The position numbers and the translations under genes are program-made. DNA of 64,000 nucleotides from Polaribacter sp. Hel1_33_78 (GTDB lineage Bacteria; Bacteroidota; Bacteroidia; Flavobacteriales; Flavobacteriaceae): assembly GCF_900106075.1 (NCBI RefSeq), contig NZ_LT629794.1, positions 1,778,001 through 1,842,000 on the forward strand. Direction: 5' to 3'. A model generated the notes under the pieces. The model did not search any database. It saw nothing but the letters and a program-made list of their open reading frames with translations, and had not been told where the DNA came from. Below are positions 1 through 64,000 of the stretch, one piece after another. The number at the start of each line of letters is the position of its first letter. Position 1 is the stretch's first letter.

Positions 1-936
1 TCGTAAACGTGCTGGGTTTGGTTTAAAGTAATCTGTAACAATTGTATAAATCTTCCAAGCATCAAATTTATCATCGTTTGAAGAAGGAGAATAGATAATT
101 CTAATGGCATACTTATCGTACACTTCCTCAAAAGTTACATTTTGGTTACGCATTTTTTTTCTGATAGAATAAATAGATTTAAATCTACCTTTAATATCAT
201 ACGTAAAATTCTCTTTATCTAAACCACTTTTAAGTTTATCAGAAAATCGTTTTAAATAATTTTGTTGTTCTTCTTTACTTTCTTTGATTTTATCAACAAT
301 ACTTAAAAAAACCTCTGGTTCTGTATATTTTAAGCCTAAATCTTCTAACTCTGTTTTAATATTATATAAACCTAATCTATGCGCTAAAGGTGCATAAATA
401 TATAAAGTTTCTGAAGCAATTTTAACCTGTTTATGATCTGGCATAGCATCCATAGTCTGCATATTATGCAATCTATCTGCAATTTTTATTAAAATAACTC
501 TAACATCGTCATTTAATGTTAAAAGCATTTTCCTAAAATTTTCTGCCTGTATGGAAGCATCTTGTTCTTTATTTAAACGTGAAATTTTAGTTAATCCGTT
601 TACAATTCTTGCAATAGTTTCTCCAAACAATTGCTCCATATCGTTTATTGTATACTCTGTATCTTCTACAACATCATGCAACAAAGCTGCAGCAATAGAA
701 GTGGCTCCCAAACCAATTTCTGTAGCAACAATTTTTGCAACAGCAATTGGATGAAAAATATAAGGTTCACCAGTTTTTCTTCGTTGTTTAGAGTGTGCTT
801 CTAAGGCAACGTCAAAAGCTTTTCTTATCAATTCTTTATCTTTTTTTGACAAGACTTCATAAGTACCTTTTAACAACTCTTTGTAACGATGAGTAATCTC
901 CTTATTTTCTTCTTCTATCGTTGCTTCATACTCCAT
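1..936 (-). CDS. RelA/SpoT bifunctional (p)ppGpp synthetase/hydrolase, N-terminal part
   Basis: The gene runs off the left edge; 312 residues are visible from an ATG at 936. The protein makes and degrades the alarmone (p)ppGpp in the stringent response (family knowledge). The N-terminal HD hydrolase domain is intact: the RRKTGEPYIFHP segment is near residues 52-63 and the metal-binding HD..ED motif (LLHDVVEDT) at 86-93, with a further conserved His at 48. The start of the synthetase domain is visible near residue 250 (KGRFKSIYSIRKKM). The C-terminal TGS and ACT regions lie outside the window. An intact HD motif suggests a Rel/SpoT-type bifunctional enzyme rather than a synthetase-only RelA, as expected when a bacteroidete has one long RSH protein. 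The next gene is divergent. Confidence 0.93.
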   Translation of the reverse strand, partial: MEYEATIEEENKEITHRYKELLKGTYEVLSKKDKELIRKAFDVALEAHSKQRRKTGEPYIFHPIAVAKIVATEIGLGATSIAAALLHDVVEDTEYTINDMEQLFGETIARIVNGLTKISRLNKEQDASIQAENFRKMLLTLNDDVRVILIKIADRLHNMQTMDAMPDHKQVKIASETLYIYAPLAHRLGLYNIKTELEDLGLKYTEPEVFLSIVDKIKESKEEQQNYLKRFSDKLKSGLDKENFTYDIKGRFKSIYSIRKKMRNQNVTFEEVYDKYAIRIIYSPSSNDDKFDAWKIYTIVTDYFKPNPARLR

Positions 937-1048
937 AAACTGCAATTCAGATATATTTTAATAATCTAAAGTGAAGTTAGAACAAACATTTTTAACAAAC
1001 AAGAAATTACTTTTCTAAATTTTTAATTTTTTTGGTTAATTTTACAAC

Positions 1049-1525
1049 ATGAAAAAAGCTTTTTTAGTATTCGTAGTATTGTTTTTATCTAGCAGTATTC
1101 ATTCTCAACACTCCGGAATTGGAGATGATCATTTTAAACAAGTTGAGAGGGAAATAAAAATAGACATTGATGAAACTATTTTTCCTAAAGTGAATACCAA
1201 TACTTATATGTCCGGCAAGCCTAAATCACTTTTTTTATCAGCGCTTGTTGAGAATTCTTATATGAATGGCAAAAGTAAAATGCTTAAATTTTTCTATGAT
1301 AAAAAATTTGATAAAAAGGAAGAAAAAATGATTGCTAGTAAAAAAGTATTTTCTATTGAAGGCACTATAAATAAAGATGGAATAGACTTTGTAAATAAAA
1401 ATTACTGTATTCAGTATAATGAAAAATCTACTATTATGATAACTACTTTATTAGAAGTTGAAGCCGATGCCGAATATAAAGGCATGCTTGAAAAAATAGT
1501 ACAATCAGTAGTAGAGAAAAATTAA
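1049..1525 (+). CDS. small secreted protein of unknown function
   Basis: A 158-residue protein with a clear N-terminal signal peptide (MKKAFLVFVVLFLSSSIHSQ; hydrophobic core about 4-17, predicted cleavage after SQ). The mature part is charged and Lys-rich, has one Cys (in the NYCIQYN segment) and no membrane segment, so it should be periplasmic or exported. I do not recognise the family. The two halves share an STYM/SYMNGK-like texture but no true repeat. It is a single-gene unit, divergent from the RelA/SpoT gene and convergent with the M48 protease; its stop is 3 bases from that gene's stop. The upstream A/T-rich stretch shows no clear promoter. Confidence 0.7.
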   Translation: MKKAFLVFVVLFLSSSIHSQHSGIGDDHFKQVEREIKIDIDETIFPKVNTNTYMSGKPKSLFLSALVENSYMNGKSKMLKFFYDKKFDKKEEKMIASKKVFSIEGTINKDGIDFVNKNYCIQYNEKSTIMITTLLEVEADAEYKGMLEKIVQSVVEKN

Positions 1526-1528
1526 ATA

Positions 1529-2761
1529 TTAATTTTCTAAATTATTAATTCTTTTCAACAAAGTGGGATGCGAATAATGCATAAAAACATAGGCTGGGTG
1601 AGGCGTTAAATTACTCAAACTATTTTTAGATAGTTTTTTGAGTGAAGTAATTAACGGATTCCCTGCAAACGTTTCTTTTGCAAAATCATCTGCTTGATAT
1701 TCAAATTTACGCGAAACGTAATTCATAAATAAACCTGTAATTTCTGAAATTGGTGAATATAATATTCCAAAAGCAACTAAGCCAATATGAAAACTTGGTG
1801 TAGAAACACTTAATGCTTTAGATAAAACTGGTGAGTTTATAAATAATGATAAAATATACAAGGTAAAACCTGCGATTAGAGTGGAGGTTACCAAATTAAA
1901 AATGATGTGCTTTCTTTTATAATGCCCAACTTCATGCGCTAAAACAGCTACGATTTCATCTGTTTCTAAATCATTTATTAAGGTGTCAAAAAGTGTAATC
2001 CTTTTCTGAGAACCAAATCCTGAAAAGTAAGCATTTGCTTTTGTTGATCGTTTAGAACCATCAATAACAAAAATATTATCCAATTTAAAACCAACATTTT
2101 TTGCATAATTTTCAATAGCTGATTTTAATTTCCCTTCTTCTAAAGGAGTCTGTTTATTAAATAAAGGAACTATCAGTTTTGCATAAAATAGATTCATAAA
2201 TAATGAAAAAGCTGCTATTAAAATCCAAGCATAGATCCAAAAATTTTTACCAGTAAATTGATAAAACATCATGATTAATGATAAGATTCCACCACCTAAA
2301 AGAATACTCATGAACCATCCTTTTAATTTATCTAACCAAAATGTTTTTTTTGTTGATTTGTTAAATCCAAATTTTTCTTCAATTACAAATGTTTTATAAT
2401 AAGAAAAAGGAGTTGTTAAAATATCTGAACCAAAAAGAATAATACCAAAAAATATTAATGCTATTAAAATTGAATTATCTGAAAAGTTTCTTGCAAAAAT
2501 ATCTAAAAACTTAAATCCGTTGGCAAAAAAGAAAATGAGTGTTAGTACTATTGAAAAGGTCGATGTAAGAATAGAAAATTTAGCGTTTGTCTTTTTATAA
2601 GCTTGTGATTTTTTATATGAATCTTCATCATAAACATCTTTTAAATCATAAGGAATTTCATCATCAAAGTGTTTCGAATTCAAGGTATCTAAAACCTTAT
2701 CAATAATAAAACTGATGATTATAATTGTTATTAAAATGTAAAATAGGGTAGTATGTTGCAT
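1529..2761 (-). CDS. M48 family zinc metalloprotease, Ste24/CAAX prenyl protease 1-like
   Basis: A 410-residue integral membrane protease. The zinc-binding HEVGH motif is at residues 276-280, in VLAHEVGHYKRKH. The third ligand is probably Glu354, in KFEYQAD, matching the HExxH...ExxxAD layout of Ste24. Several hydrophobic segments (about 5-20, 65-85, 97-115, 150-167, 175-195, 288-308, 322-340) surround the catalytic domain, and the length is typical of Ste24. Bacterial members are thought to act in membrane protein quality control; CAAX prenyl processing is not expected in bacteria. Its ATG overlaps the stop of the upstream ROK kinase gene as TAATG, so the two are probably translationally coupled. 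It is the last gene of a three-gene operon. Confidence 0.9.
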   Translation of the reverse strand: MQHTTLFYILITIIIISFIIDKVLDTLNSKHFDDEIPYDLKDVYDEDSYKKSQAYKKTNAKFSILTSTFSIVLTLIFFFANGFKFLDIFARNFSDNSILIALIFFGIILFGSDILTTPFSYYKTFVIEEKFGFNKSTKKTFWLDKLKGWFMSILLGGGILSLIMMFYQFTGKNFWIYAWILIAAFSLFMNLFYAKLIVPLFNKQTPLEEGKLKSAIENYAKNVGFKLDNIFVIDGSKRSTKANAYFSGFGSQKRITLFDTLINDLETDEIVAVLAHEVGHYKRKHIIFNLVTSTLIAGFTLYILSLFINSPVLSKALSVSTPSFHIGLVAFGILYSPISEITGLFMNYVSRKFEYQADDFAKETFAGNPLITSLKKLSKNSLSNLTPHPAYVFMHYSHPTLLKRINNLEN

Positions 2762-3507
2762 TATTTGTTTTCCTTCTTACTAGCATACATTGCAGCACCA
2801 ATTATACCAGCATTATTTCTAAATTCAGCTACTTTTATATTAACATCTGTAGTTAAATATTCTTTAAATTCATTATATTTTTTACTGATACCACCACCTA
2901 AAATAATTAAACTTGGTGAAAATACAATTCTGGCATAATTCAATAATATATCAAAACGCAAAGCCCATTGTTTTAATGATAATTCTTCTCTTTTTCTCAC
3001 AGAATCTGCAGTAAAGTACTCAATGATTCTTCCATCTGTGTGTAGCATTTTTCCTATTTCCAAATTCGGAATTAATTTACCATTAAAAAAAAGGCCTGAA
3101 CCAATGCCTGTTCCAATTGTAATTGCAATTACAACTCCTTTTTCACCTTTTCCAGCTCCTAAATTTACTTCTGCAACTCCAGCTAAATCTGCATCATTAC
3201 TAACATAAAAAGGCAGTTTACATTCTTTTTTGAATAGTTTATCAACTTTTACATTCAGCCATTTTTCACTTAAATTTCCAGAATGAATACATTTACCGTC
3301 AACAATAGTGGTAGGAAAGCTACAACCAACGGCTTTCTTCCAATCAAAATGAACTATCATTTCTTTAATAACTTTTACAACATTTTCAGGTGTAGCGGGT
3401 TTTGGAGTGGCTATTCTATGTCTATCGGAAAGCAATTTCCCGGTTTTTGTGTCTATAATTGCCGCTTTAATTCCTGATCCACCGATGTCTATTCCTAATA
3501 CTTTCAT
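2761..3507 (-). CDS. ppgK: ROK-family sugar kinase, polyphosphate glucokinase-like
   Basis: A 248-residue kinase of the ASKHA fold. The phosphate-binding DIGGSG loop is at 7-12, the catalytic Asp is in SNDADLAG (about Asp105), and the second glycine-rich loop IGTGIGSG is at 131-138. It lacks the Cys-rich zinc motif (CxCGxxGC) of classical ROK glucokinases and repressors, and the short length and GKLIPNLEIGKMLH stretch are typical of polyphosphate glucokinases (PpgK). It would phosphorylate glucose with polyphosphate or ATP in the cytosol; the phosphoryl donor cannot be told from sequence. It lies 6 bases after the methyltransferase gene and overlaps the M48 gene by one base, so it is mid-operon. 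Confidence 0.8.
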   Translation of the reverse strand: MKVLGIDIGGSGIKAAIIDTKTGKLLSDRHRIATPKPATPENVVKVIKEMIVHFDWKKAVGCSFPTTIVDGKCIHSGNLSEKWLNVKVDKLFKKECKLPFYVSNDADLAGVAEVNLGAGKGEKGVVIAITIGTGIGSGLFFNGKLIPNLEIGKMLHTDGRIIEYFTADSVRKREELSLKQWALRFDILLNYARIVFSPSLIILGGGISKKYNEFKEYLTTDVNIKVAEFRNNAGIIGAAMYASKKENK

Positions 3508-3513
3508 TAATAA

Positions 3514-4314
3514 TTATTTAAATTCTCTTTGTCTTTTTGTTTCAAAAACTATAATTGCTGCAGCAACAGAAACATTCATAGAATCTATTTTTCCTTGCAT
3601 TGGAATATTTATATTTTGAGTAGCTTTTTCTCTCCAAATTTCTGATAAACCAGTTGCTTCCGTTCCAACTGCAATTGCAGAAGCATTTGTGTAATTTTCT
3701 TTATGATATTCATTTGAATTTTGCAAAGTGGCAGCATATATGTTTATATCTTTTTCTTTCAGGAAATCAATAATTTCTTGGGATGTTGCCATTGCAATTT
3801 GATTGGTAAAAACACAGCCTACACTCGAGCGAATGATGTTAGGATTATATAAATCGCTTTTAGCATCTGCAATAAAAACAGCATCAACATTTGCAGCATC
3901 GGCAGTCCTTAATAAAGCACCCATATTACCAGGTTTCTCAATACTTTCAGCAACTAATATTAAAGGATTGTTATTTTTAAATTGAATATTTAGTAAAGAG
4001 AAATCTTTTACTTTCGTAACAGCTATAATTCCTTCCGTAGAATCTCTATATGCTAATCTCTGATAAACTTCTTTTGAAATTTCAATTCTATTTACATTCG
4101 CATTAAAAAGGTGTAAAATTTCTTTTTCCGAAATAATTTCGGGATAAAAAAGAATAGTATCAAATTCATATCTTGAGGAGATAGCTAAAGAAATTTCACG
4201 TTTCCCTTCAATAATAAATAAACCTTGTTTTTTTCGTTCACGAGATTTATCTTGAAGTTTTAGCAAGCTTTTTATATATGAGTTTTGAATACTTGTAATT
4301 TCTTTCATTATCAC
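3514..4314 (-). CDS. TrmH/SpoU-type RNA 2'-O-methyltransferase
   Basis: A 266-residue SPOUT methyltransferase. It has a basic N-terminal substrate-binding domain (about 1-105) and a C-terminal SpoU domain with all three motifs: motif 1 EKPGNMGALLRTADA (126-140, with N130 and R136), motif 2 VGTEATGL (216-223) and motif 3 IPMQGKIDSMNVSVAAAI (237-254). It should methylate a ribose 2'-OH in rRNA or tRNA using SAM through a knotted dimer; RlmB-like 23S rRNA or TrmH-like tRNA targets cannot be separated here. Met1 and Met3 are both possible starts. It is the first gene of an operon followed 6 bases later by the ROK kinase. Confidence 0.88.
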   Translation of the reverse strand: MIMKEITSIQNSYIKSLLKLQDKSRERKKQGLFIIEGKREISLAISSRYEFDTILFYPEIISEKEILHLFNANVNRIEISKEVYQRLAYRDSTEGIIAVTKVKDFSLLNIQFKNNNPLILVAESIEKPGNMGALLRTADAANVDAVFIADAKSDLYNPNIIRSSVGCVFTNQIAMATSQEIIDFLKEKDINIYAATLQNSNEYHKENYTNASAIAVGTEATGLSEIWREKATQNINIPMQGKIDSMNVSVAAAIIVFETKRQREFK

Positions 4315-4335
4315 AAATATACCAAAATAAGCTTC

Positions 4336-4369
4336 AAAAAAAAGGCCAATAATTTTAGGCCTTTTTGTT
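4336..4369 (-). terminator. intrinsic terminator after the T9SS protein gene
   Basis: A 9-bp perfect stem (AAAAAGGCC at 4339-4347, GGCCTTTTT at 4358-4366) around a 10-base loop, with an A-run on the plus-strand left side that gives the U-tract on the minus strand. It abuts the stop codon of the upstream minus-strand gene and lies before the methyltransferase gene, separating two transcription units. Confidence 0.8.
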
Positions 4370-6741
4370 TATTCAATGATTATTTTTTTAGTAATTATTT
4401 TTTTCTTTTTAGAATACATGGAAAGTAAGTAAACACCCTTACTGATATTTTCAATTTTGATTTTAGATTTATTATTAGAGTTAACAACGTAGTTTTTTTG
4501 ATATTCCTTTATCAATTTTCCTTGTAGAGAAGTAATTCTAAATGTTGGATTTTGAATTTCAAAATCATATGTTATACTAAGATAGTTCTCTGAATTTACA
4601 GGGTTTGGATAGGTCGTTATTAAATTAGACTCAAAATCATCAATACTTGCAGTATTACTTGGATCTGCTTGTGCATATAATCCCGTATCAGTACCGACCA
4701 ATAATTCATCATAAAATAAACAATTAATTTCTGTTCCTACGGGGTAAGAATAGCCTAATGTCCATGAAGAAGAACTGCTAGTTAAATAATAAATTTCATG
4801 ATCTACTGCACAATATAAAGTATTTGTTCCGTCATGAACAATAGCTTTTCCTTGTTTATTTATTGTAGCTGTTGACGTTGGAAATCCAGAAGAGGTATTT
4901 ACTGTCCATAAATTAGTACCTCCTAAAGGTTTGTAATATGAAACTGGATGATTTGTTCCTGCATCTGTTCCAGTTGCATAAATTGTATTGGTATTAACAT
5001 TATAATCTAAATCATTAATTGTAACAACAATAACTGATCCTGTGCTTGTTCCTGATGAACTCATATCTTGAGACACACTCCATCCACCAGAAGTTTGAGT
5101 AACTTTATAAATACTATATCCTGAACCAGCTCCAGTATAATCAACACCTACATAAGCATTATTTGTACCAGATTCATTTGTAAAAGAAATAGCTCTAACG
5201 TCAACATCTTTGCTACCAGATGTTGAATGTAATAAAACTTGTGACCAAGTATTTCCAGCATCCTCAGAAATAAATAACCCCCCTTTATCTGTTCCTTGAA
5301 TTTCTACTCCTGCAAACACAATATTTTCGTCAAAAGGACAGATTGTTAAAGCTTTTATTTGTGTACCAACATTTGGATAGTTGTATGGTGAATTTTCTGG
5401 GGTAAATACTTTTGTCCAATTTACACCATTATTACTGGTTTTGTAAACTCTAACATTACCGGCATACGCCGTGGCATCATCAGAAGGTTTCATTGCTATT
5501 GAATAATAACTAGATCCATCACTATTTGGCCAAAGTGAATTTGTCCATACTGGAGATGTATCATAATTTGTTACTTTTCTGATTCCAGATTTAGACGCTA
5601 TCCAACCTGTTTTTTTGTCAGAAGTCATTTCCATATCATTCACCTGAACGGCTTCAATACCATCATCTGCACTTGAAACATTTTGTCCTTGATTATATGA
5701 AATTCCCAATCCTTGATCTGATGTCGAATAATAAATATTTGAATTATTTGGGTCTACAAAAACAACACCATCATTAGGGTGCGTATAATGCGATGATGTT
5801 CCAAATTTTGACCAAGTACCATCAATCCCGTTATTGTTACTGAACATAGATGCAAAAAGCACATGATATGAAGTTGAAGTCCCTGAAAAATCAAAATTAG
5901 TTCCTGACGTTCCAATAATAAAAGAATTATATTCTAAATATGTTGCACCACTATCATCAGAATAAGCAATGAATTTTGATGAATTATCATTTCCACCTAA
6001 AAAGAATCTTCCATCAGGACCTATACCAAAACCTGTCCAATTTACAGAAGCACTTGTTAGAGTGGGAGAGATATCTGAAAATGTTGTTGCTCCTGAAAAA
6101 TTATCATAAGTATCTGATGAAACAAAAAGTTGAGGCGATGTCCCTTTACTAAAAATATACATTTTGTTTGAAATAGGATGAATTATGAAGTAAAATATAT
6201 TTGTAACTGAAGGGAAAGAAATTGAAGAACCAGACCCAGCTGTAAAATTATTCGAAACATCTAATGTTCCAAAATTAAGCTGTCCTGCACCTGCTGCAAA
6301 AATATAATTATCTTGTATTAGTAATTGATTAACTGAAGAAAATCCTGTGTTATTTGCTGAAGTCAAACTTATATTTGTTGTATATAACTCATTAGAAGAG
6401 TTTATAAAATAAATACTTTCTGATAATTCATGTATTTGCACATTTTGAATACCAGATCCAAAATTATTCATATTGTCTAAACTTTCAACGACCTTAAATT
6501 GTTCAATTTTTGGAGTAGCACTGTTGCTTAAAACATCGGCATAAAAGACTGAGTTTGCACTTTTCGTTGCTACAAAAATTCTTGTAGAATCAGGATGAAA
6601 TGAATATCCATTAATGGCTTTTATTCTTCCTCCATAAACATCTTCAACAGTAGGCACTCCTAAAGTTGAAAGAAATGAGAGTTCAATAAAAGCAAAAACT
6701 ATTAGGCAAACTGAACAGATAAATAGTATTTTATTTTTCAT
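4369..6741 (-). CDS. secreted beta-propeller protein with type IX secretion (Por) sorting domain
   Basis: A 790-residue protein with an N-terminal hydrophobic signal sequence (about residues 4-24). A long Ser/Thr/Asn/Gly-rich body has repeated GxxW/TxSWS-type blades, as in sialidase/VPS10-like propellers: segments such as DNSGATYLEY, NNGVNWTKVF and EDAGNTWSQV recur and resemble Asp-box/BNR repeats. A C-terminal domain from about residue 705 begins TTYPNPVNSENYL and contains FRITSLQGKLIKEY and NISKGVYLLSMYSKKKKIITKKIIIE, the hallmark of T9SS type A sorting domains. It should cross the outer membrane by the type IX system and be surface-attached or released. Ligand or enzymatic activity is unknown. 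It is a single-gene unit with terminators on both sides. Confidence 0.85.
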   Translation of the reverse strand: MKNKILFICSVCLIVFAFIELSFLSTLGVPTVEDVYGGRIKAINGYSFHPDSTRIFVATKSANSVFYADVLSNSATPKIEQFKVVESLDNMNNFGSGIQNVQIHELSESIYFINSSNELYTTNISLTSANNTGFSSVNQLLIQDNYIFAAGAGQLNFGTLDVSNNFTAGSGSSISFPSVTNIFYFIIHPISNKMYIFSKGTSPQLFVSSDTYDNFSGATTFSDISPTLTSASVNWTGFGIGPDGRFFLGGNDNSSKFIAYSDDSGATYLEYNSFIIGTSGTNFDFSGTSTSYHVLFASMFSNNNGIDGTWSKFGTSSHYTHPNDGVVFVDPNNSNIYYSTSDQGLGISYNQGQNVSSADDGIEAVQVNDMEMTSDKKTGWIASKSGIRKVTNYDTSPVWTNSLWPNSDGSSYYSIAMKPSDDATAYAGNVRVYKTSNNGVNWTKVFTPENSPYNYPNVGTQIKALTICPFDENIVFAGVEIQGTDKGGLFISEDAGNTWSQVLLHSTSGSKDVDVRAISFTNESGTNNAYVGVDYTGAGSGYSIYKVTQTSGGWSVSQDMSSSGTSTGSVIVVTINDLDYNVNTNTIYATGTDAGTNHPVSYYKPLGGTNLWTVNTSSGFPTSTATINKQGKAIVHDGTNTLYCAVDHEIYYLTSSSSSWTLGYSYPVGTEINCLFYDELLVGTDTGLYAQADPSNTASIDDFESNLITTYPNPVNSENYLSITYDFEIQNPTFRITSLQGKLIKEYQKNYVVNSNNKSKIKIENISKGVYLLSMYSKKKKIITKKIIIE

Positions 6742-6787
6742 ATTTAGGTTATTTATTTATTACTTAGTGTGTTAAATTTAATAAAAA

Positions 6788-6840
6788 ATTAGCATAAAAA
6801 AAAAGTCTTGATGATTTCAAGACTTTTTTTTTATGCTAAT
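6788..6840 (-). terminator. very strong intrinsic terminator after the amidohydrolase pair
   Basis: A 23-bp uninterrupted inverted repeat (6788-6810 and 6818-6840) with a 7-base loop. It includes a GTCTTG/CAAGAC core and a 9-base A/T run on each side, so it supplies a U-tract in either direction. It follows the minus-strand amidohydrolase gene (stop at 6851) and precedes the T9SS gene. Confidence 0.9.
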
Positions 6841-6850
6841 TTTCGTTTTT

Positions 6851-8149
6851 TTATTTCGTTTTGTATTTTTTTGAATACCGTTTCCAAAGTTTTGTTTGAT
6901 GTGTTTCTAAACTAATTTTTCTTCCTTGTATAAAAGCATCCGATAAAATATTTGTTCTCATATCTAAAGCATCACCTTCAGAAATAAATAACGTTGCATC
7001 TTTTCCAACTTCTAAAGTTCCAACGAAATCATCTATTCCTAAAATTTTTGCGGTGTTAGAGGTTAGCAATTTTAAAGCAACTTCTTTATCTAAACCATGA
7101 GCTGCTAATGTGCCTGCATAAAAAGGTAAATTTCTAGTATTCATTCTTTCCATTTGTCCTTCCATCCCTAGACTTACCACGACGCCCTTATCAGTTAAAA
7201 CCTTAGCAATTGTGTAGGTGTAATCGTAAGCATCATCTTCGCTATTTGGGTTTCTATGTGGTCTATCTATGATAACAGGAATATTGTTTTTAACTAATAA
7301 ATCTGAAACCTCTTCAGCTTCATTTCCATGAACTAGTACAATTTTTGCAATGCCTAATTCTTTAAAAAGAGTAATTGCATCTGTAATTTCTCTTTGTCCA
7401 TTTATATGAATAAACAAGCTCTGAGAACTTGTAAATAAACCTTTTGTAGACTCATAAGGCAGATGTTTCTTTGTATTATTACTTCCTAAATAATTTTTAG
7501 CATTCATAAAATAAGATCTTATGTTCCCTATATTTTTAGAATAGTTTTTATTTGGTTTTAAAGCAGGATCTTCTCCTAACCACCATCTGCCACTTGAAAA
7601 GCTACTTGGCCATTCCAAATGAATAGCATCATCTACTTTAATTGCCGCATCCTCCCAATTCCAAGCATCTAATTGCACAATAGATGAGGTTCCGGAAATA
7701 GTTCCTCCTCTAGGTGTAATCTGTGCCATTAATACACCATTTGGTCTCATGGATTCGACAATTTTACTCTCGGCATTATAAGCGATTAAACTTCTTATAT
7801 GAGGGTTATTTACACCTATTTCGTCCGCATCTGCACTAGCTTTTACAGCATCGATTTCTACCAAACCAAGTGAAGCATTTGCAGCAATAAAACCAGGATA
7901 AACGTGTTTCCCTTTGGAATTCATAACTTTTCCTTGCCTTGCAATTTTAGCCATTGCAGAACCTACAAATGTTATTTTACCATCATTAAATATTATTAAT
8001 GAATTTTCTATTACTTGTCCATTTCCTATATGGGCTGTTGCACCTTCAATAGAAATTGCTGTGCTTTGCTTGTCAGCTGGAGTTTGTTGTGCATTTAAAT
8101 TTCCTATTAAAAAGAAAAATAGTAAACTATATATTGTTTTTTTCATCAT
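6851..8149 (-). CDS. secreted amidohydrolase-superfamily protein, metal motif degenerate
   Basis: A 432-residue protein with a signal peptide (MMKKTIYSLLFFFLIGNLNAQ). The architecture is amidohydrolase-like: an N-terminal composite beta domain (IEGATAHIGNGQVIENSLIIFNDGKITFVG), a TIM-barrel middle and a C-terminal return (TSNTAKILGIDDFVGTLEVGKDATLFI). The HxH metal motif expected after YPGFI is absent (HVYPGFIAANASLG), so it may not be a standard metal-dependent hydrolase. The start codon is 2 bases after the stop of the upstream 985-residue relative, so the two are co-transcribed, and they may form a periplasmic complex (inference). Substrate unknown. Confidence 0.8.
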   Translation of the reverse strand: MMKKTIYSLLFFFLIGNLNAQQTPADKQSTAISIEGATAHIGNGQVIENSLIIFNDGKITFVGSAMAKIARQGKVMNSKGKHVYPGFIAANASLGLVEIDAVKASADADEIGVNNPHIRSLIAYNAESKIVESMRPNGVLMAQITPRGGTISGTSSIVQLDAWNWEDAAIKVDDAIHLEWPSSFSSGRWWLGEDPALKPNKNYSKNIGNIRSYFMNAKNYLGSNNTKKHLPYESTKGLFTSSQSLFIHINGQREITDAITLFKELGIAKIVLVHGNEAEEVSDLLVKNNIPVIIDRPHRNPNSEDDAYDYTYTIAKVLTDKGVVVSLGMEGQMERMNTRNLPFYAGTLAAHGLDKEVALKLLTSNTAKILGIDDFVGTLEVGKDATLFISEGDALDMRTNILSDAFIQGRKISLETHQTKLWKRYSKKYKTK

Positions 8150-8151
8150 TT

Positions 8152-11109
8152 CTAACTTTTAAGTTCTTCTAAAGTATCGCATTGAAAGTTTCTGTCCTTT
8201 CTTTTCATAGGTGCTTTGGTTTTTCCTCCGCCTATTTTTTCTTTCAACATCATATTAATTAATGTGCTTTTTTCTTTTTTAATTGCTGTACGTTTTTTAG
8301 CATCTTCAGCTCTGTCAAAGAATACTTTCCCTTCAATAATTGTTTTCTCAACTTTTGCATAAATAGACATCGGGTGATCGCTCCAAAGAACAACATCCGC
8401 ATCTTTTCCTATTTTAATACTTCCAACTTTATCATCAATATGTAATAATTTTGCAGGATTAATAGTTACCGTTTTCCAAGCCTCTAATTCAGACATTCCA
8501 CCATATTTTATGGTTTTAGCAGCTTCTTGATTTAAACGTCTAGACATTTCTCTATCATCTGAATTTATAGCCACAGTAACTCCCGCATTATGCATGATTG
8601 CTGCATTAAAAGGAATAGCATCATTTACTTCGTATTTATAAGCCCACCAATCTGAGAAAGTTGATCCTCCAACGCCATGCTTTGCCATTTTATCAGCAAC
8701 TTTATAACCTTCTAATATATGAGTAAAAGTATTTATTTTAAAACCCATTTTATCTGCAACTTTCATTAGCATATTTATTTCCGATTGCACATAAGAATGA
8801 CAAGATATATAACGTTCTCCGTTTAAAATTTCAACCAAAGTTTCCATTTCTGCATCTTTTCTATATGGCTTTCCACTTCTCTTTTTAACTTCATATTCCT
8901 TAGCTCTCGTAAAATAGTCTACAAACATTTGTTCAACACCCATTCTTGTTTGCGGAAAACGCGTTCCATTTGGACTTCTAGACTGTTTTACATTTTCACC
9001 TAAAGCAAACTTTATGAATTTTGGAGAATTTTTATACAGCATATTATCTGCATTTTCTCCCCATTTAAGTTTGATGATTGCTGAGCGCCCGCCGATTGGA
9101 TTAGCAGACCCGTGTAAAATTTGTGCAGAAGTAGTTCCTCCAGAAATATTTCTGTAAATATTAATATCATTAGGATCTACAACATCTTCAATAGTTACTT
9201 CTGCAGATGAGTTTTGTGCTCCTTCATTAATAGCTGATGCTGCAATATGTGAATGTTCATCTACGATACCTGCAGTTAAATGTTTGCCAGATCCATCAAT
9301 TTCTGTGGCACCTCTTTCTCGCAATTCTTTTCCAATTTTAAATATCTTTCCATCTTTCAAAAGTACATCTGTATTTTCTAAAATTCCTTCATCTTCACTC
9401 GTCCAAACAGTAGTATTTTTAACTAATATAGTTTGTGTTTTAGGTTGGACATAATTTCCAAAACCAATATTAGGATAAGTAATAGGTAAAACTGTAATGC
9501 CTGTTTTTTTTGATTTATTTAATGATTTTTTCTTGACATCTTTCTTAACTTGTTTACTGGCAGACCAAAAAGACTTCCTTCCTTCAGTATCAAAAGCATC
9601 ACCTTCCATAACATTTGAAGCGTTTATTATTTTACCTAACATTCGTGTAAAATTAGCCTCATCGTTTAAGGTGATGGAAATCCAATTATTTTTAAAAGAG
9701 AATTTAGATTTAATTTTTTTATCTCCGATTTTAATAACTCCAGTTTGCTTAGCTCCTTTTCCTGAAATTGATAATCCATAATTTTTGTTGTTCACATATA
9801 ACAAGTAATCACCCGTAATATCTTTAATATTCATTTCATTAATTACATTTTTATCTCCTTGAATCCAATTTTCATGAATAGTAGTTTTAGCGTCAAAAAC
9901 ATCTCCAGAAGTAATTATAAAGTTTGCATAACTACCTACCTTTAAATTTCCTATTTTTTTGTTTCCAATAATATTTGCAGGAATTGAAGTTAAAGCAGCT
10001 AATGCTTTTTCTTTATTTAAACCATATTCAACAGCCTTTTGCAAGTTTTTATGAAAAGATTTAACATCCTTTAATTTATGAGTTGTTAAAGCAAAATTAA
10101 TTCCGTTTTTAGAAAGCACACTTAAATTTGAGGGCTCCTGATTCCATTTACGCATATCTCCTAAAGAAATATGTTGCGCTAATAAAGGATCTGCAACATC
10201 ATAAGCAGCACTAAAATTAATAGGAATAATAAAATTTGCATTAGTAGATTTAATATCATTTATTCTTTCAAACTCCAGACCGCTTCCAACAATCGTGTAC
10301 TGAACACCAAATTCATCACCAACTTTATCTGCCCTTAAAGCATCTAAAACATTATCTGTTTCAAAAATTTGAATTAAATCTTTATTTCCATTTAAAGCTT
10401 CTAAGGCCAAATCTTTATTCTTCATGTTCCCTTTCGCATACCAATCTGCATCATTATAAACTTGACGCAATAAAGCCATAGCTCCCATTCTTGAGGATGG
10501 ATACGCTTGTTTAGATTTTGCACTTTTAGAGAATGAAAAATATTGTGCAGATTTTGTCTCTAAAATTCTGTAAGCATTTGAAGAATTGGGATTTAAAGCA
10601 ATTAATAAACCATTTCCACGAATAATTCCGTCTTGTAAATGTGTATTTACAACTCCAAAACCGGCAGCAATAAAACTTTTAGCTTTTTTTGAATCAAACT
10701 TAAAATCATGAACAGGGTTTGTTTCGGGTCTAATATGATCATTCCAATAATAGCCCTCACGTTCAGATTCGTATTGTCTTGTTCTAGATCTAGATTGTCT
10801 TTTTGGCTTTGCAATTCCAAAATCAGAATAAATATCAATAAAAGATGGATAAATATTTTTTCCGTTTAAATCTTTGGTTGGAGTGCCTTTCGGTATTTTT
10901 ATAGATTTACCAATACTGATTACTTTACCGTCTTTAATAAGTAAAGTTCCTTTTTTAATAACCTCGTCATGCGTTACATAAATGTTTGCATTTGTAAATG
11001 CGAAAACTGTGTTTTCTACAGTTTTTACTCCTGCATCCGTTGGGAAATAATCTTGCGCATGCATCACAGAAAGCGACAAGAAAAAGAGTAAGAATAATAT
11101 TTTTTTCAT
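8152..11109 (-). CDS. large secreted tandem amidohydrolase (imidazolonepropionase-like)
   Basis: I chose ATG 11109 (MKKILFLLFFLSLSVMHAQ), which gives a clean signal peptide; an upstream in-frame ATG at 11139 would add ten polar residues before it. The 985-residue protein contains two amidohydrolase units. The N-terminal one (about 25-435, starting FTNANIYVTHDEVIKKGTLL) has lost the HxH motif (YPSFIDIYSDFG). The C-terminal one (about 580-950) keeps DEHSHIA, a downstream HSYV and the HNAGVTVAINSDD Asp, so it is probably the active metallohydrolase. A charged segment (about 885-985) ends the protein. It is the first gene of a two-gene operon. The substrate is unknown; the family is often annotated only as amidohydrolase. 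Confidence 0.85.
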   Translation of the reverse strand: MKKILFLLFFLSLSVMHAQDYFPTDAGVKTVENTVFAFTNANIYVTHDEVIKKGTLLIKDGKVISIGKSIKIPKGTPTKDLNGKNIYPSFIDIYSDFGIAKPKRQSRSRTRQYESEREGYYWNDHIRPETNPVHDFKFDSKKAKSFIAAGFGVVNTHLQDGIIRGNGLLIALNPNSSNAYRILETKSAQYFSFSKSAKSKQAYPSSRMGAMALLRQVYNDADWYAKGNMKNKDLALEALNGNKDLIQIFETDNVLDALRADKVGDEFGVQYTIVGSGLEFERINDIKSTNANFIIPINFSAAYDVADPLLAQHISLGDMRKWNQEPSNLSVLSKNGINFALTTHKLKDVKSFHKNLQKAVEYGLNKEKALAALTSIPANIIGNKKIGNLKVGSYANFIITSGDVFDAKTTIHENWIQGDKNVINEMNIKDITGDYLLYVNNKNYGLSISGKGAKQTGVIKIGDKKIKSKFSFKNNWISITLNDEANFTRMLGKIINASNVMEGDAFDTEGRKSFWSASKQVKKDVKKKSLNKSKKTGITVLPITYPNIGFGNYVQPKTQTILVKNTTVWTSEDEGILENTDVLLKDGKIFKIGKELRERGATEIDGSGKHLTAGIVDEHSHIAASAINEGAQNSSAEVTIEDVVDPNDINIYRNISGGTTSAQILHGSANPIGGRSAIIKLKWGENADNMLYKNSPKFIKFALGENVKQSRSPNGTRFPQTRMGVEQMFVDYFTRAKEYEVKKRSGKPYRKDAEMETLVEILNGERYISCHSYVQSEINMLMKVADKMGFKINTFTHILEGYKVADKMAKHGVGGSTFSDWWAYKYEVNDAIPFNAAIMHNAGVTVAINSDDREMSRRLNQEAAKTIKYGGMSELEAWKTVTINPAKLLHIDDKVGSIKIGKDADVVLWSDHPMSIYAKVEKTIIEGKVFFDRAEDAKKRTAIKKEKSTLINMMLKEKIGGGKTKAPMKRKDRNFQCDTLEELKS

Positions 11110-11199
11110 GTAGTTTGAAATATTTGAATTAGGGTTCAATTTATAGATACCTTTTTTGATAAAAGTTAATTCTTAAGGTTTTAACAAAATTTTAAGAAG

Positions 11200-12276
11200 C
11201 TAGAAATTCTTTGAAGTTTGAAAATAAGAAATTAATAGGTCAACTACATAGTTATAAGATTGTACACCTTTGGATTGCTTATTCGCTTTTAAGTATGCAT
11301 TATAGCCCTTTTTTACAATAGGTTCAAAAGGATTTTTATAAACTTGCCAAAACTGATAACTTGCATTAAAATCTTTAGCAATTCCTTTGTTTACAGTTTT
11401 CCAAAGCTCTTTAGAAATATTTCTATCACGTTTTCTCATTTCAGAAATACAATACCCAAAAGCCATTCTATAACTTGCATATTTAAAATAAAGATCATTT
11501 GTATAATTTGCTGCTAGAAACCCAACAAAATTTGCTTCATTTTCTGCCGCAAAACCAATTTGATGTGCTATTTCATGACAGGTAGTTGTAGGGTAACTTG
11601 TTTTAGGAATTCTGTCATTAACCTGCGCTTCACCGGTCAAGGGATTCAAATAACCAGAGGTTCCGTTATAGGTCTGTAATAAACTCATTAAAGAACTTTT
11701 TACAGATTTAAATTGATATTTTAACTGCGGAAAATCTTTAGACAGGTTATCATATCCAGTAGCAGCCATTATATACATTTCTTTTTGCTTATAAGGGTTC
11801 TCAACTTTTAAAGTATCGCTCTTTGTAATTTTGTGCTGATAGTAATTAAGTTTTTTAATAATATGTTCAGTAACTTTTTGAAGTTGTTCTGTGGTATATT
11901 CTTGTTGTTCATACTTTAGAGTTTTAGCCAAATTTTCTCGATAATAATTTAATCCCCAAAAAAGATAAAAGCAAAAATAAATGACAGATAAAACTGCTGT
12001 AAAATGAATAATTTTAGGAATAAAGTTTTTAAATCTAGTTTTTATTAATCTAATTAAAAACCGAATAAAAATAAATACGCCAAAAGCTACTAATAGGTCT
12101 CCCACTGAAAAAGGAATCCAACCCAAAATAATTCTAAAAAAGGATGAAATAACCGGATAAATTCCATTGGAGTAATAAAACTCTACAAATGCAGGATTAC
12201 TTGCCGCAAATTGCAACAAAAGAATCTGAATTGGTAGAAAAATGGTTAAAACAATATGTTTTTTGTTAAGTTTCAA
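11200..12276 (-). CDS. DUF3810 membrane protein with zinc-protease signature
   Basis: A 358-residue protein. Three N-terminal hydrophobic segments (about 8-28, 40-75, 88-108) are followed by an extracytoplasmic domain. The domain carries CHEIAHQIGFAAENEANF with His234-Glu235-xx-His238 and a downstream Glu, a gluzincin-like HExxH...E layout, so zinc peptidase activity is likely but unproven. DUF3810 is the family I recognise, common in Bacteroidetes and Firmicutes. It is a single-gene unit on the minus strand, divergent from dnaB. The stop is 91 bases from the upstream operon start, and no terminator hairpin is visible in that gap. Confidence 0.8.
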   Translation of the reverse strand: MKLNKKHIVLTIFLPIQILLLQFAASNPAFVEFYYSNGIYPVISSFFRIILGWIPFSVGDLLVAFGVFIFIRFLIRLIKTRFKNFIPKIIHFTAVLSVIYFCFYLFWGLNYYRENLAKTLKYEQQEYTTEQLQKVTEHIIKKLNYYQHKITKSDTLKVENPYKQKEMYIMAATGYDNLSKDFPQLKYQFKSVKSSLMSLLQTYNGTSGYLNPLTGEAQVNDRIPKTSYPTTTCHEIAHQIGFAAENEANFVGFLAANYTNDLYFKYASYRMAFGYCISEMRKRDRNISKELWKTVNKGIAKDFNASYQFWQVYKNPFEPIVKKGYNAYLKANKQSKGVQSYNYVVDLLISYFQTSKNF

Positions 12277-12477
12277 ACAGTAAAATTTAGCTATACTTTT
12301 TGTTTTTTTATTTTGTAAAATTTAAAAATAACCTTGAAAAAAATGAATTTGACGAAGTAAAAATAGGAATTCAATTTAGAAGATGGCTGGTTATTAACAA
12401 GATAATAACATTTTTGTTTACAAAATATGTTCACAAATTAAAGTTCGTTTTTAGAAAGTACATCCAACCTAAAAAAG

Positions 12478-12485
12478 TACATTTG
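12478..12485 (+). promoter_or_regulatory. candidate Bacteroidetes -7 element for dnaB
   Basis: TACATTTG is an exact match to TAnnTTTG. It ends 5 bases before the dnaB ATG, and a TAG stop in the dnaB frame sits directly before that ATG. Transcription would start at or next to the ATG, so the mRNA may be leaderless. No clear TTG -33 element is visible, so this is tentative. Confidence 0.4.
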
Positions 12486-12490
12486 TATAG

Positions 12491-14002
12491 ATGGAAAAAA
12501 CGACTCCTATATCAGGCAAAAAGATAGATAAATCGAGATTAATTAGTCTTGAAAAAGGAAAAATTCCTCCACAAGCAGTAGAATTAGAAGAAGCTGTATT
12601 AGGAGCAATGATGATTGATAAAAAAGGAATTGACGATGTTATAGACATTTTAAGTTCTGACGCTTTCTACGATTCGAAACATAAAGAAATTTATGCTGCA
12701 ATTTATGAATTATTCCAAAACTCGGAACCCATAGATCTTTTAACAGTCTCTAATTTACTAAAAAAGAATGGAAAGTTAGAATTTGTGGGCGGTGATTTCT
12801 TTTTAATTCGTTTAACTCAAAAAGTAGCTTCTTCCGCACATATTGAATTCCATGCTAGAATCATTTTACAAAAGTATATTCAGCGGAGATTAATCTCAAT
12901 TTCAAGTGAGATTATAGAAAACGCTTATGATGAAAGTACCGATGTTTTTGACTTGTTGGATGATGCTGAGGCCAAACTTTTTGAAGTTACACAAGGAAAC
13001 CTAAAAAAGAGTTCTGAAGATGCTGGTTCTCTTGTAAAACAAGCACTTCAAAAAATTCAAGAAATAGGTAATCAAGAGGGAATGTCTGGTTTACAAACCG
13101 GTTTTACAAAATTAGATGCCTTAACTTCTGGATGGCAACCATCAGATTTAGTGATTATTGCTGCACGTCCTGGTATGGGAAAAACAGCATTTGTAATTTC
13201 AATGGCAAAGAATATGGCGATTGATTTTAATCATGGTGTTGCTGTATTTTCTTTAGAGATGTCCTCTGTGCAGTTAATTACACGTATGATTTCTTCAGAA
13301 ACTGGCTTAACATCAGAGAAATTAAGAAAAGGAAATTTAGAACCTCATGAATGGGAACAATTAAATGTAAAAGTTAAAAAGCTTTCTGATGCACCCATTT
13401 TTATAGATGATACCCCATCACTTTCAATTTTCGATTTACGTGCTAAAGCACGAAGATTAGTCTCGCAGCACAATGTTAGAATTATTGTAATTGATTATTT
13501 ACAATTAATGACAGCCGGGGGAAAATCAGGAGGGAATCGTGAGCAAGAAATCTCTATGATTTCTAGAAATTTAAAAGCATTGGCTAAAGAACTAGCAGTT
13601 CCTGTAATTGCGCTTTCACAGCTATCGCGAGCAGTAGAAACTCGTGGAGGTAGTAAAAGACCATTACTGTCAGATTTACGTGAATCTGGTGCCATTGAGC
13701 AAGATGCGGATATTGTATCCTTTATCTTTAGACCAGAGTATTATGGAATGACAGAATGGGATGACGATGAACATACGCCATGTGAAGGACAAGGTGAATT
13801 TATCGTTGCAAAACACAGAAACGGTGGATTGGATAATATTCGTTTAAAATTTACTGGACATTTAGCAAAGTTCTCTGACTTAGAAGAAGGTTTTAGTTCA
13901 GAATTTCAATCTTCTATGAATGCAGATTTCCCTGATGATGTTTTTCCAGATCAAAGAATAGAGCCTAAAGATGCTTTTGGTGGTGAGGATGTTCCTTTTT
14001 AA
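12491..14002 (+). CDS. dnaB: replicative DNA helicase DnaB
   Basis: A 503-residue hexameric replicative helicase. The N-terminal collar/primase-interaction domain (PPQAVELEEAVLGAMM, about 27-42, through 130) is followed by a linker and the RecA-like C-terminal domain. Walker A is AARPGMGKT (about 224-232), Walker B IIVIDYLQLM, and the DnaB arginine-finger region includes SDLRESGAIEQDAD. The Asp/Glu/Phe-rich C-terminal tail (SSMNADFPDDVFPDQRI) is normal for Bacteroidetes. ATG 12491 is fixed by the in-frame TAG immediately upstream and the conserved N-terminus. It unwinds DNA at the replication fork. It is a monocistronic unit ended by the hairpin at 14028. Confidence 0.97.
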   Translation: MEKTTPISGKKIDKSRLISLEKGKIPPQAVELEEAVLGAMMIDKKGIDDVIDILSSDAFYDSKHKEIYAAIYELFQNSEPIDLLTVSNLLKKNGKLEFVGGDFFLIRLTQKVASSAHIEFHARIILQKYIQRRLISISSEIIENAYDESTDVFDLLDDAEAKLFEVTQGNLKKSSEDAGSLVKQALQKIQEIGNQEGMSGLQTGFTKLDALTSGWQPSDLVIIAARPGMGKTAFVISMAKNMAIDFNHGVAVFSLEMSSVQLITRMISSETGLTSEKLRKGNLEPHEWEQLNVKVKKLSDAPIFIDDTPSLSIFDLRAKARRLVSQHNVRIIVIDYLQLMTAGGKSGGNREQEISMISRNLKALAKELAVPVIALSQLSRAVETRGGSKRPLLSDLRESGAIEQDADIVSFIFRPEYYGMTEWDDDEHTPCEGQGEFIVAKHRNGGLDNIRLKFTGHLAKFSDLEEGFSSEFQSSMNADFPDDVFPDQRIEPKDAFGGEDVPF

Positions 14003-14027
14003 GCATTAAAAAAAAATCTAATTTTAC

Positions 14028-14069
14028 AAATACACAATTGCCTCAAAGTAATTGTGTATTTTAGTTTTT
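14028..14069 (+). terminator. intrinsic terminator of dnaB
   Basis: A 12-bp perfect stem (14028-14039 and 14050-14061) with a 10-base loop, followed by TTAGTTTTT. It lies 26 bases after the dnaB stop and before the S9 peptidase gene. Confidence 0.8.
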
Positions 14070-14142
14070 AAATAAAAAAACACTCACATTTTTTTAATCC
14101 AAAGTAGAATAATCGAAGAATCATCTCATTAATACTAGTTTT

Positions 14143-16170
14143 ATGCAACGTTTTCTAATTTTCATAATATTTTTTATAAGTTTCCAAATTGTATCATCAC
14201 AAGAACAAAAAACAGCTTTTCACTCTTTAGATGTATTTTCTTTAGAATGGGCATCAAATCCTCAAATATCGCCAGATGCTTCTCAAATTATATACAGAAG
14301 AAACGGATTTGATATTATGAAAGATAACCCTAAAGGTAATCTGTGGATTCTTAACACTGACGGTTCTTCACATAGAAAATTAACCTCTAGAGAAGTAAAC
14401 GAATCACAAGCAAAATGGTCACCAAACGGAGATCGAATTGCCTTCGTAAGTTCTACGGATGAAGGTTCAGAACTCTATATGTATTGGGTTAAAACAGGAC
14501 AAATTGCTAAACTTTCTCAGTTAGAAATGTCTCCGGGAAATATAACTTGGTCACCCGATGGGAAGCAGATTGCTTTCACCATGTTTAAGGCAGAAAAGCC
14601 GCCGGTTATTGTAAAAATGCCAGCAAAGCCAAAAGGTGCTAATTGGGCAAAACCTGCTAGAATTACAAATAGATTAAAACATGAACAGGATGGTAGAGGC
14701 TATATGAAACCTGGTTTTACACATATTTTTATAATTCCTGCTCAAGGTGGTACTCCTTGGCAAATAACTAGTGATAATTACAATCATAGTGGTAGTTTGT
14801 CTTTTTCACCTAGCGATAACTCTATTTATTTTTCTGCAAATCGTATTGAAGATTGGGAATACGATTTTAGAAATAGTGAAATTTATAAAGTAAACATAGA
14901 AACGAAAGTAATCACGGTTTTAACTTCTCAAAAAGGACCAGATTTTTCTCCAAAAGTTTCTCCTAATGGCAATAAAGTAGCTTTTTTAGGATTTAAAGAT
15001 AAGGTGCAAGCTCATCAAAATAGAATTTTATATTTAATGGATTCTAATGGTAAGAATCGAAGGGCAATTTCCAATAATTTTGACAACAGTCTTTCAAATA
15101 TTGCTTGGGATAGAGAAGGCAAAGGCTTGTATTGCACCTATGACGAAAAAGGAAATTCAAAAGTAGCTTATATAACCTTAAACGGAAAAATATCAAAACT
15201 AGCAGATAATTTAGGAGGCACAACCATAGGAAGACCTTATGCTTCTGGCTCTTACTCTGTTGCTAATAACGGTACTCTAGTTTATACTCAAACAAGACCT
15301 GAATATCCATCAGAGCTGGCGGTAATTCAAGATAAAAAAAGAACAAAACTTATTACCAATTTAAATGACGATGTTTTAGGTCATAAAATACTTGGAAAAA
15401 CAGAAGAAGTTTGGTACAAATCTTCTTTTGATGGAAGAGATATTCAGGGTTGGATTGTAAAGCCACCTTTTTATGATGCGTCAAAAAAATATCCACTTTT
15501 GGTTGAAAATCATGGTGGTCCGATTTTAAATTATGGAGACCGTTTTACTGCTGAAATACAGTTATATGCTGCAGAGGGATATTTGGTTTTTTACCCAAAT
15601 CCGAGAGGAAGTACAAGTTATGGAGAAGAGTTTGCAAATTTATTGTATCATAATTACCCGGGTCAAGATTATAACGATGTAATGGATGGTGTTGATTATT
15701 TAATAAAAAAAGGGGTGGTTGATACTCATAAATTATATGTTACAGGAGGAAGTGCAGGAGGTATAATGACCGCTTGGATAATCGGTAAAAACAATCGATT
15801 TAAGGCAGCAGTTGTTGTAAAGCCAGTTATGAATTGGATTAGTAAAACACTAGTTGCTGATAACTATTTCGGATATGCGAATTCTCGTTATCCAGGTCAA
15901 CCTTGGGAAAATTTTGAAACTTACTGGAAGTTTTCTCCATTATCTTTGGTTGGTAATATAGAAACACCAACGATGGTTATGGTAGGTATGGATGATTTAC
16001 GAACCCCACCAAGTGAATCGAAACAGCTATACCATGCTTTAAAGTTGAGGAAAATTGAAACTGTTTTAGTAGAAATCCCTGGAGCATCTCATGGAATCGC
16101 TCGAAAACCGAGTAATTTAATCAGTAAAGTTTCTCATACCTTGGCTTGGTTTAAAAAATATCAAAAATAA
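14143..16170 (+). CDS. secreted S9 family prolyl oligopeptidase (DPP/acylaminoacyl peptidase type)
   Basis: A 675-residue serine peptidase with a signal peptide (MQRFLIFIIFFISFQIVSSQ). Residues about 35-400 form a WD40/TolB-like propeller with repeated SPDG/SPNG blades (WSPNGDRIAFVS, WSPDGKQIAFT, VSPNGNKVAF). The alpha/beta-hydrolase domain follows, with nucleophile Ser537 in GGSAGG, an Asp at 617 or 618 (GMDDLRTPP) and His650 (GASHGI). It should cleave short peptides, probably in the periplasm. A preference for proline or acyl-amino-terminal residues is family-based, not visible here. The next gene starts 23 bases downstream and may be co-transcribed. Confidence 0.93.
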   Translation: MQRFLIFIIFFISFQIVSSQEQKTAFHSLDVFSLEWASNPQISPDASQIIYRRNGFDIMKDNPKGNLWILNTDGSSHRKLTSREVNESQAKWSPNGDRIAFVSSTDEGSELYMYWVKTGQIAKLSQLEMSPGNITWSPDGKQIAFTMFKAEKPPVIVKMPAKPKGANWAKPARITNRLKHEQDGRGYMKPGFTHIFIIPAQGGTPWQITSDNYNHSGSLSFSPSDNSIYFSANRIEDWEYDFRNSEIYKVNIETKVITVLTSQKGPDFSPKVSPNGNKVAFLGFKDKVQAHQNRILYLMDSNGKNRRAISNNFDNSLSNIAWDREGKGLYCTYDEKGNSKVAYITLNGKISKLADNLGGTTIGRPYASGSYSVANNGTLVYTQTRPEYPSELAVIQDKKRTKLITNLNDDVLGHKILGKTEEVWYKSSFDGRDIQGWIVKPPFYDASKKYPLLVENHGGPILNYGDRFTAEIQLYAAEGYLVFYPNPRGSTSYGEEFANLLYHNYPGQDYNDVMDGVDYLIKKGVVDTHKLYVTGGSAGGIMTAWIIGKNNRFKAAVVVKPVMNWISKTLVADNYFGYANSRYPGQPWENFETYWKFSPLSLVGNIETPTMVMVGMDDLRTPPSESKQLYHALKLRKIETVLVEIPGASHGIARKPSNLISKVSHTLAWFKKYQK

Positions 16171-16193
16171 CAAACTAAATAGATAATTTTACT

Positions 16194-17453
16194 TTGAAAA
16201 AACTTCTAACAATACTTGCTTTTCTTCTAATCTCAAACTCAATTTGGGCTTCTTTTATTTATGTTCCTATGGATCATAATAATCAAAAAAACCATTTAAA
16301 AGCTTACGGAATTGTCTTTTTCTCACTAGAAGTTGGCTTAAAATCTAAATGGTTATTAAATTATGATGGTGGTGCTTTTTTAATAGAAAATAATAAGATT
16401 GTTGAAAATGAATGTAAAATACGTGGCGTTTCTTATCAAATAATTTCTGATGCAAAGGCACAAATAATTCTGCAAGAAATTGCTGCACCATCTTCTAATA
16501 AAGATGCTGTTACTTTAGAAAAAGCTCCAAAAATTGCGGTGTATTCTCCAAAAGACAAAATGCCCTGGGACGATGCTGTGACCATGGTTTTAACGTATGC
16601 AGAAATTCCTTTTGATGTAATTTATGACAAAGAAGTTTTAGCAGATAAACTTTTATTATACGAATGGTTACATTTACATCATGAAGATTTTACTGGCCAA
16701 TATGGAAAGTTCTACGGCTCTTTTAGAACTGCTCCTTGGTATATCCAAAGAAAACAAAATGCAGAAAAATTAGCTCGAGAACTTGATTTTATTAAAGTTT
16801 CTGAAGAAAAATTAGCCGTTGCAAAAAAAATTAGAGATTATGTAATAGGTGGTGGCTTTATGTTTGCCATGTGCTCTGCTACTGATAGTTTTGATATCGC
16901 CTTGTCTGCAGAAGGAATTGATATCGCAGAAGCTATGTTTGATGGAGATGCAACAACACCTAATTATCAATCTAAAATTAATTATAATAAAACTATGGCT
17001 TTTAAAGATTTTGATTTGGTTCGAAGTCCAACAACTTATGAGTTTTCTTCAATAGATATGACATCTAAACGTAAAATTCCAAAAACTTCAGATTATTTTT
17101 CATTAATAGAATTTTCAGCAAAATGGGATCCTGTACCAACAATGTTAACTCAAAATCACACAACTTTAGTAAAAGGTTTTATGGGACAAACTACTTCTTT
17201 TGATAGAAATACAGTAAAAACGAATGTGCTGGTTTTAGGAGAAAACAGAACAAATAGAGAAGCACGTTATATTCATGGAACAAAAGGAAAAGGGATGTTT
17301 ACTTTTTACGGAGGTCATGATCCAGAAGATTACACGCATAGAATAGGTGATCCAAAAACTGAATTAGACTTGCACCCAACTTCACCTGGTTATAGATTGA
17401 TTTTAAATAACGTTTTATTTCCTGCGGCAAAGAAAAAGAAGCAAAAAACATAA
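16194..17453 (+). CDS. secreted protein commonly named asparagine synthetase B; real function unclear
   Basis: A 419-residue protein with a signal peptide (MKKLLTILAFLLISNSIWAS). From memory, close Bacteroidetes relatives carry the name asparagine synthetase B. I see neither an N-terminal catalytic Cys of the Ntn amidotransferase type nor the SGGxDS PP-loop of AsnB, and an exported asparagine synthetase would lack cytosolic ATP. The GGGFMFAMCSATDSFD segment (Cys227) and GKGMFTFYGGHDPEDYTHR near the C-terminus look more like a class I glutamine-amidotransferase/ThuA-type fold (inference). The C-terminus is basic (KKKKQKT). It follows the S9 peptidase by 23 bases, which suggests a shared mRNA and an extracytoplasmic role. 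Confidence 0.6.
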   Translation: MKKLLTILAFLLISNSIWASFIYVPMDHNNQKNHLKAYGIVFFSLEVGLKSKWLLNYDGGAFLIENNKIVENECKIRGVSYQIISDAKAQIILQEIAAPSSNKDAVTLEKAPKIAVYSPKDKMPWDDAVTMVLTYAEIPFDVIYDKEVLADKLLLYEWLHLHHEDFTGQYGKFYGSFRTAPWYIQRKQNAEKLARELDFIKVSEEKLAVAKKIRDYVIGGGFMFAMCSATDSFDIALSAEGIDIAEAMFDGDATTPNYQSKINYNKTMAFKDFDLVRSPTTYEFSSIDMTSKRKIPKTSDYFSLIEFSAKWDPVPTMLTQNHTTLVKGFMGQTTSFDRNTVKTNVLVLGENRTNREARYIHGTKGKGMFTFYGGHDPEDYTHRIGDPKTELDLHPTSPGYRLILNNVLFPAAKKKKQKT

Positions 17454-17608
17454 TAGAAAAAAATAATAACAATATAATCTCTTTTAGCCTAAAAGATTTA
17501 CTACAGTTTAAAGAACCAAACTTCTTAATTATATTTTAGTAAAGCATCTACTGTTAATAATTATCAAATAAATAATTATAAAACTGAATACAAATTCATT
17601 CACTTTTG

Positions 17609-17616
17609 TATTTTTG
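17609..17616 (+). promoter_or_regulatory. candidate -7 element for the transketolase gene
   Basis: TATTTTTG matches TAnnTTTG and lies 20 bases before the ATG at 17637, leaving a short leader of about 15 bases. No convincing TTG is found 19-21 bases upstream. Confidence 0.4.
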
Positions 17617-17636
17617 TCAACAAATTAAAAAACAAA

Positions 17637-18482
17637 ATGCCAACAACACAACAATTACAAGATTTTACACAACAAGTTCGTAGAGATATATTAAGAATGG
17701 TACATGCTGTAAATTCTGGTCACCCAGGAGGTTCTTTAGGATGTGCGGAATTTATTACTTGTTTGTATCAGGAGGTAATGGAGTATTCTACAGACTTTGA
17801 TATGGATGGAAATAATGAAGATTTATTTTTTCTTTCCAATGGCCATATTTCTCCGGTTTTTTATAGCGTTTTGGCACATAGTGGATTTTTCTCAGTTTCC
17901 GAATTAGCTACTTTTAGATTGTTAGATTCTCGTTTGCAAGGACATCCAACTACACATGAAGGTTTACCTGGCGTTAGAATCGCCTCTGGTTCTTTAGGTC
18001 AAGGAATGTCTGTAGGTTTAGGAGCTGCACAAGCTAAAAAATTAAATGGAGATGATAAATTGGTATATACTTTACACGGAGATGGTGAGTTGCAAGAGGG
18101 TCAAAATTGGGAAGCAATTATGTATGCATCAGCAAAAAAAGTTGATAATATAATTTGTACAATTGATTTAAATGGGAAGCAAATTGATGGTTCTACTGAT
18201 GAGGTTTTACCAATGGGAAGCATTAAAGCAAAATTTGAAGCTTTTGGCTGGGATGTTCTAGAGGTGAAAAAAGGAAATGATATTGATGCAATATTAGCTG
18301 GTTTAGCGGAAGCAAAAGCGTTAACAGGAAAAGGGAAACCAGTTTGTATTTTACTATATACAGAAATGGGTAATGGAGTAGATTTTATGATGCACACACA
18401 TGCTTGGCATGGTAAAGCACCAAGTGATGAGCAGTTAGAAAATGCTTTAGCACAAAATCCTGCGACTATAGGAGATTATTAA
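17637..18482 (+). CDS. transketolase, N-terminal (thiamine diphosphate-binding) subunit
   Basis: A 281-residue protein matching only the N-terminal third to half of transketolase: the HPGGSLGCAEF substrate region, LQGHPTTHEGLPGVRIASGSLGQGMSVGLGAA, and the ThDP motif GDGELQEGQNWEA...CTIDLNGKQIDG. The length and the natural end at IGDY are those of the split-type N subunit. It needs a C-terminal subunit (pyrimidine-binding plus C domains) to transfer two-carbon ketol units in the pentose phosphate pathway. That gene would normally follow directly, but here a terminator and bshA follow. Cytosolic. Confidence 0.93.
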   Translation: MPTTQQLQDFTQQVRRDILRMVHAVNSGHPGGSLGCAEFITCLYQEVMEYSTDFDMDGNNEDLFFLSNGHISPVFYSVLAHSGFFSVSELATFRLLDSRLQGHPTTHEGLPGVRIASGSLGQGMSVGLGAAQAKKLNGDDKLVYTLHGDGELQEGQNWEAIMYASAKKVDNIICTIDLNGKQIDGSTDEVLPMGSIKAKFEAFGWDVLEVKKGNDIDAILAGLAEAKALTGKGKPVCILLYTEMGNGVDFMMHTHAWHGKAPSDEQLENALAQNPATIGDY

Positions 18483-18490
18483 AATTGTTG

Positions 18491-18510
18491 TCTTGAGAGC
18501 AGTCGAAAGG
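18491..18510. repeat. copy of a small dispersed intergenic repeat
   Basis: GAGAGCAGTCGAAAGG, just after the transketolase gene, matches the pattern GAGCGCARTCGAAAG also found at 62815-62828. Such GAGCGCAGTCGA words are common between genes in flavobacterial genomes (from memory). Only one arm is present here. Confidence 0.45.
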
Positions 18511-18531
18511 TTTTTATAATTTATAACTAGG

Positions 18532-18558
18532 CCCACAATTTTTATTGTGGGTTTTTTT
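18532..18558 (+). terminator. intrinsic terminator of the transketolase gene
   Basis: An 8-bp perfect stem (CCCACAAT 18532-18539, ATTGTGGG 18544-18551) with a TTTT loop and a run of seven T. It separates the transketolase gene from bshA. Confidence 0.9.
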
Positions 18559-18600
18559 ATGTTTTTATTTGGAATTAAAATGTAAGAATACTACTATCTT

Positions 18601-18608
18601 TACATTTG
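18601..18608 (+). promoter_or_regulatory. candidate -7 element for bshA
   Basis: TACATTTG matches TAnnTTTG exactly. It lies 48 bases before the bshA ATG and after the transketolase terminator, giving a leader of about 43 bases. The -33 element is not clear. Confidence 0.45.
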
Positions 18609-18656
18609 ATGGATTAAGTTTTTTAATTTTAAAATAGTAAATATTTCAATTATAAT

Positions 18657-19790
18657 ATGAAAATAGGAATTGTTTGTTATCCCACCTTTGGTGGAAGTGG
18701 AGTAGTAGCTACTGAGCTAGGAATGGCTTTGGCTGACAATGGCCATGAAGTACATTTTATTACTTATAATCAGCCAGTTCGTTTAGACTTCTTATCACAT
18801 AAATTGCATTTCCATCAAGTTTTAATTGAAGAATATCCCTTATTTCAATACCAACCGTATGAGTTAGCTTTATCGAGTAAAATGGTAGAAGTTGTTGAGA
18901 AACATGAATTGGAAGTATTGCATGTACATTATGCTATTCCTCATGCTTATGCCGCTTTTATGGCCAAACAAATGTTGTTGGAAAAAGGTATTTCTATAAA
19001 AGTAGTTACGACTTTGCATGGAACGGACATTACTTTAGTTGGAAGCCATCCTACATACAAAACAGCTGTTGAATTTAGTATTAATAATTCTGATGTGGTT
19101 ACAGCAGTTTCTAACAGTTTAAAGCAAACAACAAATCATCTTTTTAAGATTAAAAAAGAAATACAAGTTGTTTATAATTTTATTGATATTGAAAAATATG
19201 ATAAAGCTGAAAATCAAGAATGTAAAAGAGATGCTTTAGCCAAACCTAATGAACGAATTTTAACACATATAAGTAACTTTAGGCCTGTAAAAAGGGTTGA
19301 AGATGTTATAAAAATATTTTATGAAGTTCAAAAAGAAATTCCTTCTAAATTATTGATGATTGGCGAAGGTCCGGATAGAGCCAAAGCAGAAATTTTAACA
19401 AAGAAACTAGGCATTACAGACAACGTTTTTTACTTAGGAAATAGCACAGAAACTGTTAAAATTTTATGTTATACAGATCTGTTTTTATTACCGTCTCAAA
19501 CAGAAAGTTTTGGTTTAGCTGCATTAGAAGCGATGGCTGCAAAAACTGCAGTTATTTCTACCAATACTGGAGGTTTACCAGAAGTTAATATTCAAGGTAA
19601 AACAGGGTTTTTAAGTGATTTGGGAGATATTAAAGATATGGCTAAAAATGCAATTTCTATTCTAAAAGAGGATGCTATTTTAGATCAATTTAAAAGGAAT
19701 GCAAAAGAACATACAAAAAAGTTTTCTTTGCAAAATATTTTACCTGTTTATGAAGAGATTTATAATTCTTGTTACAAAACTAAGGTGTAA
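18657..19790 (+). CDS. bshA: N-acetyl-alpha-D-glucosaminyl L-malate synthase (bacillithiol biosynthesis)
   Basis: A 377-residue GT-B glycosyltransferase of family GT4. It opens MKIGIVCYPTFGGSGVVATELG, the BshA-type glycine loop, and continues with HEVHFITYNQPVRLD, VLHVHYAIPHA and VTTLHGTDITLVG. The C-terminal half has the EX7E motif (Glu283 and Glu291 in ESFGLAALEAMA). It transfers GlcNAc from UDP-GlcNAc to L-malate, the first step of bacillithiol synthesis, in the cytosol. The bshB and bshC genes are not in this window. It has its own candidate promoter and terminator and so is probably monocistronic. Length and motifs are normal. Confidence 0.92.
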   Translation: MKIGIVCYPTFGGSGVVATELGMALADNGHEVHFITYNQPVRLDFLSHKLHFHQVLIEEYPLFQYQPYELALSSKMVEVVEKHELEVLHVHYAIPHAYAAFMAKQMLLEKGISIKVVTTLHGTDITLVGSHPTYKTAVEFSINNSDVVTAVSNSLKQTTNHLFKIKKEIQVVYNFIDIEKYDKAENQECKRDALAKPNERILTHISNFRPVKRVEDVIKIFYEVQKEIPSKLLMIGEGPDRAKAEILTKKLGITDNVFYLGNSTETVKILCYTDLFLLPSQTESFGLAALEAMAAKTAVISTNTGGLPEVNIQGKTGFLSDLGDIKDMAKNAISILKEDAILDQFKRNAKEHTKKFSLQNILPVYEEIYNSCYKTKV

Positions 19791-19791
19791 T

Positions 19792-19825
19792 AAAAAAGCT
19801 CAAAATTAATGTTTTGAGCTTTTTT
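19792..19825. terminator. bidirectional intrinsic terminator between bshA and the DUF937 locus
   Basis: A 14-bp perfect stem (19792-19805 and 19812-19825) around TTAATG, with A and T runs that supply a U-tract on both strands. It has the AAAGCTCAA/TTGAGCTTT type core seen again at 49201 and 49631. It serves bshA (+) and the convergent DUF937 gene (-). Confidence 0.9.
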
Positions 19826-19844
19826 AATACTGAAAAGTTCAAAT

Positions 19845-20483
19845 TTATTTTCCGAAAAGACCTCCTAACAAACCACCAATTCCACCAGATTGTTTTTTAG
19901 CACCACCTAAAAACATACCCGCAACATCATCCACAACACTTCCGTCACCGTCTGCATCTAAAATTTGCTCTAAAAAATTTTATTCATTTTTACTATCATT
20001 TCCTCCTAACAAACCTCCTAAAAGTCTAGTTATATCTCCAGAACTATTAATGTTTTGTTCTTTCTTTTGCTTTCCTAAAACCCCCATTAATAAAGGTGCA
20101 GCAACTTTTAAAATGTTGGCAACAGAACCAGCATCAATACCTGCTTTCTGGCTAAGAATTTGTTAAACTCCTTGTTGTCTATTTCCTAAAACATGACTTA
20201 AAATTCCAGCTCCATCTTGTTTAATAGTTTCATCAACGCCACCGCTAAACAATCCTCCAAGATTATCTAAAACACTACCATCATGCTTTCCTGATAAAGC
20301 TCCCATTAATCCTTCAGCACCCTCTGGAGTAGCCGCATTCCTCTCCATCGCTTTCATCAAAACGGGTAAAGCCATCGTTAAAACACTACTTGTTTTATCC
20401 GAATCATTCCCTGTAGAGCCTGCAACTCCTGATATAATTGATTTTCCTAAATCACTATTTAATAAATCTAAAATTCCTGACAT
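19845..20483 (-). pseudogene. DUF937 protein gene interrupted by two in-frame TAA codons
   Basis: Read in one frame from ATG 20483, the sequence encodes a complete 212-codon DUF937-type protein: MSGILDLLNSDLGKSIISGV at the start, a central ILSQKAGIDAGSVANILK helix segment and a Gly-rich end (GGIGGLLGGLFGK) before TAA at 19845-19847. Two TAA codons fall in frame, at codon 107 (20163-20165; GNRQQGV-stop-QILSQ) and codon 168 (19980-19982; NDSKNE-stop-NFLEQ). In relatives recalled from memory these positions are Glu and Gln, so single G-to-T and C-to-T changes explain both. No frameshift is present and both downstream parts still read as family sequence. As written, only a 106-residue N-terminal product is made. 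Function of DUF937 proteins is unknown. Confidence 0.85.
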
Positions 20484-20605
20484 TTTATGTTTTTAATAAT
20501 TAATTTAAATGTTTTCTAAAAATATGACACAATATACAAATAAAGTCACCCTTAATTTTAAATATTTTTTTACCTTTCAACATCGAAATAATTTTAAACT
20601 AATAG

Positions 20606-21934
20606 ATGAGAAAACTAGCATTACATTGGAAAATTTTAATAGGAATGGTTATTGGAATCCTTTTTGGGTTAGCCATGACAAGTGTTGATGGAGGAGCAAC
20701 TTTTGTTTCTAATTGGATAAATCCTTTTGGAAATATTTTTGTAAAATTATTGAAATTGATTGCTGTGCCTTTGATTATTGCTTCTTTAGTAAAAGGAATT
20801 TCCGATTTAAAAGATATTTCTAAATTTAAAAATATAGGGCTAAAAACAATTGGGATTTATATTGGCACAACGGTTATCGCTATTACAATTGGATTGTTAT
20901 TAGTTAATATTGTAAAACCTGGAGAAGGAATCTCTGAAGAAACTATTACCAAACTAACGGATACTTATGCAAATAGTGGAGGAGTTCAATCTAAGATTGC
21001 TGAAGCTTCTAGACAAAAAGGGAGTGGTCCATTGCAATTTATGGTCGATATGGTTCCAGATAATGCAATGAAAGCAATGAGTAATAATAAATCAATGTTA
21101 CAAGTAATTTTCTTTACTATTTTCCTTGGAATATCAATGTTATTAATTGGTGAAAAAAGATCTAAGCCTTTAAAGGACTTCTTTGATTCTTTAAATGAGG
21201 TAGTTCTTAAAATGGTCGATTTAATTATGCTTTTTGCGCCTTATGCTGTTTTTGCATTATTGGCAAATGTGGTAGTTTCTTCGAATGATCCAGATTTATT
21301 ATTGGCACTATTAAAATATGCATTTACGGTTGTTGGTGGTTTATTGATAATGGTGGTTTTCTATATGATTTTGGTGAGTGTTTTTACAAAAAAGAATCCA
21401 TTTTGGTTCTTAAAACAATTAAGTCCGGCACAATTATTAGCTTTTTCTACGAGTTCTAGTGCAGCAACTTTACCTGTAACTATGGAAAGAGTTGAGGAAC
21501 ATATAGGTGTAGACAAAGAAGTTTCTAGTTTTGTATTGCCTGTGGGCGCTACCATAAATATGGATGGAACATCTCTATACCAAGCAGTTGCAGCTGTTTT
21601 TATTGCTCAAGCTTTAGGTTTCGATTTAACTTTTGCAGATCAATTAACTATTATTTTAACCGCTCTATTAGCATCTATAGGCTCTGCTGCAGTGCCCGGT
21701 GCTGGGATGGTAATGCTAGTTATAGTTTTGGAATCTGTAGGTTTTCCTGCTGATAAATTAGCCATTGGTTTAGCCTTAATATTTGCTGTAGATAGGCCAT
21801 TAGACATGTGCAGAACTGTCATAAATGTAACAGGAGACGCAACAGTAGCATCACTTGTGGCTAAATCTGTTGGTAAATTACATGATAATCCACAGCCAAA
21901 AGAATGGGACGATCATTATGATGAAGTAAAATAA
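20606..21934 (+). CDS. dicarboxylate/amino acid:cation symporter (DAACS family)
   Basis: A 442-residue inner-membrane transporter of the GltP/DctA type with about eight hydrophobic segments and two re-entrant loops. Signature motifs are present: the Ser-rich hairpin AFSTSSSAATLPVT, NMDGT (318-322), the second hairpin GSAAVPGAG, and DRPLDMCRTVINVTGD (396-411) with the Asp, Arg, Asn and Asp of the substrate/cation site. It imports glutamate/aspartate or C4-dicarboxylates with Na+ or H+. An Arg in DMCRT fits acidic substrates; the exact substrate is not settled. The next gene, a sulfurtransferase, starts 21 bases downstream. Confidence 0.92.
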   Translation: MRKLALHWKILIGMVIGILFGLAMTSVDGGATFVSNWINPFGNIFVKLLKLIAVPLIIASLVKGISDLKDISKFKNIGLKTIGIYIGTTVIAITIGLLLVNIVKPGEGISEETITKLTDTYANSGGVQSKIAEASRQKGSGPLQFMVDMVPDNAMKAMSNNKSMLQVIFFTIFLGISMLLIGEKRSKPLKDFFDSLNEVVLKMVDLIMLFAPYAVFALLANVVVSSNDPDLLLALLKYAFTVVGGLLIMVVFYMILVSVFTKKNPFWFLKQLSPAQLLAFSTSSSAATLPVTMERVEEHIGVDKEVSSFVLPVGATINMDGTSLYQAVAAVFIAQALGFDLTFADQLTIILTALLASIGSAAVPGAGMVMLVIVLESVGFPADKLAIGLALIFAVDRPLDMCRTVINVTGDATVASLVAKSVGKLHDNPQPKEWDDHYDEVK

Positions 21935-21955
21935 AATGAACAGTTAGCATACAAA

Positions 21956-22804
21956 ATGTCTTTAAAAATTGATAAAGCTTTAGTTTCTGCAGATTGGTTG
22001 TTTAAAAACTTAAACAATGAAAATCTGGTTATTTTAGATGCTTCTATTTCGAAAGTAATAGCTGGAAATGAAGAAATTTCGACTTATAATAAGCAATGTA
22101 TTAAAGGAGCTATTTATTTTGATATAAAAAATACATTTTCTGACCTAAAGGCTGGATTTCCTAATACTGTATTATCACCTAAAGAATTTGAAGAAAGTGC
22201 CCAGAGAATAGGTATTTGCAAAGATAGTTGTGTTGTTGTATATGATGATTTAGGCATTTATTCCTCACCAAGAGTTTGGTGGATGTTTCAATTAATGGGC
22301 TTTAAAAACATAGCTGTTTTAGATGGAGGTTTTTCGCATTGGAAATATAAAAAATATCCAACTGAATATCTAGAAAATTATCCCTCTAAAAAAGGTAATT
22401 TTACAGCAAGTTACCAACCTCAAAGAATAAAATTCACAAATGATGTATATTCTGCTATTGAAAATAAAACCATTTTAATAGTAGATGCACGTTCTAAAGG
22501 ACGTTTTTATGCAAAAGCACCAGAGCCTAGACTTACTATAAAAGGAGGACATATTCCTAACTCCGTAAATTTACCTTACACGGAAATTATAGAAAACGGA
22601 ATGCTAAAATCTGAAAAAGAACTAAAATTAATTTTTAATACATTAAACAAAAAAAAGAAAGCATTTATTTTTTCTTGTGGATCAGGAATAACCGCTTCAA
22701 TTTTAGCATTAGGAGCAGAATTATCAGGAATTAAAAATCACGCTGTATATGATGGTTCTTGGACAGAATGGTCAAATACAGAAGGTTTGCCAATAAAAAA
22801 ATAA
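21956..22804 (+). CDS. two-domain rhodanese sulfurtransferase (3-mercaptopyruvate sulfurtransferase type)
   Basis: A 282-residue protein with an inactive N-terminal rhodanese domain (about 8-135) and a catalytic C-terminal one (about 160-280). The active-site loop is CGSGIT with Cys241, the sequence class of mercaptopyruvate sulfurtransferases rather than thiosulfate rhodaneses (CRxGx[R/T]). It also has the DARSKGRFYAKAPEPR and GHIPNSVNLPY interdomain motifs. It would move sulfane sulfur from 3-mercaptopyruvate to thiols or cyanide in the cytosol. It is placed between the symporter gene and a TerB-like gene that begins 1 base after its stop. Confidence 0.9.
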   Translation: MSLKIDKALVSADWLFKNLNNENLVILDASISKVIAGNEEISTYNKQCIKGAIYFDIKNTFSDLKAGFPNTVLSPKEFEESAQRIGICKDSCVVVYDDLGIYSSPRVWWMFQLMGFKNIAVLDGGFSHWKYKKYPTEYLENYPSKKGNFTASYQPQRIKFTNDVYSAIENKTILIVDARSKGRFYAKAPEPRLTIKGGHIPNSVNLPYTEIIENGMLKSEKELKLIFNTLNKKKKAFIFSCGSGITASILALGAELSGIKNHAVYDGSWTEWSNTEGLPIKK

Positions 22805-22805
22805 A

Positions 22806-23135
22806 ATGAAAACACTAAATTGGACTAGAAAAGAGTTTGAAGCATATGTGCTTTTATATGCAGCTCATTGCAATTTTTTTGAATCAAAAGAGGAACAAGC
22901 ATATATTTTTTCTAAGGTTGATAAAAAAACATTTCATAGAATACACACAGAAGTTGTTGTTGATTCTGATGAAAATAATTTAAATAAAATACAACAATAT
23001 GTATCAGAAAATAAGTTTAATCAAAAAGAGAAAGATGATTTAATTAGAGATATCAAAAATGTTTTTTTTGCTGATGGCTCTGTCGATGTAATTGAAAAAA
23101 AAGTATTCCATCTTTTAAAGAAAATTATTGATTAA
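22806..23135 (+). CDS. small TerB-like helical protein
   Basis: A 109-residue all-helical acidic/basic protein without a signal peptide. The pattern YVLLYAAHCNFFESKEEQAYI...DDLIRDIKNVFFADGSVDVIEKKVFHLLKKII resembles the TerB/DjlA-N fold: Tyr-hydrophobic start, an ADG turn and a C-terminal helix. The assignment is by texture only. It starts 1 base after the sulfurtransferase stop, so it is co-transcribed with it and may be translationally coupled. No function is known. The 225 bases downstream hold no gene and no clear hairpin. Confidence 0.65.
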   Translation: MKTLNWTRKEFEAYVLLYAAHCNFFESKEEQAYIFSKVDKKTFHRIHTEVVVDSDENNLNKIQQYVSENKFNQKEKDDLIRDIKNVFFADGSVDVIEKKVFHLLKKIID

Positions 23136-23360
23136 CTATTTTAAAAAAATGAACTTGTTTAAGTCTGTAAAGTTTATCCTTATTTTGACACTGAAGAAAA
23201 ACCTGGATCTTTAGGAAAAAGGAAATTAATTTGTAAAATATGTATACATACTAAAATGAAATAATCTAATATTTCAACATAATTTCAGGTTAAATTTTTA
23301 AAAATTGTCAAACCTCAATAAGATTTTTTTTATTAAAAGTTACATTGAACATTTATAACT

Positions 23361-24017
23361 TTAAATTAATTCTTTTATCTCATTAAACTCCTCAATTACA
23401 AAATCAGCATTTTCTAAAGTTTGGTCTTCAGCCATGGGATTTCTATAGCCAAAAACAAAAATACCAGCATCATTTGCCGCTTTTACACCATTATCAGAAT
23501 CTTCAATAACAATACAGTTTTCTTTTGGTGTGCTGCCTAAAATAGCAGCCTTTTCAAAAATTTCAGGATGTGGCTTGGAAGCTTTTAAATCTGCTCCACT
23601 AATTTTTGCTGTAAAATAGGTGTTTAACTTAAATCTATTAAAAACCCTATCAATATTTACCATCGCAGAAGAAGAAGCTAAAATTAAAGTAAAACCTTTA
23701 TTATAGAAATATTTAATTAATTCTTCAACACCTTTTACCAAATGTAAAGTTGGGTCATTTTCAAAGAAATTCACATAACGCTTTCTTTTTGCCAAAACCA
23801 AATCCTCAGGATTCAAAGTCAAATTAAAATAGGTAACTAATTTTTGAAAAGCATTGATAGTAGAGGAACCCGTAATAGTTTTATATAAATCGTCAGAAAC
23901 AGTAACACCAATAGAACCAAAGGTTTCATAATAGGCTTTTTTATGAATTTCTTCAGAATCTATAATTACCCCATCCATGTCAAAAATCACACATTTTACT
24001 TCTTTTGGTAGTTTCAT
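23361..24017 (-). CDS. HAD-superfamily hydrolase, beta-phosphoglucomutase/phosphatase-like
   Basis: A 218-residue HAD subfamily IA protein. Motif I is VIFDMDGVIID with nucleophile Asp14 and Asp16, motif II is LILASSSA, motif III Lys lies in LKASKPHPEIF, and motif IV in CIVIEDSDNGVKAANDAG. The cap is a four-helix insert (about 20-85). The family includes phosphoglycolate phosphatase, beta-phosphoglucomutase and sugar-phosphate phosphatases; the DMDGVIIDSE start fits the last two. The substrate is not predictable. It is co-oriented with and 13 bases after the DCC protein gene, probably one operon. Confidence 0.88.
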   Translation of the reverse strand: MKLPKEVKCVIFDMDGVIIDSEEIHKKAYYETFGSIGVTVSDDLYKTITGSSTINAFQKLVTYFNLTLNPEDLVLAKRKRYVNFFENDPTLHLVKGVEELIKYFYNKGFTLILASSSAMVNIDRVFNRFKLNTYFTAKISGADLKASKPHPEIFEKAAILGSTPKENCIVIEDSDNGVKAANDAGIFVFGYRNPMAEDQTLENADFVIEEFNEIKELI

Positions 24018-24030
24018 TTATTTCAATAAA

Positions 24031-24447
24031 TTATTCTAAAAATTTAGCTTTTATTTCTGGTGTTGGTAGCATACAACTTTCTCTTTTTCCAAACCATTGG
24101 TAACGGTTTTTAGCGATAAAATCATAAATCAAATTTCTCAATCCTTCAGGAAAAACGAAGAGAGTTTGTGATAAAAGCCAAAGACCTCCAAAATTATGCA
24201 ACACTTTTAAAACAGCTGTAGATTTTATATCATAAGAAACTCCAGGTTCAAACAAAATAATAGAATCTACTTTAGAAACATCAATATTTAAATAATTTAT
24301 AAGTTCTTGACCTGATTTAGACTGCAAAGAAGCAAACATAAAAGTATTCTTTTTATCGATTTTAATCAATTTTAAAACAACGTCATTACACAAATTACAA
24401 ATACCATCAAACAAAATTATTTTCTTATTTTTTGGAATATCAATCAT
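24031..24447 (-). CDS. DCC-family (DUF393) thiol-disulfide oxidoreductase-like protein
   Basis: A 138-residue protein that begins with the family signature ILFDGICNLCNDVV: Asp14, Cys17 and Cys20 form the DxxCxxC motif that names the DCC family. The middle SLQSKSGQELI and SIILFEPGVSYDIKSTAVLKVL segments and the end KNRYQWFGKRESC are typical. A thioredoxin-like redox role is proposed for the family but not proven. It has no signal peptide and is cytosolic. It is first in a probable two-gene operon with the HAD hydrolase and is divergent from the ABC efflux operon. Confidence 0.85.
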   Translation of the reverse strand: MIDIPKNKKIILFDGICNLCNDVVLKLIKIDKKNTFMFASLQSKSGQELINYLNIDVSKVDSIILFEPGVSYDIKSTAVLKVLHNFGGLWLLSQTLFVFPEGLRNLIYDFIAKNRYQWFGKRESCMLPTPEIKAKFLE

Positions 24448-24622
24448 TTAAGCTTCATAATTTTTATTATTGACAAAGATACTTCATCTTTTTTTAGTTT
24501 TCTTGTAACATAATAGAATTAGAAGCGTCTTATGATTGTATTTTATTGGTAATTGATTTAACAAAAAATTAATAACTGCTATTAAAAGCTATCAGTAATT
24601 TCGCATAAAAAATAGCCAACGA

Positions 24623-25315
24623 ATGATTAGAATAGAAAAGCTACATAAATCTTACCCCATAGGAAAAGAAAAATTACATGTATTAAAAGGTATTGACTTA
24701 CATATCAAAGAAGGTGAATTCGTATCTATTATGGGATCTTCTGGTTCTGGTAAATCTACATTATTAAATATTGTTGGTTTATTAGATGGACATGATGAAG
24801 GAAATTATTTCCTTAACGGGCAGTTGATTAGGGATTTAAATGAAAAAAAAGCCGCTATTCTTAGAAATAAATTTTTAGGATTTGTTTTTCAATCATTTAA
24901 CTTAATATCATACAAAACAGCTTTAGAAAATGTTGCATTGCCTTTATATTATAAAGGAATGGCCAGAAAAGAACGTTTGACAGTAGCTATGGATTATTTA
25001 GATAAGGTAGGTTTAAAAGATTGGGCTAATCATTTACCCAACGAACTTTCTGGTGGTCAAAAGCAACGAGTTGCAATTGCAAGAGCTTTAGTTACGAAGC
25101 CAAAAGTTGTTTTAGCAGATGAACCAACTGGAGCATTAGATTCTACAACTACAGATTCTGTGATGGATTTATTGAAAGATATTAATGGTGAAGGAATGAC
25201 TGTTTTTGTAATTACACATGAAGAAGAAGTGGCAGAGCAAACAAAAAGAATTGTTCGCTTAAAGGATGGTATTATTATTAGTGATGAATTAACTAAAGTA
25301 GCTAAAGCCGTCTAA
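24623..25315 (+). CDS. MacB/LolD-type ABC transporter ATP-binding protein
   Basis: A 230-residue ATPase with intact motifs: Walker A GSSGSGKST (38-46), Q-loop FVFQSFNLI, signature LSGGQKQRVAIARAL, Walker B VVLADEPTGALD and H-loop VFVITHEEE. The class is MacB/LolD/FtsE, whose partner permeases have large periplasmic domains. It heads a four-gene operon (ATPase, two permeases, membrane-fusion protein) with gaps of 3, 1 and 30 bases. The complex probably moves a substrate from the periplasm across the outer membrane with a TolC protein encoded elsewhere. Substrate unknown; macrolides, peptides or lipoproteins are possibilities from the family. Confidence 0.92.
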   Translation: MIRIEKLHKSYPIGKEKLHVLKGIDLHIKEGEFVSIMGSSGSGKSTLLNIVGLLDGHDEGNYFLNGQLIRDLNEKKAAILRNKFLGFVFQSFNLISYKTALENVALPLYYKGMARKERLTVAMDYLDKVGLKDWANHLPNELSGGQKQRVAIARALVTKPKVVLADEPTGALDSTTTDSVMDLLKDINGEGMTVFVITHEEEVAEQTKRIVRLKDGIIISDELTKVAKAV

Positions 25316-25318
25316 CAT

Positions 25319-26548
25319 ATGTTTGATTTAGATCGTTGGAGAGAAATTTTTCAGAGTATTAGTAAAAACAAGTTACGTTCTTTACTGTCTGGCTTTACAG
25401 TAACTTTTGCAATCTTATTATTTACATTATTATTTGGTATTGGCAATGGTCTTCAAAATACGTTTAAAAAAGAATTTGCTGGTGATTCAATGAACTCCAT
25501 TTACATTTGGTCTAATTATACTACAATAGCATACAAAGGAAATCAAATAGGCAAAAGAGTTCAATTTAAAAATGACGATTTTAAGTTTTTAAAAGAAAAC
25601 TTTGAAAGCAAAATTCAAACAATTAGTCCAAGAATTCAAAGAGGTGTTAATGTTGTTTACAAAAATGAAAAAGACAACTACACAATGAGAGGCGTTTATC
25701 CAGAATATCAAGTTTTGGAGTCAGTAGAAATGAATGAAGGTAGATTTTTAAATTATAGAGATATTAATGAAAGATCGAAAGTAATAGTAATTGGTAAAAT
25801 GGTCGAAAAAGATTTATTTGGTCAATTAAGCGCCTTCGGCAAAGATTTAAAAATTGGAGGTATTATTTATAAAATTATTGGAGTCTTCTCTGATTCTGGA
25901 GGAGATAGTGATGAGAGATACATTTATACACCATTTACAACTATGCAAAGATTATATGGTAATAATAATTATGTTGATGATTTTGGTATTACCTACAATC
26001 CGAGTTTAAGTATAAATGAAGCTATAGCCTTTGGTAATAAAATCAAACGCGAGTTAAAGAAAAAACATAACGTTTCTCCTGATGATCAAAGAGGAATAAG
26101 AATAAACAATTATGCTTCTAGTAACAAAGAAGTTTCAGGAATGATGGTTGGATTAGGAATTCTAATTTTTATTATTGGATTTGGAACTTTAATAGCAGGT
26201 GTAGTTGGTATTAGTAATATAATGGTTTACATCGTAAAAGAACGAACAAAAGAACTAGGTATAAGAAAAGCAGTTGGTGCAACACCGAAAGCAATCATTG
26301 CAATGATCATGCAAGAAGCGATTTTTATTACTGCACTCTCAGGATATTTGGGCTTAATTTTAGGTGTTGGGATTTTAGAATTAGCAGGTCCTAGTTTAGA
26401 GTCATTTTTTATTCTAAATCCAGGAGTTTCAAGGCCAGTTGTAATAGGTGCAACTATTACTTTAATAATAGCAGGTATGATTGCAGGTTATTTACCAGCA
26501 AAAAGAGCAGCAAGAATAAAACCAGTAGTAGCATTAAGCGCAGATTAA
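25319..26548 (+). CDS. MacB-like ABC transporter permease 1
   Basis: A 409-residue permease with the MacB/FtsX layout: one N-terminal membrane helix (about 20-45), a periplasmic MacB_PCD domain (about 50-270), then three C-terminal helices (about 277-305, 325-350, 370-395). It has the coupling motif ERTKELGIRKAVGATP between helices 2 and 3 and a conserved NKLRSLLSGFTVTFAILLFTLLFGIG start. It should pair with the next gene product as a heterodimer around the ATPase. The start ATG is 3 bases after the ATPase stop. Operon gene 2 of 4. Confidence 0.92.
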   Translation: MFDLDRWREIFQSISKNKLRSLLSGFTVTFAILLFTLLFGIGNGLQNTFKKEFAGDSMNSIYIWSNYTTIAYKGNQIGKRVQFKNDDFKFLKENFESKIQTISPRIQRGVNVVYKNEKDNYTMRGVYPEYQVLESVEMNEGRFLNYRDINERSKVIVIGKMVEKDLFGQLSAFGKDLKIGGIIYKIIGVFSDSGGDSDERYIYTPFTTMQRLYGNNNYVDDFGITYNPSLSINEAIAFGNKIKRELKKKHNVSPDDQRGIRINNYASSNKEVSGMMVGLGILIFIIGFGTLIAGVVGISNIMVYIVKERTKELGIRKAVGATPKAIIAMIMQEAIFITALSGYLGLILGVGILELAGPSLESFFILNPGVSRPVVIGATITLIIAGMIAGYLPAKRAARIKPVVALSAD

Positions 26549-26549
26549 T

Positions 26550-27767
26550 ATGAAATTTTTATTCGAAAAAGACACTTGGCAAGAAATTTACGGAAGCATT
26601 CGTAAAAATAAAACCAGAACAGCAATTACCATTTTTGGTGCCTTTTGGGGTATTTTACTTTTGGTTGGTTTATTAGGTGCAGCAAAAGGAATTGAAAATA
26701 GCTTTAATAGCATGTTTGGAGACTTTGCTACTAATAGTGTCTTTATTAGTGGCAGTAGAACTTCTATGCCTTTTAAAGGATTTCAAGAAGGTAGACAAAT
26801 AAAATTAACAACTAGAGATGTTGATTTAATTAGAAGTGAAATTAAAGGAATTCAGTTTGTAGTTCCAAGAAACGCAACTGGTGGTCAAGTTACTAATGGG
26901 TTTAAAACTGGTAATTTTACAGTTTTTGGTGATTTTCCCTTATTGGATAAAGTTCAGAAGAAAAAACTTACCGATGGTCGATTTTTAAATCAAAAAGATA
27001 TTAATGAAAACAGAAAAGTCTGTGTGATTTCTGATGGAATTTATAAAGAATTATTTGATAAAGATGAAGAGGCAGTTGGTACTTATTTAAAAGTCAGTAA
27101 TATTTCATATCAAGTTGTTGGCGTATATAAATCAGGACGATTTGAAGGTAAAAATAATTTACACATTCCATTTAGCACATTTAAATTGGTTTATAACCAA
27201 GGAGATAAATTTCAATGGATGGTGGTTACTGGTAAACAAGAATTTGATATTGTTCAAGTAGAAGCAGATGTAAAACTACTTTTAAAAAATATTCATAATA
27301 TACACCCTAAAGATAATAGAGCTTTTAGGGGATTTAATCTTGGTAAAGAAATATCAAAAGTTACAGGTTTTTTAACAGGAATGCAATTTTTAACATGGTT
27401 TGTAGGTATCGCTACTTTAATTGCTGGTGTTTTTGCAATTGGTAATATTCTACTAATTACTGTTAAGGAAAGAACAAAAGAAATAGGTATAAGAAGAGCC
27501 TTAGGAGCAACACCAGGTATAGTAAGACAACAGATTATTTTAGAATCTCTGTTCTTAACCTTATTAGCGGGTTCTTTAGGTATAATTGCAGGAGGCTTAA
27601 TATTGATGTTAATTGATTCTCAAGATTGGCTCACAAATCCAACAGTAAACATCCCTATAATATTAATTGCTTATAGTGTATTAGTCTTTTTAGGCACACT
27701 CATAGGTTTTATCCCTGCATATATGGCAACGATTGTGAAACCAATTGACGCACTAAGAGAAGAATAA
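26550..27767 (+). CDS. MacB-like ABC transporter permease 2
   Basis: A 405-residue paralogue of the preceding permease with the same four-helix plus periplasmic-domain layout: first helix about 22-48, MacB_PCD about 50-270, three C-terminal helices. It has the ERTKEIGIRRALGATP coupling motif. N-terminal KNKTRTAITIFGAFWGILLLVGLLGAAKG mirrors its partner. Two different permease genes in one operon imply a heterodimeric transporter rather than the fused MacB homodimer of E. coli. The start is 1 base after the previous stop. Confidence 0.92.
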   Translation: MKFLFEKDTWQEIYGSIRKNKTRTAITIFGAFWGILLLVGLLGAAKGIENSFNSMFGDFATNSVFISGSRTSMPFKGFQEGRQIKLTTRDVDLIRSEIKGIQFVVPRNATGGQVTNGFKTGNFTVFGDFPLLDKVQKKKLTDGRFLNQKDINENRKVCVISDGIYKELFDKDEEAVGTYLKVSNISYQVVGVYKSGRFEGKNNLHIPFSTFKLVYNQGDKFQWMVVTGKQEFDIVQVEADVKLLLKNIHNIHPKDNRAFRGFNLGKEISKVTGFLTGMQFLTWFVGIATLIAGVFAIGNILLITVKERTKEIGIRRALGATPGIVRQQIILESLFLTLLAGSLGIIAGGLILMLIDSQDWLTNPTVNIPIILIAYSVLVFLGTLIGFIPAYMATIVKPIDALREE

Positions 27768-27797
27768 CAACCCAATAATAATAAACAGTAAATAAAC

Positions 27798-28907
27798 ATG
27801 AAAAAAATATTAATTTTTGGAAGCATAGCAGTCGCATTAATACTTGTATTAATATGGTTTGGTAAAAAAAATAGCGCCTCTCCAATAACTTATGAAACTG
27901 AAAAAGCCTTTAAAACTACTATTATAAAAAAATCTGTGGCTACTGGTAAAGTAACTCCGCTAGAAGAAATTGAAATAAAACCTCAAATTACGGGAATTAT
28001 TGATAAAATATTATTGACAGAAGGTTCAAAAGTAAAAAAAGGAGATTTAATTGCAACTGTAAGAGTAGTGCCTAATGAGCAATCTTTAATTAGTGCTAAA
28101 GGTAGAGTTAACAATATTAAAATCCGTGTAAATAATGCTAAAATTCAGTATAATAGAAATAAGAACCTTTTTGACAAAGGGGTTATTTCCAGACAAGAAT
28201 TTGAACAGATTGAACTTAATTACAATCAATCTAAGCAAGATTTAAAAAATGCTGAGAATGATTACATGATTATTAAAAGAGGATCAGCAAGTTCTGGAAG
28301 TGCCGCCAATACAAGTATAATTGCACAAATGTCTGGTACTATTTTGGAAATACCAGTTAAAGAAGGAGATCAAGTAATACAATCTAACAATTTTAATGCG
28401 GGTACCACTATAGCTTCAATTGCTGATATGAATAAGATGATATTTGAAGGTAAAGTAGATGAATCTGAGGTTGGTAAATTAATAAATGGAACAGCTATTG
28501 AAATTTCTTTAGGAGCAATTGAGGGTAAAAAATTTCCAGCAAACTTAAATTTTATTGCTCCAAAAGGAACAGAAGAAGCTGGTGCTGTTCAATTTAAAAT
28601 TAAAGCAGATGTTGCTTTAGATGAAAATTATTTTATTAGAGCAGGTTACAGTGCAAATGCAGAAATAGTTTTAGAGAAAAAAGATAATGTAATGTCTATC
28701 AAAGAATCATTGCTTCAATTTGATAGAAAAACAGAAAAACCTTTTGTAGAGATTAAAAATGCAGAAGGCAAATTTGACAAGAAATTTATAGAATTAGGAA
28801 CTTCTGATGGCGTTAATGTTGAAATTATAAAAGGTTTAACCATGGAAGATGAAATAAAGGTATGGAACAAGAAAACTGAAAAAGATGATGAAGATCAATT
28901 TAATTAA
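27798..28907 (+). CDS. MacA-like periplasmic adaptor (membrane fusion protein)
   Basis: A 369-residue adaptor with a single N-terminal anchor (MKKILIFGSIAVALILVLIW). The lipoyl/biotinyl half-motifs flank a coiled-coil hairpin (about 90-160; AKGRVNNIKIRVNNAKIQYNRNKNLFDKG and RQEFEQIELNYNQSKQDLKNAENDY). A beta-barrel (about 210-290) and a membrane-proximal domain follow. It links the MacB-like permeases to a TolC channel. The coiled coil is short, as in MacA. Last gene of the operon; a terminator hairpin follows 24 bases after the stop. No tolC gene is in the operon. Confidence 0.9.
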   Translation: MKKILIFGSIAVALILVLIWFGKKNSASPITYETEKAFKTTIIKKSVATGKVTPLEEIEIKPQITGIIDKILLTEGSKVKKGDLIATVRVVPNEQSLISAKGRVNNIKIRVNNAKIQYNRNKNLFDKGVISRQEFEQIELNYNQSKQDLKNAENDYMIIKRGSASSGSAANTSIIAQMSGTILEIPVKEGDQVIQSNNFNAGTTIASIADMNKMIFEGKVDESEVGKLINGTAIEISLGAIEGKKFPANLNFIAPKGTEEAGAVQFKIKADVALDENYFIRAGYSANAEIVLEKKDNVMSIKESLLQFDRKTEKPFVEIKNAEGKFDKKFIELGTSDGVNVEIIKGLTMEDEIKVWNKKTEKDDEDQFN

Positions 28908-28930
28908 TAATTAAAGTAAGCTCAATATTG

Positions 28931-28959
28931 AAAGGCATTCCCAAAAGGAATGTCTTTTT
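28931..28959. terminator. terminator between the ABC efflux operon and DUF1853 gene
   Basis: An 11-bp stem with one G:U pair (28931-28941 and 28947-28957) with a CAAAA loop and T-run. It is placed between convergent genes; strongest for the plus strand. Confidence 0.75.
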
Positions 28960-28962
28960 ATT

Positions 28963-29772
28963 TTACCACCAAACCATAAAGAATTTTAAAATTTCTCCAT
29001 TTTGTTTTTTTAACCAACAAAGTGGAGAAAATTTTCTATTTATATATTCTATTAATTCAATATCAAATTCATCGAATTTTAACCATGAAACATTTTTGTG
29101 AGGTATAATTATCCAATCTTTTTTAATAGGAATATAAAACTTACAATCTGTAAATTGATGCAATTCTTTTAAATTGCAATAAAAACCAGCAATACAATTA
29201 TTATTTAAAGTTGAAAGTTTATTTTGATGTTGAAAAGGAACAAACAATTGTGCCTTAAAATATACTTGTTGCTCTATTTCTGAAGCCTCTAAATTGATAC
29301 TGTTTAAATACGTTTTGCATTCATCAGAATAGAGTAGAGGTAGTTGTTTTTTTGATAGCTTCTCTAGTTTTTCTTTTAAAGAGTCTTTTCTATTAGGTCC
29401 AATAAAATGCTCAATTTCGGTTGTTCCCACACTTTCATCAAACAAATAAAATTTGTAAATAATTTCTAAATGAATAACTGTATTCTCTTTTTTAATAATG
29501 CAATCTAATTCCCCTAAAGTAATTTTATTTTGTTGAATTTGAATATTTTCACAAATAATAGAAATAGACTCTTCTTGCTTTAATTGAAAAGAAACGAGGC
29601 GCTCTATATATTTTCCAAGTCGTAATTTTTCATTTATTTCGGCATCGATTTTCGTGGATTTTGATTCAATATCAAATTGATTTAACGCATAGATAATAGC
29701 GCCATTCCACAAACAATTCGTTTGCAAAAATCCTTCATATCTTTTCTGAATATCTTTTCTTTTTTGATACAT
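28963..29772 (-). CDS. DUF1853 family protein
   Basis: A 269-residue cytosolic protein I match to DUF1853 by its layout: N-terminal RYEGFLQTNCLWNG, GKYIERLVSFQL, then a core with ITLGELDCIIKKENTVIHLEIIYKFYLF that looks like a PD-(D/E)xK nuclease-like strand-strand unit (Glu-Leu-Asp and His-Leu-Glu at about 112-115 and 124-126). A nuclease-related fold is inference from this pattern; no activity is established. It ends near WLKKQNGEILKFFMVWW. Single gene, convergent with the ABC operon and divergent from the DUF2461 gene. Confidence 0.75.
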   Translation of the reverse strand: MYQKRKDIQKRYEGFLQTNCLWNGAIIYALNQFDIESKSTKIDAEINEKLRLGKYIERLVSFQLKQEESISIICENIQIQQNKITLGELDCIIKKENTVIHLEIIYKFYLFDESVGTTEIEHFIGPNRKDSLKEKLEKLSKKQLPLLYSDECKTYLNSINLEASEIEQQVYFKAQLFVPFQHQNKLSTLNNNCIAGFYCNLKELHQFTDCKFYIPIKKDWIIIPHKNVSWLKFDEFDIELIEYINRKFSPLCWLKKQNGEILKFFMVWW

Positions 29773-29828
29773 CTTAAAATCGAAGTTACAAATCTATTTT
29801 GTAAATTGAACTTTTAAAATTTATTAAA

Positions 29829-30503
29829 ATGCAAATAGAAAAATCTACTTTCAAGTACCTTCAAGATTTACAAAAAAACAATAATAGAGATTGGTTTGCA
29901 GATCATAAAGAAACTTATTTAAGAGGGCAGCAAAATGCGAAAGATGTATTTGCAGAAATTCATGCAAACTTGCAAAAGCATGATGAAATTGAAAAATCTA
30001 AAATGATGCGTATTTATAGAGATGTGCGTTTCTCTAAAGATAAAACACCCTATAAAGCTCATTTTGCAAATTCATTTTCGAGATTAGGCAAAGAATTAAG
30101 GGGAGGCTATTTTTTAAGAATTAGACCAGGAGAATCTTTTTTGGCTGGTGGGTTTTGGGAACCTAGTAAGGAAGATTTATTCAGAATTAGAAAAGAAATA
30201 GAGCTAGATGCGTCAGAAATAAAAGATATTTTAAAAGATGAAAATTATAAAACACATTTTGGAGGAAAGTTCGAAAGTTTTTCTGAATTAAAAACAGCTC
30301 CAAGAGGTTTTGATAAGGGTCATCCTAATATAAATTTATTACGTAAAAAGGGATTTATTGCCTCTAAAAAATTTTCCGATGCTGAAGTATTATCTCCTGA
30401 TTTCATAGATAGCGTTGACGAAAGCTTTAGAGCTTTACGTCCTTTCTTTAATCTATTTAGTGACATATTAAGTACCAATTTAAACGGGGAATCTTTAATT
30501 TAG
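29829..30503 (+). CDS. DUF2461 family protein
   Basis: A 224-residue cytosolic protein with the DUF2461 signature: STFKYLQDLQKNNNRDWFADHKETYL at the start, MMRIYRDVRFSKDKTPYKAHFANSF in the middle and GGYFLRIRPGESFLAGGFWEPSKEDLFRIRKEI after it. Length is normal. Function is unknown. It is a single-gene unit, and the 168 bases downstream hold only a weak 6-bp hairpin (GGACTG 30646-30651, CAGTCC 30665-30670) that may end the convergent MATE gene. Confidence 0.85.
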   Translation: MQIEKSTFKYLQDLQKNNNRDWFADHKETYLRGQQNAKDVFAEIHANLQKHDEIEKSKMMRIYRDVRFSKDKTPYKAHFANSFSRLGKELRGGYFLRIRPGESFLAGGFWEPSKEDLFRIRKEIELDASEIKDILKDENYKTHFGGKFESFSELKTAPRGFDKGHPNINLLRKKGFIASKKFSDAEVLSPDFIDSVDESFRALRPFFNLFSDILSTNLNGESLI

Positions 30504-30671
30504 AAGGTAATATTATGCTGAAAACGTATAGGCAAGAATCTTATATTCTGTTCTTTAAAACTTATTAAGATAAAAGAACTCATCATAAAATTATTATTAA
30601 ATCAATCGTAATCTCTTAGAACAGTTCTAACATCAATCTTTAGGTGGACTGCATAAACTATCAACAGTCCT

Positions 30672-32009
30672 CTACTTTAAATTCTGATCAATTTCACGTT
30701 TTAATACCAAAACAGTAATAATAGTCGACAAAACATCCGCAATAGGAAAAGACCACCAAACCCCTTCTACACCGTAATATTTTGGCAAAAAATAGGCTAG
30801 AGGAATTAAGAAAATTCCTTGTTTTAAAAGTGTTAAAAATAATGCCGGTAACGCTTTTCCTGCCGCCTGAAAATAGGCCGAACCAATGAGTTGCATCGTA
30901 ACTATTGGCGTTGCCAAAAACACAATAAACATTGCATTTGGTGTTTTATTTAACAAAGTTGTATCATTTGTAAAAACCCAAATAACCTCTTCTTTAAAAA
31001 GTAAAATCCCTATAAAAATAATAGACCCTAAAATAGAACCAAACCAAATAGATTTTTTAATGGTCTCTTGAACTCTGTTATTTTTTCTAGCTCCTATATT
31101 AAAACCAGCAACAGGTAAAAAACCTTGACAAACTCCTAAAACGGGCGATAAAGCAAACATCATAACCCTATTAATAATACCAAAAACAGCAATGGATATT
31201 TCACCTCCATATTTAAAAAGCGAAAAATTTAAAACAATCATTAAAATACTTATTGTGCCTTGTCTAACGATTGACACCCCTCCTAATTGAAAAATCTCAA
31301 GAACAATTTTAAAATCTAATTTAAAATTTTTAGGAATAATTCTCAGCTCACTTTTTGAAGATAAAAAGAAATATAAAATATATAATCCACAACTTGCATA
31401 TGCAAAAGAAGTTGCTAAACCAGCTCCCCACATTCCCCAACCAAAAACTTTGATAAATAGAATGTCGAGCAAAACATTTAAAACAGCAGGAACCATCATG
31501 GCATACATGGCAAATTTTGGTTTTCCTTCAGCTCTAATAGTTGGATTTCCCATCATTGCAAAAGCCAAAAACGGAACTCCATAAATAATGACACCAAAAT
31601 ATTCTGAAGCAATGGGTAAAATCTCTCCTTTAGCGCCAAATAGATTAAGAATTGGCAAGCTGTAAATTTTTCCAACAGTTACAAAAAGGATTGCCAAAAT
31701 GACTGTTAAAGAAATCTGATTCCCGAAAGTTAGAAAAGCTTTTTCAGAATTTTTAGCTCCTAAAGCTCTTGATATAATTGAACTTCCTCCAATTCCAATT
31801 CCCATTCCAATAGAAGAAATTAAAAAAGCAATTGGTAATACAACAGTAATGGCTGCAATAGCCAAAACACCAATCCATTGACCTACAAAAATAGTATCAA
31901 CAATCATATTTAAAGACATTACAAGAATTCCAATAGTAGCAGGAACCGCTTGTTTAATAAGTAATCTAGTAATCTTTTCGGTACCTAAATCGTTTGCTAA
32001 ATTTGTCAT
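30672..32009 (-). CDS. MATE family efflux transporter
   Basis: A 445-residue inner-membrane protein with about twelve hydrophobic segments in two MATE repeats. Each starts with a similar block (N-terminal PATIGILVMSLNMIVDTIFVGQWIG, C-terminal SIVRQGTISILMIVLNFSLFKYGG). The motif GVCQGFLPVAGFNIGARKNNRVQETIKKS is typical of the second repeat. It would export cationic drugs or metabolites in exchange for Na+ or H+. Substrate unknown. The start at 32009 (MTNLANDLGTEKITRLL) is divergent from the thioesterase gene, with 104 bases between. Confidence 0.92.
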   Translation of the reverse strand: MTNLANDLGTEKITRLLIKQAVPATIGILVMSLNMIVDTIFVGQWIGVLAIAAITVVLPIAFLISSIGMGIGIGGSSIISRALGAKNSEKAFLTFGNQISLTVILAILFVTVGKIYSLPILNLFGAKGEILPIASEYFGVIIYGVPFLAFAMMGNPTIRAEGKPKFAMYAMMVPAVLNVLLDILFIKVFGWGMWGAGLATSFAYASCGLYILYFFLSSKSELRIIPKNFKLDFKIVLEIFQLGGVSIVRQGTISILMIVLNFSLFKYGGEISIAVFGIINRVMMFALSPVLGVCQGFLPVAGFNIGARKNNRVQETIKKSIWFGSILGSIIFIGILLFKEEVIWVFTNDTTLLNKTPNAMFIVFLATPIVTMQLIGSAYFQAAGKALPALFLTLLKQGIFLIPLAYFLPKYYGVEGVWWSFPIADVLSTIITVLVLKREIDQNLK

Positions 32010-32090
32010 AAGATCTTGTAAAGATGATCATAAATATGAAGTTCATTGTAAAACTATCATCAATAATTCTTATAGATATATTATAATTTA

Positions 32091-32098
32091 TAAGTTTG
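32091..32098 (+). promoter_or_regulatory. candidate -7 element for the thioesterase gene
   Basis: TAAGTTTG matches TAnnTTTG and lies 16 bases before ATG 32114. It also argues against the upstream in-frame ATG at 32096, which lies inside the element. No clear -33. Confidence 0.4.
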
Positions 32099-32113
32099 TC
32101 CAAATTCATTAAA

Positions 32114-32509
32114 ATGGAAAACGTTTTTATATTAACAATTACAGTTTCTGCTGAAGATATTGACAATTTACAACATGTAAATAACTTAGTCTATTTAAAG
32201 TGGATGGATAAAATTGCAACTACTCATTGGACTCATTTAACAAAAAATAATCCTTTACCTCAGTACGTTTGGGTGGTAATGAGGCATGAGATAGATTATT
32301 TAAAACAAGCTAGTTTAGGAGATGAAATTATTGTAAAAACATGGGTAGGAGAGACCAAAGGTATCACCTCTATTCGTTTTATGGAGTTTTATAAAAAGGA
32401 TGTGCTATTGGTAAAAGCTAAAACTATTTGGGCAATGTTAGATTCCAAAACTTTAAAGCCCGCAAGAATTAGAGAAAATGTTTTAAAAGTATTACAAGCT
32501 CCTAAATAA
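32114..32509 (+). CDS. 4HBT-type acyl-CoA thioesterase
   Basis: A 131-residue hot-dog fold protein. I start it at ATG 32114 (MENVFILTITV) rather than the in-frame ATG at 32096, which falls within a promoter-like element and adds only MSKFIK. The family motif is DIDNLQHVNNLVYLKWMD; the usual catalytic Asp region (D...HVNN..Y) is visible near residues 15-30. Also present is RHEIDYLKQASLGDEIIVKTWVG. It should hydrolyse an acyl-CoA thioester in the cytosol, chain length unknown. The DEAD-box gene follows after 28 bases but has its own -7 element. Confidence 0.87.
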   Translation: MENVFILTITVSAEDIDNLQHVNNLVYLKWMDKIATTHWTHLTKNNPLPQYVWVVMRHEIDYLKQASLGDEIIVKTWVGETKGITSIRFMEFYKKDVLLVKAKTIWAMLDSKTLKPARIRENVLKVLQAPK

Positions 32510-32512
32510 AAG

Positions 32513-32520
32513 TATATTTG
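32513..32520 (+). promoter_or_regulatory. candidate -7 element for the DEAD-box gene
   Basis: TATATTTG, followed by C, is an exact TAnnTTTG match 17 bases before ATG 32538 and just after the thioesterase stop. -33 not clear. Confidence 0.45.
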
Positions 32521-32537
32521 CACAAAATTTAGATAAA

Positions 32538-33659
32538 ATGTCAACTTTTTCTTCCTTAGGAATTCATAAAAATTATATTAAAGCAATTAAAGAATTGGGA
32601 ATTTCTACACCCTCAGAAATTCAAGAGAAAACGATTCCTATTTTATTGAATTCTTCAACAGATTTTATTGGTTTAGCGCAAACTGGAACTGGAAAAACTG
32701 CTGCTTTTGGCTTGCCAGTTTTACATCATATTGATGCTAGTTCAAACGATATACAAGCGTTAATTTTATCACCTACAAGAGAGTTAGTTCAGCAAATTAA
32801 AAAGCAATTATTTAAATTCACGAAATTTAGTGAAGATAAAATTTTCATAGAAGCTGTTTTTGGAGGAGAAAAAATCGATCGTCAAATGAATAATCTTAAA
32901 AGAACCACGCATATCGTTGTGGCAACTCCGGGAAGGTTAATTGATTTAATTGAACGCGGAAGTGTCGATATTAGTCACGTAAAAACGGTGATTTTAGATG
33001 AAGCCGATGAAATGTTAAGCATGGGTTTTAAACAAGATTTGAATAGAATCCTAAAATTTACGACTAAAACTGATAGAAAAACTTGGTTGTTCTCAGCGAC
33101 AATGCCAGAAGAAATTAAAAGGATTGTAAAGACGTATATGGATTCTAATGCTCCAAGAATAGAAATAAATAGAAGTTCTTTGGTCAACGCGAATATTCGA
33201 CATCATTTTGCTAAAACAACCTTAAAAGAAAAGACAAATGATATTGTTTCATTTTTAGAGAAGAGACAAGCTCAAAGAGGAATTATTTTCTGTAGAACAA
33301 AAGCCGGTGCACAGAACTTAGCCAATTACTTAATTGAAGAAGGGTTTTCTGCTGCCGCTTTAGAAGGAGATATGCAACAAAAAGAACGCGATAAAGTGAT
33401 GAGGGCTTTTAAAAAAGAGAATTTACAGTATTTAGTTTCAACAGATGTTTCTGCTCGTGGAATTGACGTCAGTGGTTTAGAATTTGTAATTCATCATCAA
33501 TTACCAGAACAATTAGAATACTATACACATAGAAGCGGAAGAACCGCTAGAGCAGGAAAAACAGGAGTTTCAATTGCTTTTATCTTACCTTCAGAATTGG
33601 ATAAAATTCATGAAATTCAAAAAGAATTAAATATTAAATTCACAGAAGTTACGGTGTAA
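32538..33659 (+). CDS. compact DEAD-box RNA helicase
   Basis: A 373-residue helicase core with almost no extensions. It has the Q motif (F4 ... IQ), Walker A AQTGTGKT (47-54), PTRELVQQI, TPGRLID, DEAD (154-157), SAT (in LFSATMPEEI), and the C-terminal RecA domain with IIFCRTKAGAQNL, VSTDVSARGIDV and HRSGRTARAGKTG. It lacks the basic or RNA-binding C-terminal tail of DeaD, CsdA or RhlE, so substrate choice is not encoded in a visible extra domain. It remodels RNA, perhaps in ribosome assembly or cold adaptation (family inference). The TRIC gene begins directly at its stop codon. Confidence 0.95.
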   Translation: MSTFSSLGIHKNYIKAIKELGISTPSEIQEKTIPILLNSSTDFIGLAQTGTGKTAAFGLPVLHHIDASSNDIQALILSPTRELVQQIKKQLFKFTKFSEDKIFIEAVFGGEKIDRQMNNLKRTTHIVVATPGRLIDLIERGSVDISHVKTVILDEADEMLSMGFKQDLNRILKFTTKTDRKTWLFSATMPEEIKRIVKTYMDSNAPRIEINRSSLVNANIRHHFAKTTLKEKTNDIVSFLEKRQAQRGIIFCRTKAGAQNLANYLIEEGFSAAALEGDMQQKERDKVMRAFKKENLQYLVSTDVSARGIDVSGLEFVIHHQLPEQLEYYTHRSGRTARAGKTGVSIAFILPSELDKIHEIQKELNIKFTEVTV

Positions 33660-34280
33660 ATGGAACTGATTTATGTTTTAGACATTTTAGGAACTTTTGC
33701 TTTTGCGATTAGCGGAGCACAGGTTGCTAAAAAGAAACAATTTGATATTTTTGGAGTAATAATTATCGCTTTTGTTACTGCTGTTGGGGGAGGAATGATT
33801 CGTGATGTTTTAATTAATGCACATCCTATTAATTGGATAGGTGATTTAAATTATGTTTGGACAATCTTAATAGCTGTCCTTACAATGTATTTATTCAGAA
33901 GCAAAGTCGCCCATTTAAGTAAAACCTTATTTTTATTTGACACTATAGGTATTAGTGTATTTACTTTGCTTGGCTTACAGAAAGGATTGGACTATAATTT
34001 ACATCCTTTTTTAGCCTTAATTATGGGAATGGTTTCGGCTGTTTTTGGTGGAGTAATTCGTGACGTTCTGACTAGAAAAGTTCCCTTGATTTTTAAGAAA
34101 GAGATTTATGCTTCAGCCTGTTTAATAGGTGGTGTCGTCTATTTATCTTTAGGATTCCTTGATGTATCCGAAAATATTCAATTTGTTTTATCAGGATTAG
34201 TGATTTTTGTAATCAGGCTAGTCGCTGTAAAATACAAATTAGAATTACCAAAAATTAATAACGACATTTTTGGGAAATAA
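33660..34280 (+). CDS. TRIC-type (UPF0126) trimeric intracellular cation channel protein
   Basis: A 206-residue membrane protein with about seven hydrophobic segments in two inverted-repeat halves. Each half carries the glycine/Arg-Asp motif: AVGGGMIRDVLIN in the first and VFGGVIRDVLTRKVPLIF in the second. Prokaryotic TRIC proteins are homotrimeric cation channels, and earlier names include UPF0126 or YadS-like. The ATG directly follows the helicase TAA with no gap, so it is co-transcribed and probably coupled, although no functional link is obvious. It is convergent with the Tricorn-like gene. Confidence 0.88.
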   Translation: MELIYVLDILGTFAFAISGAQVAKKKQFDIFGVIIIAFVTAVGGGMIRDVLINAHPINWIGDLNYVWTILIAVLTMYLFRSKVAHLSKTLFLFDTIGISVFTLLGLQKGLDYNLHPFLALIMGMVSAVFGGVIRDVLTRKVPLIFKKEIYASACLIGGVVYLSLGFLDVSENIQFVLSGLVIFVIRLVAVKYKLELPKINNDIFGK

Positions 34281-34307
34281 AAAAGCGAAAATTATCTCTT
34301 CACTTTT
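34279..34307. terminator. weak terminator between TRIC and Tricorn-like genes
   Basis: AAAAAGCGAA (34280-34289) can pair with TTCACTTTTT (34299-34308) with one C-A mismatch; A and T runs flank it on both sides. Placed between convergent stops, so a bidirectional role fits, but the stem is imperfect. Confidence 0.5.
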
Positions 34308-34332
34308 TTACTTCACAGAAAAGTTATAACGA

Positions 34333-37300
34333 TCATTCTACATCTTTCAATAACTCTTTTATAGAACGTTCTAATTGTTGGTCTCTTCCTTTAGAAATAA
34401 CTCTAGGCATATTCTTTATTTTTATCATTGGTTCGGTTTGGTTATTTTCCATCCATTCACCTGCTTTATTTTTAGCACTTACAGGAACAACGCCCCAATA
34501 AGAACCGTTCGGTAGGCTTTCCCAACCAGCAAAACTACAAGTGCCAGGTACTGGCATACCCACAGTTTTTCCAATTTTTAAATCAGTATATCCAGAAGCG
34601 TAACAATGCCCATCAGAATACATACTTTCATTAAAAATTGATAAAGTTGGTTTTGTCCATCTGGAAGTTGGTTCTCCACCAACAACTTTATCTTCAGTTT
34701 CATATGTAATAAAAGGGACACCTGTAAAAAACATTGCTAAATCTGCTACTAAATCACCTCCACCATTAAAACGAGTATCTACGATTACTCCTTTTCTATC
34801 CGTATATTTTCCCATCATATCTTGATAAATGCTTCTGTAAGGACCATCTCCCATGCCTGGAATGTGAACATAACCAAGTTGGCCATTACTTTTTTTGTCA
34901 ACTTCTTTTTCGTTAGTTTTTACCCATCTTTTATATAAAAGTCGATTTTCATCTCTTAAAGAAACTGGCTTCACAGTAATAGTTTGTTTCTTTTTAGTTT
35001 TAGGATTTGTAATATCTAATAACATAAATTTACCAACTTTTCTGTTTAAATATTTCGCAACATCTTGATTTTTATCAATAGTCTCTCCATTAATATTTTC
35101 GATAATCATTCCAGGAACAATCTTAAACTTTGCTTTATCTAATGGTCCTCCAGAAATAATTTCATCAATTAAAATACCATCACCTTTATGATTATAATTC
35201 ATAAAAATTCCAAGAGATGCTGTTGCATCACCATTAGAGATTCCATTTCCTCTTGAGCCTGAACCTGAATGTGACACATTTAATTCTCCTAACATTTCTG
35301 ATAACATTTCTGAAAACTCGTGAGCGTTTCCTATTGACGGAAGATACTTGGTATATTCTTTCTTCATTTTATTCCAATCAACTCCATGAAAAGTTGGTTC
35401 ATAAAAAATAGCTTTTGTACGTATCCAAACATGATTAAACATGGCAGTTCTTTCTGCACTTGCATCAAATTCCATTTCACCATTAATTTTAACAGCTTTA
35501 TTCTTCTTAGTACTTGGATCTAATTTAGAAATTTTACCACTGCTTAATAGGTATAAGTTTTTTACTTCTTTGTCCCATTTTAAACTACCAAAGTTGGTGT
35601 TTAATTTTATCAACATTTTTGTTTCTTTGGTACGTAAATTAGTGCTCCAAAGATTCATCTTACCTTCAAACCTTGCTAAATAATATAATTCATCTCCTTT
35701 TTTAGAAAGTACTGCATCTCCTAGACTTGAAGAATGAATAGTAAGCCTTTTTGTCCTATTTTTCATATGATCAAAATCAAAAGTAAGTGGTTTCACTTCC
35801 TTTTTTTTATCCTCTTCATCTTTATCTTTTTTAGTGTCTTTTTTATCTGATTTATCTTTTTTATCATTCTTTTTAGCTTCGTCTTTAATGGCTTGCATTA
35901 ATTTATAATCTTCTTCACTTAAATTAAATTCATCCCAAGCATCCTGCGTAAAGAACATACTATAAACATCATTTTGAGAACGACCACTAGTAGCATAAGA
36001 CTTTAATCCATTTCTGTTACTAAACCAAATCATTTGTTTGCCACCATTTACCCATTTCGGACTAGAATCATAATATCCACTTTCATTCAAATTTATTCTT
36101 TTAGATCCATCAGCAGCCATTAATAATACTTCACCATTACTTAAGGTTTTTCCCCAATCAATTAAAAGCCATTTACTGTCTGGACTCCAAGTAAAATATT
36201 GATCACCGTCACGCATATGATATAAATCTTTAGGTGATAATAATATTGTTTCTTTATTACTTGCAATATCTTTAACTTTTATAGTTCTTCTTCCTTCAAC
36301 AAAAGCTATTTTTTTTCCATCAGGTGAATATTCTGCAAGATAATTATCATGTTTATTTTCAATTACTGATTCTTCTTTTAATACTGTTGCGGCATAAAAG
36401 AAAGGTTCTTCTTTTCTTACTTTTTCCGTTTTAAAAATGCTCCATTTTTCATTTCTTTCGCTGCTATAGACAACAGATTTTCCATCTGGCGTCCAAGAAA
36501 CAAAACGTTCTCGTTCTGGTGTATTAGTTAACCTTTTGGTAAAGGTTTTATCTACAGAAGTTACAAAGACTTCACCACGAGCAATAAAAGCAATCTCTAA
36601 TCCATTAGGAGAAATTGACATTTCATTGATTCCTCCATTTATAGAAATAAACTTATCATCATTGTCTATATTTTGAGTTCTAATATTAACTTTTAATTTT
36701 TTAGGTTTTTCATTTTCTTTCATGGTATATAATTCACCATCGAATCCAAAAGATATAATTCCATTGCCAAAACTTAAAAACCTAATTGGGTGTAATTTAA
36801 AATCTGTTAATTGCAGATCTTGATTTGGATTATCTAATGATAATTTGTGAATATTAAACGTTCCACTCTTTTCGCTTAAATAGTAAATACTTTTTTCATC
36901 AGCACTAAAAACTGGTTGTCTATCTTCTCCACCAAAAGAAGTAATCATTTTATGGGTATTTGTTTTTTGGTCATACAGCCATATATCTCGGGTAATTGAA
37001 GAAGTATGATGTTTTCTAAACTCATTTTCCCCTCCTTTTTTATCATGATAAACCATTGTCTTACCATTCTTTGAGAACTGAATATATTCAGCCGGAATAG
37101 TAAGTATTTGTTTGACTTTTCCTCCGTTAACGGGAACACTATATAGCTCTGGTTGCGATGCAGTAGGATATTGCCTATGATTTACATCATCTTGACGCAT
37201 TGCTCCAAAAACAATTTCTTTATCGTTTGAAGAAAAAGAAAATGGAGATTCATTTGTGGAATGAAAAGTTACTCTGTTAGCAGACCCACCATTAGAATCC

Positions 37301-37572
37301 ATCACATAAATATCAAAATTTCCATAACGGTCAGATGCAAAAGCTAATTTAGAACCGTTTTTATTCCAAACTGGCATAAAATCATGAGCCTTATGAAAAG
37401 TCAGTTGAGTGGCATTTCCACCCATTGTTGGCACTTTATATAAATCACCCTTATAAGTGAATGCAATTTGAGTTCCATCTGGAGAAATTGAAGAATAACG
37501 CATCCATTGTGGTTTATCTTGAGCATTTATTGAGAATGCAATTAAAGAGAAAAATAATAGTAATTTTTTCAT
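34333..37572 (-). CDS. secreted Tricorn-like S41 serine protease
   Basis: A 1079-residue protein with a signal peptide (MKKLLLFFSLIAFSINAQ). The domains in order are a TolB/WD40 six-bladed propeller (about 20-300, SPDGTQIAF, NGSKLAFASDRYGN), a second propeller (about 305-560, TPDGKSVVYSS, SPDSKWLLIDW), a Lys/Asp-rich linker (about 565-592), a further beta region, a helical core-1 segment (about 720-770), a PDZ domain (about 775-870, GISNGDATASLGIFMNYN and IISGGPLDKAKFKIVPGMIIENING) and an S41 protease core (about 890-1060). The catalytic region includes VDTRFNGGGDLVADL and VGMPVPGTCSFAGWESLPNG, where the Ser of TCSF is the likely nucleophile (inference). It degrades peptides, probably in the periplasm. 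Single gene. Confidence 0.92.
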   Translation of the reverse strand: MKKLLLFFSLIAFSINAQDKPQWMRYSSISPDGTQIAFTYKGDLYKVPTMGGNATQLTFHKAHDFMPVWNKNGSKLAFASDRYGNFDIYVMDSNGGSANRVTFHSTNESPFSFSSNDKEIVFGAMRQDDVNHRQYPTASQPELYSVPVNGGKVKQILTIPAEYIQFSKNGKTMVYHDKKGGENEFRKHHTSSITRDIWLYDQKTNTHKMITSFGGEDRQPVFSADEKSIYYLSEKSGTFNIHKLSLDNPNQDLQLTDFKLHPIRFLSFGNGIISFGFDGELYTMKENEKPKKLKVNIRTQNIDNDDKFISINGGINEMSISPNGLEIAFIARGEVFVTSVDKTFTKRLTNTPERERFVSWTPDGKSVVYSSERNEKWSIFKTEKVRKEEPFFYAATVLKEESVIENKHDNYLAEYSPDGKKIAFVEGRRTIKVKDIASNKETILLSPKDLYHMRDGDQYFTWSPDSKWLLIDWGKTLSNGEVLLMAADGSKRINLNESGYYDSSPKWVNGGKQMIWFSNRNGLKSYATSGRSQNDVYSMFFTQDAWDEFNLSEEDYKLMQAIKDEAKKNDKKDKSDKKDTKKDKDEEDKKKEVKPLTFDFDHMKNRTKRLTIHSSSLGDAVLSKKGDELYYLARFEGKMNLWSTNLRTKETKMLIKLNTNFGSLKWDKEVKNLYLLSSGKISKLDPSTKKNKAVKINGEMEFDASAERTAMFNHVWIRTKAIFYEPTFHGVDWNKMKKEYTKYLPSIGNAHEFSEMLSEMLGELNVSHSGSGSRGNGISNGDATASLGIFMNYNHKGDGILIDEIISGGPLDKAKFKIVPGMIIENINGETIDKNQDVAKYLNRKVGKFMLLDITNPKTKKKQTITVKPVSLRDENRLLYKRWVKTNEKEVDKKSNGQLGYVHIPGMGDGPYRSIYQDMMGKYTDRKGVIVDTRFNGGGDLVADLAMFFTGVPFITYETEDKVVGGEPTSRWTKPTLSIFNESMYSDGHCYASGYTDLKIGKTVGMPVPGTCSFAGWESLPNGSYWGVVPVSAKNKAGEWMENNQTEPMIKIKNMPRVISKGRDQQLERSIKELLKDVE

Positions 37573-37674
37573 TTTTAGTAAATTTTAGCTAAGCTAACAA
37601 ATTAATATATAAACTTATAATCACAATGTTAAATTTGAAACGAATACTGTATTTTTACTAAAAAGATAACTCTA

Positions 37675-38139
37675 ATGAATACATTAATTTTTAATTCTAT
37701 GAAAGACTTTCTTTCTATGAAAGGAAAGGCACTGCCTGAAAGTAATTGGTATAAAGTCACACAACAAATGATTAACGATTTTGCGAATGCTACTTTAGAC
37801 AAACAATGGATTCATGTTGATGAAAATAGAGCAGAGAAGGAGAGTCCTTTTAAAAGTACAGTTGCTCATGGTTTTATGTCTGTATCGATGATTTCTAAGT
37901 TATTGGAAGAATCTTTTTCTGTAAAAAGTATTAAAATGGGTTTAAATTATGGATTAAACAAAGCTCGTTTTCCAAACCCAGTTCCTGTAAATAGTCAATT
38001 AAGAATGATTTCGATGGTTAAAGACATAGAAGAGATTTCTAACAACGGATTTAAAGTTACCTTTCTATGCACCATAGAAATTAAAGGGCAAGATAAACCA
38101 GCTTGTGTTGCTGAATTTATTGCGGCTTTATTTGAATAA
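37675..38139 (+). CDS. MaoC-like hot-dog dehydratase
   Basis: A 154-residue single hot-dog domain with the R-specific enoyl-CoA hydratase motif: FANATLDKQWIHVDENRAEKESPFKSTVAHGFMSVSM, with Asp (in TLDKQWIHVD) and His (in AHGF) as the expected catalytic pair. It should hydrate enoyl-CoA or act in a related step of acyl metabolism. I keep the first ATG (MNTLIFNSMKDF), since relatives carry a similar strand before the helix. It is monocistronic, with no clear promoter. A 450-base region without genes follows. Confidence 0.88.
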   Translation: MNTLIFNSMKDFLSMKGKALPESNWYKVTQQMINDFANATLDKQWIHVDENRAEKESPFKSTVAHGFMSVSMISKLLEESFSVKSIKMGLNYGLNKARFPNPVPVNSQLRMISMVKDIEEISNNGFKVTFLCTIEIKGQDKPACVAEFIAALFE

Positions 38140-38590
38140 AAAAAGTAACAAATCACAGCTTTTAATTTATGAATAATTTCTTTTAAAAAAGACAACCTTT
38201 TGCAACTACTTTTTTAGAATTTAATTAGAAAAATATAAAGAAAGGAGATATCTCTATTATTATAGAATACTCTATTTCTGTGTATAATTCTCTTCCAGAG
38301 TTCATAAATAGATTCTCAGGACTTTAAACAACAACAACTATGAATCAATTATAAAAAATGTGACAGATATTTTTTATCAATGAAAAAAATATAAAGCTTT
38401 TAACTGAAAAAAACTGCAATGTAGAAAGGAAAATGAGCCCAATCAGCTATATTAAAATTATTTTTGGAACAATCTTAGTAACTTAATTTTGAACTACAGT
38501 ATTATTTATTAATCTAAAAATATAATTTACGCTCTTTAGATTTTTAAAACCTAAAGTGTTTTTAGAAATAAATAATTTTTAGATATTTAA
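38140..38590. other. 451-base intergenic region, no gene recognised
   Basis: A very A/T-rich stretch between the convergent MaoC-like gene and the TolC operon end. I found no long frame, no strong hairpin and no promoter consensus. A 6-bp weak stem (CTTTAG 38534-38539, CTAAAG 38551-38556) lies near the operon end. A 17-codon frame at 38433-38486 (MSPISYIKIIFGTILVT), preceded by AGGA, is the only peptide-like element and may be chance. Confidence 0.6.
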
Positions 38591-39991
38591 TTATTCTGCT
38601 ATAATAATGGCAGCAGCTTTAAACAAGTTTGCTTTAGATTTAAACAGAGAGTTTTCTATTATAATAGCTTTTAACTTGGTTTCTATTAATTTAGATTCTC
38701 TATAATTCACCAAAAACAAAGAACTTTCACCTAAAAAGAATTTTCTTTCTTCAGCTTTTAACAAAATATTATAATCGCTAACAATATTGCTTATATAATT
38801 ACTTTGCAGTGAAAAAGAGGATAACTCTTGTTGTAGTGCTTTTAATTTATTTTTAATGGTAATCTTAGCAACTTCATTTTCATAAGTAGCCTCTTGTAAC
38901 TTTATTTTCGAAAGTTTAAAATCTCCTCTTTCTTTTCTTAAAAATAGTGGTAATTTAAAATTGATTCCAGCCTTATAATTATCTATATTAAAAGAGTTTA
39001 CTTGACGAGGAGCTTGTGATAAAAAATTATATTCAACATCCAACTTGGGCAACAAATTATTTGTTTTTAATTTTCTATCAATAACTAAGCTTTGTATTTT
39101 AAATTCTAAAGATTTTATCTTTGGATGATTATTCATATCAAAATACGTGTTATTAAACAAGGCAATATTAAACGCTACATCTATATTTTTATATGTTTTT
39201 ACATCAGGAATTATATGTGCTTGTAATTCAACCGGCGTATTATTAGTCAACCATAAAAAGTTAGATAAACCTAGTGATGCTTTCACTAATTTAATGCGTG
39301 CTTTTTCTAAATTTAACTTTCTATTATTAAGCGTAATTCTTGCTTCGAGGGTATCAATAGCAGGTTTATCCCCTTCTAAAAAGGCTTTTTTAGTTCCTTT
39401 AAAACGAATTTGTGCATTGTTTAAAAAATCTTCATAAACCTTTTTCTCATTATAGGTCTTTAACCAATTAAAATAGGATAAAGACGCATTATATAAAATT
39501 TCATTTACCAATAATTCCTGATCTTCTTTTGCCTTATTAACGAAGAGTTTTGCCTGTTTTAAAGCCGCCATTCTTTTGTTTATGAAAAGTCCCTTTAACA
39601 AAGAAGCGGAAACACCCGCGGCGTATAAACCATCTTTTGGATTCGTTGATTCAAGATTTAAATAAAGCCCATCATTATTTTCAAAATTTGCTTTAAACTC
39701 TAATCCATAATAAACAGGTATTTTAAAAGCACCGTTTAATTTATTATAATATTCTTTATTCTTAAATTCTTTTTTATCAAAATCAATTTCAATTTTGGGA
39801 TCAAAAGCGCCTCTAGCTTTTAACAACTTAGCTTCACTATTATTGATAATAAGGTTTGCTTGTTTTACAATTGGATGATAGGTTTTTACATATCCAAGAT
39901 ACTCTGATAAAATCATTACAGATTCAACTTTTTCTTGAGATGAAAGATCTGCAAACATTAATAAAAACAGCACCAAAATATATTTTTTCAT
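38591..39991 (-). CDS. TolC family outer-membrane channel
   Basis: A 466-residue outer-membrane factor with a signal peptide (MKKYILVLFLLMFADLSSQ). It has long amphipathic helical stretches (about 115-245 and 330-460), short beta segments between them and two structural repeats typical of TolC (KLLKARGAFDPKIEIDFDKKEF and later KLPLFLRKERGDFKLSKIKLQEA). It forms the trimeric exit duct for the HlyD and ABC proteins encoded just upstream, with a 30-base gap to the adaptor gene. Last gene of the TetR-ABC-HlyD-TolC operon. Confidence 0.9.
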   Translation of the reverse strand: MKKYILVLFLLMFADLSSQEKVESVMILSEYLGYVKTYHPIVKQANLIINNSEAKLLKARGAFDPKIEIDFDKKEFKNKEYYNKLNGAFKIPVYYGLEFKANFENNDGLYLNLESTNPKDGLYAAGVSASLLKGLFINKRMAALKQAKLFVNKAKEDQELLVNEILYNASLSYFNWLKTYNEKKVYEDFLNNAQIRFKGTKKAFLEGDKPAIDTLEARITLNNRKLNLEKARIKLVKASLGLSNFLWLTNNTPVELQAHIIPDVKTYKNIDVAFNIALFNNTYFDMNNHPKIKSLEFKIQSLVIDRKLKTNNLLPKLDVEYNFLSQAPRQVNSFNIDNYKAGINFKLPLFLRKERGDFKLSKIKLQEATYENEVAKITIKNKLKALQQELSSFSLQSNYISNIVSDYNILLKAEERKFFLGESSLFLVNYRESKLIETKLKAIIIENSLFKSKANLFKAAAIIIAE

Positions 39992-40021
39992 GTTATAAAA
40001 ATCTAGAAAATTAGCAAGTAT

Positions 40022-41383
40022 TTATTTATTTTTAGAACTATACTTTACTTTAGTAATTACATCCGGTTGGTAATAGTTGGGTGGAAAACTGTTTAACTGT
40101 CTCCAAAGTTCAAACCAAATTGGCACATCTTCTAATAATGCAATAGTTTTTGCGCCAGAACCAACTCTAATACCCTCTGGCCATTCATGATCTGTTTCAT
40201 CTGGTGATAATAGAACTCTATATTTACCATTATCACTTATAAACCTCTCTATGGCCACAACTTCTGCACCATAAGTTCCATAAGAAACATTAGGCCAACC
40301 ACTAAAGACAATAGCTGGCCAACCGTCAAACTGTACACGAACTTTTTCTCCTTTATGAATTAAAGGCAGATCTATAGGCCTTACAAAGGTTTCGACCGCC
40401 AAATCATATTGTGCTGGCATAATCCCAACAATTTCTTCTCCTTCTTTAAAAGTAACTCCAAGTCCGCCTTTCAAAGCTTTGTTAATATACCCATTTTGAG
40501 GAGCGGTTATAAATAACAAGCTATTTCTTACTCTATAATTACTATTACTATTTTCTAATTTAGATACTTGAGCTTTAGCATCAAAACCACTAGACTGCGC
40601 AGTATATTTATCACTTTGAGATTTAGATATTTTATCAGTATAACTTGCTCTTATTCTAGAAATTTCAACTTTTGCATTTAATACTTCGTTTTTAGTAGCA
40701 AGTAATTTATTTTCTTTTGAGATTAATTTCACTTGTGTTTCTTGCAGTTTCAACCGTTTTTCTTCAACATCTTTAACGGCTTTTAAACCCTCTTTTTGTA
40801 ATGCTTTTGTTCGATTATACTGTCTTTCTGCAATCTTAATATTCATTTTGGAAGCTTCAAATTCAATACTATCACTTTTTATTTTTAATTTGGATTGTAG
40901 AAATTTATTTTTTGCTTGTTCAAGTTTTAGCTTTCTTTCTTCTTTTAAAGCAATAATTTGCCTGTCTAAAGCCTCTACCTTATACTGATAGGCATTAACA
41001 GAAGATATTTTTGCGTTTATTTGGTCGTTTGTTCTTTCGATTAAAAGACCATCAAAATAATCACTTTTAACTTCAGAAATTCTTAAAATGGTATCTCCTT
41101 TTTTCACATAATCACCTTCTCTAACAAACCATTGCTCAATTCTTCCAGGGATTTGAGATTGTATTGCTTGTGGTCTTTGTCCTAGTGCCAGAGTAGTTAC
41201 TAAGCCCTTACCAGAAATATTTTGTGTCCAAGGTAAAAACAAGGCAATTAAACCTATAAAAGCAAATATTAATAAAAATTTGTTAAGCGCCTTATAATAT
41301 TCTTTGCTAAAAATATTCTTGCCAGATTTAAAACTTTTTAAATCCACGGTTTTGTATAATTGATTATTAGAAATATTTAACAT
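40022..41383 (-). CDS. HlyD-family periplasmic adaptor
   Basis: A 453-residue membrane-fusion protein. A cytoplasmic N-terminus (about 1-33) is followed by one membrane helix (FLLIFAFIGLIALFLPW, about 32-48). The first lipoyl half (GRIEQWFVREGDYVKKGDTILRI, about 80-102), a long coiled coil (about 115-265 with LKEERKLKLEQAKNKFLQSK and KVEISRIRASYTDKIS), a second lipoyl half (FITAPQNGYINKALKGGLGVTFKEG) and a beta-barrel with GEKVRVQFDGWPAIVFSGWPNVSYGTYGAEV follow. It lies 5 bases after the ABC gene. It bridges the inner-membrane ABC protein and TolC as in type I secretion or bacteriocin-style export. Confidence 0.9.
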   Translation of the reverse strand: MLNISNNQLYKTVDLKSFKSGKNIFSKEYYKALNKFLLIFAFIGLIALFLPWTQNISGKGLVTTLALGQRPQAIQSQIPGRIEQWFVREGDYVKKGDTILRISEVKSDYFDGLLIERTNDQINAKISSVNAYQYKVEALDRQIIALKEERKLKLEQAKNKFLQSKLKIKSDSIEFEASKMNIKIAERQYNRTKALQKEGLKAVKDVEEKRLKLQETQVKLISKENKLLATKNEVLNAKVEISRIRASYTDKISKSQSDKYTAQSSGFDAKAQVSKLENSNSNYRVRNSLLFITAPQNGYINKALKGGLGVTFKEGEEIVGIMPAQYDLAVETFVRPIDLPLIHKGEKVRVQFDGWPAIVFSGWPNVSYGTYGAEVVAIERFISDNGKYRVLLSPDETDHEWPEGIRVGSGAKTIALLEDVPIWFELWRQLNSFPPNYYQPDVITKVKYSSKNK

Positions 41384-41388
41384 CGTTT

Positions 41389-43056
41389 TTAATTTATGGA
41401 TTTAATTTGGCCTTTCTCTAACGTAATAGTCTGAGTACATTTTGAGCGCCAGCTTTTTTTACTACTCACCACAATTAGGGACCAAGGTCTTTTTTCATCC
41501 GTTAAATAATTGATAATACTAATTGTTTCTTCCAAATTAAATTGATCTAAAGGGTCTTCTAAAATCATTATTTTAGGTTGTTTGATAATGGCTCTCGCTA
41601 AAATCATTTTTTTAGCAATAGTGTAAGACATTTGTTTTCCTTCAGGATATATGACAGTATCCAAACCATTGGGTTGCTCTTTTAAAAATTGAGATAATCC
41701 AACATTCTCTAAAACATCAAAAATTAAATCATCTTTTATGCTTTCATTTCCAAAAATTAAATTTTCTCTTATTGAACCTTCAAAAGGAGTTTCCTCTGAA
41801 AGAGATAAGCCTAATTGAGATCTGTAATGATTTAAATGTAAACTACTTAATGATAAATTATTAATGTAAATATTTCCAGCTGTAGGCTCTATAACCCCTG
41901 AAATTAAACGAAGTAAACTAGATTTTCCTGCACCACTTTCACCAACAACTAAAACTCTGCTCTTTGGAGATAACTTAAAAGACATATTTATAATAATTGA
42001 CTTTTCTCTATCTTTAACTCCATAAGAAACTTCATCTAGCTCTAAGATCAAACCATTTTTAAAGAGAGGAGTTTCCCCATCTTGTGATTCTAATTCTTTA
42101 TCTACTACTTGACCAATTTTTTCGATGGATGTAAGCACGTCATAAAAAGATTCTAATCCAATAATTAACTTTTCTACTGAGGCTATTACTAAAAGAATAA
42201 TGATTTCTGCAGCAACAAACTGACCAATATTCATTTCTTGTCTCAAGACTAAAGCTCCACCAATTAACAATAAACCAGCAGTTACAATTACCTTAAAACC
42301 TATCATTTGAGAAAATTGTAAGAGTAAAATTTTAAAGTGATTTTCTCTCGCCTCTAAATATTCACTTACTAAATCATCGTTTTTAGACATTGCTAAATTG
42401 GTGTTTCCGGACAGTTTAAAACTTACTACTGTTCTTGCAATTTCTTGTATCCAGTGGACAACTTTATATTTATTTTTAGATTCTATCAAACTAGTTTCTA
42501 ATCCCTTTCTAGCTGTAAATTTAAAAACTATAAAAATTAATAGGAGTAATAATACACCAAATACAATAAAAAATGGATGATAAAATGATAGTAAAATTAA
42601 TGCAAAAAGAATTTGTAATATTGCCGTAGGAACATCAATTAAAATTTTTGATAATCCTTTTTGAATGGTCAGTGTATCAAAAAAACGATTCGCCAATTCT
42701 GGCGGATAATAATTACGTAATTCTGACATTTTAATTTTTGGAAAACGGTAGCTCAATTCGAAAGAGGCTCTCATGAAAATCCGTTGTTGTATGGTTTCGA
42801 TAATTCTTAATTGCATTAATTGTAAAGCACCAGAAAAAATAACACCAAACGTTACAACAATAACTAAAACAACCCAGGATGTAGAGATTTGTGCACCTTG
42901 AATTAAATTAATAATTGCTTGAATTCCCAGAGGTAAAGAGAGCGCTACCACGCCTCCAAAAATTGCATAGTAAAATATTTGAAAAATATCTTTTTTCTCT
43001 AAAATTAGCAAACCTACGAAACGCTGCCAAGGATTTAATTGTTTATCATCAATCAT
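41389..43056 (-). CDS. ABC exporter with transmembrane domain and degenerate ATPase motifs
   Basis: A 555-residue protein with an exporter-type transmembrane domain of about six helices (about 25-300) and a C-terminal nucleotide-binding domain (about 335-555). No C39 peptidase domain precedes it. Walker A is intact (GESGAGKSS, 372-380), but the Q-loop position is Ser420 (LGLSLSEETP), the LSGGQ signature is MSYTI (476-480), Walker B ends LED with the two acidic residues swapped (E500, D501), and the H-loop His is Ser532. ATP binding is likely; hydrolysis may be weak or different. Similar sequences recur in Flavobacteria (from memory), so this looks like a conserved variant, not decay. It overlaps the tetR stop by one base. 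Confidence 0.88.
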   Translation of the reverse strand: MIDDKQLNPWQRFVGLLILEKKDIFQIFYYAIFGGVVALSLPLGIQAIINLIQGAQISTSWVVLVIVVTFGVIFSGALQLMQLRIIETIQQRIFMRASFELSYRFPKIKMSELRNYYPPELANRFFDTLTIQKGLSKILIDVPTAILQILFALILLSFYHPFFIVFGVLLLLLIFIVFKFTARKGLETSLIESKNKYKVVHWIQEIARTVVSFKLSGNTNLAMSKNDDLVSEYLEARENHFKILLLQFSQMIGFKVIVTAGLLLIGGALVLRQEMNIGQFVAAEIIILLVIASVEKLIIGLESFYDVLTSIEKIGQVVDKELESQDGETPLFKNGLILELDEVSYGVKDREKSIIINMSFKLSPKSRVLVVGESGAGKSSLLRLISGVIEPTAGNIYINNLSLSSLHLNHYRSQLGLSLSEETPFEGSIRENLIFGNESIKDDLIFDVLENVGLSQFLKEQPNGLDTVIYPEGKQMSYTIAKKMILARAIIKQPKIMILEDPLDQFNLEETISIINYLTDEKRPWSLIVVSSKKSWRSKCTQTITLEKGQIKSIN

Positions 43057-43727
43057 TATTTTAAAGTATTTTTCACTAAATCAATAAAGAAATTTGTTGG
43101 GGTCTTTCCTTCTTTACAATTGGTAATTGATAGGAAATGTTCGTTTAAAAAATGTTGATGTAAACCTCCTTCAATAATTGTACTTGCTAAACTTAGCGCA
43201 TAAGGATATTCTTTTTTTACATCTAAAATCATTTCACTAATTCTAATAATTAATCTCTTATAAACTTCAAAATATCCTTCTTTATTTTCTGTATCTACTT
43301 CTTTCGTTAAAAATGATTTAGAGCTTTCGTTTACAATAATTCTGTATAATAAAGTTTCGTTAATGTGAGAGAAATTATTATCATCCTCTATGGTTCTTGT
43401 TGCAATGGTAACTGCTTTTTCTAACTTATTAAAAGGATTAGAAATACTAAAAGTTTCAATGACTAATTGATATTCTAACCATGCCCAATACCAGGAAGAT
43501 AGGTAAAGAAGTAATTTATGTTTACTCTCAAAATAACGATAAATCGAACTTTCATTAGAACCTATTTTTGTTCCTAATTTCTTAAAAGTAAAACTTTCAA
43601 AGCCAATCTCATTTATCAATATAATACTTCGCTCAATGATTCTTTTTCCTAATTCTGATGTTTCTGGATCTTTGATAAAAATTTTATCAGGAACAGAAAT
43701 TTTTAAGACAGTTAATAAATTTTTCAT
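43056..43727 (-). CDS. TetR-family transcriptional regulator
   Basis: A 223-residue regulator. The N-terminal helix-turn-helix (about 25-72: RIIERSIILINEIGFESFTFKKLGTKIGSNESSIYRYFESKHKLL) carries the canonical TetR recognition helix ending SIYRYFxSKHxLL. The C-terminal ligand domain is all-helical and divergent. It is the first gene of the operon and overlaps the ABC gene by one base, so it likely controls its own operon. Two palindromic sites directly upstream (43748-43785) are the probable operators. The inducer is unknown. Confidence 0.92.
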   Translation of the reverse strand: MKNLLTVLKISVPDKIFIKDPETSELGKRIIERSIILINEIGFESFTFKKLGTKIGSNESSIYRYFESKHKLLLYLSSWYWAWLEYQLVIETFSISNPFNKLEKAVTIATRTIEDDNNFSHINETLLYRIIVNESSKSFLTKEVDTENKEGYFEVYKRLIIRISEMILDVKKEYPYALSLASTIIEGGLHQHFLNEHFLSITNCKEGKTPTNFFIDLVKNTLK

Positions 43728-43747
43728 GCTTTGTAATTTATAGTAAA

Positions 43748-43785
43748 TATAATAGTAATACTATTATAAATTAATAGTATTACTA
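43748..43785. promoter_or_regulatory. tandem palindromic operators for the TetR regulator
   Basis: Site 1 (43748-43768) is a perfect palindrome with 10-base arms (TATAATAGTA and its complement) around one base. Site 2 (43773-43785) is AATAGTATTACTA. Both contain AATAGTANTACTA. Their centres, 43758 and 43780, are 22 bases apart, two helical turns, so two dimers would bind the same DNA face. A near-consensus minus-strand -7 element (TATATTTA, 43744-43751) touches site 1, which fits autorepression. Confidence 0.75.
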
Positions 43786-43846
43786 AAATTTAATAATTTT
43801 TTAACATCTACATCATTTCAAGTAAGAATAATTCCTGAATAAATCG

Positions 43847-43854
43847 TATATTTG
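43847..43854 (+). promoter_or_regulatory. candidate -7 element for the cold-shock-domain gene
   Basis: TATATTTG followed by C is an exact TAnnTTTG match, 117 bases before ATG 43972. If used, it gives an unusually long leader of about 110 bases for this genome. The -33 is not clear. Confidence 0.5.
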
Positions 43855-43971
43855 CAGAGTAAGAAAGAATACACTCCAGTTATTACACTAGTTAGCGTAA
43901 GTTTGATTTTAAATTTTCAGTTAGGTATTTTATCTTATCAGAAACAATAATTTAAAACTCTTATATTTTTA

Positions 43972-44424
43972 ATGGCAAAATCGCAACAAACATTTAGTAA
44001 AAGTGAAAAAGAAAAAAAACGTTTAAAAAAACGTTTAGACAAGCAAAAGAAAATGGAGGCTAGAAAAGCAGAAAAAGAAGAAAATGGACCGACAGGAATT
44101 CAGTTTGCTTACGTAGATCATAATGGAAATTTAGCAGATACTCCGCCAGATCCAGATTTAAAAGTGGAATACGAATTGGAAGATATTCAGATTTCAGTAA
44201 CAAAAAAAGAAGATTTACCAGAAGAAGATCCTGTTAGAAAAGGAAAAGTAAACTTTTTCGATTCTTCAAAAGGATTTGGATTCATTATTGACCATGAAAA
44301 TGGTGAAAAATATTTTACTCATGTTAGTGGTTTAATTGATGAAATTACTGAGAATGATAAAGTTTCTTTTGAACTCGAGAAAGGTATGCGTGGAATGAAT
44401 GCAGTAAAAGTGAAGAAAATTTAG
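43972..44424 (+). CDS. cold-shock-domain protein with basic N-terminal extension
   Basis: A 150-residue protein. A Lys/Arg/Glu-rich N-terminus (about 8-37, SEKEKKRLKKRLDKQKKMEA) probably forms a charged helix. An acidic linker (55-87) follows, then a C-terminal cold-shock domain (88-150) with RNP1-like KGFGFI (100-105) and RNP2-like KYFTHVS (113-119, Tyr in place of the usual Val). It should bind single-stranded RNA or DNA. The extended form is common in Bacteroidetes, while classical CspA is about 70 residues. A long leader precedes it and a strong terminator follows, so it is monocistronic. Confidence 0.9.
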   Translation: MAKSQQTFSKSEKEKKRLKKRLDKQKKMEARKAEKEENGPTGIQFAYVDHNGNLADTPPDPDLKVEYELEDIQISVTKKEDLPEEDPVRKGKVNFFDSSKGFGFIIDHENGEKYFTHVSGLIDEITENDKVSFELEKGMRGMNAVKVKKI

Positions 44425-44455
44425 AGAATACTAGTTTCTCTGTGATAACTAAAAT

Positions 44456-44488
44456 AACCTATTACTGCCCAAAGTAATAGGTTTTTTT
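44456..44488. terminator. terminator between cold-shock gene and aroB
   Basis: An 11-bp perfect stem (AACCTATTACT 44456-44466, AGTAATAGGTT 44473-44483), a GCCCAA loop and a T-run to 44488. It lies between convergent genes; the A-run before the stem is short, so the plus strand is better served. Confidence 0.88.
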
Positions 44489-44504
44489 AATTATATATAT
44501 TGCT

Positions 44505-45563
44505 TTAAGAATTATAAAACTCCATACTTTCAATAATTAAATCTTCAGAAACTTTACAATCTAACTTAAAGTCTTCAAAATCATTTAAAAGCACAAAATT
44601 TACTTGTCCGTTTATGTTTTTCTTATCGTGTTTTAGCAACTCCATAATGTTACAAAAATCTTTTTTTAACAAAATAGTGCTATTATAAATGGATAGAACT
44701 ACTTCTTTTATTTCATTTACATTCTTTTTAGGAAAACCTAACAACTTAAAAGACATGTAACTTTCACAAACCATTCCAATAGCAATCGCTTCTCCATGTG
44801 TCAGGTTTTCTTTCTCATCAGATTCTAAATAAAAAGATTCAATTGCATGACCTAAAGTATGACCGAAATTTAAAATTTTACGTATGTTCTGTTCCTTAGG
44901 ATCTTGCAAAACTACTTCATTTTTTATCTCTACAGAACGAAATATTAAATCACTGATTTTTAAATACTTATTATTCTTTATCTCCTTAAATAATTTAACA
45001 TCATAAGTAATACCATATTTAATAATTTCTGCGGTTCCAGATTTAATTTCTCTATCAGAAACCGTTGATAAATAATCAGTATCTACCAATACCAACTCAG
45101 GATTAGCAAACAACCCAATCTGATTTTTCAATACTCCCAAATCTACACCTGTTTTTCCACCAACAGAAGCATCAACCATGGACAATAAAGTGGTTGGAAT
45201 ATTTACAAAATCAATTCCACGTTTAAAGCAAGAAGCAACAAAACCACCTAAATCGGTTATTACACCCCCGCCTAAGGTGATTAACAAACTTTTTCTATCT
45301 CCACCTAATTCAGTAATTGCATTCCAAACTCCAATGCATGTTTCCAAATTTTTATTAATTTCTCCAGACTCAATTTCTATCAATTCTATAGTTTTATCAA
45401 TAGATAAATTTTGAATAAACTTTGGGTAACAATACTCAAAAGTATTCTCATCCACCAAAATAAAGATTGTAGAGTAGTTTTTTATTTCAATTAATTTAGA
45501 GAGTTCTTGGTAACTATCTTTATGAAAATGAACAGGATATGTTACTGCTTGTATGGTTTTCAT
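44505..45563 (-). CDS. aroB: 3-dehydroquinate synthase
   Basis: A 352-residue protein from ATG 45563 (MKTIQAVTYPVHF). An in-frame ATG at 45605 would add 14 residues (MNFLFLICIPNKLQ) that do not fit the family. It converts DAHP to 3-dehydroquinate, step two of the shikimate pathway, with NAD+ and a divalent metal. Motifs include the NAD-binding GGGVITDLGGFVASCFKRGIDFVNIPTTLLSMVDASVGGKTG block, the metal ligand Glu in SGTAEIIKYG, and the ligand His in NFGHTLGHAIE and HGEAIAIGM. Cytosolic. Single gene, convergent with the cold-shock gene and divergent from proline dehydrogenase. Confidence 0.96.
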   Translation of the reverse strand: MKTIQAVTYPVHFHKDSYQELSKLIEIKNYSTIFILVDENTFEYCYPKFIQNLSIDKTIELIEIESGEINKNLETCIGVWNAITELGGDRKSLLITLGGGVITDLGGFVASCFKRGIDFVNIPTTLLSMVDASVGGKTGVDLGVLKNQIGLFANPELVLVDTDYLSTVSDREIKSGTAEIIKYGITYDVKLFKEIKNNKYLKISDLIFRSVEIKNEVVLQDPKEQNIRKILNFGHTLGHAIESFYLESDEKENLTHGEAIAIGMVCESYMSFKLLGFPKKNVNEIKEVVLSIYNSTILLKKDFCNIMELLKHDKKNINGQVNFVLLNDFEDFKLDCKVSEDLIIESMEFYNS

Positions 45564-45623
45564 TTGTAATTTATTAGGTATGCAAATTAAAAATAAAAAA
45601 TTCAATTATTACTATTCAATAGT

Positions 45624-45631
45624 TATATTTG
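45624..45631 (+). promoter_or_regulatory. candidate -7 element for the proline dehydrogenase gene
   Basis: TATATTTG matches TAnnTTTG exactly and lies 21 bases before ATG 45653. An out-of-frame ATG at 45642 lies between. -33 not clear. Confidence 0.45.
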
Positions 45632-45652
45632 TTTCAACTAAAATGACCTTGA

Positions 45653-46816
45653 ATGAAACTTTTTGATAATACAGAAATTGCTTTTTCTTTAAAATCCGAT
45701 TCCCAATTAGAGCGTGCCTATTTTTTGTTTAGGATGATACAAAATCAACCAATGGTAAGAATTGGTAGCGCAGTTACTAATTTTGCATTGAAAGCACATT
45801 TACCTATAGAAGGTTTAATCCGTTCAACAGTTTTCGATCATTTTTGCGGAGGAGTAACAGAAGATGATTGTTTGCCAATTATAGATAATATGTATAATAA
45901 CGGCAAAGTTCATAGTGTTTTAGATTATTCCGTAGAAGGTAAAGATGAAGAAGTAAGTTTCGATGGTGCCTTAGCAAAAATTATAAGAATCATTAACTTT
46001 TGTGAAGAAAAACAATCCATTCCGTTTGCCGTTTTTAAACCGTCCGGCTTTGGTCGTTTTGCTTTATATCAGAAATTATCTGAAGGAAAAAAGTTAACCT
46101 CTAAAGAGGAAGAAGAGTGGAATAGAGTAGTAGCACGTTTTCATAAAGTATGCAAACTAGCCGTTAAAAAAGATGTTCCTTTGCTAATTGATGCAGAAGA
46201 AAGCTGGATGCAAAAAGCTGCAGATGAGTTAATTGAAGAATTAATGGAGCTCTATAACAAAGAAAAAGCTATTGTTTTTAATACATTACAAATGTATAGA
46301 CATGATAGAATGAACTACCTAAAAGAACTTCACAAAAGAGCAAAAGAGAAAAATTTTTATATTGGTATAAAAGTGGTGCGAGGCGCTTACATGGAAAAGG
46401 AACGAGAAAGAGCGGAAGAAAAAGGGTATCCTTCTCCAATCTGCACAGACAAAAAAGCCACAGATCTTAATTATGATACTGCTATAAAATACATGATGGA
46501 ACAACCAAAAATGGCACTTTTTGCAGGAACCCACAATGAAAATAGCTCTTATTTAGTGATGGATTTAGCAAAAACACACAATATTAAAGTAGATGATAAC
46601 CGCCTTTGGTTTGGTCAGTTATTTGGTATGAGTGATCATATTAGCTATAATCTAGCCAGCAAAGGTTATAATGTAGCAAAATATTTACCCTTTGGTCCCG
46701 TTAGAGATGTAATGCCTTATTTAATAAGAAGAGCGGAAGAAAACACTTCCGTTGCTGGACAAACTAGTAGAGAACTAAATCTTTTAAAAACGGAGAGAAA
46801 GCGCAGAAAATTATAA
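45653..46816 (+). CDS. proline dehydrogenase (PutA-type PRODH domain, monofunctional)
   Basis: A 387-residue FAD enzyme that oxidises proline to pyrroline-5-carboxylate. It has the PRODH beta-barrel with AVFKPSGFGRFALYQ, LLIDAEESWMQ, VFNTLQMYRHDR, GIKVVRGAYMEKERERAEEKGYPSPI, LFAGTHNENSS and the C-terminal KYLPFGPVRDVMPYLIRRAEENTS block, which carries the Arg pair that binds proline carboxylate. It feeds electrons to the respiratory chain and is probably membrane-associated. The P5C dehydrogenase gene is not in the window, but a sodium/proline symporter is 3 kb away. Its stop overlaps the next ATG (TAATG). Confidence 0.95.
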   Translation: MKLFDNTEIAFSLKSDSQLERAYFLFRMIQNQPMVRIGSAVTNFALKAHLPIEGLIRSTVFDHFCGGVTEDDCLPIIDNMYNNGKVHSVLDYSVEGKDEEVSFDGALAKIIRIINFCEEKQSIPFAVFKPSGFGRFALYQKLSEGKKLTSKEEEEWNRVVARFHKVCKLAVKKDVPLLIDAEESWMQKAADELIEELMELYNKEKAIVFNTLQMYRHDRMNYLKELHKRAKEKNFYIGIKVVRGAYMEKERERAEEKGYPSPICTDKKATDLNYDTAIKYMMEQPKMALFAGTHNENSSYLVMDLAKTHNIKVDDNRLWFGQLFGMSDHISYNLASKGYNVAKYLPFGPVRDVMPYLIRRAEENTSVAGQTSRELNLLKTERKRRKL

Positions 46817-47103
46817 TGAATAGCATAGAAGAAATAAAAACGTTACTTCATAGAAATAAATTAAGACTTGCTCAAGAATTAAAGCAAAGTAAAGAAGCTG
46901 TGTTTCTTATAAAAAAAGGGACTCATTCTTCATTAACAGAGGAAGAAAAAGAAAAGGTTAAAATACAGTTGTTAGATATTTGTAAAGCAATACCAGCATT
47001 GGCAGTTTTTTTACTCCCTGGCGGCGCTTTACTATTACCGCTTTTAATAAAATTAATTCCTGATATTTTACCGTCTGCTTTTCAAGAAAATTTTGAAGAA
47101 TAA
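46816..47103 (+). CDS. small LETM1-like membrane-associated protein
   Basis: A 95-residue protein. A helical charged N-terminus (about 1-52, LAQELKQSKEAVFLIKKGTHSSLTEEEKEKVK) is followed by a hydrophobic region (about 58-80) and the motif AVFLLPGGALLLPLLIKLIPDILPSAF, which is the core signature of the LETM1 family (FLLPGGxxLLPxLxKxxPxxLPSxF). LETM1 proteins in mitochondria affect cation transport and ribosome attachment; what this short bacterial version does is unknown. The ATG overlaps the proline dehydrogenase stop by one base, so the two are coupled. Confidence 0.75.
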   Translation: MNSIEEIKTLLHRNKLRLAQELKQSKEAVFLIKKGTHSSLTEEEKEKVKIQLLDICKAIPALAVFLLPGGALLLPLLIKLIPDILPSAFQENFEE

Positions 47104-47145
47104 GAGTTATTTGTTTACTATCGGAAAGGTAAATTACTCCTCAAA

Positions 47146-47176
47146 AGTCTGGAAATTATTATTTTTCAGACTATTT
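47146..47176 (+). terminator. weak terminator after the LETM1-like gene
   Basis: A 10-bp stem with one G:U pair (47146-47155 and 47163-47172) followed by ATTTTC. It ends the proline dehydrogenase operon if functional; the T-tract is short. Confidence 0.5.
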
Positions 47177-47342
47177 TCAAATTTTACTCTTGTTTCAAAA
47201 GATTAATATTTTAGAATGTTGCAACAAATAAAAATTCTTTAAAAAGATATAAATATCGCTATTAGGTTCCAACAGTTCTTCATTCGATTACTCTTAAATA
47301 AAAATAAATCGTTAGAATTCGTATAAATACCATAGAAACAAT

Positions 47343-47350
47343 TACTTTTG
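47343..47350 (+). promoter_or_regulatory. candidate -7 element for typA
   Basis: TACTTTTG followed by C matches TAnnTTTG, 21 bases before ATG 47372. -33 not clear. Confidence 0.5.
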
Positions 47351-47371
47351 CACGAAATTTAAGAAACACGC

Positions 47372-49144
47372 ATGCAACCAATTAGAAATATTGCTATTAT
47401 AGCTCACGTAGATCACGGAAAAACAACCTTAGTTGATAAAATTATTGATCAAGCAAAAATTTTAGACGATCGAAAAGAACGCACAGATTTATTGTTAGAT
47501 AATAATGATTTAGAAAGAGAAAGAGGAATTACTATTCTTTCTAAAAACGTATCTGTAAACTATAAGAACACAAAAATTAACGTAATTGATACTCCTGGTC
47601 ACGCCGATTTTGGTGGTGAAGTTGAGCGTGTATTAAAAATGGCTGATGGAGTTTTATTATTAGTTGATGCATTCGAAGGGCCTATGCCTCAAACTCGTTT
47701 TGTATTAGGTAAAGCCTTAGAGTTAGGATTAACACCAATTGTTGTTGTAAATAAGGTAGATAAAGAAAACTGTACGCCAGATATTGTACATGAAAAAGTT
47801 TTTGATTTGATGTTTGCTTTAGAAGCAACTGAAGAGCAATTAGATTTTGCAACTGTTTATGGTTCTGCAAAAAATAATTGGATGAGCACAGACTGGAGAA
47901 ATGAAACAGATAATATTATTCCTCTGCTAGATGCTGTATTAGAATCTATTCCAAAAACTACATACAATGAAGGAACTCCACAAATGCAAATTACTTCTTT
48001 AGATTTCTCATCATTTACAGGTAGAATTGCTATTGGACGTGTTTTTAGAGGCGATTTACAAGTAGGTAAAGATTACATGTTGTGTAAAGCAGATGGTTCT
48101 ACTAAAAAAGTAAGAATTAAAGAACTACACGTATTCGAAGGAATGGGTAAAGTTCAAGTAGATAAAGTTCCATGTGGAGATATTTGTGCAATTACAGGTA
48201 TAGAAGGATTCGAAATTGGTGATACTATTGCTGATTTAGAAAACCCAGAAGCATTGCCAAGAACAGAAATTGACCAACCTACAATGAGTATGTTGTTCAC
48301 CATCAACAATTCTCCTTTCTTTGGTAAGGAAGGTAAATATGTAACATCTCGTCATTTAAGAGACAGATTGTTTAAAGAATTAGAGAAAAACTTAGCTTTA
48401 AAAGTTGAAACTACAGATTCTGAAGATAAATTTAATGTTTTTGGACGTGGAGTTTTACACTTATCAGTTTTGATTGAAACCATGCGTAGAGAAGGATATG
48501 AATTACAAGTGGGAAGACCACAAGTAATTTTAAAGGAAATTGATGGAAAGAAGCATGAACCAATGGAAACATTGTCAATTGATGTTCCTGAGGATGCAGC
48601 ATCTAAAGCAATTAATTTAGTATCTCTTAGAAAAGGAGATTTATTAATAATGGAGCCAAAAGGAGATCTACAACATTTAGAATTTTCTATTCCATCTAGA
48701 GGTTTGATCGGTTTAAGAAATAGAATCTTAACTGCAACTGCTGGTACAGCAATTATTAACCACCGTTTTTCAGAATATGGTCCTTATAAAGGAGACTTTA
48801 CTGAAGATATAAAAGGAGCTATTGTATCCTCTGCTGCGGGTAAAGCAACAGCATATGCACTGAATCGTTTACAAGATAGGGGACGTTTTTTTATCGATAT
48901 TAACCAAGAAATTTATATTGGTCAAGTAATTGGAGAAAACTCTAAATCAGATGATTTAGCAGTAAACTTAATTAAAGGAAAGCAATTAACAAACATGCGT
49001 AAATCAGGTACAGATGATGCTATGAAAATTGCTCCTAAAGTAGATTTCTCTTTAGAAGAAAACATGGAGTATATTAAAGGAGATGAATATTTAGAGGTTA
49101 CGCCAGAAAGTTTACGTATGCGTAAGATTACTTTTAAAGGATAA
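47372..49144 (+). CDS. typA: translational GTPase TypA/BipA
   Basis: A 590-residue GTPase of the EF-G/LepA class. G1 is AHVDHGKTT (about 10-18), the switch II/G3 motif is DTPGHADF, and G4 is NKVDK. Domain II follows, then EF-G-like domains III and V and the BipA-specific C-terminal domain (GLRNRILTATAGTAIINHRFSEYGPYKGDF and KGKQLTNMRKSGTDDAMKIAPKV, which contacts the ribosome). It supports 50S assembly and growth at low temperature and under stress (established for E. coli). It is monocistronic, with a promoter-like element upstream and a strong hairpin downstream. Confidence 0.97.
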   Translation: MQPIRNIAIIAHVDHGKTTLVDKIIDQAKILDDRKERTDLLLDNNDLERERGITILSKNVSVNYKNTKINVIDTPGHADFGGEVERVLKMADGVLLLVDAFEGPMPQTRFVLGKALELGLTPIVVVNKVDKENCTPDIVHEKVFDLMFALEATEEQLDFATVYGSAKNNWMSTDWRNETDNIIPLLDAVLESIPKTTYNEGTPQMQITSLDFSSFTGRIAIGRVFRGDLQVGKDYMLCKADGSTKKVRIKELHVFEGMGKVQVDKVPCGDICAITGIEGFEIGDTIADLENPEALPRTEIDQPTMSMLFTINNSPFFGKEGKYVTSRHLRDRLFKELEKNLALKVETTDSEDKFNVFGRGVLHLSVLIETMRREGYELQVGRPQVILKEIDGKKHEPMETLSIDVPEDAASKAINLVSLRKGDLLIMEPKGDLQHLEFSIPSRGLIGLRNRILTATAGTAIINHRFSEYGPYKGDFTEDIKGAIVSSAAGKATAYALNRLQDRGRFFIDINQEIYIGQVIGENSKSDDLAVNLIKGKQLTNMRKSGTDDAMKIAPKVDFSLEENMEYIKGDEYLEVTPESLRMRKITFKG

Positions 49145-49200
49145 TAGAGAATAACTATTTCGTAATTCTGTACTCGTTTCAGAATTTAATAATAAAACCA

Positions 49201-49233
49201 AAAAGCTCAAGTTTAAAACTTGAGCTTTTTTTT
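49201..49233 (+). terminator. intrinsic terminator of typA
   Basis: AAAAGCTCAAGTTT pairs with its complement at 49215-49228 region, followed by T to 49233. It is 56 bases after the typA stop. The last T overlaps the -7 element of the next gene. Confidence 0.9.
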
Positions 49234-49240
49234 ATCTTTG
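49233..49240 (+). promoter_or_regulatory. candidate -7 element directly before the 126-residue gene
   Basis: TATCTTTG matches TAnnTTTG exactly. It begins in the typA terminator T-tract and ends 4 bases before ATG 49245, so the transcript would start at about the ATG. No -33 TTG is visible. Confidence 0.4.
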
Positions 49241-49244
49241 CCAT

Positions 49245-49625
49245 ATGAGTGATTTTAAGCATCTTTTCAATATTTTAGAACATAGTATAGCCAGTAACAA
49301 ATTTGTAAAGCTAACGTTAAGTAAGCCACTAAGAAAGAGTGAAGGTTTGTTAAATGTCTATATGCGTTTGTTTGTAGTTGATAAAAAAGAAGTTTTTCAG
49401 TTAAAATATCGTTATCCAACAGAAGAAAAGTATCAGCAATTTTCTTTAGAAGACGTAAAGACTGAGTTAGAAAAATTATTAATTGTATCCTTTAGGGCTG
49501 GAACCCTATTTACTTTAAGCGAAGATTTATTAGTAATGGTTTCTAAAAAGAAAGCTGTTTCGTATCGAGAAAATAGCCCAAGTTTTAAAAATAAATTACC
49601 AGAAATTTTGTTAAAATCAAAATAA
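49245..49625 (+). CDS. 126-residue protein resembling the N-terminal domain of a Bacteroidetes methyltransferase family
   Basis: A soluble basic protein without signal peptide. FVKLTLSKPLRKSEGLLNVYMRLFVVDKKEVFQLKYRYPTEEKY...GTLFTLSEDLLVMVSKKKAVSYRENSPSFKNKLPE resembles, from memory, the N-terminal 120 residues of a roughly 390-residue Bacteroidetes protein whose C-terminal part is a class I SAM-dependent methyltransferase. Here the gene stops (LLKSK) where that domain would begin, and the next bases form a terminator. It is either a stand-alone version or a truncation; the resemblance needs an alignment. Single gene between two hairpins. Confidence 0.6.
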   Translation: MSDFKHLFNILEHSIASNKFVKLTLSKPLRKSEGLLNVYMRLFVVDKKEVFQLKYRYPTEEKYQQFSLEDVKTELEKLLIVSFRAGTLFTLSEDLLVMVSKKKAVSYRENSPSFKNKLPEILLKSK

Positions 49626-49630
49626 AATAA

Positions 49631-49653
49631 AAAGCTCAAGTAAATTGAGCTTT
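49631..49653. terminator. terminator between the 126-residue gene and the symporter gene
   Basis: A 9-bp perfect stem (AAAGCTCAA 49631-49639, TTGAGCTTT 49645-49653) with a GTAAA loop, between convergent genes. A-rich sequence on the left gives a U-tract for the minus strand. Confidence 0.8.
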
Positions 49654-49680
49654 CTATCTGGAGTTATATAAAGTGTATTT

Positions 49681-51219
49681 TTATTCATTTGAGATATCAA
49701 TTTCTTCAATCATTTTTATAGCTTCAGCTCTCGGTGGATATTTTTTAGAGACTACAAAACCAACTACCATTGCAACGACAAAAGAAGGAAAAAGGACATC
49801 CATAGCAACAAAGTATTGTCCTATACTTTCTATTTCTTTAAATACAAAATTGAATAATACAACAGCTGCAAAACCTGATATCATAGAGGCAATAGCTCCT
49901 TTTTCAGAATATCCTTTCCAAAAAAGTGTAAGAATAATTACTGGACAAAAAGCGGCTGCAATGCCAGACCAACCAAAGAGAATCACCCAAAAAATCTGCC
50001 TATCAGGAGAAACATAATTCATAACCATGGCAATTATTAAAGCAGTAAAGGCCATTATAACTGTTGCTATTCTTGAAATTTTCGTTAAACTTTCGTCTTT
50101 AATATCTGGTCTAAATATTTTCTGATAAAAGTCACGCGTAATCGCACTTGATGCCAATATTAAAAGAGAATCTATGGTAGACATAATTGCAGATAAAACT
50201 ATGGCAACAAAAATTGCTACTAAGATTGTGGGTAAGAACTCTTCTGTAACCATACTTAAAACATCCGCACCATTATTTCCCAAAACAGCTTCAGGATCTT
50301 GTCCTTCTTTTGTAAAATAGATACGAGCAAGAATACCAATGGTTACAGCTGCAGCATCTGTTAATAATGTAAAGGTAGTTGCCACCCATTTTCCTTTATC
50401 TATCTCTTTTTCATCATTTATAGACATAAATCGAACATATACCTGAGGCGAACCAAGAAAACCAAGACCAATCATTGAGAATCCTAGAATTGTAAAAAGA
50501 TTCATCCATACGTCAGTACTTCTGCCCATTACTTGCGTTAAAGTTGGATCAATAGCATTTAACCCTGCAGTAACTCCAGCTCCATGATCCATAGAAAACC
50601 AAACAACAATTGGCAATAAAACCAATCCAAAAAACATCAGTAAACCTTGAAATAAATCTGACCAAACGGCGGCTACAAAACCACCGATAAAAATATAGGC
50701 GAGTACAATTAGAAACCCAATTAATGCGCCCAGTTTATAATCTATACCCAGCATTGAGTTAAAGGCAACACCAGTAACATCTATTTGTGAGGCTACATAA
50801 ATAACTATAAATACAACCAAAATTGCTGCAGATATAATTCTTAATGTATTTGTTTTTGATCTAAAATGACTATTCAAATAATCAGGAATTGTTATTGCAC
50901 CAAATGCATCAGATCTTTTTTTGAAACGTTTTGCCATAAATTGCCAAGAAACGAAGACACCAAGTAATTCTCCAACAACTACCCAATAGCCCGAATACCC
51001 CGCCATAGCACCCATTCCTGTAAGTCCTATAAGTAACCAGCCAGATTCTCCCGTTGCTCTTGCAGAAAAAGCAACAGCCCAAAAACCCATTTTTTTTCCG
51101 CCAACATAATAATCACTCATACTTTTTATGCGCCGTGAAGCTAAAATTCCAATTAGGAATAAAATTCCAACATAAATTGCCAATATGGCTATTTTGATTA
51201 TAAAACTTTGGTCTTGCAT
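49681..51219 (-). CDS. putP: sodium/proline symporter (SSS family)
   Basis: A 512-residue membrane transporter of the LeuT-fold SSS family with about 13 helices. PutP signatures include ILASRRIKSMSDYYVGGKKMGFWAVAFSARATGESGWLLIGLTGMGAMAGYSGYWVVVG, the core GFVAAVWSDLFQGLLMF and GLGFLGSPQVYVRFMSI. It imports proline with Na+. A proline dehydrogenase operon 3 kb upstream fits use of proline as a nutrient or osmolyte store. Proline specificity is family-based; close SSS members carry other solutes. Single gene on the minus strand. Confidence 0.88.
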   Translation of the reverse strand: MQDQSFIIKIAILAIYVGILFLIGILASRRIKSMSDYYVGGKKMGFWAVAFSARATGESGWLLIGLTGMGAMAGYSGYWVVVGELLGVFVSWQFMAKRFKKRSDAFGAITIPDYLNSHFRSKTNTLRIISAAILVVFIVIYVASQIDVTGVAFNSMLGIDYKLGALIGFLIVLAYIFIGGFVAAVWSDLFQGLLMFFGLVLLPIVVWFSMDHGAGVTAGLNAIDPTLTQVMGRSTDVWMNLFTILGFSMIGLGFLGSPQVYVRFMSINDEKEIDKGKWVATTFTLLTDAAAVTIGILARIYFTKEGQDPEAVLGNNGADVLSMVTEEFLPTILVAIFVAIVLSAIMSTIDSLLILASSAITRDFYQKIFRPDIKDESLTKISRIATVIMAFTALIIAMVMNYVSPDRQIFWVILFGWSGIAAAFCPVIILTLFWKGYSEKGAIASMISGFAAVVLFNFVFKEIESIGQYFVAMDVLFPSFVVAMVVGFVVSKKYPPRAEAIKMIEEIDISNE

Positions 51220-51374
51220 AGTTATTAACTTTTTGGTTTGTCTGTAAAGAGAGAATAAAACAAACTTATTTTTTATTTTTATGAAAAGTAGTCAAATAAA
51301 TAGGAAATAGTCAGTTTTTTTGCTTCAATCGTTTGAATAATTATTTAAACAGAATTAAAAAGTTTAAAATTTAC

Positions 51375-51382
51375 TATATTTG
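51375..51382 (+). promoter_or_regulatory. candidate -7 element upstream of the cysteine dioxygenase gene
   Basis: TATATTTG matches TAnnTTTG, 103 bases before the GTG start. A short inverted repeat (TTTAAAC 51344-51350, GTTTAAA 51362-51368) lies just upstream and could bind a regulator. -33 not clear. Confidence 0.4.
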
Positions 51383-51485
51383 AATCATTGAAATGAATTA
51401 ATAAATTCACTCAATTATTTAGTTAGATTTGGGGAATGACCTTGGATTTGTACATTAAATGAACAAAAAAAAGTGATACATTATT

Positions 51486-52019
51486 GTGAATTCTAAAAAA
51501 GATAGCACCTCAGAACTCAAAACATTAAATGATTTAATAACGGCTCTTTCAGAAGGAGAGAGGACGACTTACAACAACATAATACATTCAATAATATTTC
51601 AAGAAAACACTTTTGAGAACTATGCTTCCTGGTCTAACGATTGTTATACCCGAAATTGCATTGTAAATAACGACAACTTTGAAATAATTTTAATCTGCTG
51701 GTGTGAGGGCCATGTTACGCCAATTCATGATCATGATGGAGAAGAATGTTGGGTAAAAGTAATCAACGGTGAATTCAAAGAAACGATTTACAAAGAAGAT
51801 GATAAAGGCGAGCTGAATATTTTAAAAACTTCTATTTCAAAACCGAATGAAGTTACTTATATGAAAGATTTTATGGGATTCCATAGATTAGAAAATGTCT
51901 CTAATAAAAGAAGCATGTCACTTCACCTTTATGCAAAACCAATTCGTAAGTGCAGAATATTTGATGAAAAATCAAAAGCTTTTGTGAATAAAGATTTGGG
52001 TTATGATACCATTGCATAA
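51486..52019 (+). CDS. cysteine dioxygenase, animal-type active site
   Basis: A 177-residue cupin. The start is a GTG (51486) with no Met codon in a better place. It should oxidise cysteine to cysteine sulfinate with O2 and Fe(II). The residues line up with mammalian CDO: Arg56 (YTRN), His81 and His83 (PIHDHDGEECW), Cys88, His133 (GFHRLEN) and Ser145-His147-Tyr149 (SLHLY), corresponding to R60, H86, H88, C93, H140, S153, H155 and Y157. The Cys88/Tyr149 pair could form the thioether cofactor that most bacterial CDOs lack. It lies 26 bases before a PLP decarboxylase gene, so a hypotaurine pathway is likely. Confidence 0.92.
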   Translation: MNSKKDSTSELKTLNDLITALSEGERTTYNNIIHSIIFQENTFENYASWSNDCYTRNCIVNNDNFEIILICWCEGHVTPIHDHDGEECWVKVINGEFKETIYKEDDKGELNILKTSISKPNEVTYMKDFMGFHRLENVSNKRSMSLHLYAKPIRKCRIFDEKSKAFVNKDLGYDTIA

Positions 52020-52045
52020 TCAATAATAAAACAGAAAAAAACAGT

Positions 52046-53428
52046 ATGTCAAATATAAATAATGATCTAGCTTTATTTAATGAACTCGTAGAAGTTTTAA
52101 TTACTGAAGAAGAAAAAAACCCGGTAGCAGAAAGAATAGATTCGAATAAATTGTACGAATCCGTCGATCTTTCGCTGAATGATGCTGCAATGATTGATGA
52201 CGAGTTTAAAAACTTACTGCGTGATGTTATTGTTTCTACTCCAAAAACGGCAACTAACTTGTTTTTTAATCAACTTTTTGGTGGAAGACAGAGTAAAGCA
52301 GTTTTGGGAGATTTATTGGCTGTTATGCTGAATAACAGCATGTACACATATAAAGTAGCCGGTCCACAGGTAGGAATTGAGCAAGAAATTATTAGACAAT
52401 CTTGCGACTTAATTGGATACGGTTCAAAAAGTAATGGTACGTTTCCAACTGGCGGTTCTATGAGTAATTACATGGCTTTGGTCATGGGGCGTGACGCAAA
52501 AGATCCTTCTTGTAGATTACATGGAATGACCAAACCCATGGTTATTTATACTTCTAAAGAATCGCATTATTCTAATTCCAAGAACGCAAGTTTTGCTGGA
52601 ATTGGAAGAAATAATATTCGTTATATTGAAGCAGATTCTAAAGGAAGATTGATTCCAGAAAAACTGGAAGAACAGATACTAGAAGATCTCCAAAACGACA
52701 AGATTCCAACGTATGTGAACGCAACTGCTGGAACGACAGTTTTAGGTGCTTTTGACCCTATTGATAAAATTGCTGATATTACAGAAAAGTATAAGATTTG
52801 GCTGCATGTTGATGGTGCATATTGTGGAAGTGTAATATTTAGTGATAATTATAACCATCTTGTAAAAGGAGTAGAGAGATCAAATTCTTTTAGCTATAAC
52901 GCGCACAAAATGCTCGGAACACCTTTAACATGTTCAATTATATTGGTCAATGATAAAAAATATTTACATGATTCATTTAGCAATGATGCAGATTATTTAT
53001 ATCAAACGGATGGTGATGATTTTAACTTGGGTAAAACTTCTTTCCAATGCGGAAGAAGAAACGATGCCTTAAAATTTTGGACACTTTGGAAATCTATTGG
53101 AACAAAAGGTTTAAAGAAAATTGTAGAGCAACAATTTGATCTAGCAAATGTTGCTTTAGACTATATTAGAAGCAATCCTAATTATACTTTGTATAGTTTT
53201 GATGATTCGATTTCTATTTGTTTTAATTATAAAAACATTGAACCAATGGCGCTTTGCACTGCATTGTATGAGCATCAAATTACAGTTGTTGGTTTTGGTT
53301 CTTTTAAAGAAGATACTTTTATTCGATTGGTAACCATTAATGCAAACAATGAAAAACAAGACATCTTAAATTTCTTTAAAGTTCTGGAAGATTTTGTTGA
53401 CAAAACACCAAGCTTAAAAAGAATATAA
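52046..53428 (+). CDS. group II PLP-dependent decarboxylase, probable cysteine sulfinate decarboxylase
   Basis: A 460-residue aspartate-aminotransferase-fold decarboxylase. The PLP Lys is in SYNAHKMLG (Lys288), the Asp that binds the pyridine N in WLHVDGAY, and FPTGGSMSNYMAL and ATAGTTVLGAFDPI are typical of the GAD/CSAD/DDC family. Segments such as NNSMYTYKVAGP, SKESHYSNSKNASFAGIG and SFQCGRRNDALKFW resemble animal CSAD/GAD. It follows the cysteine dioxygenase gene by 26 bases, so the substrate is most likely cysteine sulfinate, giving hypotaurine. Glutamate or aspartate decarboxylation cannot be ruled out from sequence. Confidence 0.88.
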   Translation: MSNINNDLALFNELVEVLITEEEKNPVAERIDSNKLYESVDLSLNDAAMIDDEFKNLLRDVIVSTPKTATNLFFNQLFGGRQSKAVLGDLLAVMLNNSMYTYKVAGPQVGIEQEIIRQSCDLIGYGSKSNGTFPTGGSMSNYMALVMGRDAKDPSCRLHGMTKPMVIYTSKESHYSNSKNASFAGIGRNNIRYIEADSKGRLIPEKLEEQILEDLQNDKIPTYVNATAGTTVLGAFDPIDKIADITEKYKIWLHVDGAYCGSVIFSDNYNHLVKGVERSNSFSYNAHKMLGTPLTCSIILVNDKKYLHDSFSNDADYLYQTDGDDFNLGKTSFQCGRRNDALKFWTLWKSIGTKGLKKIVEQQFDLANVALDYIRSNPNYTLYSFDDSISICFNYKNIEPMALCTALYEHQITVVGFGSFKEDTFIRLVTINANNEKQDILNFFKVLEDFVDKTPSLKRI

Positions 53429-53755
53429 ATTATGAATTTATAGTCACTGATCTTGATAAAAAATAAGCGTAATTATTTTCTATATGTTGTACTCTACTAT
53501 GTAATATCTTACGTCTATCTATTATTTCGAAAATTATTAAAAAGTAATAAATTATTTTTATTTTTAGAAGTAGGCTAAATACTGACAAAAAAAAAGATCA
53601 TTTTGTCATTCTGCGGTAATGATTTCTTTTATCTTTTGAAATCATTCGTTAATAAAAAAGGCATTTAAACCTTTTCTTCTTAACCAAAACAATTTCAGAA
53701 ATATTAGACCCCAAATTCTCAAAACTATATAAACTGCAATATTTAACATCTATAT
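53429..53755. other. intergenic region with a 9-bp inverted repeat
   Basis: 327 A/T-rich bases between the decarboxylase gene and the permease gene, with no coding frame I can support. A perfect 9-bp inverted repeat (AATGATTTC 53618-53626, GAAATCATT 53638-53646, 11-base loop) is the only structure. A T-run lies in its loop rather than after it, so it is not a standard terminator. It lies within the sequence TTGTCATTCTGCGG, a word reminiscent of dispersed flavobacterial repeats. Confidence 0.55.
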
Positions 53756-54736
53756 TCATTGTAACAGTAGATTAAACAAATACCCAGAAATAATAATACA
53801 TAATGTTACCACTCCAAAAAAGATGGCAATTAGTTTTAACGTCATTACTTTTTTTAAGAGCATTGCTTCTGGTAAGGATAAACCAACTACACCCATCATA
53901 AATGCAATTGCGGTTCCTAAAGGGATACCTTTTGCTACTAATACTTGTACTATTGGTAAAATACCCGAAGCATTTGAATACATAGGAACAGCTAAAATAG
54001 TAGCGATAGGAACTGCGAATAAATTATCTTTATCCATGTACTTTTCAAAAAAGCCTTCAGGAATATAACCATGCATTAAACCGCCGATGGCAATTCCAAT
54101 GATTACATAAGGTATAATGGCTTTGAGTATCGTTATAACTTCAGCCCAAATTATAGGCAATCTTTGTAATAAACGTTGTTTTTGAACAACAAAAATAGCC
54201 TGCTCTTTTTGTGCATTTTCTAAAACTGTTTTTACCCAAGGAGTTAAAAAAGAATCTAATTTTAATTTTTGAAGAATAACTCCAGAAATAGTACCTAATA
54301 AAACACCACTAATTACATATATAATGGTGGTCTTAAGTCCGAATAAGCCAACAAACAAACCAATGGCAACCTCGTTTACTAAAGGAGAAGTAATTAAAAA
54401 AGAAAAAGTAACTCCTAAAGGAATTCCGCCTCTTACAAAACCTATAAATAAGGGTACAGATGAGCAAGAGCAAAAAGGCGTTACAACACCAAAAAGACTT
54501 GCCATTAAATATTCTAAACCATGTAATTTATTTCTGGATAAATAGTTTTTAACCTTGTCTATGGGGAAGTAACTATTTACAATTCCCATAGAAAAAATAA
54601 CAAAAAAAAGTAGTATTAAAATCTTTACAACATCATATATGAAAAAATTAAGCGCTTCTGCTAAATGCGCTCCTCTTTCTAAATTTAGTAAATTATAAAC
54701 GAACCAATCTGCTATATTTTGTAACCATTGAAACAT
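53756..54736 (-). CDS. YraQ/UPF0718-type membrane permease
   Basis: A 326-residue inner-membrane protein with about eight hydrophobic segments. The family signature is TPFCSCSSVPLFIGFVRGGIPLG (about 92-114), with a CSCSS cluster, and a second-half repeat MYSNASGILPIVQVLVAKGIPLG. UPF0718 members include ArsP, which exports organoarsenicals, and YraQ. The substrate here is not predictable; the cysteine cluster hints at metalloid or thiol substrates (inference). It is a single gene, with no ArsR-like regulator next to it, divergent from the histidine operon leader. Confidence 0.85.
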   Translation of the reverse strand: MFQWLQNIADWFVYNLLNLERGAHLAEALNFFIYDVVKILILLFFVIFSMGIVNSYFPIDKVKNYLSRNKLHGLEYLMASLFGVVTPFCSCSSVPLFIGFVRGGIPLGVTFSFLITSPLVNEVAIGLFVGLFGLKTTIIYVISGVLLGTISGVILQKLKLDSFLTPWVKTVLENAQKEQAIFVVQKQRLLQRLPIIWAEVITILKAIIPYVIIGIAIGGLMHGYIPEGFFEKYMDKDNLFAVPIATILAVPMYSNASGILPIVQVLVAKGIPLGTAIAFMMGVVGLSLPEAMLLKKVMTLKLIAIFFGVVTLCIIISGYLFNLLLQ

Positions 54737-54870
54737 ATAACTATTCTAAAAGCCATTTTTTTTGGGAGATATTACGCTTACAAATGTAAGACTGCAAATT
54801 CTATATTTATCTGATTTTTATCATGTAATTATTTGAAACTTAAATGCCCTCAAATAAATTTTAAACAAAT

Positions 54871-54896
54871 ACTTAAATGTTGATAAATATTTAAGT
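54871..54896. repeat. inverted repeat between the permease gene and the his leader
   Basis: ACTTAAAT (54871-54878) and ATTTAAGT (54889-54896) form a perfect 8-bp palindrome with a 10-base spacer, upstream of the his promoter. A regulator site or a terminator of neither gene; it lacks a U-tract. Confidence 0.45.
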
Positions 54897-54921
54897 TTAA
54901 CATTATTTTTAAGAAGTTTAT

Positions 54922-54953
54922 TTGTGTAATTAAAAATTAAATTTGAATATTTG
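54922..54953 (+). promoter_or_regulatory. probable promoter of the histidine operon
   Basis: TTG (54922-54924) and a -7 element AATATTTG (54946-54953; one mismatch to TAnnTTTG) are 21 bases apart, as in Bacteroidetes sigma-A promoters. Transcription would start near 54958, giving a short leader before the leader peptide ATG at 54972. Confidence 0.55.
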
Positions 54954-54971
54954 CAAATAAATAAACAATAC

Positions 54972-55028
54972 ATGAATTTTATTCAATTACATCATCATCA
55001 TTTTTACAATTGCAGTCAAGCGATTTAA
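54972..55028 (+). CDS. hisL: histidine operon leader peptide
   Basis: An 18-codon frame encoding MNFIQLHHHHFYNCSQAI, with four consecutive CAT codons (54990-55001), stop TAA at 55026-55028. It lies between the promoter-like element and a terminator hairpin, directly upstream of hisG. This is the layout of an attenuation leader: ribosome stalling at the His codons under histidine shortage changes which downstream hairpin forms. The peptide itself needs no other function. It is unrelated in sequence to E. coli HisL but has the same design. Confidence 0.9.
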   Translation: MNFIQLHHHHFYNCSQAI

Positions 55029-55090
55029 AGATGTATTGAATAATATCAAGATATTTATAAACCCGTTTGAGCAAATCAAGCGGGTTTTTT
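55010..55090 (+). promoter_or_regulatory. histidine attenuator with competing antiterminator and terminator hairpins
   Basis: Terminator: 12-bp stem (55059-55070 and 55076-55087, one G:U), loop GCAAA, T-run to 55090. Antiterminator: the end of the leader frame, TTGC (55010-55013) and TCAAGCG (55016-55022), can pair with CGTTTGA and GCAA (55064-55074) with a 2-base bulge and one G:U pair. The TCAAGCG word is repeated at 55076-55082 in the terminator's 3' arm, so both compete for the same 5' arm. A ribosome stalled at the His codons leaves 55010-55022 free; one reaching the stop codon covers it. Confidence 0.88.
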
Positions 55091-55131
55091 AATTTTAAAC
55101 CGTATTTGCTCAGGCATAAAATAAAACAAAA

Positions 55132-55989
55132 ATGAGTAATTTAAGAATTGCAGTACAAAAGTCAGGAAGATTAAATGAAGATTCAATGAGAATCTTAAAA
55201 GACATTGGTATCGCTATAGACAATGGAAAAGATCAATTAAAAGCATCCGCTAGAAATTTTCCGGTAGAAGTTTTCTACCTAAGAAATGGTGATATTCCGC
55301 AATATTTAAAAGATGGAGTGGTTGATGCAGCTATTATTGGTGAGAATGTTTTAATTGAAAAAGGAGCTGATATTCAGTTTATTGAACGTTTAGGCTTTTC
55401 TAAATGTAAAGTCTCTATTGCAGTACCAAAAGAATCCGAGGCGAATTCCTTAAAAGATTTAGACGGAAAAAGAATTGCTACTTCGTATCCAGAAACTGTA
55501 AAAAAATTTTTAAAAGAGCAAAATATAAAGGCAGAATTACATATTATAAATGGTTCTGTAGAGATTGCGCCAAATATTGGATTAGCAGATGGAATTTGTG
55601 ATATTGTTTCAAGTGGTTCTACACTTTTTAAAAACGGATTAAAAGAAATAGAAGTTCTACTAAAGTCAGAAGCAGTTTTAGCCGTTTCTTCGCAAATATC
55701 TGAGAACAAAATGGCTATTTTAAGAAAGATTCAATTTAGAATTCAGTCGGTTTTAAAAGGACGAAATTCTAAATATGTTTTACTAAACGCACCTAATGAT
55801 AAATTAGAGAGTATACTGAAACTGTTGCCAGGAATGAGAAGCCCTACTGTATTACCATTAGCTGAGAAAGGCTGGAGTTCAGTACACACCGTAATTAGCA
55901 AAAATGAATTTTGGGAAATTATAGACGAGCTTAAGGCTAATGGAGCGGAAGGTATTTTAGTATGTCCTATTGAAAAAATGGTATTATAA
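55132..55989 (+). CDS. hisG: ATP phosphoribosyltransferase, long form
   Basis: A 285-residue HisG_L enzyme that catalyses the first step of histidine synthesis (PRPP plus ATP to phosphoribosyl-ATP). The catalytic domains (about 1-210) contain the PRPP-binding region VEIAPNIGLADGICDIVSSGSTLFKNGL. The C-terminal ACT-like domain (about 210-285, YVLLNAPNDKLESILKLLPGMRSPTVLPL) is the histidine-feedback domain, so HisZ is not needed. Start ATG is 42 bases after the attenuator T-run. First structural gene of an eight-step operon; hisD starts 1 base after its stop. Confidence 0.97.
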   Translation: MSNLRIAVQKSGRLNEDSMRILKDIGIAIDNGKDQLKASARNFPVEVFYLRNGDIPQYLKDGVVDAAIIGENVLIEKGADIQFIERLGFSKCKVSIAVPKESEANSLKDLDGKRIATSYPETVKKFLKEQNIKAELHIINGSVEIAPNIGLADGICDIVSSGSTLFKNGLKEIEVLLKSEAVLAVSSQISENKMAILRKIQFRIQSVLKGRNSKYVLLNAPNDKLESILKLLPGMRSPTVLPLAEKGWSSVHTVISKNEFWEIIDELKANGAEGILVCPIEKMVL

Positions 55990-55990
55990 A

Positions 55991-57274
55991 ATGAAAACAA
56001 TTATAAACCCATCAAAAAAAGATTGGACTCAAATATTAGAAAGACCAACAAAAACGGTTGATGATATCGAAAAGACAGTGAATCAAATTTTTGAGGATAT
56101 TCATAGAAATGGAAATGCTGCAGTACAAAAATATACAGACTTATTCGATGGTGTTTCCTTAGAAAATAACATTGTTTCTGTTGAAGAAATTGATGAAGCA
56201 ATTACAGAAGTTACACAAGAATTAAAGGAAGCTATAAAACTTGCAAAAGACAATATCACCAAGTTTCATATAGCTCAAAAAACAGATAAATTATTTGTAG
56301 AAACTGCAAACGGAATCTCTTGCTGGCAAGAAAAAAGAGCCATTCAAAAGGTTGGTTTATATATTCCTGGAGGAACAGCACCATTGTTTTCCACTGTTTT
56401 AATGTTAGCTATTCCTGCTACAATTGCAGGTTGTAAAGAAATTGTGTTATGCTCTCCACCAAATAAAGAAGGAAAAATTCATTCTGCAATTTTGTATGCT
56501 GCTGATTTGTGTGGCGTTACAAAAATTATAAAAGTTGGCGGAATCCAAGCAATTGCAGCCTATACATTTGGTACAGAAACAGTTCCAAAAGTATATAAAA
56601 TATTCGGGCCAGGAAATCAGTTTGTAACGGTCGCTAAACAATTAGCAACAAAATATGGTGTTGCAATTGATATGCCTGCTGGTCCTAGTGAATTGTTGGT
56701 GGTTGCCGATGATTCCGCAAACGCAAGTTATGTTGCATCAGATTTATTGAGTCAAGCAGAACATGGAGCAGACAGCCAAGTAATTTTGGTTTCTACTTCA
56801 AAAAAGATGATAGATAAAGTTTCAATAGAAATACAAAAACAACTTTTAGAATTGCCCAGAGTTGACATTGCACAGAAAGCAATCGCGAACTCAAAATCTA
56901 TTTTTGTTGAGAATGATGAAACTGCTTTAGCTCTAATTAATGAATATGGTCCTGAACATTTCATTGTTTGTACGAATAACAATAATTTTTATATTGATAA
57001 TATAGAAAATGCAGGTTCTGTTTTTATTGGAAATTATACTCCAGAAAGTGCTGGTGATTATGCTTCAGGCACAAATCATACATTGCCAACAAACGGATTT
57101 TCTAAAGCGTATTCAGGTGTAAATTTAGATAGTTTTACAAAAAGTATTACATTTCAAAAAATATCTAAAGAAGGAATAAAAAATATAGGAAAGGCTATTG
57201 AAGTTATGGCAGAGGCAGAAGGATTACAAGCTCATAAGAATGCAGTTTCAATTCGTTTAAAAGATTTAAAGTAA
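55991..57274 (+). CDS. hisD: histidinol dehydrogenase
   Basis: A 427-residue enzyme from ATG 55991 (MKTIINPSKKDW), chosen over an upstream in-frame ATG at 55970 that overlaps hisG by 20 bases. It oxidises histidinol to histidine, the last two steps, using NAD+ and zinc. Signatures are VPGGTAPLFSTVLM-like (PGGTAPLFSTVLMLAIPA), FGPGNQFVTVAKQLATKYGVAIDMPAGPSELLV, QAEHGADSQ (Gln/His zinc ligands) and the C-terminal YASGTNHTLPTNGFS. Length and motifs are normal. Confidence 0.97.
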   Translation: MKTIINPSKKDWTQILERPTKTVDDIEKTVNQIFEDIHRNGNAAVQKYTDLFDGVSLENNIVSVEEIDEAITEVTQELKEAIKLAKDNITKFHIAQKTDKLFVETANGISCWQEKRAIQKVGLYIPGGTAPLFSTVLMLAIPATIAGCKEIVLCSPPNKEGKIHSAILYAADLCGVTKIIKVGGIQAIAAYTFGTETVPKVYKIFGPGNQFVTVAKQLATKYGVAIDMPAGPSELLVVADDSANASYVASDLLSQAEHGADSQVILVSTSKKMIDKVSIEIQKQLLELPRVDIAQKAIANSKSIFVENDETALALINEYGPEHFIVCTNNNNFYIDNIENAGSVFIGNYTPESAGDYASGTNHTLPTNGFSKAYSGVNLDSFTKSITFQKISKEGIKNIGKAIEVMAEAEGLQAHKNAVSIRLKDLK

Positions 57275-57315
57275 CATCTTAATTGTAATGCTAAGCTTGT
57301 CTAATTTTTAGTAAT

Positions 57316-58371
57316 ATGAAAATAACTTTTAACATCAACAACCTAATTAGAGAAAACATTAAATCTCTAAAACCTTATTCCTCTGCAAGAGACGAGTATA
57401 AGGATGTATCTGCTGCTGAAATGATTTTCTTGGATGCAAATGAGAATCCATTTCAAAACGGTGTAAATCGATATCCAGACCCACAACAACATACGGTAAA
57501 AGATTTGTTATCTGAAATTAAAGGAATTGACAAGAAAAACATGTTATTAGGAAATGGTAGTGATGAAGTTTTAGATTTAATTTTCAGAGCCTTTTGTGAG
57601 CCAAATAGAGATAATATTATCACGTTACCTCCAACTTATGGCATGTATAGCGTTTTGGCAAATTTAAATGCTATTGAAAACAGAACCGTTTTATTAAACG
57701 AAGATTTTCAGCCTAAAGTGAGTCAGATTATAGAGGCAGCGGATTCAAATAGTAAAATTTTGTTTTTGTGTTCTCCAAATAATCCCACAGGAAATAGTTT
57801 TACTGCTGATGCCGTTGAAGAATTACTTTTAAATTTTAATGGCGTAGTGGTTTTAGATGAAGCTTATATTGATTTTTCAAATAAAGAAACTTGGTTAACA
57901 AAATTAGACGAATTTCCTAATTTAATAATAACACAAACTTTATCAAAAGCCTATGGTCTTGCAGGAATACGTTTGGGGATCTGTTATGCTTCAAAAGAAA
58001 TTATTAAAATTTTAAATAATATAAAACCGCCCTATAACATAAACGAGCTAACCCAGCAAAGAGCAATGATAAGATTGCAAAAAATGACTGAGATTAAAAA
58101 TGAAATTGCTCAATTAATTAGTGAAAGAAAACGCCTGAAAAAAGAGTTGGAATATTGTGTTCCTTTTATTGAAAAAGTATATCCTTCAGATGGTAACTTT
58201 CTATTAATAAAAGTTGACGACGCTACAAAACGTTACAATGAATTAATAGCCTATGGAATTGTCATAAGAAATAGAACGACACAGCCTTTATGTGATAATT
58301 GTTTACGTATAAGTGTTGGAGTTTTTGAAGAAAATCAACGTTTGATTAGAACTTTAAAATCCATATCATAA
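57316..58371 (+). CDS. hisC: histidinol-phosphate aminotransferase
   Basis: A 351-residue fold-type I PLP enzyme. The start [21 protein letters not shown] is family-typical, followed by [32 protein letters not shown] and the PLP Lys211 in [16 protein letters not shown]. It transaminates imidazole-acetol phosphate to histidinol phosphate with glutamate. It lies 41 bases after hisD. The gap to hisB (43 bases) holds a short palindrome at 58380-58396. Confidence 0.95.
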
Positions 58372-58379
58372 AGCATTAT

Positions 58380-58396
58380 TCCGAGCATGCCTCGGA
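58380..58396. repeat. short palindrome in the hisC-hisB gap
   Basis: TCCGAG (58380-58385) and CTCGGA (58391-58396) form a perfect 6-bp stem around CATGC. GC-rich compared with its surroundings, in a gap of 43 bases inside the operon. It may be an mRNA processing hairpin or a relic of a dispersed repeat. Confidence 0.5.
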
Positions 58397-58414
58397 GTTA
58401 TTAAAGAAAATAAA

Positions 58415-59554
58415 ATGAGTAAAAAAGTATTATTTATTGACAGAGATGGAACTTTAGTTATTGAGCCACCTGTAGATTATCAATTAGATAGTTTAGAAAA
58501 GTTAGAATTTTACCCAAAAGTATTTCAATACATGGCAAAAATTGCTTCAGAATTGGAATATGAATTGGTAATGGTTACAAATCAAGATGGTTTGGGTACA
58601 AGCTCTTTTCCCGAAGATACTTTTTGGCCAGCGCAAAATAAAGTGATGAGTGCCTTTGAAAAAGAGGGCGTGATTTTTTCTGATGTTCTCATTGATAAGA
58701 CTTTTCCGCATGAAAATGCTGCAACTAGAAAACCAAGGACAGGTTTGTTAACCAAGTACTTTTCTGAAGAGTATGATTTAGAAAATTCGTTCGTTTTAGG
58801 TGATCGGATTACAGATATGGAATTGGCTAAAAATTTAGGGTCTAAGGGAATTTATTTATCTGAAAACCCTTTATTAGGATTTGATGAAATAGAAACTTCA
58901 AAACAAGAAATTTCAGATTGCATCGCTTTAACTAGTAAGAATTGGGCTGAAATTTATGAGTTTTTAAAATTAAAAGATCGAGTTGCAGAAATCACAAGGA
59001 ACACCAATGAAACCAAAATTTATATAAAATTAAATTTAGATGGTTCGGGTAAAAATGATATCAGTACTGGTTTATCATTTTTCGACCATATGCTCGATCA
59101 AATTGGAAGACATGGTGCTATGGATTTAACCATAAAAGTTGATGGAGATTTAGAAGTTGATGAACATCACACAATAGAAGACACCATGATTGCTTTTGGT
59201 GAATTATTCAACAAAGCACTTGGGAATAAATTAGGTATTGAAAGGTATGGTTTTTGTTTACCCATGGATGATTGTTTGGCGCAAGTTGCGGTTGACTTTG
59301 GTGGTAGAAATTGGTTAGAATGGGATGCTAAATTTAAACGAGAAAAAGTTGGTGATATGCCAACAGAAATGTTTTTTCACTTGTTTAAATCTTTTACAGA
59401 TGGCGCAAAATGTAATTTAAATATAAAAGCTGAAGGAGTAAACGAACATCATAAAATAGAAGGTATTTTTAAGGCGTTTGCAAAAGCAATGAAAATGGCC
59501 GTTAAAAGGGATGCTAATAAAATGTTTTTACCATCAACAAAAGGAATGTTATAG
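58415..59554 (+). CDS. hisB: bifunctional histidinol-phosphatase/imidazoleglycerol-phosphate dehydratase
   Basis: A 379-residue fusion. The N-terminal HAD phosphatase (about 1-170) has FIDRDGTLV with Asp9 and Asp11, MVTNQDGLG and [13 protein letters not shown]. The zinc-binding Cys/His loop of the E. coli enzyme is replaced by [17 protein letters not shown], with no Cys. The C-terminal IGPD (about 188-379) has [31 protein letters not shown] and [13 protein letters not shown], the manganese-binding His/Glu clusters. It catalyses steps seven and nine of histidine synthesis. hisH begins directly at its stop. Confidence 0.96.
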
Positions 59555-60136
59555 ATGAAATTAGTCATTATAGATTATGGAGCAGGTAACATTAAAAGTA
59601 TTCAGTTTGCTTTTAAGCGTTTGGGTATAGATGCTGTTTTGTCAAATAATATTGATGAAATAAAACATGCCGATAAAGTAATTTTTCCGGGAGTTGGAGA
59701 GGCAAGCTCAGCAATGAAAATGCTCAAAGAAAGTGGACTAGATAAAATAATTCCTACTTTAAAACAACCTGTTTTAGGTATTTGTTTAGGAATGCAATTA
59801 ATGTGTAATTCATCTGAAGAAGGAAACACGAAAGGCCTGGGTATTTTTAATACTACTGTGAAAAAGTTTTCAAATGAGCTTAAAGTTCCTCATATGGGAT
59901 GGAATGTTATCAAGGGTTTAAAATCTAGTTTATTTTCAGGAATAAATGAAAATGAATTTATGTATTTGATACACAGTTTTTATGCAGAGCATTGTAAAGA
60001 AACTATTGCAGCGACAGATTATGGATTAAATTATGCATCTGCATTGCGGCATAATAATTTTTACGGAGTACAATTTCATCCGGAGAAAAGTGGACTTAAG
60101 GGTGAGGTATTATTAAAAAATTTTTTAGAATTATAA
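59555..60136 (+). CDS. hisH: imidazole glycerol phosphate synthase, glutaminase subunit
   Basis: A 193-residue class I glutamine amidotransferase. The nucleophile is Cys77 in GICLGMQLM, and the His-Glu of the triad lie in [11 protein letters not shown] near the C-terminus; the oxyanion region is [11 protein letters not shown]. It supplies ammonia to HisF through the barrel of that protein. It starts at the hisB stop codon (TAG ATG) and is followed by hisA after 1 base, so the three genes are tightly packed. Normal length. Confidence 0.96.
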
Positions 60137-60137
60137 T

Positions 60138-60875
60138 ATGAGAATTATTCCAGCAATAGATATAATCGACGGAAAATGTGTTCGTTTAACCAAAGGTGAT
60201 TATACTACTAAAAAAATTTATAATGAAAATCCGTTAGAGGTTGCGAAAGAATTTGAAGATGCAGGTATAGAATACTTGCATGTGGTAGATTTAGATGGGG
60301 CAAAAGCGAATCAGATTATCAACTACAAAGTACTGGAAAAAATTGCTTTAAAAACCAATTTGAATATAGATTTTGGTGGTGGATTAAAATCTGATAAAGA
60401 TTTAGAAATCGCTTTTAATTCTGGTGCTAGTCAAATAACGGGTGGCAGTATTGCTGTGAAAAACACAACAATTTTTGAAAGTTGGATTGAAAAATTTGGT
60501 TCGGAAAAAATTATTTTAGGAGCTGACTTTTACCCAGATACTGAAGGAGGAAAAATAGCTATAAATGGTTGGCAAGAAGAAAGTTCTTTAGCATTAATTC
60601 CTTTTATAAAAGAATATCAGCAAAAAGGAATTCAATATGTAATATGTACAGATATTTCTAAAGACGGCATGTTACAAGGTCCAAGTTTTCATGTATATCA
60701 AGAAATATTATCAGAAGTGAAAGATATAAAACTAATTGCTTCAGGAGGAATTTCAACTTTTAATGAACTTCCTAAATTAGCAGAAATGGGCTGTGAAGGA
60801 GTTATTATTGGAAAAGCAATTTATGAAAATAGAATAAGCTTAAAACAGTTAGAAAATTTTATATTAACAAACTAA
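60138..60875 (+). CDS. hisA: ProFAR isomerase (5-ProFAR to PRFAR)
   Basis: A 245-residue TIM barrel with the HisA start [22 protein letters not shown] (catalytic Asp in AIDI) and the phosphate-binding half-barrel motifs DFGGGLKSD and IASGGIST. The second Asp is in [10 protein letters not shown]. It carries out the Amadori rearrangement of ProFAR to PRFAR. It is 1 base after hisH. The 87-base gap to hisF contains an imperfect palindromic repeat. Confidence 0.96.
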
Positions 60876-60876
60876 A

Positions 60877-60951
60877 TGTCATTGATGGAACCGAAGCAAT
60901 CTCGTTATTTATAGATTGATTGCTTCGTCATTCTTCCTCGAAATTACAAAT
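60877..60951. repeat. palindromic dispersed repeat in the hisA-hisF gap
   Basis: CGAAGCAATC (60892-60901) pairs perfectly with GATTGCTTCG (60918-60927). The outer sequences TGTCATTG at the left and a TTCCTCGAAATTAC-type segment at the right are degenerate complements. The whole matches, from memory, the widespread GTCATTGCGAGGA...GAAGCAATCTC bacterial repeat in a decayed form. It lies inside the his operon without breaking a gene. Confidence 0.7.
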
Positions 60952-60962
60952 ATGAACAAAAA

Positions 60963-61718
60963 ATGTTAACGAAAAGAATAATACCTTGTTTAGATATTAA
61001 AAACGGAAGAACTGTAAAAGGAGTTAATTTCGTGAACTTAATTGATGCGGGAGACCCTGTGGTTTTAGCAAAGCAATATGCTGAATTAGGAGCAGACGAA
61101 TTGGTTTTTTTAGATATATCTGCTACTTTAGAAGGCCGAAAAACCATGATAGAAATGGTACATCAAGTTGCCGAGCAAGTAAATATTCCGTTTACCGTTG
61201 GTGGAGGAATTTCATCCGTAGAAAATGTAAATGAATTATTGAAATGGGGCGCAGATAAAGTATCTATCAACTCATCTGCGGTAAAAAGACCAGAACTAGT
61301 AAACGAATTAGCAGAAAAATTCGGAAGTCAATGTGTGGTTGTGGCTATTGATGCAAAACAAATTGATGGAGAATGGTTTGTACATTTGGCAGGAGGAACA
61401 ATTCCTACAGATATAAAGTTATTTGAATGGGCAAAAGAAGTAGAAGAACGTGGAGCAGGTGAAATTTTATTTACTTCAATGAATAACGATGGAACAAAAA
61501 CTGGTTTTGCAAATACAGCTTTGGCTCGTTTATCAGAATTATTAAATATTCCAATAATTGCTTCTGGAGGTGCAGGAACTATCGAGCATTTTGTAGATAC
61601 ATTTAAAGAAGGAAAAGCAGACGCAGCGCTAGCAGCAAGTGTTTTTCACTTTGGTGAAATTCCAATTATGGAATTAAAAAAAGAATTAAAAGAAAATAAT
61701 ATTCCTATCCGAATTTAA
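60963..61718 (+). CDS. hisF: imidazole glycerol phosphate synthase, cyclase subunit
   Basis: A 251-residue TIM barrel starting [23 protein letters not shown], with catalytic Asp11 (CLDI) and the second Asp in [14 protein letters not shown] (about residue 130), and phosphate loops VGGGISS and IASGGAGT. It uses ammonia from HisH to convert PRFAR to imidazole glycerol phosphate and AICAR. It lies 87 bases after hisA; normally these genes are closer. GNAT gene follows after 16 bases. Confidence 0.97.
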
Positions 61719-61734
61719 TTTCAAAACTGTATAA

Positions 61735-62196
61735 ATGAATGATTTAGAAATTAGACCTTATGAAGATAAATATCATAAAGATTTTAAAAAAATCAACTTA
61801 CATTGGTTAAATAAATTCGAACTTTATGAAAAAGCAGATGATGCTTTATTAAACCATCCAGAGGTATTCATTAAAAATGGTGCAACTATATTATTGGCTC
61901 ATTTAGATAGTAAAATTGTAGGTACTATTTGTGTCAATCCAATTGAAAAAACTTTAAATGAAATTTTAAAATTTGCAGTTATAGATGGTTATAAAGGTTT
62001 AGGAATAGGAAAAAAATTAATGAATTGTGGTATTGATATATGTAAACAAAATAAGGTAAAAACAATAATTTTAGAATCTAGCAGTAAATTAAAAGATGCT
62101 TTAAAAATGTATGAAAAATTCGGTTTTCAACATATAAAAGTTAAAAATACTCACTTTGTAACAGCAGATATAAAAATGGAATTAAAATTAAAATAA
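61735..62196 (+). CDS. GNAT family N-acetyltransferase inside the his operon
   Basis: A 153-residue GNAT domain. The acetyl-CoA-binding motif A is LKFAVIDGYKGLGIGKKLMNCGIDICKQNKV (about 79-109, with GLGIG), followed by TIILESSSKLKDALKMYEKFGFQHI. The N-terminal IRPYEDKYHKDFKKINLHWLNKFE is common in uncharacterised Bacteroidetes GNATs. The acceptor is unknown. It lies 16 bases after hisF and its stop overlaps the hisIE ATG as TAATG, so it is translated with the operon. No standard histidine step needs it, so the role may be regulatory or incidental. Confidence 0.88.
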   Translation: MNDLEIRPYEDKYHKDFKKINLHWLNKFELYEKADDALLNHPEVFIKNGATILLAHLDSKIVGTICVNPIEKTLNEILKFAVIDGYKGLGIGKKLMNCGIDICKQNKVKTIILESSSKLKDALKMYEKFGFQHIKVKNTHFVTADIKMELKLK

Positions 62197-62795
62197 TGAA
62201 TATAGATTTTAATAAAAATAACGACGGATTAGTGCCTGCAATCATTCAAGATGCAATAACAAAAAATGTATTGATGCTCGGTTATATGAATAAAGAAGCT
62301 TTTGCTAAAACTAAAGAATCAAAATTAGTCACTTTTTTTAGCAGAACTAAAAATCGTTTGTGGACAAAAGGTGAAGAAAGTGGAAATACTTTGAATTTAG
62401 TCGACATAAAATTAGACTGTGATAACGATACATTGTTAATTCAAGTAAATCCAAATGGACCAACCTGTCATAAAGGGACTGATACTTGTTGGAATGAAGA
62501 AAATAAATCCAATTACGGTTTCTTTTCAACGTTAGAAAATGTAATTACTGAAAGAGTTTCAAACAAAAATACTCAGAAGTCTTATGTAGCGTCATTATTT
62601 GCTAAAGGAATTAATAAAGTAGCTCAAAAAGTAGGTGAGGAGGCTGTAGAGACAGTTATTGAAGCTATGGATAACAATGATGAGTTGTTTTTATATGAAT
62701 CAGCAGATTTGATGTTTCATTACTTGATGCTATTACAAGCCAAGGGGTTCACTTTAAAAGATATTGAGGCAGAGTTAAAAAGTAGACATAAATAA
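62196..62795 (+). CDS. hisIE: bifunctional phosphoribosyl-AMP cyclohydrolase/phosphoribosyl-ATP pyrophosphatase
   Basis: A 199-residue fusion. HisI (about 1-105) has VLMLGYMNKEAF, FFSRTKNRLWTKGEESGNTL and the metal-binding DCDNDTLLIQVNPNGPTCHKGTDTCW cysteine/Asp cluster. HisE (about 110-199) has FAKGINKVAQKVGEEAVETVIEA and ESADLMFHYLMLLQAKG with the expected acidic ligands. It performs steps two and three of histidine synthesis. It overlaps the GNAT stop by one base and is the last gene of the operon; a hairpin follows. Confidence 0.96.
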   Translation: MNIDFNKNNDGLVPAIIQDAITKNVLMLGYMNKEAFAKTKESKLVTFFSRTKNRLWTKGEESGNTLNLVDIKLDCDNDTLLIQVNPNGPTCHKGTDTCWNEENKSNYGFFSTLENVITERVSNKNTQKSYVASLFAKGINKVAQKVGEEAVETVIEAMDNNDELFLYESADLMFHYLMLLQAKGFTLKDIEAELKSRHK

Positions 62796-62812
62796 TAATC
62801 AGCTTATTTCGT

Positions 62813-62860
62813 CGAGCGCAATCGAAAGATTAATAAATAAAAAATGTTTTTGACTGCGCT
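62813..62860. repeat. imperfect palindromic repeat at the end of the his operon
   Basis: GAGCGCAATCGAAAG (62815-62828 region) can pair with TTTTGACTGCGCT (62848-62860), with one G:U and one mismatch and a 20-base A/T loop. It resembles dispersed GAGCGCAGTCGA words and may act as the terminator for hisIE and for the convergent gene, though T-runs are inside the loop. Confidence 0.55.
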
Positions 62861-62875
62861 TATACATGCATAAAC

Positions 62876-64000
62876 TTAGGAGTTTATCAAATCTAGAGTG
62901 ACCAAATAGACATCCTGTTTGGTCATTTTTGCTTTTAACCAAGCGAAAAAACTCATTATAAAAATATCTTCTTTTTTTCTTTCAATCCAATCAAAAGAAT
63001 CTTCTACTTTTTTATGAAACGCATCAGAAGTCACAATTTCAGGGTTTTTATAATAAGTTTCCACCAATTTTAAGTAGGTAATAACTCTTTCCTGTTTAAT
63101 TTCTTTAAGGTGCTTAAAATAGTTTCTTTTAAAACTTAAAATTCTAGAGTCTACAATATCAATATTTCCTAAATCGATTTGGAGTAAAATTTCTAATATG
63201 CTTTTTTTAATAGTCCAATAAATTCCAGCCTTCTCAATATACCATTTATCTGTGTGATAAAATTTTGAAAATAAACGCTGCGATTCTTTGTACTTTTTTT
63301 GTTGAGAATAAAACACAATTAAAGACAAATAAATATCTAGTTGAGAAACAATATCAATATCCTTTTTATTGATAAAAGGTGTTAATTGGTTTATTGCAAA
63401 ATCTTGATTTTGAATATAATTATGATTTAAAGCTAGCAGTAATCGATACTTTAAATGAAACTCTTTAAAGTATTTGTTGCTGTTTTTATGCATATACAAA
63501 TTCATCAAATCTAAGTAGTTCAAAGAAACTAAAAACTTTTTATTTCTAAATAACGTATTGGCAATTACATACAACACTTTTATATGGTAATACAATTGCT
63601 TGTCTTTTGATTTATGATGTTTTAATATTTCATATGTTTCTAATAAAAAAGGTTCAATATTCCAATATTCATAATTTTGAGATGAAGAGATATTGGTAAT
63701 TTCTATAATTTGATATAACGATTTAAAGGATAAAGAATCAGAAATTGTAATTGAACTCTCTTCTAAAACCTCTTTAATCATTGATTTTATGTCGATAATT
63801 TTATGTTGATGATTTACTTGATTTAATAGAATTCTAATTTTAGCATATGCAATATTTAAATATTCTTCTAACTGATGTTGTTTTTGATTCTCCTTAAATT
63901 TTTCTATTAAATCATCTATATTTAACGTTGAAATATGATGCGTATATTCAATTTTTGTGTGATAAATTTCAGTTAATATTGAAAAGAGTTGATGCTCATT
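62876..64000 (-). CDS. helical-repeat (TPR-like) protein, partial
   Basis: The frame stays open from the stop at 62876 to the right edge, 374 residues visible; an internal Met at 63781 is not a justified start, because the sequence upstream (NEHQLFSILTEIYHTK and onwards) reads in the same frame with similar composition. It is rich in Lys, Leu, Tyr and Asn with helix-turn-helix pairs (LYYHIKVLYVIANTLFRNKKFLVSLNYLDLMNLY, IYLSLIVFYSQQKKYKESQRLF) like TPR solenoids. No catalytic motif, signal peptide or membrane segment is visible in this part. I do not recognise the family. The N-terminal part lies outside the window. Confidence 0.75.
   Translation of the reverse strand, partial: NEHQLFSILTEIYHTKIEYTHHISTLNIDDLIEKFKENQKQHQLEEYLNIAYAKIRILLNQVNHQHKIIDIKSMIKEVLEESSITISDSLSFKSLYQIIEITNISSSQNYEYWNIEPFLLETYEILKHHKSKDKQLYYHIKVLYVIANTLFRNKKFLVSLNYLDLMNLYMHKNSNKYFKEFHLKYRLLLALNHNYIQNQDFAINQLTPFINKKDIDIVSQLDIYLSLIVFYSQQKKYKESQRLFSKFYHTDKWYIEKAGIYWTIKKSILEILLQIDLGNIDIVDSRILSFKRNYFKHLKEIKQERVITYLKLVETYYKNPEIVTSDAFHKKVEDSFDWIERKKEDIFIMSFFAWLKAKMTKQDVYLVTLDLINS

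Follow-up and report, generated by a model that had tools for sequence, protein, structure and literature searches.

In the window, the 64,000-nucleotide stretch of Polaribacter DNA analysed here, an accessory DUF937 (PF06078) gene of a Polaribacter species has in all likelihood very recently become a null allele (pseudogene). The DUF937 frame runs over 213 codons on the minus strand (19845-20483), from an ATG at 20483 to a natural TAA at 19847-19845 that follows 212 codons, and translation revealed two in-frame TAA codons within it, at codon 107 (20165-20163) and at codon 168 (19982-19980). The uninterrupted frame of about 212 codons that is usual in relatives is absent from the window copy. 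The features of the locus and its flanks are given below in order of position; the names of the two neighbouring genes are putative.

18657..19790, plus strand: convergent neighbour, intact, which we take to be a bshA-like glycosyltransferase gene (ORF list, comparison with relatives)
19791..19825, no strand assigned: inverted repeat with a T run, terminator-like, between the convergent neighbours (sequence read directly)
19845..20483, minus strand: DUF937 (PF06078) gene remnant, 212 codons and the natural TAA, with two interruptions (translation, profile match)
19980..19982, minus strand: premature TAA at codon 168, Gln in 39 of the 39 intact relatives compared (translation, alignment)
20163..20165, minus strand: premature TAA at codon 107, within the predicted helix 85-114 of the intact relative P0121 (translation, alignment, model)
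20163..20483, minus strand: remaining ORF of 106 aa and stop, beginning at the original ATG (ORF list; an identical 106-aa protein represents the public cluster P0001)
20526..20549, minus strand: upstream block, largely invariant and intact in the window (alignment columns of the window and eight relatives)
20606..21934, plus strand: divergent neighbour, intact, presumably a dicarboxylate symporter-like gene (ORF list, comparison with relatives)

A sequence-only reading of this DNA had described a single 212-codon family frame broken solely by TAA at 20163-20165 and 19980-19982, and translation confirmed this description. Its further claim that the gene carries no frameshifts was borne out by an alignment with 39 intact Polaribacter genes, in which no frameshift was found in the window frame and the length differences were all in frame and of a type found among the intact genes as well. 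These 39 genes are loci fetched with the best matches first, a subset of the 105 open copies in the genus, and they are the basis of the comparisons of conservation, dN/dS and truncation presented here. Column 107 of the alignment is occupied by Glu in 34 intact genes and by Gln in the other 5, and column 168 by Gln in all 39, so both stops fall on ordinary sense positions. When read across the first stop, the window frame covered the full 135-position PF06078 model with a score of 159.3 bits. Taken separately, the first piece (106 aa, 114.1 bits) and the second piece (60 aa, 35.6 bits) both exceeded the gathering cut-off of 25.4 bits, and the third piece (44 aa, after codon 168) gave no Pfam match at E ≤0.1. 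The window locus is the only PF06078 match in this genome, a single contig of 3,227,823 bases with an estimated completeness of 99.99% that named relatives assign to Polaribacter. Redundancy of the window copy with a second DUF937 gene or with a YidB (PF20159) gene was rejected, since neither was found in the genome.

The closest intact counterpart was a 212-aa protein (P0121), the representative of a cluster at 90% identity with 20 members and 27 contigs, which differs from the window copy solely at residues 9, 19, 71, 96 and 153 and at the two stops. The window residues at positions 9, 19 and 96 occur in 32, 39 and 10 of the 39 intact relatives, respectively, so the changes counted on the window side were those at residues 71 and 153 together with both stops. 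The median dN/dS of the window copy against the 39 intact genes was 0.152, and the median among the intact genes themselves was 0.165 (the 737 of 741 pairs whose dS lay in the range 0.3 to 1.8). Among columns conserved at 95% or above, 3 of 110 were changed in the window copy, all of them conservatively (0 to 4 changes in intact genes); at the 90% level of conservation the changes were 6 of 126 (0 to 8 in intact genes). The near-identical intact protein, the intact-like dN/dS and the retention of conserved columns suggest that the gene died very recently or that the allele is still segregating, a dating that rests on proteins. Two marks of a recent pseudogene were found, namely disabling mutations in comparison with intact orthologues at the same place and little or no relaxed evolution.

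The sequence-only reading had also considered two stops without other decay to be uncommon. If single non-synonymous changes are placed at random in intact copies, about 6% of them are nonsense, and the window side has accumulated 2 nonsense and 2 missense changes since its nearest intact protein, P0121, with a probability of about 0.02 for at least 2 of 4. The excess is therefore mildly unusual, but it is not significant alone, because the case was picked for looking odd. Selection for loss of the DUF937 gene is possible. As in young bacterial pseudogenes with nonsense mutations, the stops of the window copy arise from point mutations, a near-identical intact protein is in circulation and loss is repeated in relatives; unlike them, the window copy has two nonsense codons while it is still free of indels and of radical changes at conserved columns.

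Quantification of PF06078 matches across the genus revealed a match in 108 of 166 genomes and none in the remaining 58; when the analysis was confined to the 128 genomes with a completeness of 90% or more and a contamination of 5% or less, 29 had no match. The window frame is like the other Polaribacter members of the family in that it matches the whole model and lies next to the bshA-like gene, an arrangement shared with at least 31 relatives, but it is the only one of the 108 matches with a stop inside the matched part. Of the other 107, two have short frames (110 codons in G017 and 181 in G076), and in the remaining 105 the frame stays open over 214 codons or more. Inspection by eye indicated that the gene of G017 (P. 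filamentus) has undergone a deletion of about 110 bp, located between short A-rich stretches that resemble each other, and contains a later stop, and that the copy in G076 carries 1-bp indels. In G064, again by eye, most of the 5′ half is gone, a frameshift is present, and the original frame is interrupted by about five stops, including one at codon 107. In a further relative, G061 (a draft, 75% complete), the two neighbours are separated by 365 bp without N where the DUF937 gene would be expected, and no credible DUF937 match was found in that interval (best tblastn hit at chance level, E 0.11). Both G064 and G061 belong to the 58 genomes that gave no match. With a support of 100 in each case, the window groups with G061 in a tree of four neighbour genes from 12 genomes and in a tree of bshA from 34. 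Altogether, the gene is dispensable in the genus: most of the species examined keep it open, yet it has been deleted or broken repeatedly. The option of a freshly dead gene, one of those left by the sequence-only reading, is well supported by this recurrent loss, by the near-identical intact P0121 and by the presence of P0001 on short contigs, described below.

The codon-107 stop present in both G064 and the window is probably a parallel mutation. This reading is preferred because of the position of G064 in the four-gene tree of 12 genomes, where it groups with G068 (support 71) and G098 (support 79), and because the bases around its stop are, by eye, closer to those of G098 than to those of the window. 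An ancestral stop common to G064 and the window was rejected on these same observations, the tree separating the two. With about five stops, G064 would share at least one of the window's two with a chance of about 0.2, so that no mutation hot spot is needed. A hot spot near codon 107, suggested by the break of G017 at that point, was also rejected, since the mechanism in G017 is a different one (the deletion of about 110 bp).

A DNA query running from the bshA-like gene through DUF937 gave a near end-to-end match in at least 31 relatives, and the inverted repeat at 19791-19825 was found in 8 of 9 aligned rows, the ninth (G076) stopping short of it. The upstream block at 20526-20549 may be a promoter or an operator. 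It is largely invariant across nine genomes, one of which has lost most of the 5′ half of DUF937. The symporter-like neighbour (20606-21934) falls into two classes among 31 relatives: its identity to the window is 90-94% in one and 68-72% in the other, and G047 stands at 78%. These classes give the flank upstream of DUF937 a mosaic appearance. Further along the window, the proteins of an ABC transporter-like operon (24623-28907) are 83-91% identical to those of G064, and its two permease-like genes are 53-62% identical to those of G021, G117, G017 and G068, the others having them in the fetched stretches; this pattern may be read as a sign of exchange between lineages. An Rfam scan of the window gave nothing at gathering scores.

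If one or both stops were errors of sequencing or assembly in an intact gene, a frame free of other decay and a nearly identical intact protein would be expected as well, as observed here. Nevertheless, this explanation is very improbable. The exact 106-residue truncated protein is the representative of the public cluster P0001 (2 members, 3 contigs, the longest of 4,827 bases). All three are too short for the 3.2 Mb chromosome, and therefore the first stop has most probably been assembled elsewhere too; the independence of P0001 from the window strain is what we infer from this shortness, and the contig numbers are counts for the cluster. An error of the window assembly, which the sequence-only reading had entertained, is consequently unlikely for stop 1. 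Stop 2 (codon 168) was seen in the window assembly only, and no protein ending at it was found among the four close ones read (P0001, P0002, P0003 and P0011, 97-100% identical, within the best 120 of 173 matches). Two further points speak against an error. A single-contig genome with two substitution errors to TAA in the same gene would be odd, and the 41 of 55 window ORFs for which the relatives' stretches contain a homolog included no further broken gene; for the other 14 those stretches contain none. Forty of the 41 matched a homolog full-length, a number that includes the DUF937 ORF since it was matched to the equally short broken copy of G017, and the remaining one differed in the called start only. 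In the reverse comparison, in which ORFs of the relatives of at least 90 aa were compared with the window, the flags beyond DUF937 were two matches running off the window edge.

There is likewise very little chance that the 106-residue fragment is useful as a protein and that the C-terminal half is discarded junk. The fragment does remain open, with a conserved upstream block, it keeps its conserved columns (2 changes in 61), and other truncations near residue 107 stay open as well (P0039, P0046, P0056, P0062 and P0067). These five proteins end at residue 107 with tails nearly as in G017, one of them being the protein of G017 itself, and the P0046 cluster comprises 22 contigs. Their shared ending, in frames that are still open, apparently derives from one ancestral deletion. 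However, substitutions in the truncated relatives fall on conserved and on variable columns at much the same rate: the ratio of conserved to variable substitutions among the five was 0.60-1.70 (10 pairs), close to 1, as under neutrality. For intact pairs the median of this ratio was 0, the 95th percentile 0.11 and the maximum 0.25, values lowered by construction, as the conserved columns were defined on the intact set; the truncated set played no part in the definition. For the only pair with DNA, G017 and G021, dN/dS over the first 103 codons was 0.41; over this half, intact pairs have a median of 0.135 and a 95th percentile of 0.227. The sequence-only reading had allowed for relatives ending naturally near residue 106; such truncated relatives do exist, but they are unconstrained and look dead too.

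The structural model of P0121 also argues against a useful fragment. The model, with a mean pLDDT of 75, is nearly all helical and places codon 107 within helix 85-114. Missing from the fragment are the end of the Pfam domain and the predicted helix 118-142, the latter in a well-predicted region. Loss of the C-terminal half thus seems to end selection on the remaining part, and, given that the truncated relatives evolve without constraint, the 106-residue product of the window copy is probably useless. None of the PDB matches in a fold search with the P0121 model was credible (the best had E 1.1, and none reached 0.001), and a sequence profile against PDB gave only 7 weak matches (E 0.47-0.56). 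In the parts of the literature consulted, no function for DUF937 was found, and the family appears there as table entries; a literature search on Polaribacter and pseudogene gave none on the present topic among the titles listed.

Pseudo-pseudogenes, as Feng et al. reportedly described them in 2022, are stop-containing bacterial genes that still yield full-length protein. The window copy is like them in having an in-frame stop within an otherwise well-conserved frame; unlike them, it gives no sign of a full-length product. Readthrough of both TAA codons at a useful rate to give full-length DUF937 protein, as the sequence-only reading had proposed among its options, found no support and is the least credible of the explanations considered: the codons after the stops do look constrained, but recency accounts for this, a near-identical intact protein (P0121) being in existence. 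The three RF-1 family proteins are unbroken (open frames of 359, 366 and 134 aa), and no UUA anticodon was found among 33 tRNAs (an incomplete list from 150 of 269 candidates scored, with some expected tRNAs missing, Ala and Ile among them). TAA ends 46 of the 54 other non-overlapping window ORFs of at least 80 aa (47 of 55 when the 106-aa ORF is included). With TAA as the usual terminator, intact release factors and no UUA tRNA seen among the 33, stop-codon recoding at the locus is unlikely. Moreover, two TAA readthroughs in series would yield very little product. Passages of one report describe translation past an annotated premature TAA in a Campylobacter pseudogene, in a strain whose own sequence differed at that codon (PMC11955535). 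The window case is very probably ordinary gene decay and not a new decoding trick.

As a recent null allele, the locus would have arisen through two point mutations, in either order: one produced the stop at codon 107, within the helix that precedes the domain's last core helix, and the other the stop at codon 168. RNA is probably still made, because the conserved upstream block is unchanged, and its translation would give a 106-residue fragment without the end of the domain and the tail. Within the repeated loss of the gene in the genus, the window would represent one more event, caught before indels and missense decay accumulated. Alone, the window pseudogene matters little and is a matter of gene annotation. 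Together, the open, freshly broken, long-broken and missing DUF937 copies at a known locus in one genus constitute a natural comparison for dispensability, which is mildly useful.
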